Shown: piece after piece, positions 1 through 64,000 of the stretch | How the letters are laid out: each line of letters begins with the position of its first letter | Position numbering within the stretch: position 1 is the first letter of the stretch | NCBI GenBank assembly: GCA_902586925.1 | Contig: CACIJE010000001.1 | Coordinates: forward strand, 396,104-460,103 | Length of the DNA: 64,000 nucleotides | From: an uncultured SAR86 cluster bacterium | GTDB lineage: Bacteria; Pseudomonadota; Gammaproteobacteria; Magnimaribacterales; D2472 | Direction: 5' to 3' | Notes under the pieces: model-generated | Database searches by the model: none | Seen by the model: only the letters and a program-made list of their open reading frames with translations | What the model was told of the DNA's origin: nothing | Program-made: the position numbers and the translations under genes

Positions 1-99
1 ATTTTCCCTCATAAATTCTTTCGTTTCATTTGCGCCTTTAATGAGTCCTAATTCAAAAATATAAGTTATTATCTTGTTTTGTTTATTTAGCTCGCTCAT
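1..99 (-). CDS. Partial cassette ORF running off the left edge (MSELNKQNKIITYIFELGLIKGANETKEFMREN...)
   Basis: Open frame from ATG at 97-99, 27 nt downstream of R1. Confidence 0.5.
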   Translation of the reverse strand, partial: MSELNKQNKIITYIFELGLIKGANETKEFMREN

Positions 100-126
100 T
101 CTTTCATTTCTAATCAATACTCGAAA

Positions 127-144
127 TTATTCCACCGTCACTGA
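127..144 (-). repeat. R1, glmS-end repeat (TCA GTG ACG GTG GAA TAA = SVTVE*)
   Basis: Direct reading of the minus strand; matches the glmS C-terminal codons. Confidence 0.85.
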
Positions 145-168
145 TTAAGTTTAAATAATAATTTAATT

Positions 169-366
169 TCATTTTACAAAAGGGTCATCTTCATCTTTCA
201 ACTTTCCTGTGCCTTTCAGATAAAAGTAATATGTTAGTACACCGAACATTAAAACAAGGAAAAGGTCTCCATTTAATTTGATAAATTGATACAGAGAAAG
301 AAGTGTAAATAATAAACTTAGTATCCAAAAATGTCTGCCATATTTTGCTAAAAAATTTTTAATCAC
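169..366 (-). CDS. Small two-TM membrane protein (cassette gene, 65 aa, GTG start)
   Basis: ORF track; lies between R1 and R2; two hydrophobic segments. Confidence 0.6.
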   Translation of the reverse strand: MIKNFLAKYGRHFWILSLLFTLLSLYQFIKLNGDLFLVLMFGVLTYYFYLKGTGKLKDEDDPFVK

Positions 367-375
367 TTTTTAAAA

Positions 376-393
376 CTACTCCACCGTCACTGA
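376..393 (-). repeat. R2, glmS-end repeat (AAG TCA GTG ACG GTG GAG TAG = KSVTVE*)
   Basis: Direct reading; the preceding AAG also matches the glmS K codon. Confidence 0.85.
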
Positions 394-419
394 CTTGAAT
401 AAAACAGTGATTTGATTTT

Positions 420-626
420 TTATTCATTATTTTTTAAAAGTTGATGTCTGTATATATAAAGACCAAACCAGACTGAAAATATAAAGATCTCAAGGGTTAC
501 CATCAAATTATAATTTTCAACAAAAAGAGGGACAATGATCATTGCCGGTATGCCAAAGAATATGCTTGATGTTGACCAAACAAATCTTTCACTTTTTTTA
601 AGATAGTTCTGTAACATTTCTTTCAT
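420..626 (-). CDS. Small two-TM membrane protein (cassette gene, 68 aa)
   Basis: ORF track; between R2 and R3; IVPLF motif shared with 1540-1764. Confidence 0.65.
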   Translation of the reverse strand: MKEMLQNYLKKSERFVWSTSSIFFGIPAMIIVPLFVENYNLMVTLEIFIFSVWFGLYIYRHQLLKNNE

Positions 627-645
627 CTTAAATCATTGTTTCCTT

Positions 646-663
646 CTACTCCACCGCTACTAA
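646..663 (-). repeat. R3, degenerate glmS-end repeat (TTA GTA GCG GTG GAG TAG = LVAVE*)
   Basis: Direct reading; GGTGGAGTAG core retained, left half diverged. Confidence 0.65.
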
Positions 664-669
664 GTGTTT

Positions 670-1209
670 TTAATTAGCCACTAATTTTCTCATTTGTTTA
701 ACAAATAGTTTTTTACCTAAGGAAATGTTTTCAATCCAGTCCTCATTCGCACCAGCATCTGCATTGTCAGAGATATATTTAAAACATTTAAACTTGACAT
801 CTTCGATATAACAAATTTTCGCGATGGCGTATGCCTCCATGTCAACCAGGTCAGTTTTTAATTTTGGAGTTTGTGTAACAAAGGAGTCTCCTGTACCACA
901 ACTATATCCACCGCTTCCAAAATTTATTTCTCCAATATCATCAAACGGAGTTTGACCAATATTAAAACCTATCGGCGTAGAATCCATATCTCTTTGAAAA
1001 AATCGAGTTACTTCTACTAAACCTTTCAATTCTTTATTTAAACTACCAGCAGTTCCATAATTAATTATTAAAGATGGATTATAATCATTTATGATTTTCA
1101 ATGTTTTAATTGCAGCATTTATCTTACCAACACCTGTATAATGAATCTGGAAATCTGGTAAGTCTTTTTCATCAAGTTCCTCTTTTACGGCAACAAGAAC
1201 AAGGTTCAT
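670..1209 (-). CDS. Short PNP_UDP-type nucleosidase/phosphorylase (cassette gene)
   Basis: Motifs GVGKINAA, NYGTAGSL, DLVDMEAYAIAK, ISDNADAGA; 179 aa. Confidence 0.65.
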   Translation of the reverse strand: MNLVLVAVKEELDEKDLPDFQIHYTGVGKINAAIKTLKIINDYNPSLIINYGTAGSLNKELKGLVEVTRFFQRDMDSTPIGFNIGQTPFDDIGEINFGSGGYSCGTGDSFVTQTPKLKTDLVDMEAYAIAKICYIEDVKFKCFKYISDNADAGANEDWIENISLGKKLFVKQMRKLVAN

Positions 1210-1257
1210 ATTATTTTACCTTCTAAAATTCTTGTATGATAAATTAACACTCTTCGG

Positions 1258-1275
1258 CTACTCCACGGTGGTTGA
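1258..1275 (-). repeat. R4, degenerate glmS-end repeat (TCA ACC ACC GTG GAG TAG = STTVE*)
   Basis: Direct reading; one residue differs from SVTVE. Confidence 0.65.
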
Positions 1276-1299
1276 GTGGTTTTGTATGTAATAGTTTTT

Positions 1300-1473
1300 C
1301 TAGTTTTCACTTTTTTTGGAAATATGAGAGTAAGTTAAAATCCACACAAGTGTGTAAAGGGGAAGAACATAATCTAATCTTACCTCTCCAAGAAATATAT
1401 CCATGGGTATTAACAATAAAACTAAAAGAATTTGAATTATTAGAAGAGTTTTAATTGAAAGATTGAGTTTCAT
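1300..1473 (-). CDS. Small hydrophobic membrane protein, 57 aa (MKLNLSIKTLLIIQILLVLLLIPMDIFLGEVRLDYVLPLYTLVWILTYSHISKKSEN); absent from ORF track
   Basis: Manual translation; AAAGGA Shine-Dalgarno-like sequence upstream of ATG; between R4 and R5. Confidence 0.6.
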   Translation of the reverse strand: MKLNLSIKTLLIIQILLVLLLIPMDIFLGEVRLDYVLPLYTLVWILTYSHISKKSEN

Positions 1474-1502
1474 ATTTATTCCTTTAACTGTTACTTACAA
1501 AC

Positions 1503-1520
1503 TTACTCCACCGTAACAGA
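1503..1520 (-). repeat. R5, glmS-end repeat (TCT GTT ACG GTG GAG TAA = SVTVE*)
   Basis: Direct reading. Confidence 0.8.
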
Positions 1521-1539
1521 GTATCAGTAGCAACATTAA

Positions 1540-1764
1540 TCATTTAAGTTTGCTTAAAAGTTTTTTCCTTAAGAAAAAATAATATGTTCCCCATATTACT
1601 AAAAACACCCATGGTAGTGTTTGTTTTGTTGTTTGGTCTTGAAAAAAAAGTGGAACTATAAAAACTAAAAATAAAAAAAAGAAGGTAGTTAAGTTTACTG
1701 TCCAAGGGAATGACCGAGACACCAAATAATCATTTTTAACAAACTTTTTTATTGCTTCTATCAT
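1540..1764 (-). CDS. Small two-TM membrane protein (cassette gene, 74 aa)
   Basis: ORF track; between R5 and R6; ATG 3 nt after the R6 stop codon. Confidence 0.65.
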   Translation of the reverse strand: MIEAIKKFVKNDYLVSRSFPWTVNLTTFFFLFLVFIVPLFFQDQTTKQTLPWVFLVIWGTYYFFLRKKLLSKLK

Positions 1765-1865
1765 TGTTTATTCGACGGTAACGGAGTAAGTTTAATCGGT
1801 CTTTTATTCTCCGCTATTTCTGCGGTGTTTGAAAAGTCTGAAATTTGCTCACTAAGATTGCTCAT
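1761..1865 (-). CDS. 34-aa ORF reading through R6 in another frame (MSNLSEQISDFSNTAEIAENKRPIKLTPLPSNKQ)
   Basis: Manual translation; may be a 5' gene remnant at a recombination junction. Confidence 0.3.
   Translation of the reverse strand: MSNLSEQISDFSNTAEIAENKRPIKLTPLPSNKQ
1768..1785 (-). repeat. R6, glmS-end repeat (TCC GTT ACC GTC GAA TAA = SVTVE*)
   Basis: Direct reading; synonymous codons differ from the other copies. Confidence 0.75.
1783..1804 (+). repeat. Left arm of a 22-bp perfect inverted repeat (GGAGTAAGTTTAATCGGTCTTT)
   Basis: Exact reverse complement at 3506-3527. Confidence 0.85.
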
Positions 1866-2007
1866 TATTATCTCTATTCTACCCAATAATTAGGTGAAAG
1901 TTACACGTTTTTGTCGTATAATTAATAGTGTAAATCAAGAAATAAATTCCTTATTTCAAGTTCAAATACATACGCCAATATACCTAATTTCGGGTATGTT
2001 ATTTATG

Positions 2008-2310
2008 GAGAAAACTATGGAACAAATCTATAGAAAAGAGTTTCCCCATGGCAGTCATTCTGTCTATGGCGAATATGGAATTAATAGAGACTTAGTTCTC
2101 AGTTCTTATCATTACGGTTCTGATGTTGAGGACTTCTGGGGTAATGATGAGTATGAATACTATCTCATTATCGAGAAAGATGATGTCCCTAAATTCCTTT
2201 TAGAGAGTCTAATCAAAGGATTCAATTCTGAGAAGAAATTTACCCTTCATGACTTAAAAGAAATGTGTGATAAAAAGGAAATCAAATATACAACAACTTC
2301 TTATGTCTAA
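2008..2310 (+). CDS. Hypothetical small acidic protein (cassette cargo)
   Basis: Part of ORF 1894-2310; ATG at 2008 is the more likely start. Confidence 0.5.
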   Translation, partial: EKTMEQIYRKEFPHGSHSVYGEYGINRDLVLSSYHYGSDVEDFWGNDEYEYYLIIEKDDVPKFLLESLIKGFNSEKKFTLHDLKEMCDKKEIKYTTTSYV

Positions 2311-2515
2311 TTATGAAATTAGAAATGATGATGATTTAAAACTTTGGTTTAGGATTAAATCCATTGAAAAGAAAATAGATAAACTTGGTCCGATGTACTC
2401 TAAAGGATTTGATTGGATAAAGTGGGAAAGTCTTGAAGAAGAATCAGCAATGTATGTTTCGCAATTATCTATTTATAAAAATGTTGTTCAAGAAGTACTT
2501 TCTAGATATGACTAA
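2306..2515 (+). CDS. Hypothetical protein, 69 aa (MSNYEIRNDDDLKLW...)
   Basis: Internal ATG of ORF 2267-2515, overlapping the end of the previous ORF. Confidence 0.45.
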   Translation, partial: SNYEIRNDDDLKLWFRIKSIEKKIDKLGPMYSKGFDWIKWESLEEESAMYVSQLSIYKNVVQEVLSRYD

Positions 2516-2928
2516 TTATCTTTAAAAAAATATTTACAAACGACTTCAAGGGCTATTTCTGAAACACTATCTGGCGGGGGGTATTGCCACTTTTCCTCAA
2601 AATCCAAACTGTGTAATATTTCTCCTTTCCCCATATTTTCAGAGTATATATTTCCAGATAGTGGAAGTTCTCTAAAGACATTACAATCTCCTTTGTAGTA
2701 AATCATTGAGGATTTATATACTCTTGAGTCTGAGTATTCTCTGAGTACTTTATAATCAGCTAATCTCCAGTAATAAATATATCCACCCGAATTCTTAATT
2801 GAATCGGTATCAATAAAGTTATCAGTCTCGTCATTAAAACTCACAAGATCCCAATTTGCAGACATTAGAGGGTTAATGTTTATTAATATCATTAAAGATA
2901 TTATTTTTTTCATATAAACATTTTTCAT
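2512..2928 (-). CDS. Exported protein resembling the surface-adhesin E family (tentative)
   Basis: Signal-like N-terminus; ANWDLVSFNDETDNFIDTDSIKNSGGYIYYWRLADY and paired Cys. Confidence 0.45.
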   Translation of the reverse strand: MKNVYMKKIISLMILININPLMSANWDLVSFNDETDNFIDTDSIKNSGGYIYYWRLADYKVLREYSDSRVYKSSMIYYKGDCNVFRELPLSGNIYSENMGKGEILHSLDFEEKWQYPPPDSVSEIALEVVCKYFFKDN

Positions 2929-2937
2929 ATCTCTATA

Positions 2938-3366
2938 TTACAACAATGGATCGGTCTTTCTGCATTGATAGTCCCAGCTTGTAACCTTATTTTTACTATC
3001 TTCACGAAAGTTATATCGGGTTATATTTACTTTTCCAGTTACAAAGTTGAACTTAATGTGATCTTCATAATCATCACCATCATTAATTGAATAAATTTCT
3101 TGTTCATCTTCTGAATAATATGTCCATCTTAATCTAGCGATTTCGATTTCTCTTTTTATTGTGTCCACATACAAAACAGATTCAACGTTAGGATCAAACT
3201 CATAATCAATACATACAAAATATTTTTTGTTATCAGAGGGTTTTGTGAGATTTGCTGTATCTTCACAACTTGTTAAGACAAACAGAAAGGATATTGCTAT
3301 AAGTATTGTTATTTTTTTCATAAAAATATTCTGCCACAACTCCTTGTAAATGTCCTTTAAACACAC
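2938..3366 (-). CDS. Hypothetical lipoprotein
   Basis: MKKITILIAISFLFVLTSC lipobox; the internal ATG is the likely start. Confidence 0.5.
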   Translation of the reverse strand: MCLKDIYKELWQNIFMKKITILIAISFLFVLTSCEDTANLTKPSDNKKYFVCIDYEFDPNVESVLYVDTIKREIEIARLRWTYYSEDEQEIYSINDGDDYEDHIKFNFVTGKVNITRYNFREDSKNKVTSWDYQCRKTDPLL

Positions 3367-3474
3367 ATAACAGATCGCAACAAGTCATATCAACCCCTTA
3401 TGACTTCCGCTAACACGAAAAAATAGGTGAAATTTTTAGGGTTATTTTTACCGGAGTTAATTTTTAGTGATTTT

Positions 3475-3500
3475 TAAAACCCCCGCAGAATGCGGGATTA
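3475..3500 (-). terminator. Rho-independent-like hairpin downstream of R7
   Basis: Minus strand CCCGCA-TTC-TGCGGG followed by GGTTTT. Confidence 0.5.
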
Positions 3501-3505
3501 AAATG

Positions 3506-3527
3506 AAAGACCGATTAAACTTACTCC
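3506..3527 (-). repeat. Right arm of the 22-bp perfect inverted repeat
   Basis: AAAGACCGATTAAACTTACTCC = reverse complement of 1783-1804; ends inside R7. Confidence 0.85.
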
Positions 3528-3538
3528 ACAGTCACTGA
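3521..3538 (-). repeat. R7, glmS-end repeat (TCA GTG ACT GTG GAG TAA = SVTVE*)
   Basis: Direct reading; upstream about 30 bp also resembles R1 and R2. Confidence 0.85.
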
Positions 3539-3564
3539 TTAAGTTTAAACAGTGATTTAATTTT

Positions 3565-3819
3565 TTATCCATAATTGTCTGAAAAATATTTTTCTCTATC
3601 TTCTTTATTCATGCCAACTGTTTCGTTCATAAAATTGTTTCTATCTTCTCTAGATTTAAAGACCCAAATGCAAACTGTATCATGTGAATGATAAATTGCT
3701 TTTAACTCGTCATCTATTTCACAAATTTCTTTTGGTATTTCTGTTTTAATACAAATCATGACACAAATCTTAACTTTCTGTGTATCAATGTAAACAAACC
3801 TGCTCCAATTATAGTCCAT
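3565..3819 (-). CDS. Hypothetical small protein; start probably internal (MICIKTEIPKE...)
   Basis: ORF track; 5' part overlaps the upstream ORF. Confidence 0.45.
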   Translation of the reverse strand: MDYNWSRFVYIDTQKVKICVMICIKTEIPKEICEIDDELKAIYHSHDTVCIWVFKSREDRNNFMNETVGMNKEDREKYFSDNYG

Positions 3820-4142
3820 AGAATATCATTCCAATCGAAGACACCTCTTCCAGGTGTAAAAATTGTAATGAACTCATTGGCAATTAATCCTGAAATGGAG
3901 ATTCCTACTGACCAATAGAGTCGATTTTTAAATAAAGATGAATTAGGTTTGGATACTTCTGGAATCACTACATATAACAGAGCAGGCAACCCAATTCCTG
4001 GTAAGAAATTTGGAGCAACCCCAAGAAGATAAATTATTATTCCGTTAGCGCCATCATAATTTGGTCTTATGTAATCCTGGACTATAGAAAAAAGCAAAAA
4101 ACAAATAGCAAAAATAATGTAATAAATAAACTTTCTATTCAT
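3756..4142 (-). CDS. Small multi-TM membrane protein (VanZ-like? tentative)
   Basis: ORF track; ATG at 4142 preferred over TTG at 4172; several hydrophobic segments. Confidence 0.5.
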   Translation of the reverse strand: MNRKFIYYIIFAICFLLFSIVQDYIRPNYDGANGIIIYLLGVAPNFLPGIGLPALLYVVIPEVSKPNSSLFKNRLYWSVGISISGLIANEFITIFTPGRGVFDWNDILWTIIGAGLFTLIHRKLRFVS

Positions 4143-4183
4143 TTTGTTTGTTTCAATTATTTGCTCAACCAAGAAATATTTCT

Positions 4184-4201
4184 TTATTCAACAGTGACTG
4201 A
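4184..4201 (-). repeat. R8, native glmS terminus (TCA GTC ACT GTT GAA TAA)
   Basis: In frame with the glmS ORF ...QPRNLAKSVTVE*. Confidence 0.95.
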
Positions 4202-6010
4202 CTTTGCTAGATTTCTAGGCTGATCGATATCAGTACCTCTCAAAAGGGCCACTTCATAAGATAATATTTGTAACGGTATAGTGTAAATAATTGGAGTCAA
4301 CAAGAAGTCACACTTTGGCATTTTTATCAGCTTTCCTGACTTTACATCCATAGAAATAGTAGGATCTGAAAATACATAAAGCGTCCCTCCTCTTGCCTTT
4401 ACCTCTTCAAGATTTGATATAAGTTTTTCTGCGATTTCACTCTCCGGTGCTAGTGCAATGACAGGCATGTTTTCGTCAATCAGGGCAAGAGGGCCATGTT
4501 TTAACTCTCCAGCCGGGTATGCTTCTGCATGTATATATGAAATTTCTTTAAGCTTCAGAGCTCCTTCTTTTGCAATTGGATAAAAAATGCCTCTTCCTAG
4601 AAACAAGGCATTGTCTTTGCTAGCAACTTCTGGAGCTAATTCTATAATTGTTTCTTTAAGTTTTAATGTTTCTTCAATAATATCTGGCAAAGATCTTAAT
4701 GCCGTAACAACTCTTGTTCTGAGTTTTGGATTCTTTTTTCTACCTTTTGCTATAGAAAGAGCTAGTAACATTAATGCTGCAAGTTGTGTTGTAAAAGCCT
4801 TAGTTGATGCGACTCCTATTTCAGGGCCTGCATTAGTAAATATTGAATAATCAGATTCTCTTGCAAGAGAACTAGTAGGAACATTGCAAATACATAGTGA
4901 AGATAAATAATCTTTTTCTTTTGCATATCTGAGAGCTGCTAGAGTATCTGCAGTTTCACCTGATTGAGAAATTGTTACAAACAAAGAGTCCTCATCAACA
5001 TGAGGATTTCTGTATCTATACTCAGATGCATAATCTATTTGAGTTGGGAGCTCTGATATTGATGAAAACCAGTTTGCTGCAACTCTTCCTGCGTGGAGAC
5101 TTGTCCCACAAGCTACAATTTGTATCCTTTTAACTCTTTCAAACATTTCTGATGATCCAAGTCCAAAAATATTCTCTAAAATATCATCGCCTCCAACTCT
5201 TCCATCAATAGTGTTTAATATAGCCTCGGGCTGTTCATAAATTTCTTTCTCCATAAAATGCTTATATTCACCCTTCGAAGTCGCTTGACTTGAAATATCT
5301 ATTTTAGAAATTTCTCTCTCAACTTTTTTTTTATTAATGTCATAAATCGAATAGCTATCTGAGGACAATTCAGCGACATCACCGTCTTCCAGAAATATAA
5401 ATTCATTGGTTAGTTGTCCCAGAGCAAGCGGGTCTGAAGCTGCTAAAAGCTCTTCTATACCTATTCCAATCAACAGTGGTGATTTATTTCTGGCAACTAT
5501 AATATTTTGATCATCTTCTAAATCTATGGCTGCGATAGCGTATGCACCATCAAGTCTATCTTTTGTTAAGTACATCGAATCTAACATGGAGTTTCCTTGA
5601 TTTAAAAAGTAATCAAGCATGTGAGCAATTAGTTCTGAGTCAGTTTGAGATAAAAATGAGTAGTTCTTTTTTTTTAGAAAATCTTTTAAATCTAAGTAGT
5701 TTTCAATTATTCCGTTATGAACAATATATACCCTTTCATTCGATTTGTGAGGATGTGCATTTTCTTCAGAGGGCTCACCATGAGTTGCCCATCTTGTATG
5801 TGCAATACCAAGTTTACTCTTTGGTTTCTCTTGAATCATCTTTTCTTCAAGTAATTTAACTTTACCCAAAGTTCTTAAATGAGCAATCTGATCTTTTTGA
5901 TGTAATGCAATGCCTGCTGAGTCATATCCTCGATACTCCATTTTATGAAGTCCTTGAACAAGGAGCTTTCCTACGTTTCGGTTAGAAGCTGCAGCTATAA
6001 TTCCACACAT
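4184..6010 (-). CDS. glmS: Glutamine--fructose-6-phosphate aminotransferase
   Basis: MCGIIAAAS N-terminus, SIS domains, QPRNLAKSVTVE C-terminus. Confidence 0.97.
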   Translation of the reverse strand: MCGIIAAASNRNVGKLLVQGLHKMEYRGYDSAGIALHQKDQIAHLRTLGKVKLLEEKMIQEKPKSKLGIAHTRWATHGEPSEENAHPHKSNERVYIVHNGIIENYLDLKDFLKKKNYSFLSQTDSELIAHMLDYFLNQGNSMLDSMYLTKDRLDGAYAIAAIDLEDDQNIIVARNKSPLLIGIGIEELLAASDPLALGQLTNEFIFLEDGDVAELSSDSYSIYDINKKKVEREISKIDISSQATSKGEYKHFMEKEIYEQPEAILNTIDGRVGGDDILENIFGLGSSEMFERVKRIQIVACGTSLHAGRVAANWFSSISELPTQIDYASEYRYRNPHVDEDSLFVTISQSGETADTLAALRYAKEKDYLSSLCICNVPTSSLARESDYSIFTNAGPEIGVASTKAFTTQLAALMLLALSIAKGRKKNPKLRTRVVTALRSLPDIIEETLKLKETIIELAPEVASKDNALFLGRGIFYPIAKEGALKLKEISYIHAEAYPAGELKHGPLALIDENMPVIALAPESEIAEKLISNLEEVKARGGTLYVFSDPTISMDVKSGKLIKMPKCDFLLTPIIYTIPLQILSYEVALLRGTDIDQPRNLAKSVTVE

Positions 6011-6015
6011 ACTGT

Positions 6016-7371
6016 TTAGTCCTTCTTTTTAGACCAATTATCTTTATTATCCTGCTTTGATCTTTCTATACCTAAAGCATTATCAGGCACATCTTTTGTT
6101 ATAACTGAGCCAGCTGCAACAGTAGCATTTGAACCTATTGTTACTGGAGCAACCAAGGCTGCATTACTTCCAATAAAGCTCTCATCACCAATGGTTGTTT
6201 TATGTTTATCTTTGCCATCATAATTGCAAGTTATTGTTCCTGCTCCAATATTTGAGTTCTTTCCCACTTCGGTATCGCCCAAATAGGTGAAATGATTTGC
6301 TTTAGAACCTTTACCAAGAACAGAATTTTTGGTTTCGACAAAATTACCAACTTTTGCAGATGATTCTATCTGACTGCCCTCTCTTAATCTTGCATATGGC
6401 CCAATAATGCATCCATCTCCAACTTTTGAGCCATCAATGTGAGAAAAGGCATCGATTTTTGTATTACTGCCTATTGATGTATTTTTAATTATGCAATTTG
6501 GTCCTATGGAAACATTATCACCGAGTGCAACATCTCCCTCTAATATTACATTTACATCTATTGAGCAGTCTTGACCAGAAGATATATTACCTCTTATGTC
6601 TAGCCTCAAAGGATCCGAGACTGTAATTCCCATCTCTAAAATATCTTGGACTTTCATTGATCTATAAATTGCCTCTAATTGAGCAAGCTCCTCTTTAGAG
6701 TTTGCTCCCCTTACCTCTTCATTTGAAGCATTACAAGTGTTAATTGTAATGCCTCTATTACTCATTATAGAAACTATATCTGTTAAGTAAAATTCACCAG
6801 CAGTATTATCACAGCTCAATTCTGATAAAGCTTCTTTTAAATATGTTGTTGTTGAACAAAGAACGCCAGTAAAAATTTCCTTTATTTCTTTTTCCTCATC
6901 AGATGCGTCTTTTTCTTCAACTATTGCAACCGGATTGCCACTTTTATCTTTTTTTACTCTTCCATATCCAAATGGATTTTCTAGAACAGTTGTTAAAATT
7001 GAAAGGCTATTTTCACAGCTATTAATAAGGTTATTCAAAGTCTCTTTTTTTATGAGCGGAACATCGCCATATAGCACAAGCACTTTTGATGCGTCTTTTA
7101 CTTCACTAATGCCATATTTAACTGCGTCTCCTGTTCCAATAGGCTTTGGTTGTTCACATGAACTAATGTCAAGATTTAAATTTTCAGATACTTTAATTAT
7201 TGATTCTTTATCATACCCAACAACCAAGGTTATTCTTTGACTGATGCTGCCTGCTGTTTGACATATCATTTCAAGCATAGTCTTGCCACCAATCCTTTGA
7301 AGGGATTTTGCTTTGCTGGATTTCATTCTAGAGCCCTCTCCTGCAGCTAGAACTATGGTATGTATGTTCAC
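6016..7371 (-). CDS. glmU: Bifunctional UDP-GlcNAc pyrophosphorylase / GlcN-1-P acetyltransferase
   Basis: LAAGEGSRMKSS, hexapeptide-repeat C-terminal domain. Confidence 0.96.
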   Translation of the reverse strand: MNIHTIVLAAGEGSRMKSSKAKSLQRIGGKTMLEMICQTAGSISQRITLVVGYDKESIIKVSENLNLDISSCEQPKPIGTGDAVKYGISEVKDASKVLVLYGDVPLIKKETLNNLINSCENSLSILTTVLENPFGYGRVKKDKSGNPVAIVEEKDASDEEKEIKEIFTGVLCSTTTYLKEALSELSCDNTAGEFYLTDIVSIMSNRGITINTCNASNEEVRGANSKEELAQLEAIYRSMKVQDILEMGITVSDPLRLDIRGNISSGQDCSIDVNVILEGDVALGDNVSIGPNCIIKNTSIGSNTKIDAFSHIDGSKVGDGCIIGPYARLREGSQIESSAKVGNFVETKNSVLGKGSKANHFTYLGDTEVGKNSNIGAGTITCNYDGKDKHKTTIGDESFIGSNAALVAPVTIGSNATVAAGSVITKDVPDNALGIERSKQDNKDNWSKKKD

Positions 7372-7396
7372 AATTTTAAAAGGTTAAATATATACC

Positions 7397-7810
7397 TTAC
7401 TGTTTTTTGCGAAGTTTTTGAATAGTCTTAAGTCTTGCAACAGCTTCAGCTAGCTGAGCTGATGCTTTTGCGTAATCAATTGATGTATCTTTATTTGCAA
7501 GTTCTTGTTCAGCAATTTCTTTAGCTTTTATAGCTTCTGATTCATCCAAACTTTCTGCTCTTTCTGCAGTATCAGATAAGACTGTTACTAAATCCGGCTG
7601 AACCTCTAAAAATCCACCAGAACAAAAGAATGCTTCTTCCTCAGAACCATTCTGAACTCTAACAGGTCCGGCAGCTAGGCCTGTCAAAAGAGGTGTATGA
7701 CCAGGAGCGATACCTAGCTCACCCAATGTTCCTGTTGCAAAAACCATAGTTGCTTCTCCTGAATATATTTCTTCACTGGACGAAACTATGTTAATTTTTA
7801 TTGTGCTCAT
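7397..7810 (-). CDS. atpC: ATP synthase epsilon subunit
   Basis: Sequence and operon position. Confidence 0.95.
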   Translation of the reverse strand: MSTIKINIVSSSEEIYSGEATMVFATGTLGELGIAPGHTPLLTGLAAGPVRVQNGSEEEAFFCSGGFLEVQPDLVTVLSDTAERAESLDESEAIKAKEIAEQELANKDTSIDYAKASAQLAEAVARLKTIQKLRKKQ

Positions 7811-7811
7811 T

Positions 7812-10083
<2,272 letters not shown>

Positions 10084-10093
10084 TATTTAATAA

Positions 10094-11638
10094 TTAAAAA
10101 GTTTGTGTTTTCTTAAAATCTTCTACCAAATCCTTGAATTGTGCTTCAATATCATCATTCCAGTCTCCAGTTGAATTAATTTGATCCTCAAGGTCACTTT
10201 TCTCAGAAGACAAATATCCATGCAAGGCTTCTTCAAAGTCTAAAATCTTTTCAACCTCCACATCTGACATATAACCCCTATCAGCTGCAAATAAACTTAA
10301 TGCTTGTTGGGCAACGCTCATTGGGGCATATTGTTTTTGTTTAAGTAACTCAGTAAAAGCTTTACCGCTTGCAAGTTGTTGCTTTGTTGCATCATCTAAG
10401 TCGGAGGCGAATTGAGAGAAGGCCGCTAACTCACGGTATTGAGCTAAAGCTGTTCTAACTCCCCCAGCTAATTTTTTCATTATCTTTGTTTGAGCTGAGC
10501 CACCGACCCTTGAAACGGAGAGACCAGGATTAATTGCCGGCCTCACACCTGAGTTAAATAATTCTGTTTCTAAATAAATTTGACCGTCTGTAATTGATAT
10601 TACATTCGTCGGAACAAAGGCTGAGACATCTCCTGCCAACGTCTCAATAATTGGTAATGCTGTCAATGATCCAGTCTTACCTTTAACTTTTCCACCAGTA
10701 ACCTGCTCAACATAATCAGCATTAACTCTTGCTGCTCTTTCTAACAATCTAGAATGAAGATAAAAAACATCGCCTGGATATGCCTCTCTTCCAGGAGGCC
10801 TCTTTAGAAGTAATGATACCTGTCTATATGCTACTGCCTGTTTTGAAAGATCATCATAAACAATAAGCGCATCTTCTCCTTTATCTCTAAAATACTCACC
10901 CATCGTGCAACCAGCATATGCAGAAAGATATTGCATAGGTGCAGGATCTGCTGCTGTTGCAGATACAACAATAGTATGTTCCATTGCCCCATACTCTTCT
11001 AACTTTCTAACAACATTGGCAACAGTGGATTGTTTTTGTCCAATAGCTACGTAAATACATTTTATTCCCGTACCTTTTTGATTAATAATTGAATCGATCG
11101 CAACCGCCGTTTTGCCAGTTTGTCTATCCCCAATAATTAACTCTCTTTGACCTCTCCCAATGGGAACCATTGCATCAACAGCTTTTAAACCAATTTGAAC
11201 AGGCTGATCTACTGATTGTCGTGCAATAACACCAGGCGCAACAACTTCAACTGGTGCAGATCCCTCAGCATTTATTTCACCCTTTCCATCAATGGGAGTG
11301 CCTAGAGTATTTACAACTCTTCCCAGCATCGCTTCTCCAACTGGCACTTCTAAAACCTTTCCAGTGCATACTGCTTTTTGACCTTCAATAATTTCGAGGT
11401 AATCTCCAAGAACAACAGCTCCAACCGAGTCTTGTTCTAGATTTAAGGCCATGCCTTTGGTTCCATTCTCAAACTCAATTACCTCTCCGTACATGACATC
11501 TCCCATGCCATGAATTCTTACAATGCCATCAGATACACTAACGACAATACCTTCATTTTTTCTTTCTGCTGAAAGATCAAGACCAGCAATTTTTTCCTTC
11601 AAAACGCTGGAGATTTCTGATGGGTTTAATTGGCTCAT
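10094..11638 (-). CDS. atpA: ATP synthase alpha subunit
   Basis: [32 protein letters not shown]. Confidence 0.97.
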
Positions 11639-11647
11639 ATTTTCACC

Positions 11648-12184
11648 TTAAAAATTTAATTGATTTACAAGTTTCTTGACCTTCCCCCTTATTGACAGAT
11701 CAAGTGTTTCATCTCCTATCTTTATTGAGAGGCCTCCCATCATTGTGGGATCTTTTGTAAAATTAATAATGGCATCTTTACCATAAGTTAATTTAAGTTT
11801 TTGTTCGATATTATCTTTTGCTTCATTTCCAGGATCAGTGGCAACCAAAACTTCAATAGATTTTTGCTCTTTGTATTCTTCTAACAACTCTTTATAGATT
11901 ACAAAAATTGTTTGAAGTAAATTTAAGCGTTTATTTTCGGCAAGAATTTCTAGCAGTTTTTTTGACTTATCTGAAATACTCTCATCAAATAAATTAGTTA
12001 GGATGCCCAAGATATCCTGTCTTGATAATGCAGGATTTTCTATGGTGTTAACAACCCCCTCAGTCTTAGAGGCTATTGCCATGTCTTTTAGTTCGCTTGC
12101 AATATCTTCGGTGTTGTTCGATTCAACTGCTGATGTAAACATTGCTTTTGCATATGGTCTGGCTAGTGGTGTTAACTCAATCAT
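11648..12184 (-). CDS. atpH: ATP synthase delta subunit
   Basis: Sequence and operon position. Confidence 0.93.
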   Translation of the reverse strand: MIELTPLARPYAKAMFTSAVESNNTEDIASELKDMAIASKTEGVVNTIENPALSRQDILGILTNLFDESISDKSKKLLEILAENKRLNLLQTIFVIYKELLEEYKEQKSIEVLVATDPGNEAKDNIEQKLKLTYGKDAIINFTKDPTMMGGLSIKIGDETLDLSIRGKVKKLVNQLNF

Positions 12185-12186
12185 TA

Positions 12187-12657
12187 CTATAACTCCTCAG
12201 CCGCCTTCTTAAGAATTTCTTCATGTTTCTCTTCAGAAATTTCACTGCTTAGAATCTTTTGAGTGGTGTCAATTATTATTTCAGACATTTGTTGTCTAAG
12301 CTCTTCTTTTGCTTTGTTAGTTTCGTTTTCAATTGTTGTTGCTGCAGATGATAATATTTTTTCAGCTTCAGCCTCTGCTTTAGCTGATGCATCGCTTACA
12401 ATCTTTGACGCTCTTGTATTTGCTTTATCGAGAATTTCAGCAGCTTCACCTTTTGCTAGATCAAGCTCCTTCTCAAATGCTAATTTGGCCTCTTCTAAGG
12501 AGTCATCTGCTTTTTTTGCAGCCTCAAGGCCGTCAGATATTTTTTTCTCCCTTTCTTTCATAACTGAAAGAATTGGTGGATAAACATATCGCCAGCAGAT
12601 TGCAACAAACACAATCATAACAACTGCTTGGGCAAGTAAGGTTGCATTAATATTCAT
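12187..12657 (-). CDS. atpF: ATP synthase b subunit
   Basis: N-terminal TM plus charged coiled coil; operon position. Confidence 0.94.
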   Translation of the reverse strand: MNINATLLAQAVVMIVFVAICWRYVYPPILSVMKEREKKISDGLEAAKKADDSLEEAKLAFEKELDLAKGEAAEILDKANTRASKIVSDASAKAEAEAEKILSSAATTIENETNKAKEELRQQMSEIIIDTTQKILSSEISEEKHEEILKKAAEEL

Positions 12658-12677
12658 ATTTGACTATTCGATTAAAC

Positions 12678-12908
<231 letters not shown>

Positions 12909-12921
12909 CTATTTTTGAGGT

Positions 12922-14143
<1,222 letters not shown>

Positions 14144-14214
14144 ATTATTTATATAGGAGTTATTAATATTTGTGGCGAGAATTATAAAAACATATCAATG
14201 CATAGACAAGATGT

Positions 14215-15060
14215 TTATTGTTTATTTTTGATTTTGGATATTATGTTATCTAACTCGTCTAGTGTTTTGTAAATTATTGATACTTTTCCAGTTTTTGTAT
14301 TTTTTGCTTCTATTTCAATTTTATGGCCAAACATTTCTGACATCTCTTTTTCAATGTTTAAAACATCGGTATCTTTTTGTTTTAACTTTGAGTTAGTTTT
14401 AGGTTTGCTTTTTAAGGATAGGTTGCTTAAATCTCTTACGGTAAGACCTTGCTCGATAATTTTTTTTGCGGCTTCTTCTGCTTCATTTGGCTGCATCGAT
14501 GCAAGAAGTTTTGCATGCCCTTTTTCTATTTTTCCACTTGATAGCATTTCTAAAACCAAAGTTGGAAGCGAAAGTATTCTCAAAGAATTGGCAATTGTGC
14601 TTCTTGCTTTTCCTGTTGAAGATGCTACTTCATCTTGTGTTAGCCCAAACTCTCTTTTCAGGCGGTCAAGCCCTTTGGCCTCCTCAACTGGATTCAAATC
14701 TTCCCTTTGGAGGTTTTCTATAAGAGCAGATATAAGGGCATCTTCGTCTTTTTTTTGATCTACTAAGCAGGGTATTGTTTCTAGTCCTGCCATCTTTGAA
14801 GATCTTAGCCTTCTTTCTCCGGCAATAACTTCAAACTCATTAAGACCGAGCTCTCTCACCAGAATTGGAGAAAGCACGCCTTGTTTTTTTATTGACTCAG
14901 TTAATTCTGCTAGCTTATCTTTATCAAAATTTGATCTTGGTTGAAACCTCCCTGGCTTAATTTTTGAAACTTCTATTTCTTTTACAGATCTTTGGTTTGA
15001 ATTTGATTGACCTAAAAGCGCTTCGAGTCCCTTATTAAGAGTTTTATTTTCCTCAGACAT
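14215..15060 (-). CDS. parB: Chromosome partitioning protein ParB
   Basis: [15 protein letters not shown] region. Confidence 0.94.
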
Positions 15061-15814
15061 ATTCCACCTTTCTAATTAACTCTCCTGCCAAGGCTAAGTA
15101 TGCTTTTGCACCATAGGAGTTTGGCATATATTTTATACCAGATTTTCCGTGACTTGGAGCTTCAGCTAATTTTACATTCCTTGGTATAAGTGTATTAAAT
15201 AATAAGTTTTGAAAATGTTTTTCTAACTCTTCTGAGACCTCTTTTGCAAGGTTATTCCTCATATCAACCATTGTTCTGACTATTCCAAGCACTCTGTTTG
15301 TGGACATGTTTTTGTCTGACATTGTTTGAATGGTGTTCATGAGGCCTGTGACCCCCTCTAAGGAGTAATATTCGCATTGAAGTGGAATCAGAGTTCCTGA
15401 GGCACAAAAAAGGCCTTCTATAGTTAGCTGGTTTAAAGTGGGTGGAGTGTCTATTATTGTGTAATTATATGTTTTTGATAATGGTTCAAGGCTTTTTAAT
15501 AAAAACCCTTGTTTGTTATCATTCCTAATTGCTACCTCAAGGGCTATAAGGTCTTCGCCCCCGGGAATAATTTTAAAATTATCGTTACTGTCATAAAGAC
15601 ACTCTTCAATTTTTTTATTATCGAAATAGTGGTTGTAGAGGGTGCTTTTCTCTTGTTTTGGTATTCCTGCTGCGGTGCTTGCGTTGCCTTGGGGGTCTAG
15701 GTCTATAAGCAAAACTTTTCTTTTGGTTGCTGCAAGGCTGGCAGCAAGATTTACTGCTGTTGTTGTTTTACCAACACCACCTTTTTGATTTGCAATTGCA
15801 ATTATTTTATTCAT
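15053..15814 (-). CDS. parA: Chromosome partitioning ATPase ParA/Soj
   Basis: [17 protein letters not shown]. Confidence 0.95.
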
Positions 15815-16397
15815 TGTTTTCTATTAAAACTATATTTCTCTCTCTTGTTGTTGTCTCTTGTTTAATTATTTCATATCTTAATTTATTTTTGTCGATGTCT
15901 TTTAGCTCGTTTTTAATGTTAAGTTTTTTTCCTTTTAATAAAACATATTTTGAGTTTTGGTGGGTGTTGTTTTTTGTGAGGCTTATAATCTTTTCAATGC
16001 TTGCGAAAGCTCTAGCAGTGATAATGTCAAACTTTCCAAGTTTGTTTTGCTTTGCTATTGTCTTATTAACAATTCGTGTATTTTTTAATTTCAATTCGTC
16101 AATAACTATTTTAAGAAAATAACATTTTTTTTTGTTTTTTTCTAATAGGTTAATTTTATTACTAGGCTTTAAAATCGATAAAAGAATCCCTGGAAAGCCT
16201 CCTCCTGTTCCAAGATCTAAAACATTATCGTTTTTTTTTAAGAATTCAATTAAGGGCGAGCAGTCAAGAATATCTTTTTCATAAACATCATTGAAGTTTT
16301 TTCTTGAAAAAATATTGTGGGTCTTGTTGAAGGTGAGTGCTAGATTGATGAATGTGTCGATTTTCTTTTTTTGTTCTGTAGTAAAAGGTTCATGCAT
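15807..16397 (-). CDS. rsmG: 16S rRNA m7G527 methyltransferase
   Basis: [15 protein letters not shown]; adjacent to mnmG. Confidence 0.93.
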
Positions 16398-18234
16398 ATT
16401 GTTTTATCATTTCGAGTTTTTTCATTTGAATTAATATTAGGTTCACTGCTGCCGGCGTTACTCCTTCGATCTTTGATGCTTCACCTATCGTTTCTGGTTT
16501 AAGGTTATTGAGTTTTTCTTTGACTTCGTTGGAAAGGCCTTGAATGTTTTGGTAGTCAAGCTTAAGTGGAATTTTTTTGGTGTTTTGTTTTTTTGATTTT
16601 TTGATTTCTCTTTTTTGTTTTTCAACATATCCTTTATATCGTGATTCTGTTGCGGCTCTTTCATAGTGGCTTTTTTCATTTGGTTTGGGTTTAAATAATT
16701 TGTTTTTGTCTAGGTCTGTTCTACTTAAAAGGTCATAGATGCTTCTTTTTTCGTTGAGAAAAATTGTTTTGTTTTGTTTGTTTGTTATTTTTTTTGTTTT
16801 GATTTTCTTTAAAGCTTTAAGAAAGTTAATATAATTCGTTTCGTTTTGGTTGTATTTTTGCATTCTATTTTTTTCGATTAGTCCAAGGCTATATGCTTTA
16901 AAAAGCAATCTTTGCTCTGCATTGTTTTGAGAAAGCATTAACCTGTATTCGGCCCGGCTGGTAAACATTCTGTAGGGTTCGGTTATACCGTGAGTTGTTA
17001 GATCGTCTACCAAGACTCCTATATATGCTTCATCTCTCTCTAATACTATTCCGTCTTTTTTTTTGATTGATCTTGCAGCGTTTATGCCTGCCATCAAACC
17101 TTGGCCAGCAGCCTCTTCATAGCCAGTGGTTCCGTTTATCTGACCAGCCAAATAAAAATTACTAAAAAACTTAGTTTCAAGTGTTTTTCTTAAGCTCCTT
17201 GGGTCAATAAAATCGTATTCAACAGCATATCCGTACTCAGTAATTTTTGATTCTTCTAGGCCTCTAATTGAGTGAATAAATTCCTCTTGTGCTTTTTTTG
17301 GTAAGCTGGTTGAAATTCCGTTTGGGTATATTAGGTTTTTTTTTATTCCCTCTGGTTCAATAAAAATTTGGTGAGTGTTTTTGTCTTTGAATTTAAAAAC
17401 CTTGTCCTCGATTGAGGGACAATACCTGGGGCCGACACCCTTAATGTTTCCAGAATACATTGCAGACAGGTGTATATTTTTTTTTATAATTTTATGTGTT
17501 TCTTTGTTTGTTCTAGTAATAAAACAAGAAAGTTGTTTTTGATGTTTTTTTGGTTGGTTGTATAAAGACATCCATGGCGTTGGTTTCTCTCCAGGTTGCT
17601 CTTCCATTACTGAGGTGTTGATGCTTGAGTATTTAATCCTTGCGGGTGTTCCTGTTTTAAGTCTTCCCATTGGCAGATTTAAAGAGTAAAGTTTTTTTGA
17701 CAAAGGAATTGCTGTTCCTTCGCCAATCCTGCCTCCTTCTTTAATTTCATTCCCTATATACATTTTTCCATTCAAGAATGTTCCGGTTGTAAGTATTGTT
17801 TTCTTTGAAATGATTTCCCGTTTATTGGTAATAATACCCTTTACACTTTTGTTTTTAATTATTAGATCCCTGGCCTCTTCCTCAAAAATATCAATTTCTG
17901 TTTTTTTTAATATTTTTTGCACTGCTTTTTTATACAAGTCTCTATCACACTGCACTCTTAAAGATTGAACTGCGTCACCTTTTCGAGTGTTAAGTGTTCT
18001 GTATTGAATTCCAGACAAATCTGTTGCAATAGGCATTATGCCCCCCATCGCATCTATCTCTCTTACAATATGTGATTTACCCAACCCACCGATAGCTGGA
18101 TTGCATGACATCTGGCCTATAGACTCAGTATTAAAAGTTACAAGCGCGCAAGTTAGTCCTGCTTTATGAACGGCATAAGCTGCCTCTACACCAGCATGCC
18201 CACCTCCTACAACTATGACATCATATCTATTCAT
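16390..18234 (-). CDS. mnmG: tRNA uridine-5-carboxymethylaminomethyl synthesis protein MnmG
   Basis: [35 protein letters not shown]. Confidence 0.97.
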
Positions 18235-18444
18235 ATAATTAAATTTTTAGTATTAACATTATATACTTATTGTTATTTCTATTAAGTCAGATTCTTTCTG
18301 TTGAAAACTCTTTTAAAGCCTTTATGTTAAAAGTAAATGAGAATTTATAAAAACCAAGGAACTATGTTCTTTTAAAGAATATAAATACTTAATAACCTGT
18401 TATCAAAAAAAACGTTACAAAAAAATTCACAAATTAATAACAGA

Positions 18445-19758
18445 TTATTTACCAATACAATAATTTTTAAATATATCACCAAGCAAAGAATCCGAGAATT
18501 TTTTACCAACTAACTCATCTAAATACGACCTAGCGAACTTAAGATCTTCAGCAACAAGCTCTAAAGAATCTTTGTTTACCAAACCAGCCTCAGCAGACCT
18601 TAAAGACTTTAAAACACCTTTAAATAAAACCTCATGCCGATCTTTAACAAGAAAATTGTAATCTTCTTTTTTTGATGACTTATTGAAAGATGACAAAATT
18701 AAATCCTTTAACTTATCAAACCCATCCCCTGTTTTTGCAGATACACAGCAATCAAAAAAGTCTTTTTCACTTGAATGAATGTCAATTTTATTTTGAACAG
18801 AAATAAAAAAAGTATCTTTAGCCAAATCTCTAAAGTTTTTTACCAAAGACTTCCCAGAACCCTCAAAAATACCAATCACAAGATCAGAATTCTCAATTTC
18901 AGACAAAGACAGGCCAATACCCACATTTTCAACAACATCATTTGTCTTTCTTATCCCTGCAGAATCTTTAATTGAGAAGACGCTTGATTCATAAAAAAGC
19001 TCACTGCCAATCAGGTCTCTTGTAGTACCAGGAACATTTGAGACAATCGCTCTTTCAAAACCCAATAACCTATTAAAAACCGAAGATTTACCTGAATTAA
19101 CTGGCCCCACCAAAAGTACCTTGTTTTTCTCACCAAGCATTTTTTTATTTATGCAGCCACTTATAAATGAACTAAAATTATTTATAAGATTGTTTATTTC
19201 CTCAACAATACTATTGTCCATATAATCCTCACCCTCATCCGAGAAATCTATTTCAGCCTCAACACTGACCCGCAAGCTGTCAATGTTATTTGCAAAACCT
19301 AAGACTTTTTTAGATAATCCACCAAAAAGAGAGTTAGTTGAAAGCAGAACACCCTGCTCATCAACTGAATCAATAAGATCTCCAAGAGACTCTGCTTCAT
19401 TTAAACTTATTTTATTATTTAAAAAAGCACGCTTAGTAAACTCACCACCAGCCGCTTCGTCAAAACCAACGCTTTTAAAAAGATCAACAAACGATGACAT
19501 TATTCCCAAACTACCATGTGCATAAACCTCAAAAGAATCTTCACCGGTGTAACTATTAGGCCCTTTAAAAACAACAAGCCCCGCTTTATCAACCAGACCG
19601 CTTTTGCTAAAAAATTCCCTTACATGGAAACGACCAACTTCAAAATGCTTATTATTAATAATTTTAGCTAACTGATTGTGACAACCCTGACCAGAAACTC
19701 TAAAAACACAGATCGCCGATTTAGCAGGAGGGGTTGCTAAAGCAAAAACAGATTGCAT
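18445..19758 (-). CDS. mnmE: tRNA modification GTPase MnmE
   Basis: GPVNSGKSS, PGTTRDLI, C-terminal CIGK. Confidence 0.96.
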   Translation of the reverse strand: MQSVFALATPPAKSAICVFRVSGQGCHNQLAKIINNKHFEVGRFHVREFFSKSGLVDKAGLVVFKGPNSYTGEDSFEVYAHGSLGIMSSFVDLFKSVGFDEAAGGEFTKRAFLNNKISLNEAESLGDLIDSVDEQGVLLSTNSLFGGLSKKVLGFANNIDSLRVSVEAEIDFSDEGEDYMDNSIVEEINNLINNFSSFISGCINKKMLGEKNKVLLVGPVNSGKSSVFNRLLGFERAIVSNVPGTTRDLIGSELFYESSVFSIKDSAGIRKTNDVVENVGIGLSLSEIENSDLVIGIFEGSGKSLVKNFRDLAKDTFFISVQNKIDIHSSEKDFFDCCVSAKTGDGFDKLKDLILSSFNKSSKKEDYNFLVKDRHEVLFKGVLKSLRSAEAGLVNKDSLELVAEDLKFARSYLDELVGKKFSDSLLGDIFKNYCIGK

Positions 19759-19760
19759 TA

Positions 19761-21287
19761 CTATTCCTTGCTTAGCGCGCCCTGTTGCTTATAAAGATAG
19801 CTTTGTTGACCTAACTGAACGCCGGTATTCACAACCGTATATAAACACAGAGCAGCAGGAAAAAACAAAAAGAATACAGAAAACATAACTGGCATATATT
19901 TCATTATTTGAGCCTGGGTTGGATCCATACCAGCAGGCTGAGGATTCAGTCTTTGTGTTAACAACATCAACACCCCAAAAACAAAAGGTAAAACAAAGTA
20001 TGGATCCGGTGAAGAGAGATCGGTCCAAAATCCCAAAGAACTATATCTTAGCTCAACCATTTCTCGCAAAGCAAAAAAGAAGCCTATAAAAAAAGGCATT
20101 TGTACCAACAAAGGCAAACAACCACCAAGCGGATTGGCTCCGTGTTTTTTCATTAGTCTCATCGTTTCAGTGCCTGCTAATTGGCGATCATTTTTGTAAC
20201 GTTCTTTAACTTCATTCAACTCTGGTGTAATTTTTCTTAATGCAGCCATTGACCTGAAGCTTTTAGCTGTTACGGGCCAGAAGACCAATTTTATTAGCAG
20301 CGTAAATATTATAATTGTAAGACCCCAACTATTAACATAACCATTGATAAAATCCATTACAAACACCATTGGTTGGGCAAGAAACCAAAACCACCCCATA
20401 TCAATAGCAAGCTCCAAGTTCTGAGCTCTTTCTATTAAATCTTTTCTTATTTTTGGGCCTATAAAAAGACGATGTTCATGCCCATAAGTAAGGTTGTTTA
20501 GTGATGAGCCTTCAACCGTATAACCCATTCTATAAAAACCTGATTCTTTTGGTAAAGCGTAATAATTATAAATATAATCATCAGATCCAATTATTGCTGC
20601 AAAGAAATATTTTTGAACAAAAGCAACCCAACCAGATCTTGATAACACCTCTAATGGTTCATCAATTGAGGCCAGTCTGCTTGTGGTATAAGGGTCCAAT
20701 TCTGAGCTTATTGCAACACCCTCATACGAACTGTTGTTCATCATTCCGCCCTCAAGAGCCCCTCTCTTTAAGTCAAGCGACCTACCTTGAGACCTATAAA
20801 GTCCCGCATACGATTTTCCATCCACACCACCTAATGAAGAGTCATAAACAACAACTTCATAGGGACTAGATGAAAAAGATATTTTTTTTGAGACACCCAA
20901 AACCGGATCCTCTAAGAGAACATAATTACTATCAGCCTCTTTAACAATAAAACTTGGAGAAACTCCGGTAAAACCACTCTTAAAATAATATTTAAAAGAC
21001 GTAGCATCAGAAAAACCAAAAACCCTAAAACCCAAAGAACCATCAACATTTTCAACAGGATATTTTTTTAGCCTTGATTCCACAATAGAACCACTAGAAA
21101 TCGAAACAACCAATGACAGCTCATTACTTTCAAGAGTTACAAAATCTTCGTTTGATTCAACAGAAAGACTATTTATGGAGTCAAAGTGTTTGTTTATTGA
21201 CTTCGACTTTTGCTCTGAGTTCCACTCATATAATAAACCCAAAGAAAGGAGAACAATTCCTACTAAATAAAAGTTTCTAATATTCAA
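19761..21287 (-). CDS. yidC: Membrane protein insertase YidC
   Basis: C-terminal 60KD_IMP domain; operon position. Confidence 0.95.
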   Translation of the reverse strand: MNIRNFYLVGIVLLSLGLLYEWNSEQKSKSINKHFDSINSLSVESNEDFVTLESNELSLVVSISSGSIVESRLKKYPVENVDGSLGFRVFGFSDATSFKYYFKSGFTGVSPSFIVKEADSNYVLLEDPVLGVSKKISFSSSPYEVVVYDSSLGGVDGKSYAGLYRSQGRSLDLKRGALEGGMMNNSSYEGVAISSELDPYTTSRLASIDEPLEVLSRSGWVAFVQKYFFAAIIGSDDYIYNYYALPKESGFYRMGYTVEGSSLNNLTYGHEHRLFIGPKIRKDLIERAQNLELAIDMGWFWFLAQPMVFVMDFINGYVNSWGLTIIIFTLLIKLVFWPVTAKSFRSMAALRKITPELNEVKERYKNDRQLAGTETMRLMKKHGANPLGGCLPLLVQMPFFIGFFFALREMVELRYSSLGFWTDLSSPDPYFVLPFVFGVLMLLTQRLNPQPAGMDPTQAQIMKYMPVMFSVFFLFFPAALCLYTVVNTGVQLGQQSYLYKQQGALSKE

Positions 21288-21288
21288 T

Positions 21289-21600
21289 CTAAATTACACC
21301 GCTATTAAAAGATTTGACAGCTGACCTAACCTCTTGGACAGCCTCGCTATATGATAACTCTGCGAAGGGCCTAAATACAGAAAAAACAATAATACCTGAA
21401 CTTGGCATGGTTGGTGATAACACCCTAAATATTTCTTTAACCCTTCTTTTAATCTTATTTCTATCAACTGCAAGTTTAAAAAATTTTCTTGAAATAGATA
21501 CCTCTAGTCCTGTTTTATTCGATGGCTTATGAAACAACCTAAAATATTTAGATGAATGTAAGCACTCAAAAGATTTAAAATTTTGACTCCTGATCGACAA
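21289..21600 (-). CDS. rnpA: Ribonuclease P protein component; probable TTG start just after rpmH
   Basis: KFFKLAVDRNKIKRRVKEIFR; the upstream part of the track ORF lies out of frame inside rpmH. Confidence 0.85.
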   Translation of the reverse strand: MSIRSQNFKSFECLHSSKYFRLFHKPSNKTGLEVSISRKFFKLAVDRNKIKRRVKEIFRVLSPTMPSSGIIVFSVFRPFAELSYSEAVQEVRSAVKSFNSGVI

Positions 21601-21601
21601 A

Positions 21602-21736
21602 TTATGCGCTAAGGATCTTTCTTCCTTTTTTTCTTCTGTTGGACAAAATAGCTCTACCAGCTTTTGTCGACATTCTGGCCCTAAAACCATGAGTTCTTTT
21701 TCTTTTTAAGTTGCTTGGTTGGAAAGTTCTCTTCAT
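21602..21736 (-). CDS. rpmH: 50S ribosomal protein L34 (44 aa, absent from ORF track)
   Basis: Manual translation [44 protein letters not shown]. Confidence 0.97.
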
Positions 21737-21914
21737 AATATCTATGGGTCAAAAAAATTGAAAGAATTATAGCGCAATGAGTTTGTAAAACCACAAAAAG
21801 GCAATAAAAAGACAATTTTTTTTATAAACAAGTTATCCACAGCAAATTCTTATATTTATTCTGTAGATATCTTGTGGATTTTTTAATAGACTGTTTAAAT
21901 ATTGGGAGAATCTG
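21737..21914. promoter_or_regulatory. Candidate oriC / dnaA regulatory region with DnaA boxes
   Basis: Perfect TTATCCACA at 21833-21841, weaker inverted box at 21873-21881, AT-rich, between divergent rpmH and dnaA. Confidence 0.55.
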
Positions 21915-23207
21915 TTGGAACTTTGGAATAAATGCGCTGAAAAACTAGAAAACAAACTTACTCAAGAAGATTTTAATACCTGGATTCGACCCTTAAAAGC
22001 AAGTATTGATCAAGATACCCTAGAATTAGTAGCCCCAAATGATTTTATTCTAGACTATATAGAAAAAAACTATGCTAATGATATAAAACTGATTGTTGAA
22101 AAACAAACAAAAAAAAACATAAATTTAGTTTTTAAGACCTATACAAAAGAAACATTTGTTGATAAATATAAAAATAAGAACAGTTCTCAGGTAAAACTTG
22201 TTGAAGGATATACTTTTAACACTTTTGTAGAAGGAAAATCCAACCATTTAGCTCTTGCTGCAGCCAAACAGGTAGCAGCAAACCCCAAGGGAGACTATAA
22301 CCCATTGTTTATATATGGGGGTGTTGGTCTTGGCAAAACACATTTAATGCACGCGGTTGGTAATGAGATTTTGATGAATGCACCTAATAAAAGAATTGTA
22401 TACGTTCATTCAGAAAAATTTGTTTCTGATATGGTAAAAGCATTGCAGTTGGGCGCAATGAATGAGTTTAAGTCTTTCTACAGAAATGCAGACGCACTTT
22501 TAATAGATGATATTCAGTTTTTTGCTGGTAAAGAGCAATCCCAAGAAGAGTTTTTCCATACTTTTAATGCTTTACTTGACAGAAATAATCAAATGATACT
22601 TACTTGTGATAAGTATCCAAAAGAGATTGATGGGTTAGAGGAGAGGCTTAAATCAAGACTTGGATGGGGGCTGCCTGTTGTAATTGACCCACCAGAGCTT
22701 GAAACAAGGGCAGCTGTTTTGTTAAGCAAGGCTTCCTCAATGGGTGTATCATTGCCTAATGATTGCGCTATATATATAGCACAGAGAATTAGATCAAACA
22801 TAAGAGAGCTTGAGGGAGCTCTTAAAAGGGTTGTTGCAAATGCAAGATTTACCAATCAAGCTATAGACCTAGCTTTGGTTAAGGATGCGCTTAAAGATCT
22901 TTTTGTTATTTCTGCAAAAATGATAAGTGTTGAAAATATTCAAAAAACAGTAGCAGAATACTACAACATTAGACTCTCCGACCTATTATCAAAAAGGAGA
23001 AGCAGATCTATCACGAGACCCAGGCAAATGGCCATGGCCCTAACTAAAGAGCTTACAAATCATAGCTTGCCAGAAATTGGTGAAGCATATAATGGCAGAG
23101 ACCACACCACAGTGCTTCATGCTTGCAAGAAGATTAAAGAGCTTAGAAAAGAAAGCCCATCACACGAAGAAGATTATAGAAATCTTAACAGGGCACTCAC
23201 AAACTAA
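21915..23207 (+). CDS. dnaA: Chromosomal replication initiator DnaA (TTG start)
   Basis: [30 protein letters not shown]. Confidence 0.97.
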
Positions 23208-24310
23208 TGGATTTTTATATTTTAAAAGAGGAAATTGTAAAATCCCTTAACTTTACACTTGGAGTTGTTGAAAAAAGACAAACACTTCCAATACTATCAA
23301 ATGTTTTATTTGAGGTAGACGAATCTTCATTAAAATTAACCGCAACAGACTTGGAGAGTGAAATATCAACGACCTCAACAATTTCTAATTACAAAAGTGG
23401 AGGAAAAATAACAGCACCAGCAAGAAAATTAAGCGATTTATGCAGACTGTTGCCTGAAATGGCTGAAATTCACTTTTATCTTGATGGTGACAACCTTAAA
23501 ATTGAGACCGATATTGGTAAATATAACCTCTCAACACTTCCAAGTGAGGATTTCCCAATATTTGAGTCTGAAAATACTACATCCCAGGTTAATATCTCAC
23601 CTAAAAATTTAAAAAATCTTATATCAAAGACATCTTTTGCAATGGGAAATCAAGATTGGCGTCATTATTTGAATGGTTTATTCATATCCATAGATGATAA
23701 AATAATCACAACAGTTGCAACTGATGCTCACAGATTGGCACTAGCAACTTCATCTTTAAATGAAGCGGCCACAGAAATAACTACTGGTATTGTTCCAAGA
23801 AAATCTATAAATGAAATTGGAAAATTGGTAGGAGATGAATCTGAAAATGTTGTAATCAAGTTAGGACAAACCTCAATTTCAGTTAATGTTTCTGGCACAA
23901 CTTTTATTAGCAAACTAATTGAAGGAAAGTTTCCTGACTATGAGCAAGTTATCCCAACTGGCGAAAGCTCAAATTTAAATATCGATAGAAAAATTCTTTC
24001 AGACAGCTTGAGCAGAGTTAGTGTTTTATCAAGTGAAAAATATAAAGGAATAAGAATACTAACAAGTGAAAACTCAATAAATATTTCTGCCAATAATCCT
24101 GAGAAAGAACAAGGTGAAGAAAATATTTCGTGTGACTATAAAGGAGAAAAAATAGACATTGCGTTTAATGTAAACTACCTGCAGGAAATTTTAGCAACCA
24201 TCGATTCTGATAAAATTGAAATTAATTTTTTTGGCTCAGAAAAAAGTTGTTTAATCACAGATCCAACAAAAGATAATTTCAAATATGTTGTTATGCCACT
24301 TCTTCTGTAA
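23207..24310 (+). CDS. dnaN: DNA polymerase III beta clamp
   Basis: Sequence and dnaA-dnaN-recF order. Confidence 0.96.
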   Translation: MDFYILKEEIVKSLNFTLGVVEKRQTLPILSNVLFEVDESSLKLTATDLESEISTTSTISNYKSGGKITAPARKLSDLCRLLPEMAEIHFYLDGDNLKIETDIGKYNLSTLPSEDFPIFESENTTSQVNISPKNLKNLISKTSFAMGNQDWRHYLNGLFISIDDKIITTVATDAHRLALATSSLNEAATEITTGIVPRKSINEIGKLVGDESENVVIKLGQTSISVNVSGTTFISKLIEGKFPDYEQVIPTGESSNLNIDRKILSDSLSRVSVLSSEKYKGIRILTSENSINISANNPEKEQGEENISCDYKGEKIDIAFNVNYLQEILATIDSDKIEINFFGSEKSCLITDPTKDNFKYVVMPLLL

Positions 24311-24312
24311 AA

Positions 24313-28015
<3,703 letters not shown>

Positions 28016-28017
28016 TA

Positions 28018-29364
28018 TTATTTATTTACTAGATTTTTTAGGTATTCTGATAATTGATCTATATCTATTCTTTCTTGTATCATTGTATCTCTGTCTCTTA
28101 ATGTCACAGTTTTATCATCAAGACTATCAAAATCAACTGTAATACAAACTGGTGTACCTATTTCGTCATGCTTTCTATAACTTTTTCCAATATTACCTGT
28201 ATTTTCAAAAATTACTCTACCCAATTTTAGCTTTTGAAGACTATTTTTGATATTTTTAGCTAGGGTTACTAATTCGTTGTTATTCTTCTTTAAAGGGATA
28301 ACTGCTGCCTTAACTGGGGAAAGATGTGGCTTTAGATTAAGAACTACCCTATCTTTGCCATCATCAAGCTTTTCAATTGAATATGCCTCATTAAGAATGG
28401 CTAAGAAACCTCTTTCTACACCAGCTGAGGGCTCTATAACATATGGTACAAACCAATCACCAGATTCATTTTGAACTGCCATTTTACTATTTGAATTTTT
28501 GTTAACCTTTACAGATGAATTTATGTTAATTTCATCTTGTTGTTTTGAATGAGAGCCTAAATCAAAATCAGTTCTATTTGCTATTCCCTCAAGCTCTTCT
28601 AGCCCATGAGGGAATTTATACATTAAATCTATTGTTTTCTTTGAATAATGCGCAAGCTCTTCTTTTGGCACATTATAAATTTCGATATTTTCTGTGGGTA
28701 CACCTTGTTTATTCCACCATTCAAGCCTTTTTTGTACCCATAGATCATGTGCTTCCTCGTCTTTACCAGGAATAACAAAGTATTCAAGTTCCATTTGTTC
28801 AAACTCCCTCACTCTGAAAATAAAGTTTCTAGGAGTTATTTCATTCCTAAAAGCCTTCCCAATTTGTGCAATTCCAAACGGTAAAGCTCTAGATGAAGAA
28901 TCTATTACATTTTTGAAGTTTGTAAATATATGTTGAGCTGTTTCTGGTCTGAGATATGCAAAATTTTCTCCATCGTCAATTGGACCTACATTTGTTTTAA
29001 ACATTAAATTAAATTGCCTGGGCTCTGTTAAATCCTCTTTTTTACATTCTTTAGGGACCTGATCAGCTCTAAACCTTAAATTACAGGACTTACAATCAAC
29101 CATAGGATCTGTAAATGTATCCTCATGCCCTGAATATTTTAAAACTTGAGGATTAGTCAATATTGAAGCATCAAGACCTTCTATATTGTCATTCTCATAA
29201 ACCATTGACTCCCACCACGAGTTTTTGAGATTATTTTTTAGTTCAACACCAAGAGGGCCAAAGTCATAAATACCTTGTAAACCACCATATATCTCACTAG
29301 ATTGATATATGAAACCACGTCTTTTACACAAAGATACTAGCTCATCCATATTTTTTGCTGGCAT
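28018..29364 (-). CDS. glyS: Glycyl-tRNA synthetase, single-chain (alpha2) type
   Basis: [40 protein letters not shown]; start set to MPAKNMDEL. Confidence 0.92.
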
Positions 29365-29473
29365 TATAATTAAACTCCTTTTTACTAGACAAATGTTACT
29401 TTTTGGTAACAAGCAATTTATCTGTACTAATATAGATAATTATATATTAGACTTGTCCTTTATATTTAATAAA

Positions 29474-30337
29474 ATGCAATTAATATTTTACTTTTTTTCC
29501 TGGATTCCTAAGACTTTATTTATAGGTTTAGTTGATATATATATTTATTCAGGACTTTTTAGGTTTTCCAAATTATATAAAATATCTATAGTTAATCTTC
29601 AGATAGCATATCCTGATATTAATAATAATAATATGCAATTATTGGTTAGGATGAGTGTAAGAGAATCAATAATATCTGCTTATGAGACTATATACACATG
29701 GGGAAACTCAGAATTTGTTTCAAATAAACTTATTTTTAAAATAGAAAATAATTTTCTTATTAAAAATAATTTTAAAAAGCAGCAAGGGTTAATATGTGTT
29801 GCAATTCATAATAGAAGCGTTGACATGTTATTAACTTGGATAAACTCACAAGTTCCAACAGTAAGCCTCTATAAAAAAATTAAAAATAAAACTTTAGAAG
29901 CATTTGTTAAAAACAAAAGAGAAATAAATAACTCAACTAGTGTTGAAACGTCAATCGCTGGAGTAAGAAAAATTTATAAAGCTCTGAAGCAAAAAAAAGT
30001 TATTTGTTTTGCTGCTGATCAAGTCCCAAAAAGAGGAATGGGTGAGCATATAGATTTTTATAAACGTAAAGCGTACTCTACAACTTTAGTACAAAATTTA
30101 GCAACAAAAACAAAAAGCCCTACAGTTTATTTTTGTATGAATTCTAATATTAATAACTTTCTCTATATTTCTATTAAACAATGCAGTGATGATATATATG
30201 ATGATAGTAAGCACTTACAATTAGTTAATAGTGACATAGAAAAGATGATTAACAAAAGGCCAATTGACTATTCTTGGGAATATAAGAGATTTAAAAGAAG
30301 CTTGCCCATCAATCAGAATCCTTATTTAGGTATATAG
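29474..30337 (+). CDS. LpxL/HtrB-family lauroyl acyltransferase
   Basis: HNRSVD motif, FAADQVPKRG; internal ATG start chosen. Confidence 0.75.
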   Translation: MQLIFYFFSWIPKTLFIGLVDIYIYSGLFRFSKLYKISIVNLQIAYPDINNNNMQLLVRMSVRESIISAYETIYTWGNSEFVSNKLIFKIENNFLIKNNFKKQQGLICVAIHNRSVDMLLTWINSQVPTVSLYKKIKNKTLEAFVKNKREINNSTSVETSIAGVRKIYKALKQKKVICFAADQVPKRGMGEHIDFYKRKAYSTTLVQNLATKTKSPTVYFCMNSNINNFLYISIKQCSDDIYDDSKHLQLVNSDIEKMINKRPIDYSWEYKRFKRSLPINQNPYLGI

Positions 30338-31774
30338 CTATTTTGACCAAAACATTGGAGTTAAAATAACTAGAAGTGTAAAAATTTCTAATCTTCCTAA
30401 TAACATTGCAAATGCTAGCACTCCTTTTGCAAATGAGCTTATTCCAGAATAATTCTCTGAAACAACACCCAAACCTGGACCAAGATTATTTAAACATGCA
30501 CCAACAGCTGAAAATGCTGATTCAAAATCAAGACCTGATATCAAGACTGCAAACAATAAAACAATGAATGACATTACATATATTGAAAAAAAGCCCCATA
30601 CGGAAGTTGCAACTTGATCATCTACATTTCTGGTACCTATTTTTAATGATATAACAGAATTTGGATGAATTATCTTCATAATATTTGAGTATGAATGATT
30701 CAACATAATCATTACTCTCCAAGATTTAACACCTCCACCAACTGACCCAGAGCACGAACCTATAAAAGCACCAACAAGAAGTAAAAAAGATAGTGACATA
30801 GGCCAATTATTTGTTTCAGCAACAGAAAATCCAGTTGTTGTAACCATAGAGACTGAGTGAAATGCAATTTCTAGTATATTTGGTGGATTTTCTGCACTGT
30901 TTAATCGACTTATTAATATTGCAAAGAAAAAAATTAGTAATAATACTGAAATAAAAAACTTTAGCTCAGGATCGTAAAAGTACTTTAATGGCTTTCTCTT
31001 ATAAAATGAAAAATAGTGAAGAGTAAAACTGATTGCAGAAAGCAGCATAAAAAAGATGCAGACGATTTCAATAAAATTACTATTGAAATAACCTATACTT
31101 TCATTGTGCGTAGAAAAGCCTCCTATAGCAACGGTTGACATTGAATGCGCTATTGCATCAAAAATACTCATTCCGCCTAAAAAGTAAAACAAAGAGCACG
31201 CTATAGTTAGTCCCAAATAAATTAGCCACAGCGCTTGAGCTGTTTCTTTTATTCTTGGCGTAAGTCTCTGCTCTCCCATTGCGCCTGGAATCTCAGTTTT
31301 ATATATTTGACCACCACCAATACCCAACAAAGGCATAACTGCTATAGCAAGAACGATCAGGCCCATACCTCCCATCCATTGAAGTAGTTGCCTGTAAAAA
31401 AGAATAGATTCGGGGAGGGTATCTATTTGTGAAATTACAGTAGCCCCAGTGGTAGTTATCCCAGACATAGATTCAAAAAAAGAATCCATTACACTCATGC
31501 CACTGAGATAAAATGGAACTGAACCAGCTATTGATAGAATCAACCAAAACATTACTATTATTACAAAGCCATCTTTTTGAGAGAGATCTTTTTTAATATT
31601 TCTTGTTACTAAAAGTCCAAGAACACCTATTGAGCTAACAGTTAAAAAAGTTTTTATAAATATATCAAGGGCACCATCTTTAAATATAATTGAAACAATT
31701 ATTGGAAATACATATGAAAAACTAAAAAATAAAACTAAAACACTAAACAAGTTTATTATTGATTTCGGATTCAT
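30338..31774 (-). CDS. trkH: Trk potassium uptake protein TrkH
   Basis: SGITTTGATV, GSCSGSVGGGVK. Confidence 0.95.
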   Translation of the reverse strand: MNPKSIINLFSVLVLFFSFSYVFPIIVSIIFKDGALDIFIKTFLTVSSIGVLGLLVTRNIKKDLSQKDGFVIIVMFWLILSIAGSVPFYLSGMSVMDSFFESMSGITTTGATVISQIDTLPESILFYRQLLQWMGGMGLIVLAIAVMPLLGIGGGQIYKTEIPGAMGEQRLTPRIKETAQALWLIYLGLTIACSLFYFLGGMSIFDAIAHSMSTVAIGGFSTHNESIGYFNSNFIEIVCIFFMLLSAISFTLHYFSFYKRKPLKYFYDPELKFFISVLLLIFFFAILISRLNSAENPPNILEIAFHSVSMVTTTGFSVAETNNWPMSLSFLLLVGAFIGSCSGSVGGGVKSWRVMIMLNHSYSNIMKIIHPNSVISLKIGTRNVDDQVATSVWGFFSIYVMSFIVLLFAVLISGLDFESAFSAVGACLNNLGPGLGVVSENYSGISSFAKGVLAFAMLLGRLEIFTLLVILTPMFWSK

Positions 31775-33129
31775 TAACTTGTCTTAAATAAAACTTCTAC
31801 TTCAGATACCATGTCTTTATTCGCAAGAAATATTATTAAATGATCATTTATGCAAAGTTCAACTTTTGATTCTGGCATTATCAGCTCTCCATGTCTTACA
31901 ACAGCACCAATAGAAGCTCCTTCTGGCAATGGGATGTCTTTAATTGACTTGCCAAATAGGTCTGATGTATGTTCATTTGCATGAACAATGCCTTCAATTG
32001 CTTCAGCTCCTGTATCCATTTTTAATAACACATCTTGAGTGACATCGCTCTCTCTTAAGTCTTGAAGCACAGACGAAACCGTAAGTCTGTATGGCGCAAT
32101 ATAAATATCAATGAAGCCAGGCACTAAACCAAGATATGATGGGTTATTCAATATAATCATTGTCTTTTTCGCTCCCATCTTTTTTGCAAGCAAAGACGAC
32201 ATTAAATTAGTTTCATCATCATCCGTTAAAGCACAGAATATATCAATGTTAGAGATATTTTCACTTTTTAAAAGATCTTCGTCTGTTGCTGAGCCATTAA
32301 GAACAATAGTTTTATTGAGTTTCTTAGATAACTCTTTACACTTTTGTTTATTTGAATCAATAAGTTTTACTTTGTAGTTGCTTTCAAGTTCTTGTGCTAA
32401 AGAAAACCCAATCTTGCCCCCACCAACTATCATCACTCTTGAGTAAACATCGACCTTGTCTCTAAATTCGTTAACAATTTGATCTATATTTGTGTCAGAT
32501 GAAACAAAGTAGACTTCGTCTCCTTCTTTAATGATAGTTTCACCTGATGGAATGAAAGGTTTGCCTTTTCTGTAAATTGATGCAACAAAAGCATCCGCCT
32601 CTGGCATATCTTCTTTTATGCCTTTAAGCTCCCTTCCAACAAGCTGCCCCTTTTTTCTTGCTTTTACACTTACAAGCTTGACTTTGCCATCTGCAAACTT
32701 TTCTATCTGCTCAGTTCCAGGATGAATAATTAACTCTTTCAGATGATTCATTACCTCTTCTTCAGGACTTATTACGATATCAACAATATTTTCACCAAAA
32801 ATGTTTAAATTTTCAGCATAGGTTTTCTCAGATAATCTACATATGGTTTTCTTCACATTGAAACTCTTTTTAGCAATCTGGCAGGCTATTAGGTTTACCT
32901 CATCATTAGAAGTGACTGCAATGACTGTTGTGGTTTCATCAGCACCAGCTTTTTTTATGGATAAATGGTGAGAAGCATGTCCTTCCACAGTTAAGATATC
33001 TAGTTTGTCTTCTAGATCAGATAAGTAAGATTTATTTAAATCAATAATAGATACGTCATAGTCATTATTAACTAATGCAGTGGCGAGACTTCCACCAACT
33101 CTCCCAGCACCTAAAATTAGCACTTTCAT
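31774..33129 (-). CDS. trkA: Trk system regulatory protein TrkA
   Basis: Two Rossmann plus TrkA-C units. Confidence 0.95.
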   Translation of the reverse strand: MKVLILGAGRVGGSLATALVNNDYDVSIIDLNKSYLSDLEDKLDILTVEGHASHHLSIKKAGADETTTVIAVTSNDEVNLIACQIAKKSFNVKKTICRLSEKTYAENLNIFGENIVDIVISPEEEVMNHLKELIIHPGTEQIEKFADGKVKLVSVKARKKGQLVGRELKGIKEDMPEADAFVASIYRKGKPFIPSGETIIKEGDEVYFVSSDTNIDQIVNEFRDKVDVYSRVMIVGGGKIGFSLAQELESNYKVKLIDSNKQKCKELSKKLNKTIVLNGSATDEDLLKSENISNIDIFCALTDDDETNLMSSLLAKKMGAKKTMIILNNPSYLGLVPGFIDIYIAPYRLTVSSVLQDLRESDVTQDVLLKMDTGAEAIEGIVHANEHTSDLFGKSIKDIPLPEGASIGAVVRHGELIMPESKVELCINDHLIIFLANKDMVSEVEVLFKTS

Positions 33130-33186
33130 AATGTGTAAATTAAACCTCTTTTTAAATAAAGCAAGACTTATTGTAAAAATTTATAT

Positions 33187-34107
33187 TTAGCTAAAAAAAT
33201 CTCTGTATGAATTATAGACATCATTTGAAGAAATAGTTTTTTTGTTTGGGAATTGTAAGTTAGTAATTACTATCATTTTATCCATTGTATTTACGTATAT
33301 TCCAGATTTATCAATCTTATAAATCGATCCTGGTTTATCATTACTTTGTTTGTCAACTTGCGCTAAATTTTTGATCTTAATTGGAACATTATTATGGCTA
33401 AAAGTAAGTCCGGGCCACTCAAAATATGCTCGAAATTTATTCATAATATTTTCACTTTTGTCATTAAAATCTAATAAAGAATTTGTTTTCAACAACTTAT
33501 TACAATAGCTCGCAATTGAACTATCCTGTTTGATTGGTTTTAGTCTTTGAAATTCAATGTCGTGTAGAATTTGACATATATTTTCTATACACAAGTCTGT
33601 AAGTTTCTTTTCTAATGAAATTTTGTTGTCATGCTGATCGATACTAGTTTTAAAACTTTTATATATATCTCCAGAATCAAGCTCATCATTAATTTGCATA
33701 AATGATACACCAGTTTCAGTATCACCATTTATTAAAGAAGTTTGAATAGGTGAGGCACCCCTATATTTTGGAAGCAGAGAAAAATGAATATTAATTGGAG
33801 ATATCTTTGGCAATTTTAATAACCACTCAGGAATTATTTTTCCATATGCAATAACAACTAAGAAATCTATCTCTAAAGAAGAAATTTCATCTTTAATTTC
33901 TTGTGTATTTAAGTTTTCTGGCTTAAAAGTTCTTATCCCAAGAACATTAGCATTAAGAGAAACATCTGATTCAATTAAATTTTTACCCCTTCCGCTCCTT
34001 TTATCTGGTTGTGTAATAGCACCAACAACGCTTATGTCATCTTTCTTGAATAGAAACTCCAGTATTCTTGCTGAACTTTTTGGCGAACCTGCGAATAAAA
34101 TATTCAT
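33187..34107 (-). CDS. fmt: Methionyl-tRNA formyltransferase
   Basis: NIHFSLLPKYRGASPIQ. Confidence 0.95.
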   Translation of the reverse strand: MNILFAGSPKSSARILEFLFKKDDISVVGAITQPDKRSGRGKNLIESDVSLNANVLGIRTFKPENLNTQEIKDEISSLEIDFLVVIAYGKIIPEWLLKLPKISPINIHFSLLPKYRGASPIQTSLINGDTETGVSFMQINDELDSGDIYKSFKTSIDQHDNKISLEKKLTDLCIENICQILHDIEFQRLKPIKQDSSIASYCNKLLKTNSLLDFNDKSENIMNKFRAYFEWPGLTFSHNNVPIKIKNLAQVDKQSNDKPGSIYKIDKSGIYVNTMDKMIVITNLQFPNKKTISSNDVYNSYRDFFS

Positions 34108-34123
34108 TTAAATTCGCTTAATT

Positions 34124-34627
34124 TCATTTAAAATCTTTTAAAAGCTTACTTCTTACACGATCCCTTTTCAAAGCACTAATATAATCAACCATTAGTTTTC
34201 CATCTAAATGATCGATTTCGTGTTGAATGCACACTGTAAGAAGACCTTCTGGCTTATCAACGTGAGTTTTACCCCGAAGATCTTGCCAAGTAAGCTCTAT
34301 TTTATCAGGCCTAGCAAGGGTTTCATTAAAGCCAGGTATTGAAAGACATCCTTCTTCAAATTCATACATTTTATAACCTTTTAATACCTCAAATGTTGGA
34401 TTTATAAATATTTTTGGATCATTTCTTTCTTCTGATAAATCCATAACTATAAGCCTTACATGATGATCTACTTGTGTAGCTGCTAGGCCTATTCCATTTG
34501 CTTCATACATGGTTTTAAGCATATCATTTGATAAATTTTCTAGACTTTTGTCGAATTTAGTAATTTTCTCTGCTTTTTTCCTCAATCTTGGGTCAGGAAA
34601 TATTAAAATATCTAATTTTTTAGCCAT
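34124..34627 (-). CDS. def: Peptide deformylase
   Basis: GIGLAATQV, EEGCLSIPG, QHEIDHLDG. Confidence 0.96.
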   Translation of the reverse strand: MAKKLDILIFPDPRLRKKAEKITKFDKSLENLSNDMLKTMYEANGIGLAATQVDHHVRLIVMDLSEERNDPKIFINPTFEVLKGYKMYEFEEGCLSIPGFNETLARPDKIELTWQDLRGKTHVDKPEGLLTVCIQHEIDHLDGKLMVDYISALKRDRVRSKLLKDFK

Positions 34628-34690
34628 TTTTGTTATTTTTTATTATAATTTTGAGATTATAATCCACTTAACTATTCAAGAGTACAAAAA

Positions 34691-35191
34691 ATGATAAATG
34701 AAACCACTCAAGTAGCTATAATAATGGGCTCAGACTCTGATTTGCCTATTGTAGAGGCAATTTTCCCAATTCTTGACTCATTTGGTGTTAAATATACAAA
34801 AAATGTAATGTCAGCACACAGAACACCCCATGACGTAATGGATCTAATAAAGAAATCTGAAGACAATGGCTGTAAAGTTTTTATTGCTGCAGCAGGTATG
34901 GCTGCACACCTTGCTGGAGCAGTTGCAGCTCATTCAATTAGGCCTGTTATTGGTATTCCTATTGAGTCAGGTGGAATGGGTGGCATTGATTCCTTACTAT
35001 CTACAGCAATGATGCCTCCAGGAGTTCCTGTTGCAACAGTTGCTGTTGGAAAAAGCGGAGCTAAAAATAGTGCGATTTTAGCTGTTCAAATTCTTGCTAC
35101 AGCAGATGAAAATCTATCTGAAAAACTAATAGAATATAAACAAAACATGAGATTTGAAGTACTAGAAAAAGATAAAAAACTCAACTCCTAA
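34691..35191 (+). CDS. purE: N5-carboxyaminoimidazole ribonucleotide mutase
   Basis: MGSDSDLP, SAHRTPHD, AGMAAHLAG. Confidence 0.95.
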   Translation: MINETTQVAIIMGSDSDLPIVEAIFPILDSFGVKYTKNVMSAHRTPHDVMDLIKKSEDNGCKVFIAAAGMAAHLAGAVAAHSIRPVIGIPIESGGMGGIDSLLSTAMMPPGVPVATVAVGKSGAKNSAILAVQILATADENLSEKLIEYKQNMRFEVLEKDKKLNS

Positions 35192-35752
35192 TTGAACAAA
35201 TTTTCTTTAGATACAAACTCTTCGATTGAGTGGCTTGAAGCTGGAAAAATTTTGGTTCATCCAACTGAGTCTATTTGGGGTTTAGGTTGCGATGCTTTTA
35301 ATGAAAATGCAGTTGACGTTATTTTTAAAATAAAAAAAAGAAATAAAAATAAAAGCTTTATATTATTAATAAAATCACTTGAGTCTTTTCAAAAATATTT
35401 AGGGAATTTAAAAGAAATAGATAAAAAATATTTAAGTCAATTTTGGCCTGGACCCTATACATTTTTAATAAGATATAATGACAAGCTACCAGCACATCTT
35501 AAAAATAATACTGGAAAAATAGCGTTAAGAGTAAGTAATCACTTACCTATTAAACAATTATTTAAAACATATAACGGATATATTGTTTCCACATCTGCAA
35601 ATATATCAGGAAAAAATAATTTGGATGACCCTAATGAAATTATTAATTTTTTTGAATATAACGAGATGGCATATTATGATGAAATATTAGGCGAAAACAT
35701 AACCCCCTCCAAGATAATTGATTTAGAATCCAGGACAGTAATTAGAGAATAA
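35192..35752 (+). CDS. tsaC: Threonylcarbamoyl-AMP synthase
   Basis: YrdC/Sua5 motifs HPTESIWGLGCDA, STSANISG; TTG start. Confidence 0.9.
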   Translation: MNKFSLDTNSSIEWLEAGKILVHPTESIWGLGCDAFNENAVDVIFKIKKRNKNKSFILLIKSLESFQKYLGNLKEIDKKYLSQFWPGPYTFLIRYNDKLPAHLKNNTGKIALRVSNHLPIKQLFKTYNGYIVSTSANISGKNNLDDPNEIINFFEYNEMAYYDEILGENITPSKIIDLESRTVIRE

Positions 35753-35753
35753 T

Positions 35754-36659
35754 ATGATAAACACATTAGAGAAATCATTTAAGAAAATTCAGTCCACCAT
35801 TATAAAAAATTTTCAATTACTTGAGACTTCTAAGAAAGCAAATATATCATCTGATATCTGGAAAAGATCAGAAGGCGGCGGTGGTAAAACATTTGTTATT
35901 TCTAATGGTAGTTTTTTTGATAATTGTGCAGTAAATTTTTCTTCAATATACGGAAATAAAATTCCAAAAAGCGCAACAGCAAAGAAACAGTTAAAAAAGG
36001 TAAATTTTGGTTATCAAGCAATGGGCGTATCTGTAATTTGTCATCCTAAAAATCCATATGTGCCAACAAGTCATATGAATGTTCGATTATTTGGCATTCT
36101 TGATAAAAAAGGTGCTATTAAAGATTGGTGGATTGGAGGCGGATATGATTTGACACCTTATATACCCTTCAAAGATGATATTGTTGATTGGCATGAAGCT
36201 GCAAGGGATGCTATGAATTGTTTCAACAAAAATTTCTATAAGAAATTCTCTGAAAATTGCAACAAATACTTTTATTTGCCTCACAGGTCTGAAAGAAGGG
36301 GTGTTGGAGGCATTTTTTTTGATAATTTATCAAGTCTTAGCCTTGAAGATAGTCTTAATATGCTTAATTCTGTTGCAGATACATATTTAAAATCTTATTT
36401 GGACATTGTTTTAAGAAGAAAAACAACAAAGTACTCACCAACTGAAAAAGAATTCCAACTCATAAGAAGAGGAAGATATGCTGAATTTAACTTAATTTAT
36501 GATAGAGGAACTGCATTTGGTCTTCAATCAAATGGTAGAATTGAATCAATTTTGGCATCGCTTCCATCGGAAGTAAGGTGGACTTATAAAAAATCTAATG
36601 AATATAAGTCGATGGAAAAAAAACTATTGCGAGTAGTTAACCGAGACTGGAATGTCTAA
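35754..36659 (+). CDS. hemF: Oxygen-dependent coproporphyrinogen III oxidase
   Basis: HMNVRLF, WWIGGGYDLTPYIPF, RGRYAEFNL. Confidence 0.96.
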   Translation: MINTLEKSFKKIQSTIIKNFQLLETSKKANISSDIWKRSEGGGGKTFVISNGSFFDNCAVNFSSIYGNKIPKSATAKKQLKKVNFGYQAMGVSVICHPKNPYVPTSHMNVRLFGILDKKGAIKDWWIGGGYDLTPYIPFKDDIVDWHEAARDAMNCFNKNFYKKFSENCNKYFYLPHRSERRGVGGIFFDNLSSLSLEDSLNMLNSVADTYLKSYLDIVLRRKTTKYSPTEKEFQLIRRGRYAEFNLIYDRGTAFGLQSNGRIESILASLPSEVRWTYKKSNEYKSMEKKLLRVVNRDWNV

Positions 36660-37470
36660 AAAATTTAAGCTTGGAGTTGTTGGACACCCAATTGAACATT
36701 CTCTTTCTCCATATATTCATTCAAGATTTTCAAAAAATGAAAATATAAATATTGAGTACTTACCGTACAAAGTTGAAGAATGTAACTTTGACAGATTTAT
36801 TAAAGAATTTTTTTCTGACAAAAATGCAAAAGGATTGAATATTACCCTTCCTTATAAAAAAAATGCTGCAAGTATAAATGGAAATATCTCATCTGAGGCG
36901 AAGTATATAAATGCAGTAAACACTATTGTTAATTCAAATAATGAACTCTCTTTATTTTCAACGGATGGAAAAGGATTTATTAATGATATAAATTCAAGAG
37001 GATTTAATTTAGAGAATAAAAGTGTTTTGATTTTAGGGGCTGGTGCTGCTGTAGAAAGTGTTTTATATAGGGTTGCCAGATGTAATACAAAGGACATAAC
37101 ACTTCTAAATAGGACAGAAGAAAATGCAAGTCGTTTAATACGAAAATTTTCAAACATGGCCAAAATAGAGAACGATATAAATGCTCAGAAAAATCCATAT
37201 GACGTAGTTATAAATGGTTCATCAGCCGGCCTAACTGGAAAGTTTGTGCCAGCTGATGGATTGCTGTTAAACTCAAAAACATATTTCTATGATCTTAATT
37301 ATTCCCTAGCTGAAACACCATTTTGTAAATGGGCTAGAGAAAGTTCAAAAAATGTATTTGATGGTCTTGGCATGCTTGTTTTTCAAGCAGCTTACTCCTT
37401 TGAAAAATGGTTTAATGTTTTACCTAATACCAAAAGCGTAATTAAAGAACTAGAGGATATGAGAGAATGA
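36652..37470 (+). CDS. aroE: Shikimate dehydrogenase
   Basis: GHPIEHSLSPYIH, LNITLPYKK. Confidence 0.94.
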   Translation: MSKKFKLGVVGHPIEHSLSPYIHSRFSKNENINIEYLPYKVEECNFDRFIKEFFSDKNAKGLNITLPYKKNAASINGNISSEAKYINAVNTIVNSNNELSLFSTDGKGFINDINSRGFNLENKSVLILGAGAAVESVLYRVARCNTKDITLLNRTEENASRLIRKFSNMAKIENDINAQKNPYDVVINGSSAGLTGKFVPADGLLLNSKTYFYDLNYSLAETPFCKWARESSKNVFDGLGMLVFQAAYSFEKWFNVLPNTKSVIKELEDMRE

Positions 37471-37679
37471 AACGATTTGTTCAGTTCATAGCTGGTGCAG
37501 TTTGTCCAGAGTGCAAATCAAAAGATACAATCGCCATAAACCCTACAGATGATCAAATTTACTGTGTTAAATGTGATTTTGTAGAGGACAGGCCGCAAGA
37601 AAAAACTTCAAAAAATAATAATGAAATAAATGTAGTTAATTTAGAAGACTTTAAGAAAAATAGAGATCAAAATCGATAG
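37467..37679 (+). CDS. YheV-like putative metal-binding protein
   Basis: RFVQFIAGAVCPECKSKDT...CVKCDFVE. Confidence 0.75.
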   Translation: MKRFVQFIAGAVCPECKSKDTIAINPTDDQIYCVKCDFVEDRPQEKTSKNNNEINVVNLEDFKKNRDQNR

Positions 37680-37732
37680 AAATTAGTCACTCAAACATAT
37701 ATCATAATCACCACAAAAAAATGGTTTTTTCT

Positions 37733-37761
37733 TTGTTGTATTTATATAAATAGCTTATAAT
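37733..37761 (+). promoter_or_regulatory. Probable sigma70 promoter for the cox operon
   Basis: TTGTTG-17 nt-TATAAT upstream of coxB. Confidence 0.55.
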
Positions 37762-37813
37762 GCAATATAACTAAATTTTATTATATATAAGACAATCTTA
37801 TTTTGGACAGATA

Positions 37814-38962
37814 ATGTTTTTTAAATTTCTTAATTACTTCAGCAAGTCTAATCTTCTTGTTTTAATTTTATTGGCTTCCTCGGTGATCAATGCCGATTGG
37901 TTTGCTCTTAATATGACGCGAGGCAGTACTGACATTAGCAATGAAGTTTTTGAACTACATATGTTAATTTTCTGGATTTGTGTTGCCATTGGAGTTGTTG
38001 TTTTCAGTGTAATGTTTTATTCAATGTGGGCCCATACCAAAAAGAAAAATCCAATTCCAGCTAAATTTCATGAAAATCATAAACTTGAAATAGCATGGAC
38101 TATTATTCCATTTCTGATCTTGATTGCTATGGCAGTACCAGCCTCAAAAACACTTGTAAAAATTTATGATGATGAAGCTGGAGACATCAATATCCAAGTA
38201 ACTGGGTATCAATGGAAATGGCAATATAGATATCTAGAAGATGATGTGAGCTTTTTCTCAAATTTGTCTACTGACCTAGATGAGATATACAACCTTGTTC
38301 CAAAGGGTGAAAACTATTTGCAAGAGGTTGATGAAATGGTAGTTATACCTGCTGGAAAAAAGGTTAGATTCTTGATAACTGCAAACGATGTTATCCATTC
38401 CTGGTGGTTGCCTGCTTTTGCGATAAAACAAGATGCAATTCCTGGATTTGTAAACACTGCTTGGACTGTTGTTGACAAGCCAGGTATTTATAGAGGTAAA
38501 TGCACTGAATTATGCGGAAAGAATCATGGGTTTATGCCTATTGTTGTAAAAGTTGTTGAACAAGCTGAATATGATGATTGGGTTTATTCAAAAAAGCAGG
38601 AAGCAATCAAGCTTGCAGAACTAACTACAAAAGAGTGGACTGCTGCAGAGTTAGTTGAGAGAGGTGAAAACATTTACGAAGTCAATTGTGTCGCATGTCA
38701 TCAAACTTCTGGACAAGGCATAACAGGGATATTTCCTGCTCTTGCTGGTAGTGACATCGTTATGAATAATAAAGATAGGAATATTGAAATTTTAATGGAG
38801 GGTGTCCAAGGAGCTGCTATGAACTCATTTAGTTATTTATCAGAGGTAGAATTAGCTGCAGTAATTACTTATACGAGACAATCTTGGGGTAATGCTGAAA
38901 AAGGTGATGGTACAATCGTTGTTCCAAAAGACATAGTAGATTATAAAGTACCAAAAATTTAA
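37814..38962 (+). CDS. coxB: Cytochrome c oxidase subunit II with C-terminal cytochrome c domain
   Basis: CuA motif CTELCGKNHGFM, then CVACH. Confidence 0.94.
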   Translation: MFFKFLNYFSKSNLLVLILLASSVINADWFALNMTRGSTDISNEVFELHMLIFWICVAIGVVVFSVMFYSMWAHTKKKNPIPAKFHENHKLEIAWTIIPFLILIAMAVPASKTLVKIYDDEAGDINIQVTGYQWKWQYRYLEDDVSFFSNLSTDLDEIYNLVPKGENYLQEVDEMVVIPAGKKVRFLITANDVIHSWWLPAFAIKQDAIPGFVNTAWTVVDKPGIYRGKCTELCGKNHGFMPIVVKVVEQAEYDDWVYSKKQEAIKLAELTTKEWTAAELVERGENIYEVNCVACHQTSGQGITGIFPALAGSDIVMNNKDRNIEILMEGVQGAAMNSFSYLSEVELAAVITYTRQSWGNAEKGDGTIVVPKDIVDYKVPKI

Positions 38963-38976
38963 AATAGGATAATATT

Positions 38977-40560
38977 ATGAGCGCAGTAATAGAGAATCAT
39001 CATGACGAACACGATCATGGTCCTGCTAAAGGATTAACAAGATGGCTTTTCACAACCAATCATAAAGATATAGGTACACTGTATTTATGGTTTAGTTTTG
39101 CAATGTTCCTCATTGGTGGCGCAATGGCGATGGTTATTAGAGCTGAGCTATTTCAGCCGGGAATGCAGATTGTTGAACCCGAATTTTACAATCAAATGAT
39201 TACTCTCCATGGTCTCATTATGATTTTTGGTGGAGTTATGCCTGCCTTTGTTGGTTTAGCGAATTGGTTAGTCCCAATGATGATTGGAGCACCAGATATG
39301 GCGCTGCCAAGAATGAATAACTTAAGTTTTTGGATATTACCTTTTGCATTTTTTATTCTTCTTTCATCCTTATTCATGGAAGGGGGAGCACCTAATTTTG
39401 GTTGGACATTTTATGCCCCTCTTTCAACAACCTATGCACCACCCAGCGTAACATTCTTTATATTTTCTGTTCATATAATGGGTGCTTCTTCTATTATGGG
39501 TGCTATTAATGTTGTGGTAACAATTATGAATATGAGAGCACCTGGGGTGACTTTAATGAAAATGCCTTTGTTTGTTTGGTCATGGTTAATAACTGCATAT
39601 TTGTTAATTGCTGTTATGCCGGTTTTAGCTGGTGCTGTAACAATGATGTTAATGGATATTCATTTTGGAACAAGTTTCTTTAATGCTGCAGGTGGTGGAG
39701 ATCCTGTTCTTTTTCAACATATTTTCTGGTTCTTTGGACACCCCGAAGTATATATTATGATTTTACCGGCCTTTGGTATTGTGTCACATATAATTGAGAC
39801 GTTTTCGAGAAAACAATTATTTGGATATTCTTCAATGGTTTGGGCGATGCTCTCAATTGCAATTCTATCATTTGTGGTTTGGGCTCACCATATGTTTACT
39901 GTTGGCTTGCCCCTCGCAGCGGAAATATTTTTTATGTGGGCTACTATGTTAATTGCAGTTCCAACTGGAGTAAAAGTATTTAATTGGGTTGCAACAATGT
40001 TTAGGGGTTCATTGACTTTTGAAACCCCAATGTTATTTGCCGTTGCATTTGTTGTACTTTTTACAATTGGAGGATTGTCAGGGCTGATGCTTGCAATTGT
40101 TCCAGCTGATTTCCAATATCATGATACTTATTTTGTTGTTGCACATTTCCATTATGTTTTAGTGCCAGGAGCAATATTTTCTATCATGGCGGCTGTCTAT
40201 TACTGGATACCTAAATGGTCTGGAAATATGTATGACGAGAGACTTGGCAAACTTCATTTTTGGTTATCATTTATAGGTGTCAATGTTACATTTTTCCCAC
40301 AACATTTTATTGGTCTTGCTGGAATGCCTCGAAGATACCCAGACTATTCTCTTGTTTTTGCTGACTGGAATATGGTTTCAAGTGTTGGAGCATTTTTATT
40401 TGGCTTTTCTCAATTATTGTTTTTATTTATTGTTATTAAGACTGTGATGGGTGGAAAAAAAGCAACAGATCGGGTTTGGGAAGGTGCTAAAGGCTTAGAA
40501 TGGACAGTAGCATCACCAGCTCCGTACCATACATTTTCATCACCACCAAAAATTGATTAA
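38977..40560 (+). CDS. coxA: Cytochrome c oxidase subunit I
   Basis: WFFGHPEVYI, HDTYFVVAHFHYV. Confidence 0.97.
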   Translation: MSAVIENHHDEHDHGPAKGLTRWLFTTNHKDIGTLYLWFSFAMFLIGGAMAMVIRAELFQPGMQIVEPEFYNQMITLHGLIMIFGGVMPAFVGLANWLVPMMIGAPDMALPRMNNLSFWILPFAFFILLSSLFMEGGAPNFGWTFYAPLSTTYAPPSVTFFIFSVHIMGASSIMGAINVVVTIMNMRAPGVTLMKMPLFVWSWLITAYLLIAVMPVLAGAVTMMLMDIHFGTSFFNAAGGGDPVLFQHIFWFFGHPEVYIMILPAFGIVSHIIETFSRKQLFGYSSMVWAMLSIAILSFVVWAHHMFTVGLPLAAEIFFMWATMLIAVPTGVKVFNWVATMFRGSLTFETPMLFAVAFVVLFTIGGLSGLMLAIVPADFQYHDTYFVVAHFHYVLVPGAIFSIMAAVYYWIPKWSGNMYDERLGKLHFWLSFIGVNVTFFPQHFIGLAGMPRRYPDYSLVFADWNMVSSVGAFLFGFSQLLFLFIVIKTVMGGKKATDRVWEGAKGLEWTVASPAPYHTFSSPPKID

Positions 40561-41117
40561 TGAAAAAAGAAGCAAAAAAAACATTAATAAGGCTGATAGT
40601 GGCAGTCCCTCTAATGTTTGCTTTTGGCTTTGCACTTGTTCCTCTATATGATGTTTTTTGTGAGATAACAGGAATTAATGGAAAAGTTTTCCAATCTGAA
40701 CACTCAGAAGATCTTATTACTGATGATGGAAGAAAGATCGCTCTTCAGTTTATATCAACCAATAATGAAAATATGCCTTGGACATTTAAACCATCCGAGC
40801 AGGTTATGAAGATTGAAACGGGGAAATATTACGGCGCAACCTTTTATGTAAAAAATACTACAAATAAAAAAATGACTGCACAAGCTGTTCCTAGTGTAGC
40901 GCCTTCAAATGCTGCAGCACATTTAAAAAAACTTGAATGTTTTTGCTTTGAGCAGCAAGAGTTACTGCCAGGAGAAGAAGCTTTGCTTCCTGTTAGATTA
41001 TTAGTTTCAAATGAATTGCCATCTAATATAAAAAACATAATTTTGTCATATACAATTTTTGATATCACTGACTACAACGATGAAGTTCTAGCTCATAATC
41101 AAATGGAAATAGAGTGA
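40560..41117 (+). CDS. ctaG: Cytochrome c oxidase assembly protein Cox11/CtaG
   Basis: KLECFCFEQQELLPGE. Confidence 0.93.
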   Translation: MKKEAKKTLIRLIVAVPLMFAFGFALVPLYDVFCEITGINGKVFQSEHSEDLITDDGRKIALQFISTNNENMPWTFKPSEQVMKIETGKYYGATFYVKNTTNKKMTAQAVPSVAPSNAAAHLKKLECFCFEQQELLPGEEALLPVRLLVSNELPSNIKNIILSYTIFDITDYNDEVLAHNQMEIE

Positions 41118-41125
41118 GTTTTTAA

Positions 41126-42040
41126 ATGAGTGGGGGAAGTTATTACGTTCCAGACCAAAGCAGATTCCCAATTTTCATGGCTGTTTCGTTGTTTCTTTTG
41201 GTCATGGGTGCATCGAGCACTATAAATAATTTAGACGATCCAAACAGTAATTCTGTATATATATTATATTTTGGGCTCGCTTGCCTTTTTCTAACAATGT
41301 TTTTCTGGTTTAGACAGGTGATCAAAGAGCACCTTGCTGGTTTAGACTCAAACCAATTAAAACAATCATATGTATACGGTATGGCTTGGTTTATATTTTC
41401 AGAGGTAATGTTTTTTGCTGCATTTTTCGGAGCTTTATTTTATGTGAGGGCCCTTGCAGTACCTTGGTTAGCTGGAGAAGGCTCTAAAGGTGCCGCAATT
41501 ACAGCTATTGAACTTTGGCCAGCTTTTGAGTCTACTTGGCCGGTAATAACAACTCCAGATCAGGGAACAGAATTTGAACTTGCAAAGAAAAGCATGGCTT
41601 GGCCCGGATGGGAGAATGCTCTTAAATGGCTGCCTCTTTGGAATACGATTGTGCTATTAAGTTCATCTTGGACTGTTCATCTTGCCCATCTTGGTTTGAA
41701 AAAGGGAAATAGAAAAAAGTTTAATGCTTATCTTGGTGTAACAGTGTTTCTAGCTCTAATATTTGTTGGATTACAGGCACTTGAATATTATGAAGCTTAT
41801 GCGCATTACGGTCTTACTTTAAATTCTGGCATTTATGGCTCAACATTTTTTATGTTGACTGGATTTCATGGTTTTCACGTTATGATGGGGGGTTTTATGT
41901 TAGCAATCATGCTAGCAAGATCAGTTTTTGCTGGTCACTTTGAGCAGCATGATCATTTTGGCTTTGAAGCTGCCTCATGGTACTGGCATTTTGTTGATGT
42001 TGTTTGGCTTATGCTATTTATATTTGTTTATATTCTTTAA
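41126..42040 (+). CDS. coxC: Cytochrome c oxidase subunit III
   Basis: FHGFHVMMGG, WYWHFVDVVWLMLF. Confidence 0.95.
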   Translation: MSGGSYYVPDQSRFPIFMAVSLFLLVMGASSTINNLDDPNSNSVYILYFGLACLFLTMFFWFRQVIKEHLAGLDSNQLKQSYVYGMAWFIFSEVMFFAAFFGALFYVRALAVPWLAGEGSKGAAITAIELWPAFESTWPVITTPDQGTEFELAKKSMAWPGWENALKWLPLWNTIVLLSSSWTVHLAHLGLKKGNRKKFNAYLGVTVFLALIFVGLQALEYYEAYAHYGLTLNSGIYGSTFFMLTGFHGFHVMMGGFMLAIMLARSVFAGHFEQHDHFGFEAASWYWHFVDVVWLMLFIFVYIL

Positions 42041-42259
42041 TTAGGAGCCTTCCCAAGGAACACTATTCCCAAGCTCACCTGTATAAAGACCAATTGCAAT
42101 TAATATGATTAAAACTGTAGCAAAGAAAACTCTAAAACCAAGTAAATAAACAGTTCTTTTTCTACCTGTTTCGCCTTTATCTACTAGTAAAAAGAAAAGG
42201 CCACCAGCAAGCGAAAGAAGTAATAAAGGTATTACGATATATATTAGTGTTGTAATCAT
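42041..42259 (-). CDS. DUF2909-like twin-TM protein
   Basis: 72 aa, two TM, within the cox cluster. Confidence 0.65.
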   Translation of the reverse strand: MITTLIYIVIPLLLLSLAGGLFFLLVDKGETGRKRTVYLLGFRVFFATVLIILIAIGLYTGELGNSVPWEGS

Positions 42260-42293
42260 AATAAAATTTTAAAGCATATATACTTCAATAGAT

Positions 42294-42995
42294 ATGAAAA
42301 AAAATAAATTTAATCCTGGTACAAGAATAACAATATTTTTTGTATTCTTTGCTGCTTTGTTTTTTTCATTGGGTCTTTGGCAAATAGAGAGAGGACAGAG
42401 TAAAACAGTTTTATTAGACCAATTTGAGAAGAACTCAATTACAAATCCAAAATATATCAGCAAAGATTCTAAAAAATGGGATCGGGTCTTTTTTGAAGGC
42501 ACATGGGAAGGACCAAATCAAATTTTGGTAGATAATGTTATTAATCGTGGCGTTGCTGGATATAAAGTCTTAACACCTTTTAGGATATCTGAAACTGAAA
42601 GGTTGATTCTAATTGATAGAGGATGGTTAAAAAGAAATACAGATATTATGAATTTACCTGACATAAACATAGTAAACATAAAAGAAAAAGTTAGTGGAAT
42701 ATTAGAAGCTCCTGAACTAGGTCTTGTGCTTTCAGATGATTTAGTTTCAGTCGAATGGCCAAAAATTGCTCAAACAAAAAATCTTGGAGTTATATCTAAA
42801 GAGTACGATGAAACTATATATCCTTTTATTTTATTAGCAGACCCAACAAGCAGATATAGCTTAGAATATATTAAAATTAAACCTACAAATATGACTCCTG
42901 TAAAACATTATGGTTACTCTGCGCAATGGTTTCTAATGTTTATAGTTTTGTGTGCAATGTACTTATGGTATGGATTTAAAAGAAATGAAAAGTAA
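42294..42995 (+). CDS. SURF1 family protein
   Basis: GLWQIERG, VLVDRGWL-like motif, C-terminal TM. Confidence 0.85.
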   Translation: MKKNKFNPGTRITIFFVFFAALFFSLGLWQIERGQSKTVLLDQFEKNSITNPKYISKDSKKWDRVFFEGTWEGPNQILVDNVINRGVAGYKVLTPFRISETERLILIDRGWLKRNTDIMNLPDINIVNIKEKVSGILEAPELGLVLSDDLVSVEWPKIAQTKNLGVISKEYDETIYPFILLADPTSRYSLEYIKIKPTNMTPVKHYGYSAQWFLMFIVLCAMYLWYGFKRNEK

Positions 42996-43536
42996 ATTTT
43001 TTCTAGCAACATTATTACTGACACCAATACTGGTTGTAACATTTTCAACCCTGTATTTCACTATGGGTATGTCACCAGATGGAACAAAAAATAATGGAGT
43101 TTTTTTCAAAAGTTATTTTGATCTAAACGATTTTAAAAATGGTGAAGGAAAACAAGACCTTATAAAATTTGAAGATGGCAAATGGATTTTGTCAGTGTAT
43201 GTCACAAATATGGAAACAAGTAAAAGTTCTATATATTTGTCAAGACAACTTAACGTAGCTTTGAACAGAGATATAAATAAACTTAAGAGAGTTTTGTTTT
43301 ATTCAAATAAGCTACTTGAAACTAACCTTAATGACATTAAATTACAGTATCCAAGAATTGAAATTGTTGAAGATAAAAATGGTGTGCTACTAAATGTGCT
43401 TCAAAGAAACTCACAGATTGACTTTAATATTGAAAATCCAATATTTGTTATAGATCCGTATGGAAGGGCGGTTATGTATTTTTTGCCAGATACAGACCCT
43501 AAATTAATTTTAAAAGATTTAAAGGTGTTAATTTAA
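42985..43536 (+). CDS. Hypothetical membrane-anchored protein of the cox cluster
   Basis: N-terminal TM; located between surf1 and ctaA. Confidence 0.6.
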   Translation: MKSKFFLATLLLTPILVVTFSTLYFTMGMSPDGTKNNGVFFKSYFDLNDFKNGEGKQDLIKFEDGKWILSVYVTNMETSKSSIYLSRQLNVALNRDINKLKRVLFYSNKLLETNLNDIKLQYPRIEIVEDKNGVLLNVLQRNSQIDFNIENPIFVIDPYGRAVMYFLPDTDPKLILKDLKVLI

Positions 43537-44510
43537 TGAATCAAATCAAAAACTTATCTCTATTTGGAATCTGCTTTGCTTTTGTTGTAATTGCATTAGG
43601 TGCTTGGACACGTCTCGTTGACGCTGGTCTTGGTTGTCCTGACTGGCCCGGTTGTTATGGTTTTGTTGTTTTCCCTATAAATGAAGCAGATATAGCAATA
43701 GCAGAAAGCAGATACCCATTATTTCCATATGATATTAATAAAGCAATACCTGAGGTAGTGCATAGATATTTTGCAGCAGGTTTGGGGGTCCTAGCAATTT
43801 TATTAGTTTATTTATCATTTAGGAAAACTAGTGATAGATCAATCCAGGCATGGTCTTCCTTTTTGTTATTATTTATATGTTGCCAAGGAGTTTTTGGATA
43901 CCTTACAGTTAGCTTAAAATTATTGCCAATAATAGTAACATTGCACCTATTTGGAGGTTTCACAACATTAACATTGTTTTATTTCATATATTTAAAATCC
44001 CGTAATTTTTCGATATTTAGCCAAATCGATATTTCAAATTTAAAAACTATTGCAAGTATTGCTTTTATTGCATTAATTTTTCAAATATTTTTGGGTGTAT
44101 GGACAAGCACTAACTATGCATCTTTGGCATGTGCAGATTTTCCAACCTGCCAAGGAACATATTTGCCTGAAATGGATTTTAAAAGTGGTTTTAATTTAAA
44201 TCAGGAAGTTGGACCAAACTACTTGTATGGTCTGCTAGATAACCCAGCCAGAGTTGCGATTCACTATTCTCATAGAGTTTCAGCACTATTAGTTACATTT
44301 ATTTTTTTAATTCTTATTTCAAGATTGTGGTTCTCTGATGCCGCTCCATTAGCCTCAACCCTTGGAATACTTTTATTAACTCAAATAACTCTCGGGATCA
44401 TCAATGTTGTATACGTTCTTCCTCTTTATGTAGCTATTGCACATAATTTATTTGCAGCTTGCCTATTATTAGCTACATTTACTGTCAATTATCTTGCTTG
44501 GAAGAAATGA
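43536..44510 (+). CDS. ctaA: Heme A synthase
   Basis: COX15-type TMs, GAWTRLVDAGLGCPDWPGCYG. Confidence 0.93.
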   Translation: MNQIKNLSLFGICFAFVVIALGAWTRLVDAGLGCPDWPGCYGFVVFPINEADIAIAESRYPLFPYDINKAIPEVVHRYFAAGLGVLAILLVYLSFRKTSDRSIQAWSSFLLLFICCQGVFGYLTVSLKLLPIIVTLHLFGGFTTLTLFYFIYLKSRNFSIFSQIDISNLKTIASIAFIALIFQIFLGVWTSTNYASLACADFPTCQGTYLPEMDFKSGFNLNQEVGPNYLYGLLDNPARVAIHYSHRVSALLVTFIFLILISRLWFSDAAPLASTLGILLLTQITLGIINVVYVLPLYVAIAHNLFAACLLLATFTVNYLAWKK

Positions 44511-45373
44511 CTCTTCTAAAAAGTTATTATCAGCTATGTAAACCAAACGTAGTTTATATGATGCTGATATGTGCTTTTGTAGGCATGCTACTAGCAGAGC
44601 AAACAGTAGCCTCATACAGTTATCTATTTATTGCATTAATTGGTATTGCCTTTTGTGCCGCGTCTGCTGCTGCTATCAATCAAGTGATTGACCGTAAATC
44701 AGATGCATCTATGACAAGAACCGATCAAAGGCCGTTACCTAAAGGTGAACTTTCTGCGATGCATGCATCATTATTTGCCATACTAATTGGAATTATTGGA
44801 GCATCAATTTTATATGTTTATATAAATACACTTACAATGCTTTTAACAATAGCTTCTTTAATTGGATATGCATTTATTTATACTATTTATTTAAAGAGAG
44901 CTACTCCACAGAATATTGTAATTGGCGGCTTGGCTGGTGCAGCGCCTCCTTTGTTAGGGTGGTCCTCTGTGACAAATACAATAGATCCTTATGCCTTATT
45001 ATTAGTTTTGATTATTTTTGTTTGGACACCACCTCATTTTTGGGCACTTGCAATATACAGAAAAGAAGAATACGCAAAAGAATCTATTCCAATGCTGCCT
45101 GTAACCCATGGTGTAGTGTTTACAAAACTTCAGATTGTTCTATACACAATAATATTATTTATAGTCTCACTTTTGCCTTACGTGGTTTTAATGTCAGGTA
45201 TCATTTATCTTATTTCAGCACTAGCACTAAGTTCAGCATTTCTGTATTACTCTATTAACCTTTATTATAGTGACAACGATGAAGATGCTATGAGCACATT
45301 TCAATTTTCTATTTATTACATATTTCTAATATTTTTAGCGCTTTTAATAGACCATTTTATAATTTTAGGCTGA
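44507..45373 (+). CDS. ctaB: Protoheme IX farnesyltransferase
   Basis: NQVIDRKSDASMTRTDQRPLPKG; start set to MTLLKSYYQL. Confidence 0.94.
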   Translation: MTLLKSYYQLCKPNVVYMMLICAFVGMLLAEQTVASYSYLFIALIGIAFCAASAAAINQVIDRKSDASMTRTDQRPLPKGELSAMHASLFAILIGIIGASILYVYINTLTMLLTIASLIGYAFIYTIYLKRATPQNIVIGGLAGAAPPLLGWSSVTNTIDPYALLLVLIIFVWTPPHFWALAIYRKEEYAKESIPMLPVTHGVVFTKLQIVLYTIILFIVSLLPYVVLMSGIIYLISALALSSAFLYYSINLYYSDNDEDAMSTFQFSIYYIFLIFLALLIDHFIILG

Positions 45374-46008
45374 TGACAATTAAGAAAAATATTCTAATTA
45401 TATTAATCTTTATTTTTACCGTATTGACACTTTTTATAAATAAACTTACATCGCCAAGAGTTTTAAGTGCAAATGAACTTTTAATAAATGGTCTTTTCTT
45501 ATTTGAGAAACCAAAAGAAATATCTGACTTTACATTTTTTTCAGCAAATGAAGTAGAATTAAATAAATCTGATTTAATTGGTAAGTGGACATTAATGTAC
45601 TTTGGATTTACCAAATGTCCTGATGAATGTCCTACCACTATGTATCAAATGTCAAAACTCATAAAAGTTTTAAGAGAAAAAAACTTTCCACTAGACGACA
45701 AACAATGGATTTTAGTATCTATTGATCCAGAGAGAGATACATCAGAAGAAATTGATAAATATGCAAAAGGATTTGATAAATCTTTTATTGGCGTCTCTAA
45801 TGTAAGGCCAATGTTGATAAGCTTGGCAACACAGTTGTCTGTAAATAATATTATGCCAAGTGGAGATGAGATGGATAACTCACATTTAGATAATCATGTA
45901 AATAATATTATTTTATTAAATCCGGATGGACAGTTTGCCGGAGTTTTTAGACCTCCTTTCGATGTATCAAGATTATCTTTGACTTATCAATCAGTCACTC
46001 AGGATTAA
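45373..46008 (+). CDS. SCO1/SenC family copper chaperone
   Basis: FGFTKCPDECPTT, distal His. Confidence 0.9.
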   Translation: MTIKKNILIILIFIFTVLTLFINKLTSPRVLSANELLINGLFLFEKPKEISDFTFFSANEVELNKSDLIGKWTLMYFGFTKCPDECPTTMYQMSKLIKVLREKNFPLDDKQWILVSIDPERDTSEEIDKYAKGFDKSFIGVSNVRPMLISLATQLSVNNIMPSGDEMDNSHLDNHVNNIILLNPDGQFAGVFRPPFDVSRLSLTYQSVTQD

Positions 46009-46472
46009 GACTCAAAGTCAGTTATTCCGTTAAGAGAAAACATTTTCCATCCACTATCAGTTTCTTTAAATTCATATAGAGTATTACCTGTAAACAACTT
46101 TTCATCATTTGAATTAAATCTTGAGTAGATAACATCAGCAACATAAAAGTCATTTTTTTTACTAATCTTAAGTGAGTCAACAGTACTATAAGAGTATCCA
46201 TCTTGAATATTATCCTTAATATCTTTGTAAACCGATATTACCTGCATTTTGTTCTCAGCAATGATGTCAAAACTTATGAAATTTACTGGTAATTCAAAAT
46301 GAGATGCAATTCCTTCAAAATCATTTTCTATGAAATCTTCAATATAAGCTTTGTAAACTTTTTCGATTTCTATTTTATCTTTATATGAGGATTCATTATA
46401 TAAAAGGGCAATTATAAAGATTACAAGACAAGTATTTATGGTCCATGGAACCCAATTTTTTTCATTAATCAT
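46005..46472 (-). CDS. Hypothetical membrane-anchored protein
   Basis: ORF track; N-terminal TM. Confidence 0.5.
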   Translation of the reverse strand: MINEKNWVPWTINTCLVIFIIALLYNESSYKDKIEIEKVYKAYIEDFIENDFEGIASHFELPVNFISFDIIAENKMQVISVYKDIKDNIQDGYSYSTVDSLKISKKNDFYVADVIYSRFNSNDEKLFTGNTLYEFKETDSGWKMFSLNGITDFES

Positions 46473-47473
46473 ATTTTTATAATAACTTTTCCTTTTGCCT
46501 TTCTGTCCTTTAAATGTGCAATTGCTTTGCTGCCGTCATCCAAATTAAATGAATCAGACACCTCTGGATTAATTTTTCCTTCTGTATGAAGTTTAAATAG
46601 CTCTTCAAAATTTTTTTTATTTTCTTCTGGAAACATTCCAACCCATGCACCCCAAAATACACCAACTATCTGGCATCCCTTAAGAAGTGTTAAATTCAGT
46701 GGCATCTTTGGGATATCATCAGCTCCAGCTGCGAAGCCAATAACTAAATATCTCCCCTCCCATGCAATCGACCTCAGACATGGTTCAGAATATGATCCAC
46801 CAACTGGATCATAGATAACATTTGGACCAGATCCACCAGTAAGCTCTTTAATTTTTCCTGATAGTTCTTTTTGCTGATCTCTATCTAGTTTCCCTGCAGG
46901 ATAAATAAAACTTTGGTCTGCACCATGTTTAATACATAGATCTACTTTTTCTTGTGAAGATGCTGCCGCTATTACATTTGCACCCATTGCCTTTCCTAGT
47001 TCTACAGTTGCAAGACCAACACCACCAGCTGCACCTAGAACAAGCAACGTTTCATTTTCTTTCAACATACCTCTCTGTTTAAGAGCATATAATGAAGTTC
47101 CATAAGTCATAGGAAGAGCTGCAGCAGTATCAAAATTCATAGAATCTGGTATTTTTACAGCAGCAGCTTCTGGAACAACAATTTTTTCAGCAAAGGCTCC
47201 TATTCCAGTCATTGCAAAGACTCTATCACCAACTTTAAGATTTTCTACCCCTTCTCCAACAGCTGATATTATGCCTGCTGACTCACCGCCAGGTGTGAAA
47301 GGTAACTCAGGTTGAAATTGATATAATCCCTGTATCATTAAAACATCTGGAAAATTTACACTCCCAGCTTTGTTGTTAATTAGTACATGCCCTGGAATAA
47401 TTTCAGGATCTGGAACCTCACTTATTTGTAATTTGTCTGGAGGACCAAGCTCAACACACTGCAATGCTTTCAT
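46469..47473 (-). CDS. NADPH:quinone oxidoreductase family protein
   Basis: MDR-family motifs, GAAGGVGLATVELGKAMG. Confidence 0.88.
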   Translation of the reverse strand: MKALQCVELGPPDKLQISEVPDPEIIPGHVLINNKAGSVNFPDVLMIQGLYQFQPELPFTPGGESAGIISAVGEGVENLKVGDRVFAMTGIGAFAEKIVVPEAAAVKIPDSMNFDTAAALPMTYGTSLYALKQRGMLKENETLLVLGAAGGVGLATVELGKAMGANVIAAASSQEKVDLCIKHGADQSFIYPAGKLDRDQQKELSGKIKELTGGSGPNVIYDPVGGSYSEPCLRSIAWEGRYLVIGFAAGADDIPKMPLNLTLLKGCQIVGVFWGAWVGMFPEENKKNFEELFKLHTEGKINPEVSDSFNLDDGSKAIAHLKDRKAKGKVIIKI

Positions 47474-47482
47474 AATTTACCC

Positions 47483-48988
47483 CTACAATTGCGCATTATA
47501 ATTTTTTACGTATTCATCCATTTCAGCTTTTGAATTTTTTGGAATTTTACTTAATTTATCTAATGATAACTCTGCTTCTTTTTTTATACTATCAGTATAC
47601 TTAGGATTTTCAGACCTTAGGATCTCTGTATTAATTTTAGCTAAAGCGAGACCATCATTATGAAAGTTTTCTTTTGGAATTTTCCCTTTTTTTATTTTTA
47701 AAACACTATCCATTGATGCTAAAACCGAATCGCAATTATTAAGATAGCTAGCAACAAGCCTTAAGTCTTTTATTATTTCTTCTCTAGCAGAGTTAATATT
47801 AATACTTATTCCATCAATTGATATTTCAGTATTTTCACTCCTTCCTTCGTATATAACTTTAGAATCATTATTATCAATCTCTTGCTTTTCTTTATTGCTC
47901 ATTTTTGGGCTTGGATTAATTAAGCAATATATTAGAATTAAATCTAAAAACTGTATGTGATCAAGGGACATTCCAGAAATATCATAAGGTGAAATATCAA
48001 TCCCTCTTACCTCTACATACTCTATACCAAACTTTCTTAAAAGATCGTAAGGCCTTAAATTTTTTAACTGAGATCTCTTTGGCCTTATCGAGTCATAATA
48101 TTCATTCTCTATTTGAATAATACCATTTGAAATTTGTTGATATTCATTATTGGAATCTCTCAAACCCTGTTTTTCAAATTCAGGAAATGGGACAGTCATT
48201 GCTTTTTTAATTTTATTTAAAAATTCAGATAAAGAATTGTATTTTATGTTTAAACTTTTCTGAGCCTTACTTTGATATCCTATATCGCTCATTCTTAACG
48301 AAGTTGCATTTTCAATATACATATCGTTTTCGTCAAGTTTATTTAGAATATGCTTTCTTCCTTTTACAAATGACTTATCGACCACATTTGTTTGACCAAA
48401 CTCCACTAAAACAAACCAAAAAATTCTTTTGAAGTTTCTAATAAGTCCAAGATAAGTTTCATCAAAACTTTTTTGACTATTTGAGTTTGTTAATAAATTT
48501 AGGGAGGTGGGCTTTAATGAAAAGTTGTAATGCATTCCTGATACACATTGCATCGTTGAGCCATATCTTACTTTTAAACCTTTTCTATAAACATGTTTTA
48601 ATAGGCCAACATTGCTCTGATGGTAAACACCTATATTGATATCTGATTCGTATTTTATTTCTGGAGGCATTGAGTATGGCCATAGCAATTCATTACTATC
48701 GATATTTTTTGCTACATAGGAATGAAGAGAGTATAAAAAGTCATTCAGATCATTGATATTTTCAAATATTGGCGTAACTAACTCTACTTGTGCTTCAGCA
48801 AAATCTGTAGTGATGTATTTATTAGTTAAAGCTGAACCAAGAGAATCAGGATGAAAATTTTTTGAAATATACCCATTCTTATTAATTCTAAAGAACTCTT
48901 TTTCAATACCTCTCCTTATAGTCAAGTTCTTAAAGAAACCAGAATCTTTAAGTTTAGCTAGCTTATTTTTTAGCGTTCCATCAGCCAT
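47483..48988 (-). CDS. gshA: Glutamate--cysteine ligase
   Basis: [35 protein letters not shown] overlap with the pckA stop. Confidence 0.92.
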
Positions 48989-50531
48989 TGAATCCTGGAC
49001 CGGCTTCAACTATTTCTGGCTTAACATTAAATTTCTTAAAATTTTCTTGGAACTTTGAGATTAACTCTTTCAAATATCTATTATATTCATCTTTATTTTC
49101 CCAAGTATCTATTGGATTTAGTAACTTGTTATCAACACCATCTACTGATTTTGGAATTAGTAAATTTAATCCAGGTATTTTTATTGTTTCTGAGTCATCT
49201 AATTCTCCATCTTGGATTGCATTTACTATTCTCCTTGTGGTGGGTATATCAAACCTTGAACCAACTCCAAATGGACCTCCGGTCCAACCCGTATTAACTA
49301 AAAAAACTTTAGAACCAAACCCTTCTATTCGCTCTATTAAAAGTTCAGCATATACATTAGCTGGTCTAGGAAAGAACGGTGCTCCAAAGCAAGTTGAAAA
49401 AGTTGATTCAATGTCTGAATCTGATCCCACTTCTGTCGAACCAACCTTTGCGGTATATCCACTTAGGAAATGATATGCAGCTGCTTCTTTTGTTAGTATT
49501 GAAACAGGGGGAATTAATCCTGTGAGATCACATGTAAGAAAAATAACCGACTTTGGCTCTCCTGCCGCATTTTCACTTATAGCGCTCTCTATATGAGATC
49601 TTGGATAACAACATCTTCCATTTTCTGATAAAGATATATTGCTATAATCTGGTACATTGTCATCATCTAAGTAAACGTTTTCTATGACACTTCCATGCTT
49701 TATAGCCTTGTATATAACAGGCTCATTTTTTTCTGTTAAATTGATTGTTTTTGCATAGCAGCCACCTTCAAAATTAAAAACAGACCCTTTACTCCAACCA
49801 TGTTCATCATCGCCTATCAACGAACAGTTTGGATCAGCTGACAAAGTAGTTTTACCCGTTCCTGATAATCCAAAAAATAAAGCAACATCTCCTTTTGAAT
49901 TTACATTTGCAGAGCAGTGCATAGGAAGAACACCTTTTTCAGGAAGCAAAAAATTTTGAACAGAAAACATAGATTTTTTCATTTCACCTGCATACTTCAT
50001 GCCTGCGAGAATTACCTTTCTTTTAGCAAAATTTATTAACACACTACTTTCTGAATTTGTACCATCGGTTTTAGGATCACAGCAAAAATTAGCAGCACTT
50101 ATTATTTGCCATTCTTTTTTATTTGATGGATTAAAATTACTCGCACAGACAAATATCAATCTTGCAAACAAAGAATGCCAGGCAGTCTCAGTTTTAACAA
50201 TAACTGGCAGATAATGATCTTCATGAGATCCAACATGTACCTTTGATGAATAATGAGTTTTCTCTGACAAATATAAATTTACTTTGTCCCACAAAGAATC
50301 AAATTTATCTTCATCAAAAGGCTTGTTAACTTCACCCCAATCAATTAAATCTTTTGTACCAGACTCCTCAACAATAAATCTATCATTTGGACTTCTGCCG
50401 GTTCTTTCACCAGTTGTTGTTGAAAAAGCACCATTGCTTGCAATAATTCCTTCATTGTTTTCGATGGCTTCTTTTATAAGTTCTTCGTTGTTAAGCTCTA
50501 TGGCTTGAGGGGTATTTGTAAAATCGTTCAT
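48981..50531 (-). CDS. pckA: Phosphoenolpyruvate carboxykinase (ATP)
   Basis: [27 protein letters not shown]. Confidence 0.96.
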
Positions 50532-50534
50532 GTT

Positions 50535-50619
50535 ACTAACAAATATTATAGGTACTTGGGGGGAATAATTATATATGTTGAGGTGATAATTATGTACCTA
50601 TAATATAAGTATTGTTAGT
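50535..50619. repeat. Large interrupted inverted repeat with two divergent TATAAT elements
   Basis: ACTAACAA..ATATTATAGGTAC (50535-50555) mirrored as GTACCTATAATAT..TTGTTAGT (50594-50619); inner ATAATTAT pair. Confidence 0.75.
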
Positions 50620-50740
50620 CATAAAAGATAACTTTATGTAGTATCATTATGTTTTTCTAACAATTAAAGTCAATTAATATTAAAATCGTCTATTTTAAAG
50701 GAAAAAAACGTATCAAAAAATGTAGCTCTACTACATTTTT
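50610..50740 (+). ncRNA. Candidate small RNA between pckA and dsbB
   Basis: TATAAT at 50599-50604, no useful ORF, hairpin plus T-run at 50716-50740. Confidence 0.3.
50716..50740. terminator. Bidirectional hairpin terminator at the dsbB stop
   Basis: AAAAATGTAG-CTCTA-CTACATTTTT. Confidence 0.6.
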
Positions 50741-51266
50741 AATTAAATTTAACCAATTTTCTATATTTAAAGATAGTTACTACTAGATATAATGCAAAGA
50801 AAAGAAATCCATACTCTGCAAAATTAAAAATAAATCTCCAACCATCCTCAGCACAACTTGGCCCACCAGCAAGCGTTCTTCTTAAAGCATCATATAGACC
50901 AAAGTATTCAACTTGAGCATGAAAAGGCATGCCACATCCTGAGAGCTGAGCAAGCTCATTAGGAGCCATATTTTGAATATATATTTGTCTTGATGTTACC
51001 AACATGCCAATAATGGAGGAGACAAAAATTAAAGAGGCGCTTATAAGATCTTTTTTAAATAAAAATCCAACCAAACCTGAGACGGCAACCAAGCCAAAGA
51101 TGTATCTTGTGAGAACACACAAAGCACAGGCTTGAAGATATAAAAATTCGTCCATAGCTATTGCAATAATAATTACAAGTAAAGCTGAGAACATTAAAGT
51201 AAGTTCAAAATAATTTTGAAAGATATTGTTGATTAAATTTACAATTTTTTTGTACATTTTTTCCAT
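50739..51266 (-). CDS. dsbB: DsbB-like disulfide bond formation protein
   Basis: LQACALCVLTRY, SGCGMPF, PSCAEDGWRF; internal start chosen. Confidence 0.8.
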   Translation of the reverse strand: MEKMYKKIVNLINNIFQNYFELTLMFSALLVIIIAIAMDEFLYLQACALCVLTRYIFGLVAVSGLVGFLFKKDLISASLIFVSSIIGMLVTSRQIYIQNMAPNELAQLSGCGMPFHAQVEYFGLYDALRRTLAGGPSCAEDGWRFIFNFAEYGFLFFALYLVVTIFKYRKLVKFN

Positions 51267-51309
51267 TATAGAAAAACAAGAGTCATAATACATCATATAA
51301 AGTTTAAAC

Positions 51310-53982
51310 ATGAAAGATAGAATTTTTATCATAGATGGGTCCTCTTACTTATATAGAGCTTTTCATGCTATGCCGCCTTTAAGTACATCAAAAGGTCAGC
51401 CAACAGGCGCCATTAAAGGTGTTACAAATATGTTGATGACTTTAAAAAAAGACAGTGAAGGATCTCCAATAATTGTTGTTTTTGATGCAAAAGGCAAAAC
51501 ATTTAGAAATGAAATTTATTCTGAATATAAAGCTAATCGACCTCCGATGCCTGATGAGCTTCGCTTGCAACTTGAGCCGGTTAAAGCAATTTGTAAGGCC
51601 ATAGGTTTTCCACTTATTGAAATTGAAGGTGTTGAAGCAGACGATGTTATAGCAACAATATCCAGAATGGCTAAAGATGCTAGATATAAATGTGTAGTAT
51701 CTTCACTAGACAAGGATCTTATGCAATTAGTAGAGGATCCTGATACAACTTTGATGAACACAATGAAGCATGAAATTTTTGATGAGGCAAAGGTATTCGA
51801 AAAGTTTGGCGTTAAACCTAATCAAATAAGAGATATGCTAGCTCTTGTTGGCGATTCATCAGATAACATCCCAGGTGTTCCAAAAGTAGGTCAAAAAACT
51901 GCTGCAAAGTGGCTTAATGAGTATATTGATTTGGATGGAGTTATAAAAAATGCTGACTTGATAAAAGGAGTTGTTGGAGACAATTTAAGAAACAGTTTAA
52001 GTGAGCTTGATAGAAATGTTGAGCTAGTCTCTTTAAAAGATGATGTTGATTTAAATGCAAAGTTTGAAGATCTTTTAACACTAAATCCAAACCAAGAAGA
52101 GCTAGACAAAATTTTTAAAGAGTTAGAATTTGCACCAATGAATAAAGATAAAGATGAGCAGACTCCAAAAAAAAATGGAAAATATGAAACAATTCTTAAC
52201 AAAAAAGATCTAAACTCTTGGATTAACAAAATAAAGAAATCAAAAGCCTTTGCAATAGATACTGAAACAGATTCTGTCCAAACTGTTTCTGCCAACATGC
52301 TAGGGATATCTCTCTCAGTAGAAGAAAACGAAGGTTGTTATATTCCAATTGGACATGACTATGAGGGCTGTCCAGAACAATTATCCATGGATGAGGTTAT
52401 TACAGGCCTTGGTCCTATTATAGAAGAAAATCAAGATAAGATTGTTGGACAGAATCTAAAATTTGATATTCCAATATTATCAAGACATGGTATTAACATA
52501 ACAAAGTTTTTGGCAGACACAATGTTAATGTCATATGTGTTAAATAGTACAGCCACAAGACATGGGATGGATAGACTCGCTGACTATTATTTAAACTATA
52601 CCACTACAAAATATACTGATGTAACAGGAACGGCATCAAAACAAATACCATTCTCTGAAGTAAAGCTTGATGTGGCAACCGACTATGCTGCAGAAGATGC
52701 TGACATAACTCTTAGACTATTTAATGTTTTGCAACAGCACTTTAAAGAGAGGCCTATTCAAGAAAAACTTTTACATAATCTTGAATATCCTCTCGTTCAT
52801 GTGCTTTCCAAAGTTGAGCAAAATGGTGCAAAAATTGATAAGAAAAAATTAGCCAATCACTCTATGGAGTTGAGTGAAAAGATTGATGAACTATCTTCTT
52901 CAGCTTTCAAGATTGCAGGCGAAGAATTTAATCTAGATTCTCCAAAACAACTTCTAGAAATACTATATGAAAAATTAGGATTACCTGTTCTGAAAAAAAC
53001 ACCAAAAGGTCAACCATCTACAAATGAAGACACACTCCAAAAGCTATCTGAAGAATATGAATTACCAAAAATTATTTTGCAATATAGAACACTTGCAAAA
53101 TTAAAGTCTACTTATACAGATAGTTTAATTAATATTGAAAACCCTAAGACAAATAGAATTCATACATCATATCAACAAGCTGTAACTTCAACTGGCAGGC
53201 TATCATCTACTGAACCAAATTTACAAAATATACCTATAAAAACTGCAGAAGGCAGAAGAATTAGAGAGGCTTTTGTTCCTGAGAAAGGCAATATACTAAT
53301 TTCAGCAGATTATTCTCAAATAGAACTAAGGATAATGGCTCACTTATCAGATGATAAGAATTTAACCTACGCATTTAATAATGATATAGATGTTCACTCT
53401 TCAACAGCAGCAGAGGTTTTTGGAGTTTCAATTGAAGATGTTTCTCAAGACCAAAGACGAAGTGCTAAAGCAATTAATTTTGGATTAATGTACGGAATGT
53501 CAGCTTTCGGGTTAACAAGACAACTTGGAATTCCAAGAGGTGAAGCACAAGAATATTTAGATACATATTTTGCAAGATATACTGGTGTACGGGATTATAT
53601 GGACAACATAAAATTAAAGGCAAAAGAAGATAAGTTTGTTGAAACGATTATGGGTAGACGACTTTATTTAAATGAAATCAACGCAGCAAATGGTTTAAGA
53701 AGACAAGCAGCAGAAAGGGCTGCTATCAACGCTCCACTTCAAGGGTCAGCAGCAGACATCATAAAAAAAGCTATGTTAGATATTGATGATTTGATTCTAA
53801 ACGAAATGCCAGAGGTAAAGATGATTATGCAAGTTCATGATGAATTAGTTTTTGAGTGTCCAAAAGATAACGCTGATATAGTCATGCAAAAAATGAAAAG
53901 CACTATGGAACAAACCATTGAACTTAATATTCCATTAATTGCTGACGCTGCAATTGGTAAAAATTGGAACGAGGCTCACTAA
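51310..53982 (+). CDS. polA: DNA polymerase I
   Basis: 5' nuclease, DTETDS exonuclease, and DYSQIELRIMAH / QVHDELVFE polymerase motifs. Confidence 0.97.
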   Translation: MKDRIFIIDGSSYLYRAFHAMPPLSTSKGQPTGAIKGVTNMLMTLKKDSEGSPIIVVFDAKGKTFRNEIYSEYKANRPPMPDELRLQLEPVKAICKAIGFPLIEIEGVEADDVIATISRMAKDARYKCVVSSLDKDLMQLVEDPDTTLMNTMKHEIFDEAKVFEKFGVKPNQIRDMLALVGDSSDNIPGVPKVGQKTAAKWLNEYIDLDGVIKNADLIKGVVGDNLRNSLSELDRNVELVSLKDDVDLNAKFEDLLTLNPNQEELDKIFKELEFAPMNKDKDEQTPKKNGKYETILNKKDLNSWINKIKKSKAFAIDTETDSVQTVSANMLGISLSVEENEGCYIPIGHDYEGCPEQLSMDEVITGLGPIIEENQDKIVGQNLKFDIPILSRHGINITKFLADTMLMSYVLNSTATRHGMDRLADYYLNYTTTKYTDVTGTASKQIPFSEVKLDVATDYAAEDADITLRLFNVLQQHFKERPIQEKLLHNLEYPLVHVLSKVEQNGAKIDKKKLANHSMELSEKIDELSSSAFKIAGEEFNLDSPKQLLEILYEKLGLPVLKKTPKGQPSTNEDTLQKLSEEYELPKIILQYRTLAKLKSTYTDSLINIENPKTNRIHTSYQQAVTSTGRLSSTEPNLQNIPIKTAEGRRIREAFVPEKGNILISADYSQIELRIMAHLSDDKNLTYAFNNDIDVHSSTAAEVFGVSIEDVSQDQRRSAKAINFGLMYGMSAFGLTRQLGIPRGEAQEYLDTYFARYTGVRDYMDNIKLKAKEDKFVETIMGRRLYLNEINAANGLRRQAAERAAINAPLQGSAADIIKKAMLDIDDLILNEMPEVKMIMQVHDELVFECPKDNADIVMQKMKSTMEQTIELNIPLIADAAIGKNWNEAH

Positions 53983-53991
53983 CTTGATATA

Positions 53992-54897
53992 TCAATTAAT
54001 ATTATCAATGAATTCCTGAGCAATCTCTCTTTCTATACCAGATGAAAAAAAATGACCACCAGAATATTTTTTAACTATTGGATTCTGATATTTTTTTATT
54101 GCCTCTTCAACTAGCTTTGAATCTATTTCGTTATCATCTTCTGCGTAGGCGAAATAACTTGGTATAGACTTATTTCCGATAATGTTATGATCTTTAAGCC
54201 TATTCCCCATGGCATTTCCTAAAAAAAATTTTTTAAAAAATTTTTCAGTTCCTTTAACATCAAATTGTCCAATGTAATGATTTAGTAGTTTTTCACTCAT
54301 TAAATCCTCATATTCTTCTATTCTTTTTAAAACACCAGGAACTAAAAACCCTCTTGTTAACAAGTCACCATATAAAGGAATCTTTACTATTGATAACAGA
54401 GGAATATTCGCAGCATCAATAAGTGGAACTTGATAACCAATGAAACTAATGTTTTCTGTATTATTTGCGGCATATTTAGCTGCAACTGCAGCACCAAATG
54501 AGACCCCATATAATATTACATCTTCAACTTCACAATGCTCAATCAGTTCTTTAAGTTGTTTTTCCATAAGTTCAATACTTACATCGCTATAAACTCTATC
54601 TGAGTAACCTCTGCCATATTGATCATAAGTTATTACTCTATATTCATTTTCAACAAAGACATTTATATATTCTTCATATGCAAGTGAGCCAAAAGTAGCA
54701 CCATGAACTAGAACAATAACTTTGTTGCTTTTATCTCCAATATCTTTATAAGTGGTTATACCATTACTCAACTTAACCTCTTGGTAACCCGAATTTAATC
54801 TAAATTCCTCAATGTCAATGCTCTCTCTGTCAATAGCGAAATATATACAAGCTGGAATTACTATCAATATGAAGAGAAGGCAGATAATTTTTTTCAT
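53992..54897 (-). CDS. Alpha/beta hydrolase
   Basis: HGATFGS, YGVSFGAAVA nucleophile elbow, GGHFF. Confidence 0.8.
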   Translation of the reverse strand: MKKIICLLFILIVIPACIYFAIDRESIDIEEFRLNSGYQEVKLSNGITTYKDIGDKSNKVIVLVHGATFGSLAYEEYINVFVENEYRVITYDQYGRGYSDRVYSDVSIELMEKQLKELIEHCEVEDVILYGVSFGAAVAAKYAANNTENISFIGYQVPLIDAANIPLLSIVKIPLYGDLLTRGFLVPGVLKRIEEYEDLMSEKLLNHYIGQFDVKGTEKFFKKFFLGNAMGNRLKDHNIIGNKSIPSYFAYAEDDNEIDSKLVEEAIKKYQNPIVKKYSGGHFFSSGIEREIAQEFIDNIN

Positions 54898-54951
54898 TAA
54901 TTAATATTTTAGAATTATTAATTAATTATATTAATAACATATAAGTTCATG

Positions 54952-55449
54952 CTATCTGTCTATTGGTGTGTATCGCAATTCTTCAGGAAGAAGAATCCTA
55001 ATGCCATGCTCATCTCTTAAATCAGATATTTTCATTTGAAGATATTTCTCAGGCATTTTAAAGGGCCATTTTTTCTTCATCTTAAACGCTCTAAAAATTA
55101 CTTTTCTTTTGATCCCGGAAAGTTTCCAAAAAATTTTCATAAATCCAAAGATACCAAATTCTTTATATAGATCTTTATAGAGTTGTTTTATTTGAGGAAG
55201 GCTCTGATATCCCCAAATATATTTAAACTCCCATTTACTTCCCCATACAACCCAACTATCAAGAATTGATTCTTGTTCAATAGATATATCAAGACCAAAT
55301 ATGATATGAGTGCAATCATGATCTCTTAGAAGCGTTCCTGAGTTGCCATCATCTTCAAAAACTTTAGTTGTATCTGGAAAAGATTTGTAATAGCAATCTA
55401 AACCCTCTTGCAGGGTCAAATGACAGTCCTGTTTTTGATATTCCAACAT
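54952..55449 (-). CDS. Hypothetical protein, possibly Coq4-like
   Basis: RDHDCTHIIFGLDISIEQE resembles an HDxxH..E motif. Confidence 0.4.
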   Translation of the reverse strand: MLEYQKQDCHLTLQEGLDCYYKSFPDTTKVFEDDGNSGTLLRDHDCTHIIFGLDISIEQESILDSWVVWGSKWEFKYIWGYQSLPQIKQLYKDLYKEFGIFGFMKIFWKLSGIKRKVIFRAFKMKKKWPFKMPEKYLQMKISDLRDEHGIRILLPEELRYTPIDR

Positions 55450-55454
55450 TATGC

Positions 55455-56030
55455 TTAAAATTTTAGCATTTCTTTTGAAAGCTTATCAAAGCCACTAATG
55501 TCTTTTGATGAGACAGATATTGGGTTTGAATTAGGCATCTTTTCTTTAACAAAATTTATAGTCTTAGCTATCTTGTTATTTGACAATTTGTCACTTTTAG
55601 TAAGAACTGGAACATAAGGAACATTAAAATTTCTGCATAAATGAACCATCTCCCAATCACTGTCTTTTAGAGGATGGCGAATATCCATAAAAATAATAAC
55701 GGCAGCTAAAGCCTCCCTTTTTTGAAAGTACTGTCCTAATAATGGCCCCCAATCTTTCTTTTTTGCTTTGCTATATTTTGCAAATCCGTATCCGGGTAAG
55801 TCTAAAAGCTTTAAATTTTCATTAACTTTAAAAATATTAATTTCAGTAGTTCTTCCAGGTGTTTTGCTAATTCTTGCTAATTTTGGATTTTCCGTAAGAG
55901 CATTTAAAGCACTCGATTTGCCAGCATTTGATCTGCCTGCTAGTAAAATTTCACAGCCAACATCTTCAGGCAAATTTTTAAAGTTTGTAACACCAAAAAC
56001 GAACTCTGTATTTTTAAAAAGGTTTTTCAT
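55455..56030 (-). CDS. engB: Ribosome biogenesis GTP-binding protein EngB/YsxC
   Basis: GRSNAGKSSALNAL, DLPGYGFA, TKSDKL. Confidence 0.94.
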   Translation of the reverse strand: MKNLFKNTEFVFGVTNFKNLPEDVGCEILLAGRSNAGKSSALNALTENPKLARISKTPGRTTEINIFKVNENLKLLDLPGYGFAKYSKAKKKDWGPLLGQYFQKREALAAVIIFMDIRHPLKDSDWEMVHLCRNFNVPYVPVLTKSDKLSNNKIAKTINFVKEKMPNSNPISVSSKDISGFDKLSKEMLKF

Positions 56031-56098
56031 TTAATTATTTATATCATATCAACCTATGTTTATAATACACATCAATAAGACACACATTTATAATTTCA

Positions 56099-56764
56099 AT
56101 GAAATATTTTTTAATATTATTTGTTTTTTTTGGCTTTACAGTCAGCATAAATGCTGCAGAAGAAAAATCCAAAGAAATAGAAATGCCTAAAACTTTTGTT
56201 TTAGGCGATCCAATGAAAGGATCTGAACTTGTAGCATCATGTGCTGCATGTCATGGTGTTGATGGAAACAGCATGGTTACAGATTGGCCAAAACTTTCGG
56301 GTCAAAATCAAAAATATTTGTATGAGCAATTATTGTATTTTAGAGATGGAACAAGGATGAATGCCTTGATGATGTCTGTTACTCCATATCTACAAACCCT
56401 TAAAGACAATGATTTAAAAGATATTGCAGCTTTTTATTCACAATACAAAAGTACAGTTGGACAAGCAAAAAATGATGAAGAAATGCTTGCACTTGGAACT
56501 AAGCTTTATAGATTTGGTAATATAAAAAAACAAATACCTGCATGTACATCTTGTCATGCAGTTTATGGTCAAGGTAATAGCTTAGCAGGCTATCCATCTG
56601 TAGCTGGACAACAGGTAGGGTATTTAACTTCTTCGCTTAAGGCATATAGATCAAAAGAAAGAAATGCTGGTGAGGGATCTTTGGTGATGCAAGGAGTTGC
56701 CGCAAACCTCAGCGATGATGAAATAGATGCCTTAGCAAATTACATGCACGGTTTATATCAGTGA
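56099..56764 (+). CDS. Cytochrome c4-like diheme cytochrome
   Basis: Two CxxCH (CAACH, CTSCH) in duplicated domains. Confidence 0.9.
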   Translation: MKYFLILFVFFGFTVSINAAEEKSKEIEMPKTFVLGDPMKGSELVASCAACHGVDGNSMVTDWPKLSGQNQKYLYEQLLYFRDGTRMNALMMSVTPYLQTLKDNDLKDIAAFYSQYKSTVGQAKNDEEMLALGTKLYRFGNIKKQIPACTSCHAVYGQGNSLAGYPSVAGQQVGYLTSSLKAYRSKERNAGEGSLVMQGVAANLSDDEIDALANYMHGLYQ

Positions 56765-56774
56765 GAATATATAT

Positions 56775-57395
56775 ATGAAAACTTTAATAACTTTTTCTCT
56801 TATTGCGTTTTTTGCTCTCTTAGCAAATGCTAACGAGTCTGATTTTAGACTTGGTGTTGATTATAAGCTTATTGACAATCCTCTTCCAGTAAAAAAAGAT
56901 GGAATTGTAGAGGTTACCGAAACTTTTTGGTATGGATGTGCCGCATGTTACAACTTTGATGGGCCATTAAACTCGTGGGCGTCTAGACAAAGTGATGATG
57001 TTAATTTTTCTAAGATGCCTGTTACTTGGGGAGCAATCCATCAATTACACGCCAGTCTTTATTATACGATTGAGGCTCTAAAATTAGATCCAACTACCCA
57101 CTCAGCTGTTTTTATTACAATGCATAAAGAAGGTAATTTTTTATCAAGTACAAGCGAAGTAAAAGATTTTCTAAAAGGATTTGGTATTGCTCCCGAGGTG
57201 GCTGAAAAGTATTTAGATTCTTTTACTGTTAAACAGAGGGTAAATAGAGCAAAAAAGAACGCAAAACAATTAAAAATTTCTGCTACACCAGTTATGATTG
57301 TTGACGGTAAATATATGATTGAACCCAGAGGTTCCTACAATAGAATTCTTCAAGTTGTCGATTATGTTGTAGATCTTCAGAAACCTAATTCATAA
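56775..57395 (+). CDS. dsbA: Thiol:disulfide interchange protein DsbA-like
   Basis: FWYGCAACYNFD, cis-Pro ATPVMIVDGKY. Confidence 0.88.
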   Translation: MKTLITFSLIAFFALLANANESDFRLGVDYKLIDNPLPVKKDGIVEVTETFWYGCAACYNFDGPLNSWASRQSDDVNFSKMPVTWGAIHQLHASLYYTIEALKLDPTTHSAVFITMHKEGNFLSSTSEVKDFLKGFGIAPEVAEKYLDSFTVKQRVNRAKKNAKQLKISATPVMIVDGKYMIEPRGSYNRILQVVDYVVDLQKPNS

Positions 57396-57398
57396 ACT

Positions 57399-57986
57399 AT
57401 GAAAAAAAATATTTATTTAGTAATTCTTCCATTATGTTTTTTAATCCTTTTTAATGGAAAAAAATATGACGAAGCTGTTATTGAAAGATTAGCACTTACC
57501 GTAAATCTTTGTTTGGAAGGACAAGATTGTGGAAGTTCGACTATGGCTGGCCAATCTATGACTGCAGTTCCCATGGAAGAAGTAAAAGTTGAACTATCAC
57601 AAGGTTCTGAGCATACAATTAAAATGCTAAATTCAGGAGATGGTGGCCAAATGATTTTTGAGCCAGCTGTAATCAAGGTTTCAAAAGGAGATACTATCCA
57701 TTTTAAAGCAACAGATATGTCTCATAATTCAGCTACGATAGATGGAATGATGCCTGCAGGCGCTGCTGCGTGGGCAGGTCAAATGAATGCAGATATTAGC
57801 ATTACCTTAGACACAGAAGGCGTATACGTTTATCAATGCGATCCTCATGTAATGATGGCAATGATAGGAGTTATTCAGGTAGGTGAAGCTGTAAATATTA
57901 ACGAAGTAAAAGCTGCAGCCTCAAGCTTAAAATCAACATTTGTAATGAATTCTGACAGAATTGATAAGTATTTAAGCCAACTTTAA
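57399..57986 (+). CDS. Pseudoazurin-like cupredoxin
   Basis: FKATDMSHNSATIDG ... YVYQCDPHVMMAMIGVIQVG. Confidence 0.8.
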   Translation: MKKNIYLVILPLCFLILFNGKKYDEAVIERLALTVNLCLEGQDCGSSTMAGQSMTAVPMEEVKVELSQGSEHTIKMLNSGDGGQMIFEPAVIKVSKGDTIHFKATDMSHNSATIDGMMPAGAAAWAGQMNADISITLDTEGVYVYQCDPHVMMAMIGVIQVGEAVNINEVKAAASSLKSTFVMNSDRIDKYLSQL

Positions 57987-58225
57987 TGTTTCTCTAACTC
58001 TGAAATTCTTTTTTCAAGATCTTTAATAATCTTTTCAAGATTTTGATATTTTGTTTTCTTCACATAGCCACTTTGTTCAATAATATTTTGCACTTGTTCA
58101 GAAATTCCTTCTTCAATATTATTCATAATATCGTTTGGAATTATTTTACTTAGTGCTTTAAGTTCTTTTTCAATAATATTTTTCAAAGCATCTGATAGAT
58201 TTTTATCTTTCATATTTATTTTCAA
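57983..58225 (-). CDS. ubiK: UbiK-like BMFP/YqiC family protein
   Basis: Short coiled-coil protein, L.K.I..LEKRISELE. Confidence 0.65.
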   Translation of the reverse strand: MKINMKDKNLSDALKNIIEKELKALSKIIPNDIMNNIEEGISEQVQNIIEQSGYVKKTKYQNLEKIIKDLEKRISELEKH

Positions 58226-58907
58226 TAATTCTTAACAATTTATTCCAATCGGAAAACTCATCTGGTTTTTCAAATTTTTGCTCCCACTCACTATTAATAT
58301 TAAACCAAAGGCAATCTATTCCAAGAGTATTTGCTGCATAAATATCATTAATCTGATGATCTCCAATATGGAGGATATTATCAAATGTAATATCTTTGAC
58401 TTGAGTTAAAGCCATATCAAAATGTGCCCTATTAGGTTTGCTATTCTTTGCCTCAAGAGAGCTAATTGAAAATTTGAAGCACTCACCGATATCAAATTTA
58501 TATATATTTGCATTTCCGTTTGTTAGAACTCCTAATATATATTTTTTAGAAAGATCTTTAATTGCATTTTTAACACCATCAAAGAATTCAATATCATGTC
58601 TTTCTGAAATAAAGATTTCAAATGCTTTACTAACAATCTTATCTCTATATTTTTCAGGGGTAACATGAGAAAGCTTCTTCCTAAATATTTCTTTTCTAAG
58701 CTTGCTGATATCCCATGCAATACTTTTATCATCTTTAATTAAATCTTCCCTTAGGTTAAGGAAATCATTAAGATCTCCCCATTCTACTTTTCCAACCTTT
58801 CCTTCAATCCATTTCCTGGTTTTCTTTTCAGCTTTGATAATTGTTGGATGGTTATCCCAAAGAGTGTCATCTAAATCAAATGTAATCAATTTTATTTCTT
58901 TATTCAT
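58203..58907 (-). CDS. HAD family hydrolase (YigB-like)
   Basis: TFDLDDTLWDN; next to xerC. Confidence 0.85.
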   Translation of the reverse strand: MNKEIKLITFDLDDTLWDNHPTIIKAEKKTRKWIEGKVGKVEWGDLNDFLNLREDLIKDDKSIAWDISKLRKEIFRKKLSHVTPEKYRDKIVSKAFEIFISERHDIEFFDGVKNAIKDLSKKYILGVLTNGNANIYKFDIGECFKFSISSLEAKNSKPNRAHFDMALTQVKDITFDNILHIGDHQINDIYAANTLGIDCLWFNINSEWEQKFEKPDEFSDWNKLLRIIENKYER

Positions 58908-58915
58908 TTACAACT

Positions 58916-59827
58916 TTAAATATTTTCTAATTTATTTTTTGCACGAGGATGAGATTTATCATAAATTTTTACTAAATGCTGATAATCCAATTTTGTATAT
59001 ATTTGTGTAGTTGATAAAGAACTGTGACCCAAAAGCTCTTGAATTGTTCTCAAGTCACCACTAGATTCCAGCATATGGGTTGCGAAACTATGTCTAAGCA
59101 TATGAGGATGAATAGGAGGTAAACCTTGTTTAGTCGCCATTTTTTTAAGCCTTAACTGGACACTTCTGATTGATAATCTGCCACCTTTAGAATTTAAAAA
59201 AAGAGCATCGGTATTATTCTGAATCTTCTCTCTTTCAATAAGCCAATTATTGATCGCTTTTACTGCAAATCTTCCTATTGGAACCAACCTAGCCTTTGCA
59301 CCTTTACCAATTACTTTCAAAAAAGTTTTATTTTCTTCAAAGTCACTGATATTTATATTAACTGTTTCAGAAACTCTCAATCCAGAAGAATACATAACTT
59401 CCACAATTGCCATATCTCTTATCTCAATCAAATTACTTGGTTTAAAATTTAAAAGTTGTTCTACATCCTCTGGTGATAGAACATCAGGAAGGACGCTTGA
59501 CGACTTTGGACCAGAAACTAATTCAAAAGGAGATGAATCAATTAAACCATTTTTTTTAAGAAATCTAAAAAAACCTTTTGCTGAAGATAAATGTCTTTGA
59601 ATACTCCGCGGACTATTGCTATTTGTATAAAGGTCGCCAATCCATGCAGAACAAATTTCATCTTTAATTTCGAAGTAGTTTGTAATATTTAAATTTTCTA
59701 AAAATAAATATAATTTTTTTAGATCTCTTTCATATGATAATGCAGTATTTTTTGAAAGATTTTTTACTTGAGAAACATATATTAAATATTCTTTAATATC
59801 TTTAAGAATAATCGGAGTATTCTTCAT
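58916..59827 (-). CDS. xerC: Tyrosine recombinase XerC
   Basis: [30 protein letters not shown]; dapF-DUF484-xerC-yigB order. Confidence 0.93.
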
Positions 59828-59830
59828 AAA

Positions 59831-60451
59831 TTATTTTGTTAACTTTTTCTCCAAAACATCTCTAATATATTCAATAAAGGTTGTATCTTCATCTCCAAGA
59901 TATTTTGATCTGTCATAACTACCAAGCATCAGCAGACCTATCTCATCACCTGCTAAAACTACGGTAACAACCATTGATTCAACTTTTTCATCATCAAATA
60001 AAGCAATAACCTTTTCTTTAGAAAATGAACCACAGTAAATGGCGCCTTTATGAAAAGAAAACCCAGTTTTACTCTCGATATCATTTATAGAAGAATTATT
60101 AAAAAATTTTAAAAAAGGTTTATCAATCTTAAATTCTTTTCTGAAAATACTTTCAACAATTCCAACAGCATCCTTTTTTGACTTGGAATCAAGAATTTTC
60201 AAAGTAAGTTTTTTTGATTTTAAGAACAAATCTTCATTAGTAGAAGCTGTTTCTACAAAAGACGTTAGTAATTCCATGAGTTTTTTATGTTCTCCTCTTA
60301 GCCTAAAAATTTGTCTTTCAAGAATAGACGATGCTGAACTTGAAGAGTGTTTGAATTTCATTTCTCCAACAAGTGATTCTCTGGCTTCAAAAAAATCAAG
60401 GTTTTCAAGTAAAAATAATTCAACATCTTTTGGATCTAATTTTTTACTCAT
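59831..60451 (-). CDS. DUF484 family protein
   Basis: Position between dapF and xerC; LLMLGSYDRSKYLGDEDTTFIEYI. Confidence 0.8.
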   Translation of the reverse strand: MSKKLDPKDVELFLLENLDFFEARESLVGEMKFKHSSSSASSILERQIFRLRGEHKKLMELLTSFVETASTNEDLFLKSKKLTLKILDSKSKKDAVGIVESIFRKEFKIDKPFLKFFNNSSINDIESKTGFSFHKGAIYCGSFSKEKVIALFDDEKVESMVVTVVLAGDEIGLLMLGSYDRSKYLGDEDTTFIEYIRDVLEKKLTK

Positions 60452-61229
60452 TCATATTTCCCTTATAAATTAAGTTGGCAGGACCTTTAACAATTATGTT
60501 ATCTTTACCTTTTTTAAAATTTAACTCTCCACCTATTGACTTCACCTTGACAGACTTATTACTGTTTGAAAGCAAACTCGAGGCAACACATAACGAAGCA
60601 GACCCACATGAAAGAGTCTCTCCTACTCCATTTTCGTATGTTCTTATTTCAATATGTTCATTATTTTTTCTGAAAATTGATAGATTGATATTAAATTTTT
60701 TTATAATGCCCTCAAGATTTTTATAAATATTATTTAAATTTGCTTTTTTTATTGCTCTCATCTTAATACAGAGGTGATTATTTCCAATATTTGATAGAAA
60801 AAAATCATCTTTAACTTTTCTTTCTAACTTTTTTATTAAGTTCTTTTCTGAAAAGGGAGAGGGACAATCTATTGAAACTTCAACAGTGTTATTTCTACCT
60901 GGAGCACAAATAATATTTTTTGATTTTGTTTGTATATTAATTTTACCTTTTGGTGCAAAGTTATTTTGCCATATGTATTTTGAAGCACATCTTATGCCAT
61001 TCAAACACATGCCAGCCTCTGAACCATCTGAGTTATAAAATTTCAAGAAGAAATTACTACTTGCTAGTGTTGGAAGACAAACATTTATAAGCTGATCAAA
61101 TCCAATGCCTGTATTTCTATCTGAGATTTTCTTAACTTTAGTTTTATTAATTTTTATATCAGATTCTATGGAGTTTATGATTACAAAGTCATTTCCATTA
61201 CCATGCCATTTTTCAAAATTCAGATTCAA
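60444..61229 (-). CDS. dapF: Diaminopimelate epimerase
   Basis: KWHGNGNDFVIIN, GETLSCGSAS. Confidence 0.94.
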   Translation of the reverse strand: MNLNFEKWHGNGNDFVIINSIESDIKINKTKVKKISDRNTGIGFDQLINVCLPTLASSNFFLKFYNSDGSEAGMCLNGIRCASKYIWQNNFAPKGKINIQTKSKNIICAPGRNNTVEVSIDCPSPFSEKNLIKKLERKVKDDFFLSNIGNNHLCIKMRAIKKANLNNIYKNLEGIIKKFNINLSIFRKNNEHIEIRTYENGVGETLSCGSASLCVASSLLSNSNKSVKVKSIGGELNFKKGKDNIIVKGPANLIYKGNMNE

Positions 61230-62454
61230 TATTTACCTCATTTTTAATTAAGTCATCATATGATTCTCTTTTGCGGATAACTTTAAATTTGCTGCCGTCC
61301 ACTAATATCTCAGGAGGCTTTCTTCTTGAATTGTAATTTGAAGACATGACATGTCCATAAGCTCCAGCAGTCTTCACTGCCAAAACATCGCCCTCAGATG
61401 CTTCTAGCAAATAATCTTTGGCAAGAACATCTGATGATTCACATATCGGACCAACTATTGTCCAACTATTAGCTTTTGACTTACCTTTTTTCACATTTAT
61501 TACGTCGTGCTTAGCCCCATACAAAGCAGGCCTAATTAAATCATTCATACCTGCATCAACAATTAGATATTTGCCTTTTATGTATTCAACACTCGTCAAC
61601 ATGATACCTGCATTACCAGAAATACTTCTTCCAGGCTCAAGAATAATTTTTTCATTTCTGTCATTTAGCTCTTTTTTTATATCTTTAACTAGATCGCCTG
61701 GAAATGGAAAATCTGATTCAGTATATGAAATTCCAAGCCCACCCCCAATATCAAGAAACCTTAGTTCAATACCAGTATTGTTAATTTCTTGTGCAAGCTT
61801 TTTTATATACTTTGCTGATTCTTTAAAGTCATTTAAATCAAATATTTGAGAGCCAATATGACATGACAATCCAATAAGATTTAATGAATCAGAACTAGAT
61901 ATATATTTTGATAGTTTTAAAACACCGTCTAATAAGATACCAAATTTATCTTTTTTTCTTCCAGTTTTAATATATTCGTGACCGCCTGAATCTATTTCTG
62001 GATTAAATCTTATTGCAACATCAACGATTGTTTTTTCTTTTTTAGCTATTCTTTCAATTCTCAGCATTTCTGATTCTGATTCGATATTGAATGAAAGAAT
62101 ATCTTTTTTTATTCCTTGGATAATTTCAGCATTAGTTTTTGCAATACCAGTAAAAATAATTTTTTTTGGATCAGCTCCTGCAGAAATCACTCTTTCTAAT
62201 TCACCTCCTGAAACAATATCAAAACCACTACCTTTTTCATTTAATAATCTTAATATAGAAATATTACTCAGAGACTTTACGGAGAAACAAACTATTCCCT
62301 CATTTTTTACAAAAGCATTTGAATAGGCATCAAAATTGTCCTCAAGAGTTTTTTTTGAATAAACATAAGATGGCGTACCATACTTTGATGCTATATCTGA
62401 AACTGGCACATCTTCACAAAAAAGAACACCATTTTTATAAAAAAAATTACTCAT
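61213..62454 (-). CDS. lysA: Diaminopimelate decarboxylase
   Basis: YVYSKKTLEDN, GPICESSDVLAKD. Confidence 0.95.
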   Translation of the reverse strand: MSNFFYKNGVLFCEDVPVSDIASKYGTPSYVYSKKTLEDNFDAYSNAFVKNEGIVCFSVKSLSNISILRLLNEKGSGFDIVSGGELERVISAGADPKKIIFTGIAKTNAEIIQGIKKDILSFNIESESEMLRIERIAKKEKTIVDVAIRFNPEIDSGGHEYIKTGRKKDKFGILLDGVLKLSKYISSSDSLNLIGLSCHIGSQIFDLNDFKESAKYIKKLAQEINNTGIELRFLDIGGGLGISYTESDFPFPGDLVKDIKKELNDRNEKIILEPGRSISGNAGIMLTSVEYIKGKYLIVDAGMNDLIRPALYGAKHDVINVKKGKSKANSWTIVGPICESSDVLAKDYLLEASEGDVLAVKTAGAYGHVMSSNYNSRRKPPEILVDGSKFKVIRKRESYDDLIKNEVNIESEF

Positions 62455-62470
62455 TTATCAAAATATAATT

Positions 62471-62551
62471 CTAGAATATCAAAGGGCCTTTTACCCCACA
62501 TCCAAATACAAGGGTCAGCAAAAGTAAACAAAAAACACTTTTTAAATTCAT
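62471..62551 (-). CDS. lptM: Very short LptM/YifL-like lipoprotein (MNLKSVFCLLLLTLVFGCGVKGPLIF), absent from ORF track
   Basis: Manual translation; lipobox FGC and CGxKGPL motif; adjacent to lysA/dapF. Confidence 0.75.
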   Translation of the reverse strand: MNLKSVFCLLLLTLVFGCGVKGPLIF

Positions 62552-62596
62552 GACATTATTATGAATTTAAATAGTCAAAATTGATATAAAAGCTTT

Positions 62597-63991
62597 TTAG
62601 TATTTATAACTTTCTTCTTTGAAAGGCCCATCTTTTGGAACATTAATATAATCTGCTTGCTCTTCAGTAAGCTGTGTTACGGTTCCTCCAAAACCTTCCA
62701 CCATTAGGCTGGCCACCTCTTCATCAAGTTTTTTTGGAAGAACTTCCACTGTAATCATTTCTGCTTTTTTGTCAGCATCATTTACATTAGCAAAACCTTG
62801 TTTATATAAATGAATTTGAGCCAAGACTTGATTGGCAAATGATCCGTCCATAATTCTACTAGGATGCCCTGTTGCATTACCGAGATTAACCAGTCTTCCT
62901 TCGGCAAGTAAGATCACATAATTTTTACTTGAAAGATCTGGTGTTCCATCTGGAGCAGTGTCTCTAAATACTCTATGAACTTGAGGTTTTATTTCATCCC
63001 AATAATAGTTTTCTCGCATAAAAGCCGTATCAATTTCGTTATCAAAATGTCCAATATTACAGATTACAGCTGTATTTTTGAGAGTATCTATCATTGCAGA
63101 ATCACAAACGTTTACGTTTCCAGTTGTTGTTACAATAAGATCCGTATCTCCCATAACAGACATATTTATGTCTTTTGGATCTCTAGTAACAACTCCATTC
63201 TTATAGCAAGAAACAACGGAGAAGCCATCCATGCATGCTTGCATTGCACAAATCGGGTCAGATTCAACAACACTAACAATCATTCCTTCTTGCGCCAAAC
63301 TTGCTGCAGAGCCTTTACCCACATCACCGTAACCAATTACAAGACCTTTCTTTCCTGAAAGAAGCATATCTGTGCCTCTCTTTAACGCATCATTAAGACT
63401 ATGTCTGCATCCATATTTGTTATCATTTTTTGCTTTTGTTACTGAATCATTAACATTAATTGCTGGAATCTTAAGCTCACCCTTTTCAAGCATTTCTTTT
63501 AATCTATGAACGCCAGTAGTGGTTTCTTCAGATACACCATGAATAGTTTCTAACATATCTGGAAATTTTGAGTGGACCATTGAAGTAAGGTCGCTTCCAT
63601 CATCAAGAATCATATTTGCATCCCATGGTTTTCCATCTTTACATATGGTTTGCTCAATACACCATTCGTATTCCTCATCAGTTTCACCTTTCCATGCAAA
63701 AACAGGTATCCCTATTGCTGCCATTGCAGCTGCAGCATGATCTTGAGTTGAAAAAATGTTACATGACGACCACCTTAACTCTGCTCCGAGATCTACAAGT
63801 GTTTCCATTAGGACTGCAGTTTGAATTGTCATATGAATGCATCCCATTATTTTTGCCCCAGCTAGAGGTTGTTCATCTCTATATTTATCTCTGAGGGCCA
63901 TTAAGGCTGGCATTTCATTCTCAGCAAGAGATATTTCTCTTCTTCCAAATTCAGCAAGTTTTATATCAGCTACTTTGTAATCATTATCCAT
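62597..63991 (-). CDS. ahcY: Adenosylhomocysteinase
   Basis: NINDSVTK-like, [21 protein letters not shown]. Confidence 0.96.
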
Positions 63992-64000
63992 ATTATTTTC

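Follow-up and report, generated by a model that had tools for sequence, protein, structure and literature searches.

Repeats behind glmS in SAR86 bacteria are probable attachment sites of a self-splitting, array-building large serine integrase

SAR86 bacteria are abundant in the ocean and have small genomes, from which few mobile elements are known. The window, a 64,000-nucleotide stretch of the SAR86 cluster contig CACIJE010000001.1 (positions 396,104 to 460,103), carries behind glmS a row of sequences derived from the 3' end of that gene, and this raises the question of what these repeats are and how they came to be there. The glmS-derived motif has seven matches in the window at ≤3 mismatches (0.18 expected by chance), and eight copies lie at this locus when the glmS end itself (4184-4201) is included. 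All eight encode S-V-T-V-E-stop within a few substitutions and use different synonymous codons; the variation lies mainly at the wobble positions of the last six glmS codons. The short ORFs between these cores are mostly on the glmS strand (Table 1). The array ends at core R1, as no further core occurs in the next 15 kb, and no recombinase or integrase was seen beside it in the same 15 kb. Sequence comparisons indicate that the repeats are very probably the attachment sites of a glmS-targeting "suicidal" large serine integrase, which would build the arrays and on which small cassettes would ride in trans.

Table 1. Cores, end repeats and ORFs of the cassette array in the window
Feature	Position	Strand	Remarks
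glmS; its final 18 nt (4184-4201) serve as attB-like insertion site and as core 0	4184-6010	-	ORF; reads SVTVE* at each of the 60 oriented glmS ends
Cassette glmS-R7, small ORFs of 128 and 64 aa	3565-4142	-	end repeats unmatched; probably a fused cassette
Core R7 (SVTVE*)	3521-3538	-	
Cassette R7-R6, left end repeat GTTTAATCGGTCTTTCA	3504-3520	-	16/17 with partner; arm type is that of the G084 integrase-bearing element
Cassette R7-R6, interior	1894-3366	.	four ORFs
Cassette R7-R6, ORF	2938-3366	-	
Cassette R7-R6, ORF, Adhesin_E (PF16747)	2512-2928	-	surface-adhesin-like
Cassette R7-R6, ORF	2267-2515	+	
Cassette R7-R6, ORF	1894-2310	+	
Cassette R7-R6, right end repeat	1790-1806	-	pairs with left end repeat
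Core R6 (SVTVE*)	1768-1785	-	
Cassette R6-R5, ORF, 74 aa	1540-1764	-	end repeat lost; found in 2 other genomes
Core R5 (SVTVE*)	1503-1520	-	
Cassette R5-R4, left end repeat	1486-1502	-	14/17 with partner
Cassette R5-R4, right end repeat	1280-1296	-	
Core R4 (STTVE*)	1258-1275	-	decayed
Cassette R4-R3, ORF, 179 aa	670-1209	-	nucleosidase-like (PF01048)
Core R3 (LVAVE*)	646-663	-	decayed
Cassette R3-R2, left end repeat	629-645	-	13/17 with partner
Cassette R3-R2, ORF, 68 aa	420-626	-	found in 3 other genomes
Cassette R3-R2, right end repeat	398-414	-	includes the TCACTG of the initial annotation
Core R2 (SVTVE*)	376-393	-	
Cassette R2-R1, left end repeat	359-375	-	12/17 with partner
Cassette R2-R1, ORF, 65 aa	169-366	-	found in 2 other genomes
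Cassette R2-R1, right end repeat	149-165	-	
Core R1 (SVTVE*)	127-144	-	distal limit of recognisable array

The region comprising glmS and up to ~14 kb downstream was read in 60 SAR86-family relatives. A cassette array follows glmS in almost all SAR86-family genomes where the end of the gene is intact: counting the window genome, 60 oriented loci have a glmS end, and 57 of them carry further cores, up to 10. Double core matches without an array were found in G110, G128, G254 and G140, and G456 holds one likely cassette. The system is specific to glmS. Strong core matches number 257 on the glmS strand versus 1 on the opposite strand, and in a class-wide survey of 369 gammaproteobacteria there was mostly one core copy, at glmS. 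The 60 loci yielded 180 cassettes with a median length of 651 bp and about one ORF each. The longest ORF of a cassette starts ~30 nt past a core and ends ~34 nt ahead of the next, and in 153 of the 180 cassettes it shares the strand of glmS. Clustering of the 289 cassette ORFs gave 175 clusters, of which 131 have a single member. This anatomy is integron-like and would fit a system in which a tyrosine integrase recombines folded single-stranded attC-like sites with an attI-like site at glmS.

The structure of the site is seen when the two ends of a cassette are compared. The core is the S-V-T-V-E-stop of the glmS C-terminus with free wobble bases, and the 22-nt centre of the site consists of 4 nt followed by TCNGTN-AC-NGTNGARTAR. 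Directly after the core stop codon, the start of the cassette is an inverted repeat of the cassette end, and that end lies 4 nt short of the next core; the pairing is significant in one register only. Among 103 non-redundant cassettes, 50% match at ≥13/17, compared with 6% for ends of different cassettes. The mean match over 17 nt is 10.7 versus 6.8 for swapped ends, with a two-peaked distribution, and ~40-45% of cassettes are without matching end repeats. The arms sort into ~18 families, matched within a cassette, only one of which is tied directly to an array integrase. This register implies that the site on a circular cassette would be a palindrome of ~56 bp (17-bp arm, 22-bp centre, 17-bp arm). 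Its dyad centre, computed from the repeats, lies between A and C of GTN-AC-NGT.

The initial annotation had described R1, R2 and R7 as sharing a longer sequence, and all three occur letter for letter on the minus strand (R1 127-169, R2 376-421, R7 3521-3566). Conservation upstream of the 18-mer, from which it argued that the repeat is more than a coding remnant, is real: position -2 is A in 192/192 strict copies, and the conserved upstream stretch is part of each cassette's 3' end. Positions -5 to ~-21 pair as an inverted repeat with the opposite end of their own cassette. The recombinase arm/core layout that had been proposed is correct, as is the view that the repeat goes beyond a coding remnant. 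The suggested TCACTG-12-CAGTGA pairing did not generalize, with 6/6 pairing in 9% of array copies and a mean of 2.9/6 versus 2.6 in shuffled sequence. The small excess is expected from the linkage of an arm and the left half-core on one cassette. A foldable attC-like site, the other layout put forward, finds no support, as the hairpin is not conserved and a true palindrome exists only once both ends of one cassette are joined. Such joined ends can fold as hairpins, as an integron-like system would require, but the arms are divided between both cassette ends. Furthermore, arm mismatches have no wobble bias (30 vs 43, p = 0.16) and so give no sign of selection for single-strand folding.

The crossover point was mapped using cores with homologous left cassettes and unrelated right ones, and the reverse. 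Wobble bases 2 and 5, left of the AC, follow the left cassette (0.84 and 0.76 vs 0.40 and 0.30, permutation p < 0.002), whereas bases 8, 11, 14 and 17, right of the AC, follow the right cassette (0.56-0.88 vs 0.37-0.53, permutation p < 0.002). The pattern of bases thus locates the exchange at the invariant AC, exactly the dyad centre. An AC crossover between arms, as deduced here, is serine-integrase geometry, and differs from that of attC, of a 6-8 bp tyrosine overlap and of a target-site duplication. In attC the crossover falls in the R box, away from the dyad centre, and this, together with the unbiased arm mismatches, makes an integron-like mechanism very improbable. No IntI was found beside the arrays: none was seen in L013, and the tyrosine recombinases common to the 18 genomes searched number two per genome, which is the XerC/XerD number. 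XerC and XerD, the sole recombinases shared by every genome examined, might themselves mobilize the cassettes, as in pdif modules. We give this little credence, since a 6-bp overlap would mix wobble bases across the AC, where the observed bases segregate, and the joined junctions are no more like E. coli dif than shuffles are (12.6 vs 13.6 of 28). Inverted repeats beside a short repeated target also recall the insertion of a Tn7-like or casposon-like transposon that has terminal inverted repeats and duplicates the glmS end, and glmS is the classic Tn7 site. However, duplication could not make the two halves of a core follow different cassettes, and the arms are cassette-specific; insertion of this type is highly implausible.

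Core pairs with the same left and different right neighbor number 116, as do those with the same right and different left neighbor, versus 9 pairs sharing both neighbors, which indicates that cassettes shuffle as units. The 128-aa ORF of the first cassette in the window, for example, is present in 8 other genomes with changing neighbors, where it follows either glmS itself or other cassettes. Cores farther from glmS are more decayed (rho 0.23, p = 0.001), which suggests insertion at the glmS end. Decay of cores and repeats away from glmS, and the rarity of an intact integrase, could also come from a graveyard of elements, each integrated once by a serine integrase and then decayed, with small cassettes immobile alone. 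This account is unlikely because the same integrase-free small cassette occurs between different neighbors, with the switch at the AC. We prefer the reading in which small cassettes are moved in trans.

A candidate enzyme is present in SAR86 AH-326-D05 (G084), from the same genus as the window genome. The 6-kb first cassette of its array contains a large serine integrase of 551 aa with Resolvase, Recombinase and Zn-ribbon domains, accompanied by a replication-protein-like gene. Cassette R7-R6 of the window shares its ends alone with this element (35/39 and 37/41 nt, core included); the interiors are unrelated. Close relatives of the G084 integrase were sought; species genomes gave only the protein itself and viral contigs none, while weak relatives, at most ~30% identical, occur in phages and plasmids. 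Two scans of IMG/VR for the core matched ~130 contigs. Exactly two of these show arms at the register seen in the arrays (16/17 and 12/17, versus ≤8 in the rest), and both (7.3 and 10.3 kb) are circular by terminal repeats. In each, the complete palindromic site lies inside a large serine integrase gene, at aa 591 of 713 in L218 and aa 599 of 733 in L204, and the two sites are on opposite strands. The L204 integrase has all three domains; that of L218 was assigned by similarity and its Recombinase domain. The arms of both circles match SAR86 cassettes at ≤12/17, and the hosts of the circles may be other than SAR86. Exact arm patterns, sought in viral contigs, gave no match. Other recombinases were considered as the array enzyme. 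Serine recombinases at G000:C1:250674 and in G088 read out like tRNA-gene integrases, away from glmS; extra tyrosine integrases are sporadic, in few genomes; and no IS110 enzymes were found.

Given that the integrase gene itself contains the site, insertion at glmS must cut that gene in two, and the predicted halves were found as C-terminal pieces at glmS arrays. The piece beyond the site (GYRRIS..LN..GIKT...) is related to the Recombinase domain. It is present in 12 of 107 family genomes, in 11 of these in or beside the glmS array, and it adjoins a core in about ten SAR86 arrays. In seven arrays it starts 2-67 nt past a core, and one array has it in reverse, ending 18 nt short of a core, a placement predicted by the opposite orientation in L204. 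In the L071 array the fragment is incomplete and sits at an odd position. In three other gammaproteobacterial families (G214, G291, G341), the C-terminal piece lies directly behind glmS. The full split layout, with int(C) and int(N) flanking an integrated element, is seen in G084 and in G291, where int(C) follows the glmS core and int(N) pieces precede the distal core. The N-terminal piece in G084 meets a stop codon ahead of the core, and its frame differs from that of the C-terminal piece; we read this as probable decay. Just one near-complete N-terminal piece was found in the 107 family genomes, and the enzyme acting on most cassettes is consequently unseen.

We propose that a circular element or cassette would carry the site as a ~56-bp palindrome, and that an active integrase would recombine its central AC with the same sequence at the glmS 3' end. 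Insertion of the circle would restore the last glmS codons and leave a core at each junction, such that insertions pile up behind glmS. Autonomous elements would be circles of 7-10 kb; on integration, the integrase gene would be cut so that its N-terminal portion and its C-terminal, DNA-binding portion come to lie beside the two flanking cores, and would presumably lose function. Most cassettes would be units with internal deletions or captured cargo in which just the ends survive; they would move once an intact integrase comes in and acts in trans.

Large serine integrases of phages (phiC31, phiJoe, Bxb1) use an attP of 45-50 bp with inverted repeats, a ~20 bp spacer and a central crossover dinucleotide with 2-bp overhangs (PMC5311408). 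The glmS-array site has 17-bp arms around a 22-bp spacer with AC at the dyad centre, and its integrases share the phage domain order. Unlike the phage enzymes, the glmS type has attP inside its own gene, which is split on integration, and an extra C-terminal domain, and it is accompanied by arrays of non-autonomous cassettes. Suicidal (SSV-type) integrases also have attP inside the gene and leave int(N) and int(C) halves, but they are tyrosine recombinases and exclusive to archaea according to a 2021 review (PMC8371274), whereas the glmS-array enzyme is bacterial and has serine recombinase domains. A self-splitting serine integrase in bacteria would represent independent evolution of the archaeal tyrosine trick. 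Staphylococcal cassette chromosome (SCC) elements combine Ccr serine recombinases, the rlmH 3' end, tandem insertions, a central dinucleotide and restriction-modification cargo (PMC10581047). SAR86 arrays parallel them in having a serine recombinase, the 3' end of a conserved gene, tandem insertions, a central dinucleotide and such cargo. They are set apart from SCC, which is defined by ccr genes and an rlmH target, by their glmS target; moreover, most SAR86 cassettes measure 0.2-1 kb and hold a single gene, without a recombinase, and the autonomous integrase holds the site inside its own gene.

Integrons resemble the arrays in their tandem same-strand single-gene cassettes, very diverse cargo, and sites most intact near the anchor. 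In SAR86, however, the anchor is the glmS stop region, the crossover is at the dyad centre, and the sites lack the attC fold and R-box crossover. They also lack the dif-like 11-6-11 layout of Xer/pdif sites, and in place of the target site duplication of casposons and DDE transposons, core halves segregate with different cassettes. As in Tn7/attTn7, the glmS 3' end is used and wobble is tolerated, but insertion is within the glmS coding end and not downstream of it, and there are no Tn7 ends. The open-licence literature searched held no report of a glmS array in SAR86.

The arrays look like a gene-capture system unlike integrons. We lean toward a platform parallel to them, in which the glmS 3' end docks circles of self-splitting serine integrases, incoming elements shuffle stripped single-gene cassettes in trans, and tandem insertions may rebuild a hybrid integrase across a core. 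The arrays would give SAR86 a dedicated locus for exchanging single genes, restriction and other defense-like genes included, and the integrases would offer a set of sites all targeting the widely conserved glmS 3' end. The 80 larger cassette ORFs include type I, II and IV restriction-modification proteins and HNH nucleases. The source genome of the window measures 1.18 Mb.

The element in the array of SAR86 AH-326-D05 (G084) carries, alongside its large serine integrase, a replication protein like that of filamentous phages (PF23343), and this element may therefore be a phage or plasmid. Both circular IMG/VR contigs with the attachment site inside the integrase gene encode a small serine recombinase in addition to the large integrase; it is perhaps a resolvase.

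At the distal core of G291, one element's N-terminal integrase piece is in register with a C-terminal piece situated past the core, as if a hybrid integrase gene had been rebuilt by tandem insertion and had since decayed. In several arrays the split-off C-terminal domains still form open reading frames (64–68 amino acids) and may therefore be retained as small DNA-binding proteins.

The GC-rich hairpin in the window could be a terminator that stops read-through from glmS. In G456, from another small-genome gammaproteobacterial family, one likely cassette follows glmS, and its end arm is similar to an arm in the SAR86-family genome G103.

The large serine integrases of another type in G000 and G088, near small phage-like genes, are unrelated to the glmS array; the sequence at their C-termini (RGIEPRTPCLQ...) resembles read-out across a tRNA-type site.

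Coordinates of integrase-related and cassette features
Feature	Location	Remark
Small serine recombinase	L204 5087-5770	second recombinase
Small serine recombinase	L218 4741-5280	second recombinase
Replication protein (PF23343)	L055 13184-13645 (G084)	
N-terminal and C-terminal integrase pieces	L328/L329 (G291), joined position 9621-10367	distal core
Integrase C-terminal domain ORF	L086, L093 and L101	first ORF following a core
GC-rich hairpin CCCCCGCAGAATGCGGG	window 3478-3500	just inside R7-R6 cassette start
Likely cassette, nuclease-like ORF	L153 (G456) 1931-2911	behind glmS
Large serine integrase, other type	G000:C1:250674-251117 (L151 7636-9213)	away from glmS array
Large serine integrase, other type	G088:C2:322-1881 (L152)	away from glmS array

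Follow-up and report, generated by a model that had tools for sequence, protein, structure and literature searches.

SAR86 is an abundant lineage of the surface ocean with a streamlined genome, and we know of no cultured strain. In one genome of this cluster (1.18 Mb, G000) an array of small ORFs lies downstream of glmS, the ORFs being spaced by ~20-bp repeats of the glmS 3' end, and four of them encode tiny hydrophobic proteins that the initial annotation regarded as one protein type captured again and again. The locus raises the question of whether the four are indeed one family, and of how such genes come to stand at the end of glmS. If an essential gene has at its end a dedicated site where single genes, in units down to 250 bp, are gained and lost, this would account for some of the strain variation of SAR86. 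The reading we favour, with a little better than even confidence, is that of single-gene mobile cassettes at the 3' end of SAR86 glmS, integron-like in their organisation, which deliver small membrane hairpins, perhaps for defence against phages or competitors.

The glmS array

The stretch of DNA analysed, here called the window, comprises 64,000 nucleotides of contig 1 of this genome, from 396104 to 460103. The features of the array are given below, with core sites scored by a position weight matrix (PWM) and the four small proteins lettered A to D.

127..144, minus strand: 18-bp core site TCAGTGACGGTGGAATAA, PWM score 36
136..385, minus strand: cassette encoding protein A (169-366, 65 aa, GTG start inside the 5' arm, AAAGTGATT)
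376..393, minus strand: 18-bp core site TCAGTGACGGTGGAGTAG, PWM score 39.7
385..655, minus strand: cassette encoding protein B (420-626, 68 aa)
646..663, minus strand: 18-bp core site, degenerate, TTAGTAGCGGTGGAGTAG, PWM score 29.5
655..1267, minus strand: cassette with a nucleosidase/phosphorylase-family protein of 179 aa (670-1209)
1258..1275, minus strand: 18-bp core site, degenerate, PWM score 17.9
1267..1512, minus strand: cassette encoding protein C (1300-1473, 57 aa), arms TTTGTAAGTAACAGTT and TTTTGTATGTAATAGTT, arm score 22
1503..1520, minus strand: 18-bp core site TCTGTTACGGTGGAGTAA, PWM score 30.9
1512..1777, minus strand: cassette encoding protein D (1540-1764, 74 aa), a homologue of B
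1768..1785, minus strand: 18-bp core site TCCGTTACCGTCGAATAA, PWM score 21.7
1777..3530, minus strand: larger cassette, its glmS-proximal end carrying the GC-rich hairpin CCCGCATTCTGCGGG
1894-2310 and 2267-2515: opposite-strand ORFs inside cassette 1777..3530
2512-2928: Adhesin_E-like protein inside cassette 1777..3530
2938-3366: possible lipoprotein inside cassette 1777..3530
3521..3538, minus strand: 18-bp core site TCAGTGACTGTGGAGTAA, PWM score 35.1
3530..4193, minus strand: glmS-proximal cassette, holding ORFs 3756-4172 and 3565-3819
4184..6010, minus strand: glmS, whose last codons S-V-T-V-E-stop form the attachment core TCAGTCACTGTTGAATAA

The four small ORFs were recovered on the minus strand as first annotated, and each is the sole cargo of a cassette of ~245-270 bp flanked by 18-bp repeats of the glmS 3' end. 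The B cassette (~270 bp) is also found, with the same boundaries, at three other loci (L048, L054 and L057). For A and D the 5' arm of the cassette includes the start codon, the ATG of D lying in this arm 3 nt past the glmS-type stop. The 179-aa protein matches Pfam PNP_UDP_1 (E 8e-17) and the NCBIfam nucleosidase model NF004168 (E 7e-27, below the cut-off of that model), and the cassette at 1777..3530 has inverted arms of 26 nt that are 96% complementary. In the glmS-proximal cassette, ORF 3756-4172 encodes a 138-aa membrane protein with a weak VanZ-like match, and ORF 3565-3819 encodes a protein with the core MICIKTEIPKE that recurs in many arrays. This last protein, of ~64 aa (MICIKTEIPKEICEIDDELKAIYHS...; also at L049, L062, L077 and others), was seen in the arrays of 9 genomes, and in several of its cassettes a GTG start lies inside the cassette arm.

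GlmS was found in 104 of the 107 genomes of the same family, and the sequence past glmS differs between nearly all of the genomes compared. Sixty loci, that of G000 among them, provided usable regions downstream of glmS, and in these a weight-matrix search detected 267 core sites against ~0.3 in shuffled sequence, with only 5 on the opposite strand. These sites delimit 206 closed cassettes with a median length of 610 bp, some of which are without any ORF, and the same cassette can be found beside different neighbours in different genomes. Outside the SAR86 order most of the Gammaproteobacteria sampled have the exact pattern TCNGTNACNGTNGARTAR, usually in the single copy expected for glmS itself; within the order it forms clusters of up to 6, including in other families (for example those of G431 and G447). 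The literature searched yielded no account of cassette arrays linked to glmS in SAR86.

In 177 of 200 cassettes the longest ORF has the orientation of glmS; in 51 of these 177 it starts no more than 20 nt from the glmS-type stop. As the genes are on the glmS strand, many of them a few bases past a GlmS-type stop, they are probably read together with glmS, and this close spacing suggests expression from the promoter of the platform gene. A GC-rich hairpin (CCCGCATTCTGCGGGGGTT) was observed directly after the glmS-proximal arm at window 3480-3530 and at the starts of ~15 other cassettes; hairpins of this class look like intrinsic terminators, which would block read-through from glmS.

Cassette boundaries and the crossover point

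The junctions between cassettes are 18-bp copies of the last codons of glmS, and each cassette is laid out as NGTNGARTAR (encoding the V-E-stop of GlmS), a 5' arm, the gene, a complementary 3' arm and then TCNGTNAC. The boundaries were mapped with 74 pairs of cassettes that carry the same cargo at nearly the same length in different genomes. Identity above control extends to -13 at the downstream site and is found from about -7 at the upstream site, and as it ends at the one and resumes at the other the recombination point is inside ACNGT, within the Thr-Val codons of GlmS.

The inverted-repeat arms vary across cassettes and are matched inside each one: an arm complementarity score of at least 18 was reached by 48.5% of arm pairs within cassettes, while for pairs taken from different cassettes the figure was 7.5% and for pairs across junctions 6.4% (p 2e-33). 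Cassettes recombine as discrete units. We propose that site-specific recombination inside ACNGT would place a new cassette beside glmS and that the incoming cassette would restore the C-terminus of GlmS by bringing its own V-E-stop; older cassettes would be pushed away from glmS, if growth proceeds in the direction that we infer, and the cassette genes would be co-expressed with it.

Relationship of the four proteins

The likeness of 420-626 and 1540-1764, which share IVPLF and W..Y..R..LL, had been pointed out from the sequence and is homology, with an hhalign probability of 95.8% (E 7.9e-9) and a score of 45.6, where 200 column shuffles that preserved hydropathy reached at most 23.7. Furthermore, single-pass phmmer searches between B and D mostly gave E-values of 2e-4 to 4e-3 in both directions, the members of the other group ranking right after the query's own. 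Iterated hmmsearch was left out of the assessment of relatedness because it drew hydrophobic ORFs that overlap out of frame (such as L038:2020-2206) into the D family. The second likeness that had been put forward, a shared N[FY]LxKxxRxxW in 169-366 and 420-626, is attributable to chance (hhalign probability 0.3%).

Profile comparison showed no relation of A to B or to D, nor of C to A, B or D, and C had no homologue in the 107 related genomes and is an orphan. At the sequence level there are three unrelated groups, B/D, A and C. The proposal of a single protein type must be given up, as only B and D are homologous and the rest share architecture and not ancestry; one family for all four was ruled out by profile comparison with the shuffle control. 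The initial annotation had named as grounds for doubt that the four might be unrelated, which turned out to be partly true, and that glmS-linked homologues might be lacking, which is false, such homologues being present in other genomes.

Two transmembrane helices had been read from all four sequences. This is borne out by AlphaFold2 for A and D, each predicted as an N-terminal helix followed by a helical hairpin (pLDDT 86 for A, and 83 for D modelled with the B/D alignment), and by hydropathy only for B and C. The four proteins are probably all small membrane hairpins, with both ends cytoplasmic as judged by inspection of charge. The A family is marked by the motifs KYG[RK]HFW before the first helix and TGxLxxxDPF after the second.

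Distribution of the A and B/D families

The A family occurs in 13 and the B/D family in 15 of the 107 SAR86-family genomes, and in these genomes strong matches to either are confined to regions downstream of glmS or to contigs with core sites. A wider set of 321 genomes from across the class gave only partial, chance-level matches to B/D. No relatives of A, B/D or C were found in viral contigs, none of A and D in phage records and none of B in plasmid records. Within the collections searched A and B/D are lineage-restricted. Four weaker relatives of A were also noticed (L123-L126, in G022, G015, G024 and G041), near which no core site was detected; two of the four have an internal stop, and they may be decayed insertions elsewhere in the genome.

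Selection and the nature of the cargo

Ratios of dN/dS were 0.14-0.25 for A, 0.09-1.0 for B and 0.5-1.3 for D. The coding of A is thus supported by purifying selection, as is that of B for the most part and that of D weakly, and the selection on the cargo that had been suspected is shown for A and mostly for B; the values for D would mean that its function is weakly constrained or changing. The coding of C is backed solely by its fit to the cassette arms.

The recurrence of small hydrophobic cargo, which failed for a single family, stands for the class. Among the 74 cassette ORFs on the glmS strand that encode 50-100 aa, a TM-like stretch was found in 66%; in shuffled DNA of these loci, 21% of chance ORFs had one. 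There are 45 recurrent cargo families, present in at least 2 genomes, of which 18 are of at most 100 aa, and 14 of these 18 have at least one TM segment. Inspection of the sequences by eye suggested sulfotransferase-like, MORN-repeat-like, DUF805-like and HNH-like proteins among the other cargo.

Candidate functions

None of the four proteins had a significant match in Pfam, PHROGs, PADLOC or NCBIfam, and they match no known defence or superinfection-exclusion family in these collections; Foldseek returned no significant structural neighbour in the PDB. They may be strain-variable membrane accessory proteins that are rapidly gained and lost, and one possible use, to which we give well under even confidence, would be to alter the response of the cell to phages or competitors in the manner of superinfection-exclusion or immunity proteins. 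By analogy with the antiphage integron cassettes of V. cholerae, where 16 of 179 cassettes (~10%) are antiphage (PMC12409362), phage defence would seem the most likely single use, with a role as regulators nearly as likely; in V. parahaemolyticus 9 of 57 tested cassettes were antiphage (PMC12409362). The arrays provide a defined set of small membrane proteins on which such uses can be tested.

In the regulatory role these small proteins would modulate housekeeping complexes of the membrane (transporters, or complexes of respiration or envelope stress), and would have been captured for the tuning of physiology and not for defence. We regard this as a tentative alternative, for which the conserved flanking motifs of A speak, being under purifying selection as would be expected of a protein with a specific partner. 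Bacterial small membrane proteins are, moreover, regulators in many cases (PMC11539335); however, the patchy occurrence in 13-15 of 107 genomes is more what one would expect of an accessory than of a housekeeping trait, and the proteins are not known to have a conserved partner. The size and hydrophobicity of the proteins, their one-gene cassettes and the fast evolution of D-type proteins would also fit membrane-active toxins or holin-like peptides, which would stabilise the cassettes or kill the cell on infection, as in toxin-antitoxin systems or abortive infection. It would seem unlikely that this is the case, as cassettes of ~250 bp hold no antitoxin gene and the conserved soluble motifs of A are atypical of lytic peptides.

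Finally, some of the ORFs (C, perhaps D) may be non-functional, that is, chance hydrophobic ORFs in AT-rich cassettes that are selected for their recombination ends only. The frequency of TM-like stretches among chance ORFs of this size, the lack of a homologue of C and the occurrence of ORF-less cassettes are all in keeping with this, as is codon usage, the scores of which did not separate these short ORFs from chance ORFs, the test being too weak at such length. Nevertheless dN/dS is well below 1 for A and most pairs of B, the reading frame of B/D and A is kept across many genomes and all four ORFs have start and stop codons that fit the arms, and we consider this explanation the most improbable of those discussed here. 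Defence, with the reservations given, is the use that we prefer.

Comparison with known systems

Of the systems described in the literature, integrons and additive islands that repeat tRNA ends come closest (PMC11014356, PMC10872708). As in sedentary chromosomal integrons (IntI/attI/attC), the SAR86 cassettes are small, tandem, mostly single-gene and on the same strand, with short recombination sites, cassette-specific inverted arms and variable orphan cargo. Unlike integrons, the array is without an integron integrase, the crossover falls in ACNGT of the glmS-coding core and not at G^TTRRRY as in attC, and an essential gene serves as platform through its 3' end, its last codons being restored by every cassette. 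Additive flexible genomic islands, such as tycheposons and those at the tRNA-Lys of Ca. Methylopumilus, where the last 20 nt of tRNA-Lys are repeated (PMC10872708), likewise arise where a conserved gene receives successive insertions at its 3' end, and repeat that end, whereas the SAR86 target is the protein-coding glmS, most units are 0.2-2 kb and no integrase was seen in the array. The array therefore resembles both integrons and additive islands and lacks what defines an integron, namely the integrase and the attC crossover.

The glmS 3' end is also the landmark of attTn7, used by Tn7 and Tn7-like elements. Tn7 inserts downstream of glmS and does not replace glmS codons, whilst the SAR86 recombination point is inside the glmS coding sequence. 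Small superinfection-exclusion and immunity proteins of membranes, such as Imm of T4, are of the same size class and membrane-hairpin architecture, although no relationship of sequence or fold was detected between them and the SAR86 proteins. It is conceivable, although we would put it forward only as a doubtful extension, that the arrays represent an order-wide gene-capture system of SAR86 with the last codons of glmS as attachment core, in which cassettes with their own complementary arms would be moved in trans, without an integron integrase and with crossover in ACNGT, and that the system would serve as a common pool of small membrane proteins, mostly orphans, for defence against phages or competitors.

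Recombinases in the array-bearing genomes

The arrays raise a clean biochemical question, that of the enzyme cutting at ACNGT of the glmS end. No integron integrase (IntI-type tyrosine recombinase) was found in the 107 genomes. In most of them, G000 included, there are two matches to PF00589, which we read as XerC and XerD, and none of the matches listed lies inside a glmS array. One of the two Xer-type genes of G000 is at window 58916-59827, ~53 kb from glmS, a spacing that is similar in several relatives.

A serine recombinase was rejected as the general mover, a resolvase-domain gene being present in only 2 of 16 array-bearing genomes. An IS110-type DEDD transposase was detected in 0 of 16 genomes, while 4 controls matched, and TniQ had no match in the 16 genomes, the control set likewise being without a match. 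Among the tyrosine, serine and IS110 types searched, XerC and XerD are the only recombinases generally present.

Two further observations concern serine recombinases. G000 encodes a 525-aa large serine recombinase (L135, G000:C1:250674-251117) ~145 kb from glmS, at a locus in which there are no core sites, and the gene is also present in G088. Furthermore, in L092 (oriented 0-2003) and in two other genomes there is a small protein that by eye resembles the Recombinase domain of large serine recombinases (GLGYRKISNKLNSWGISTPRGKKWFN).
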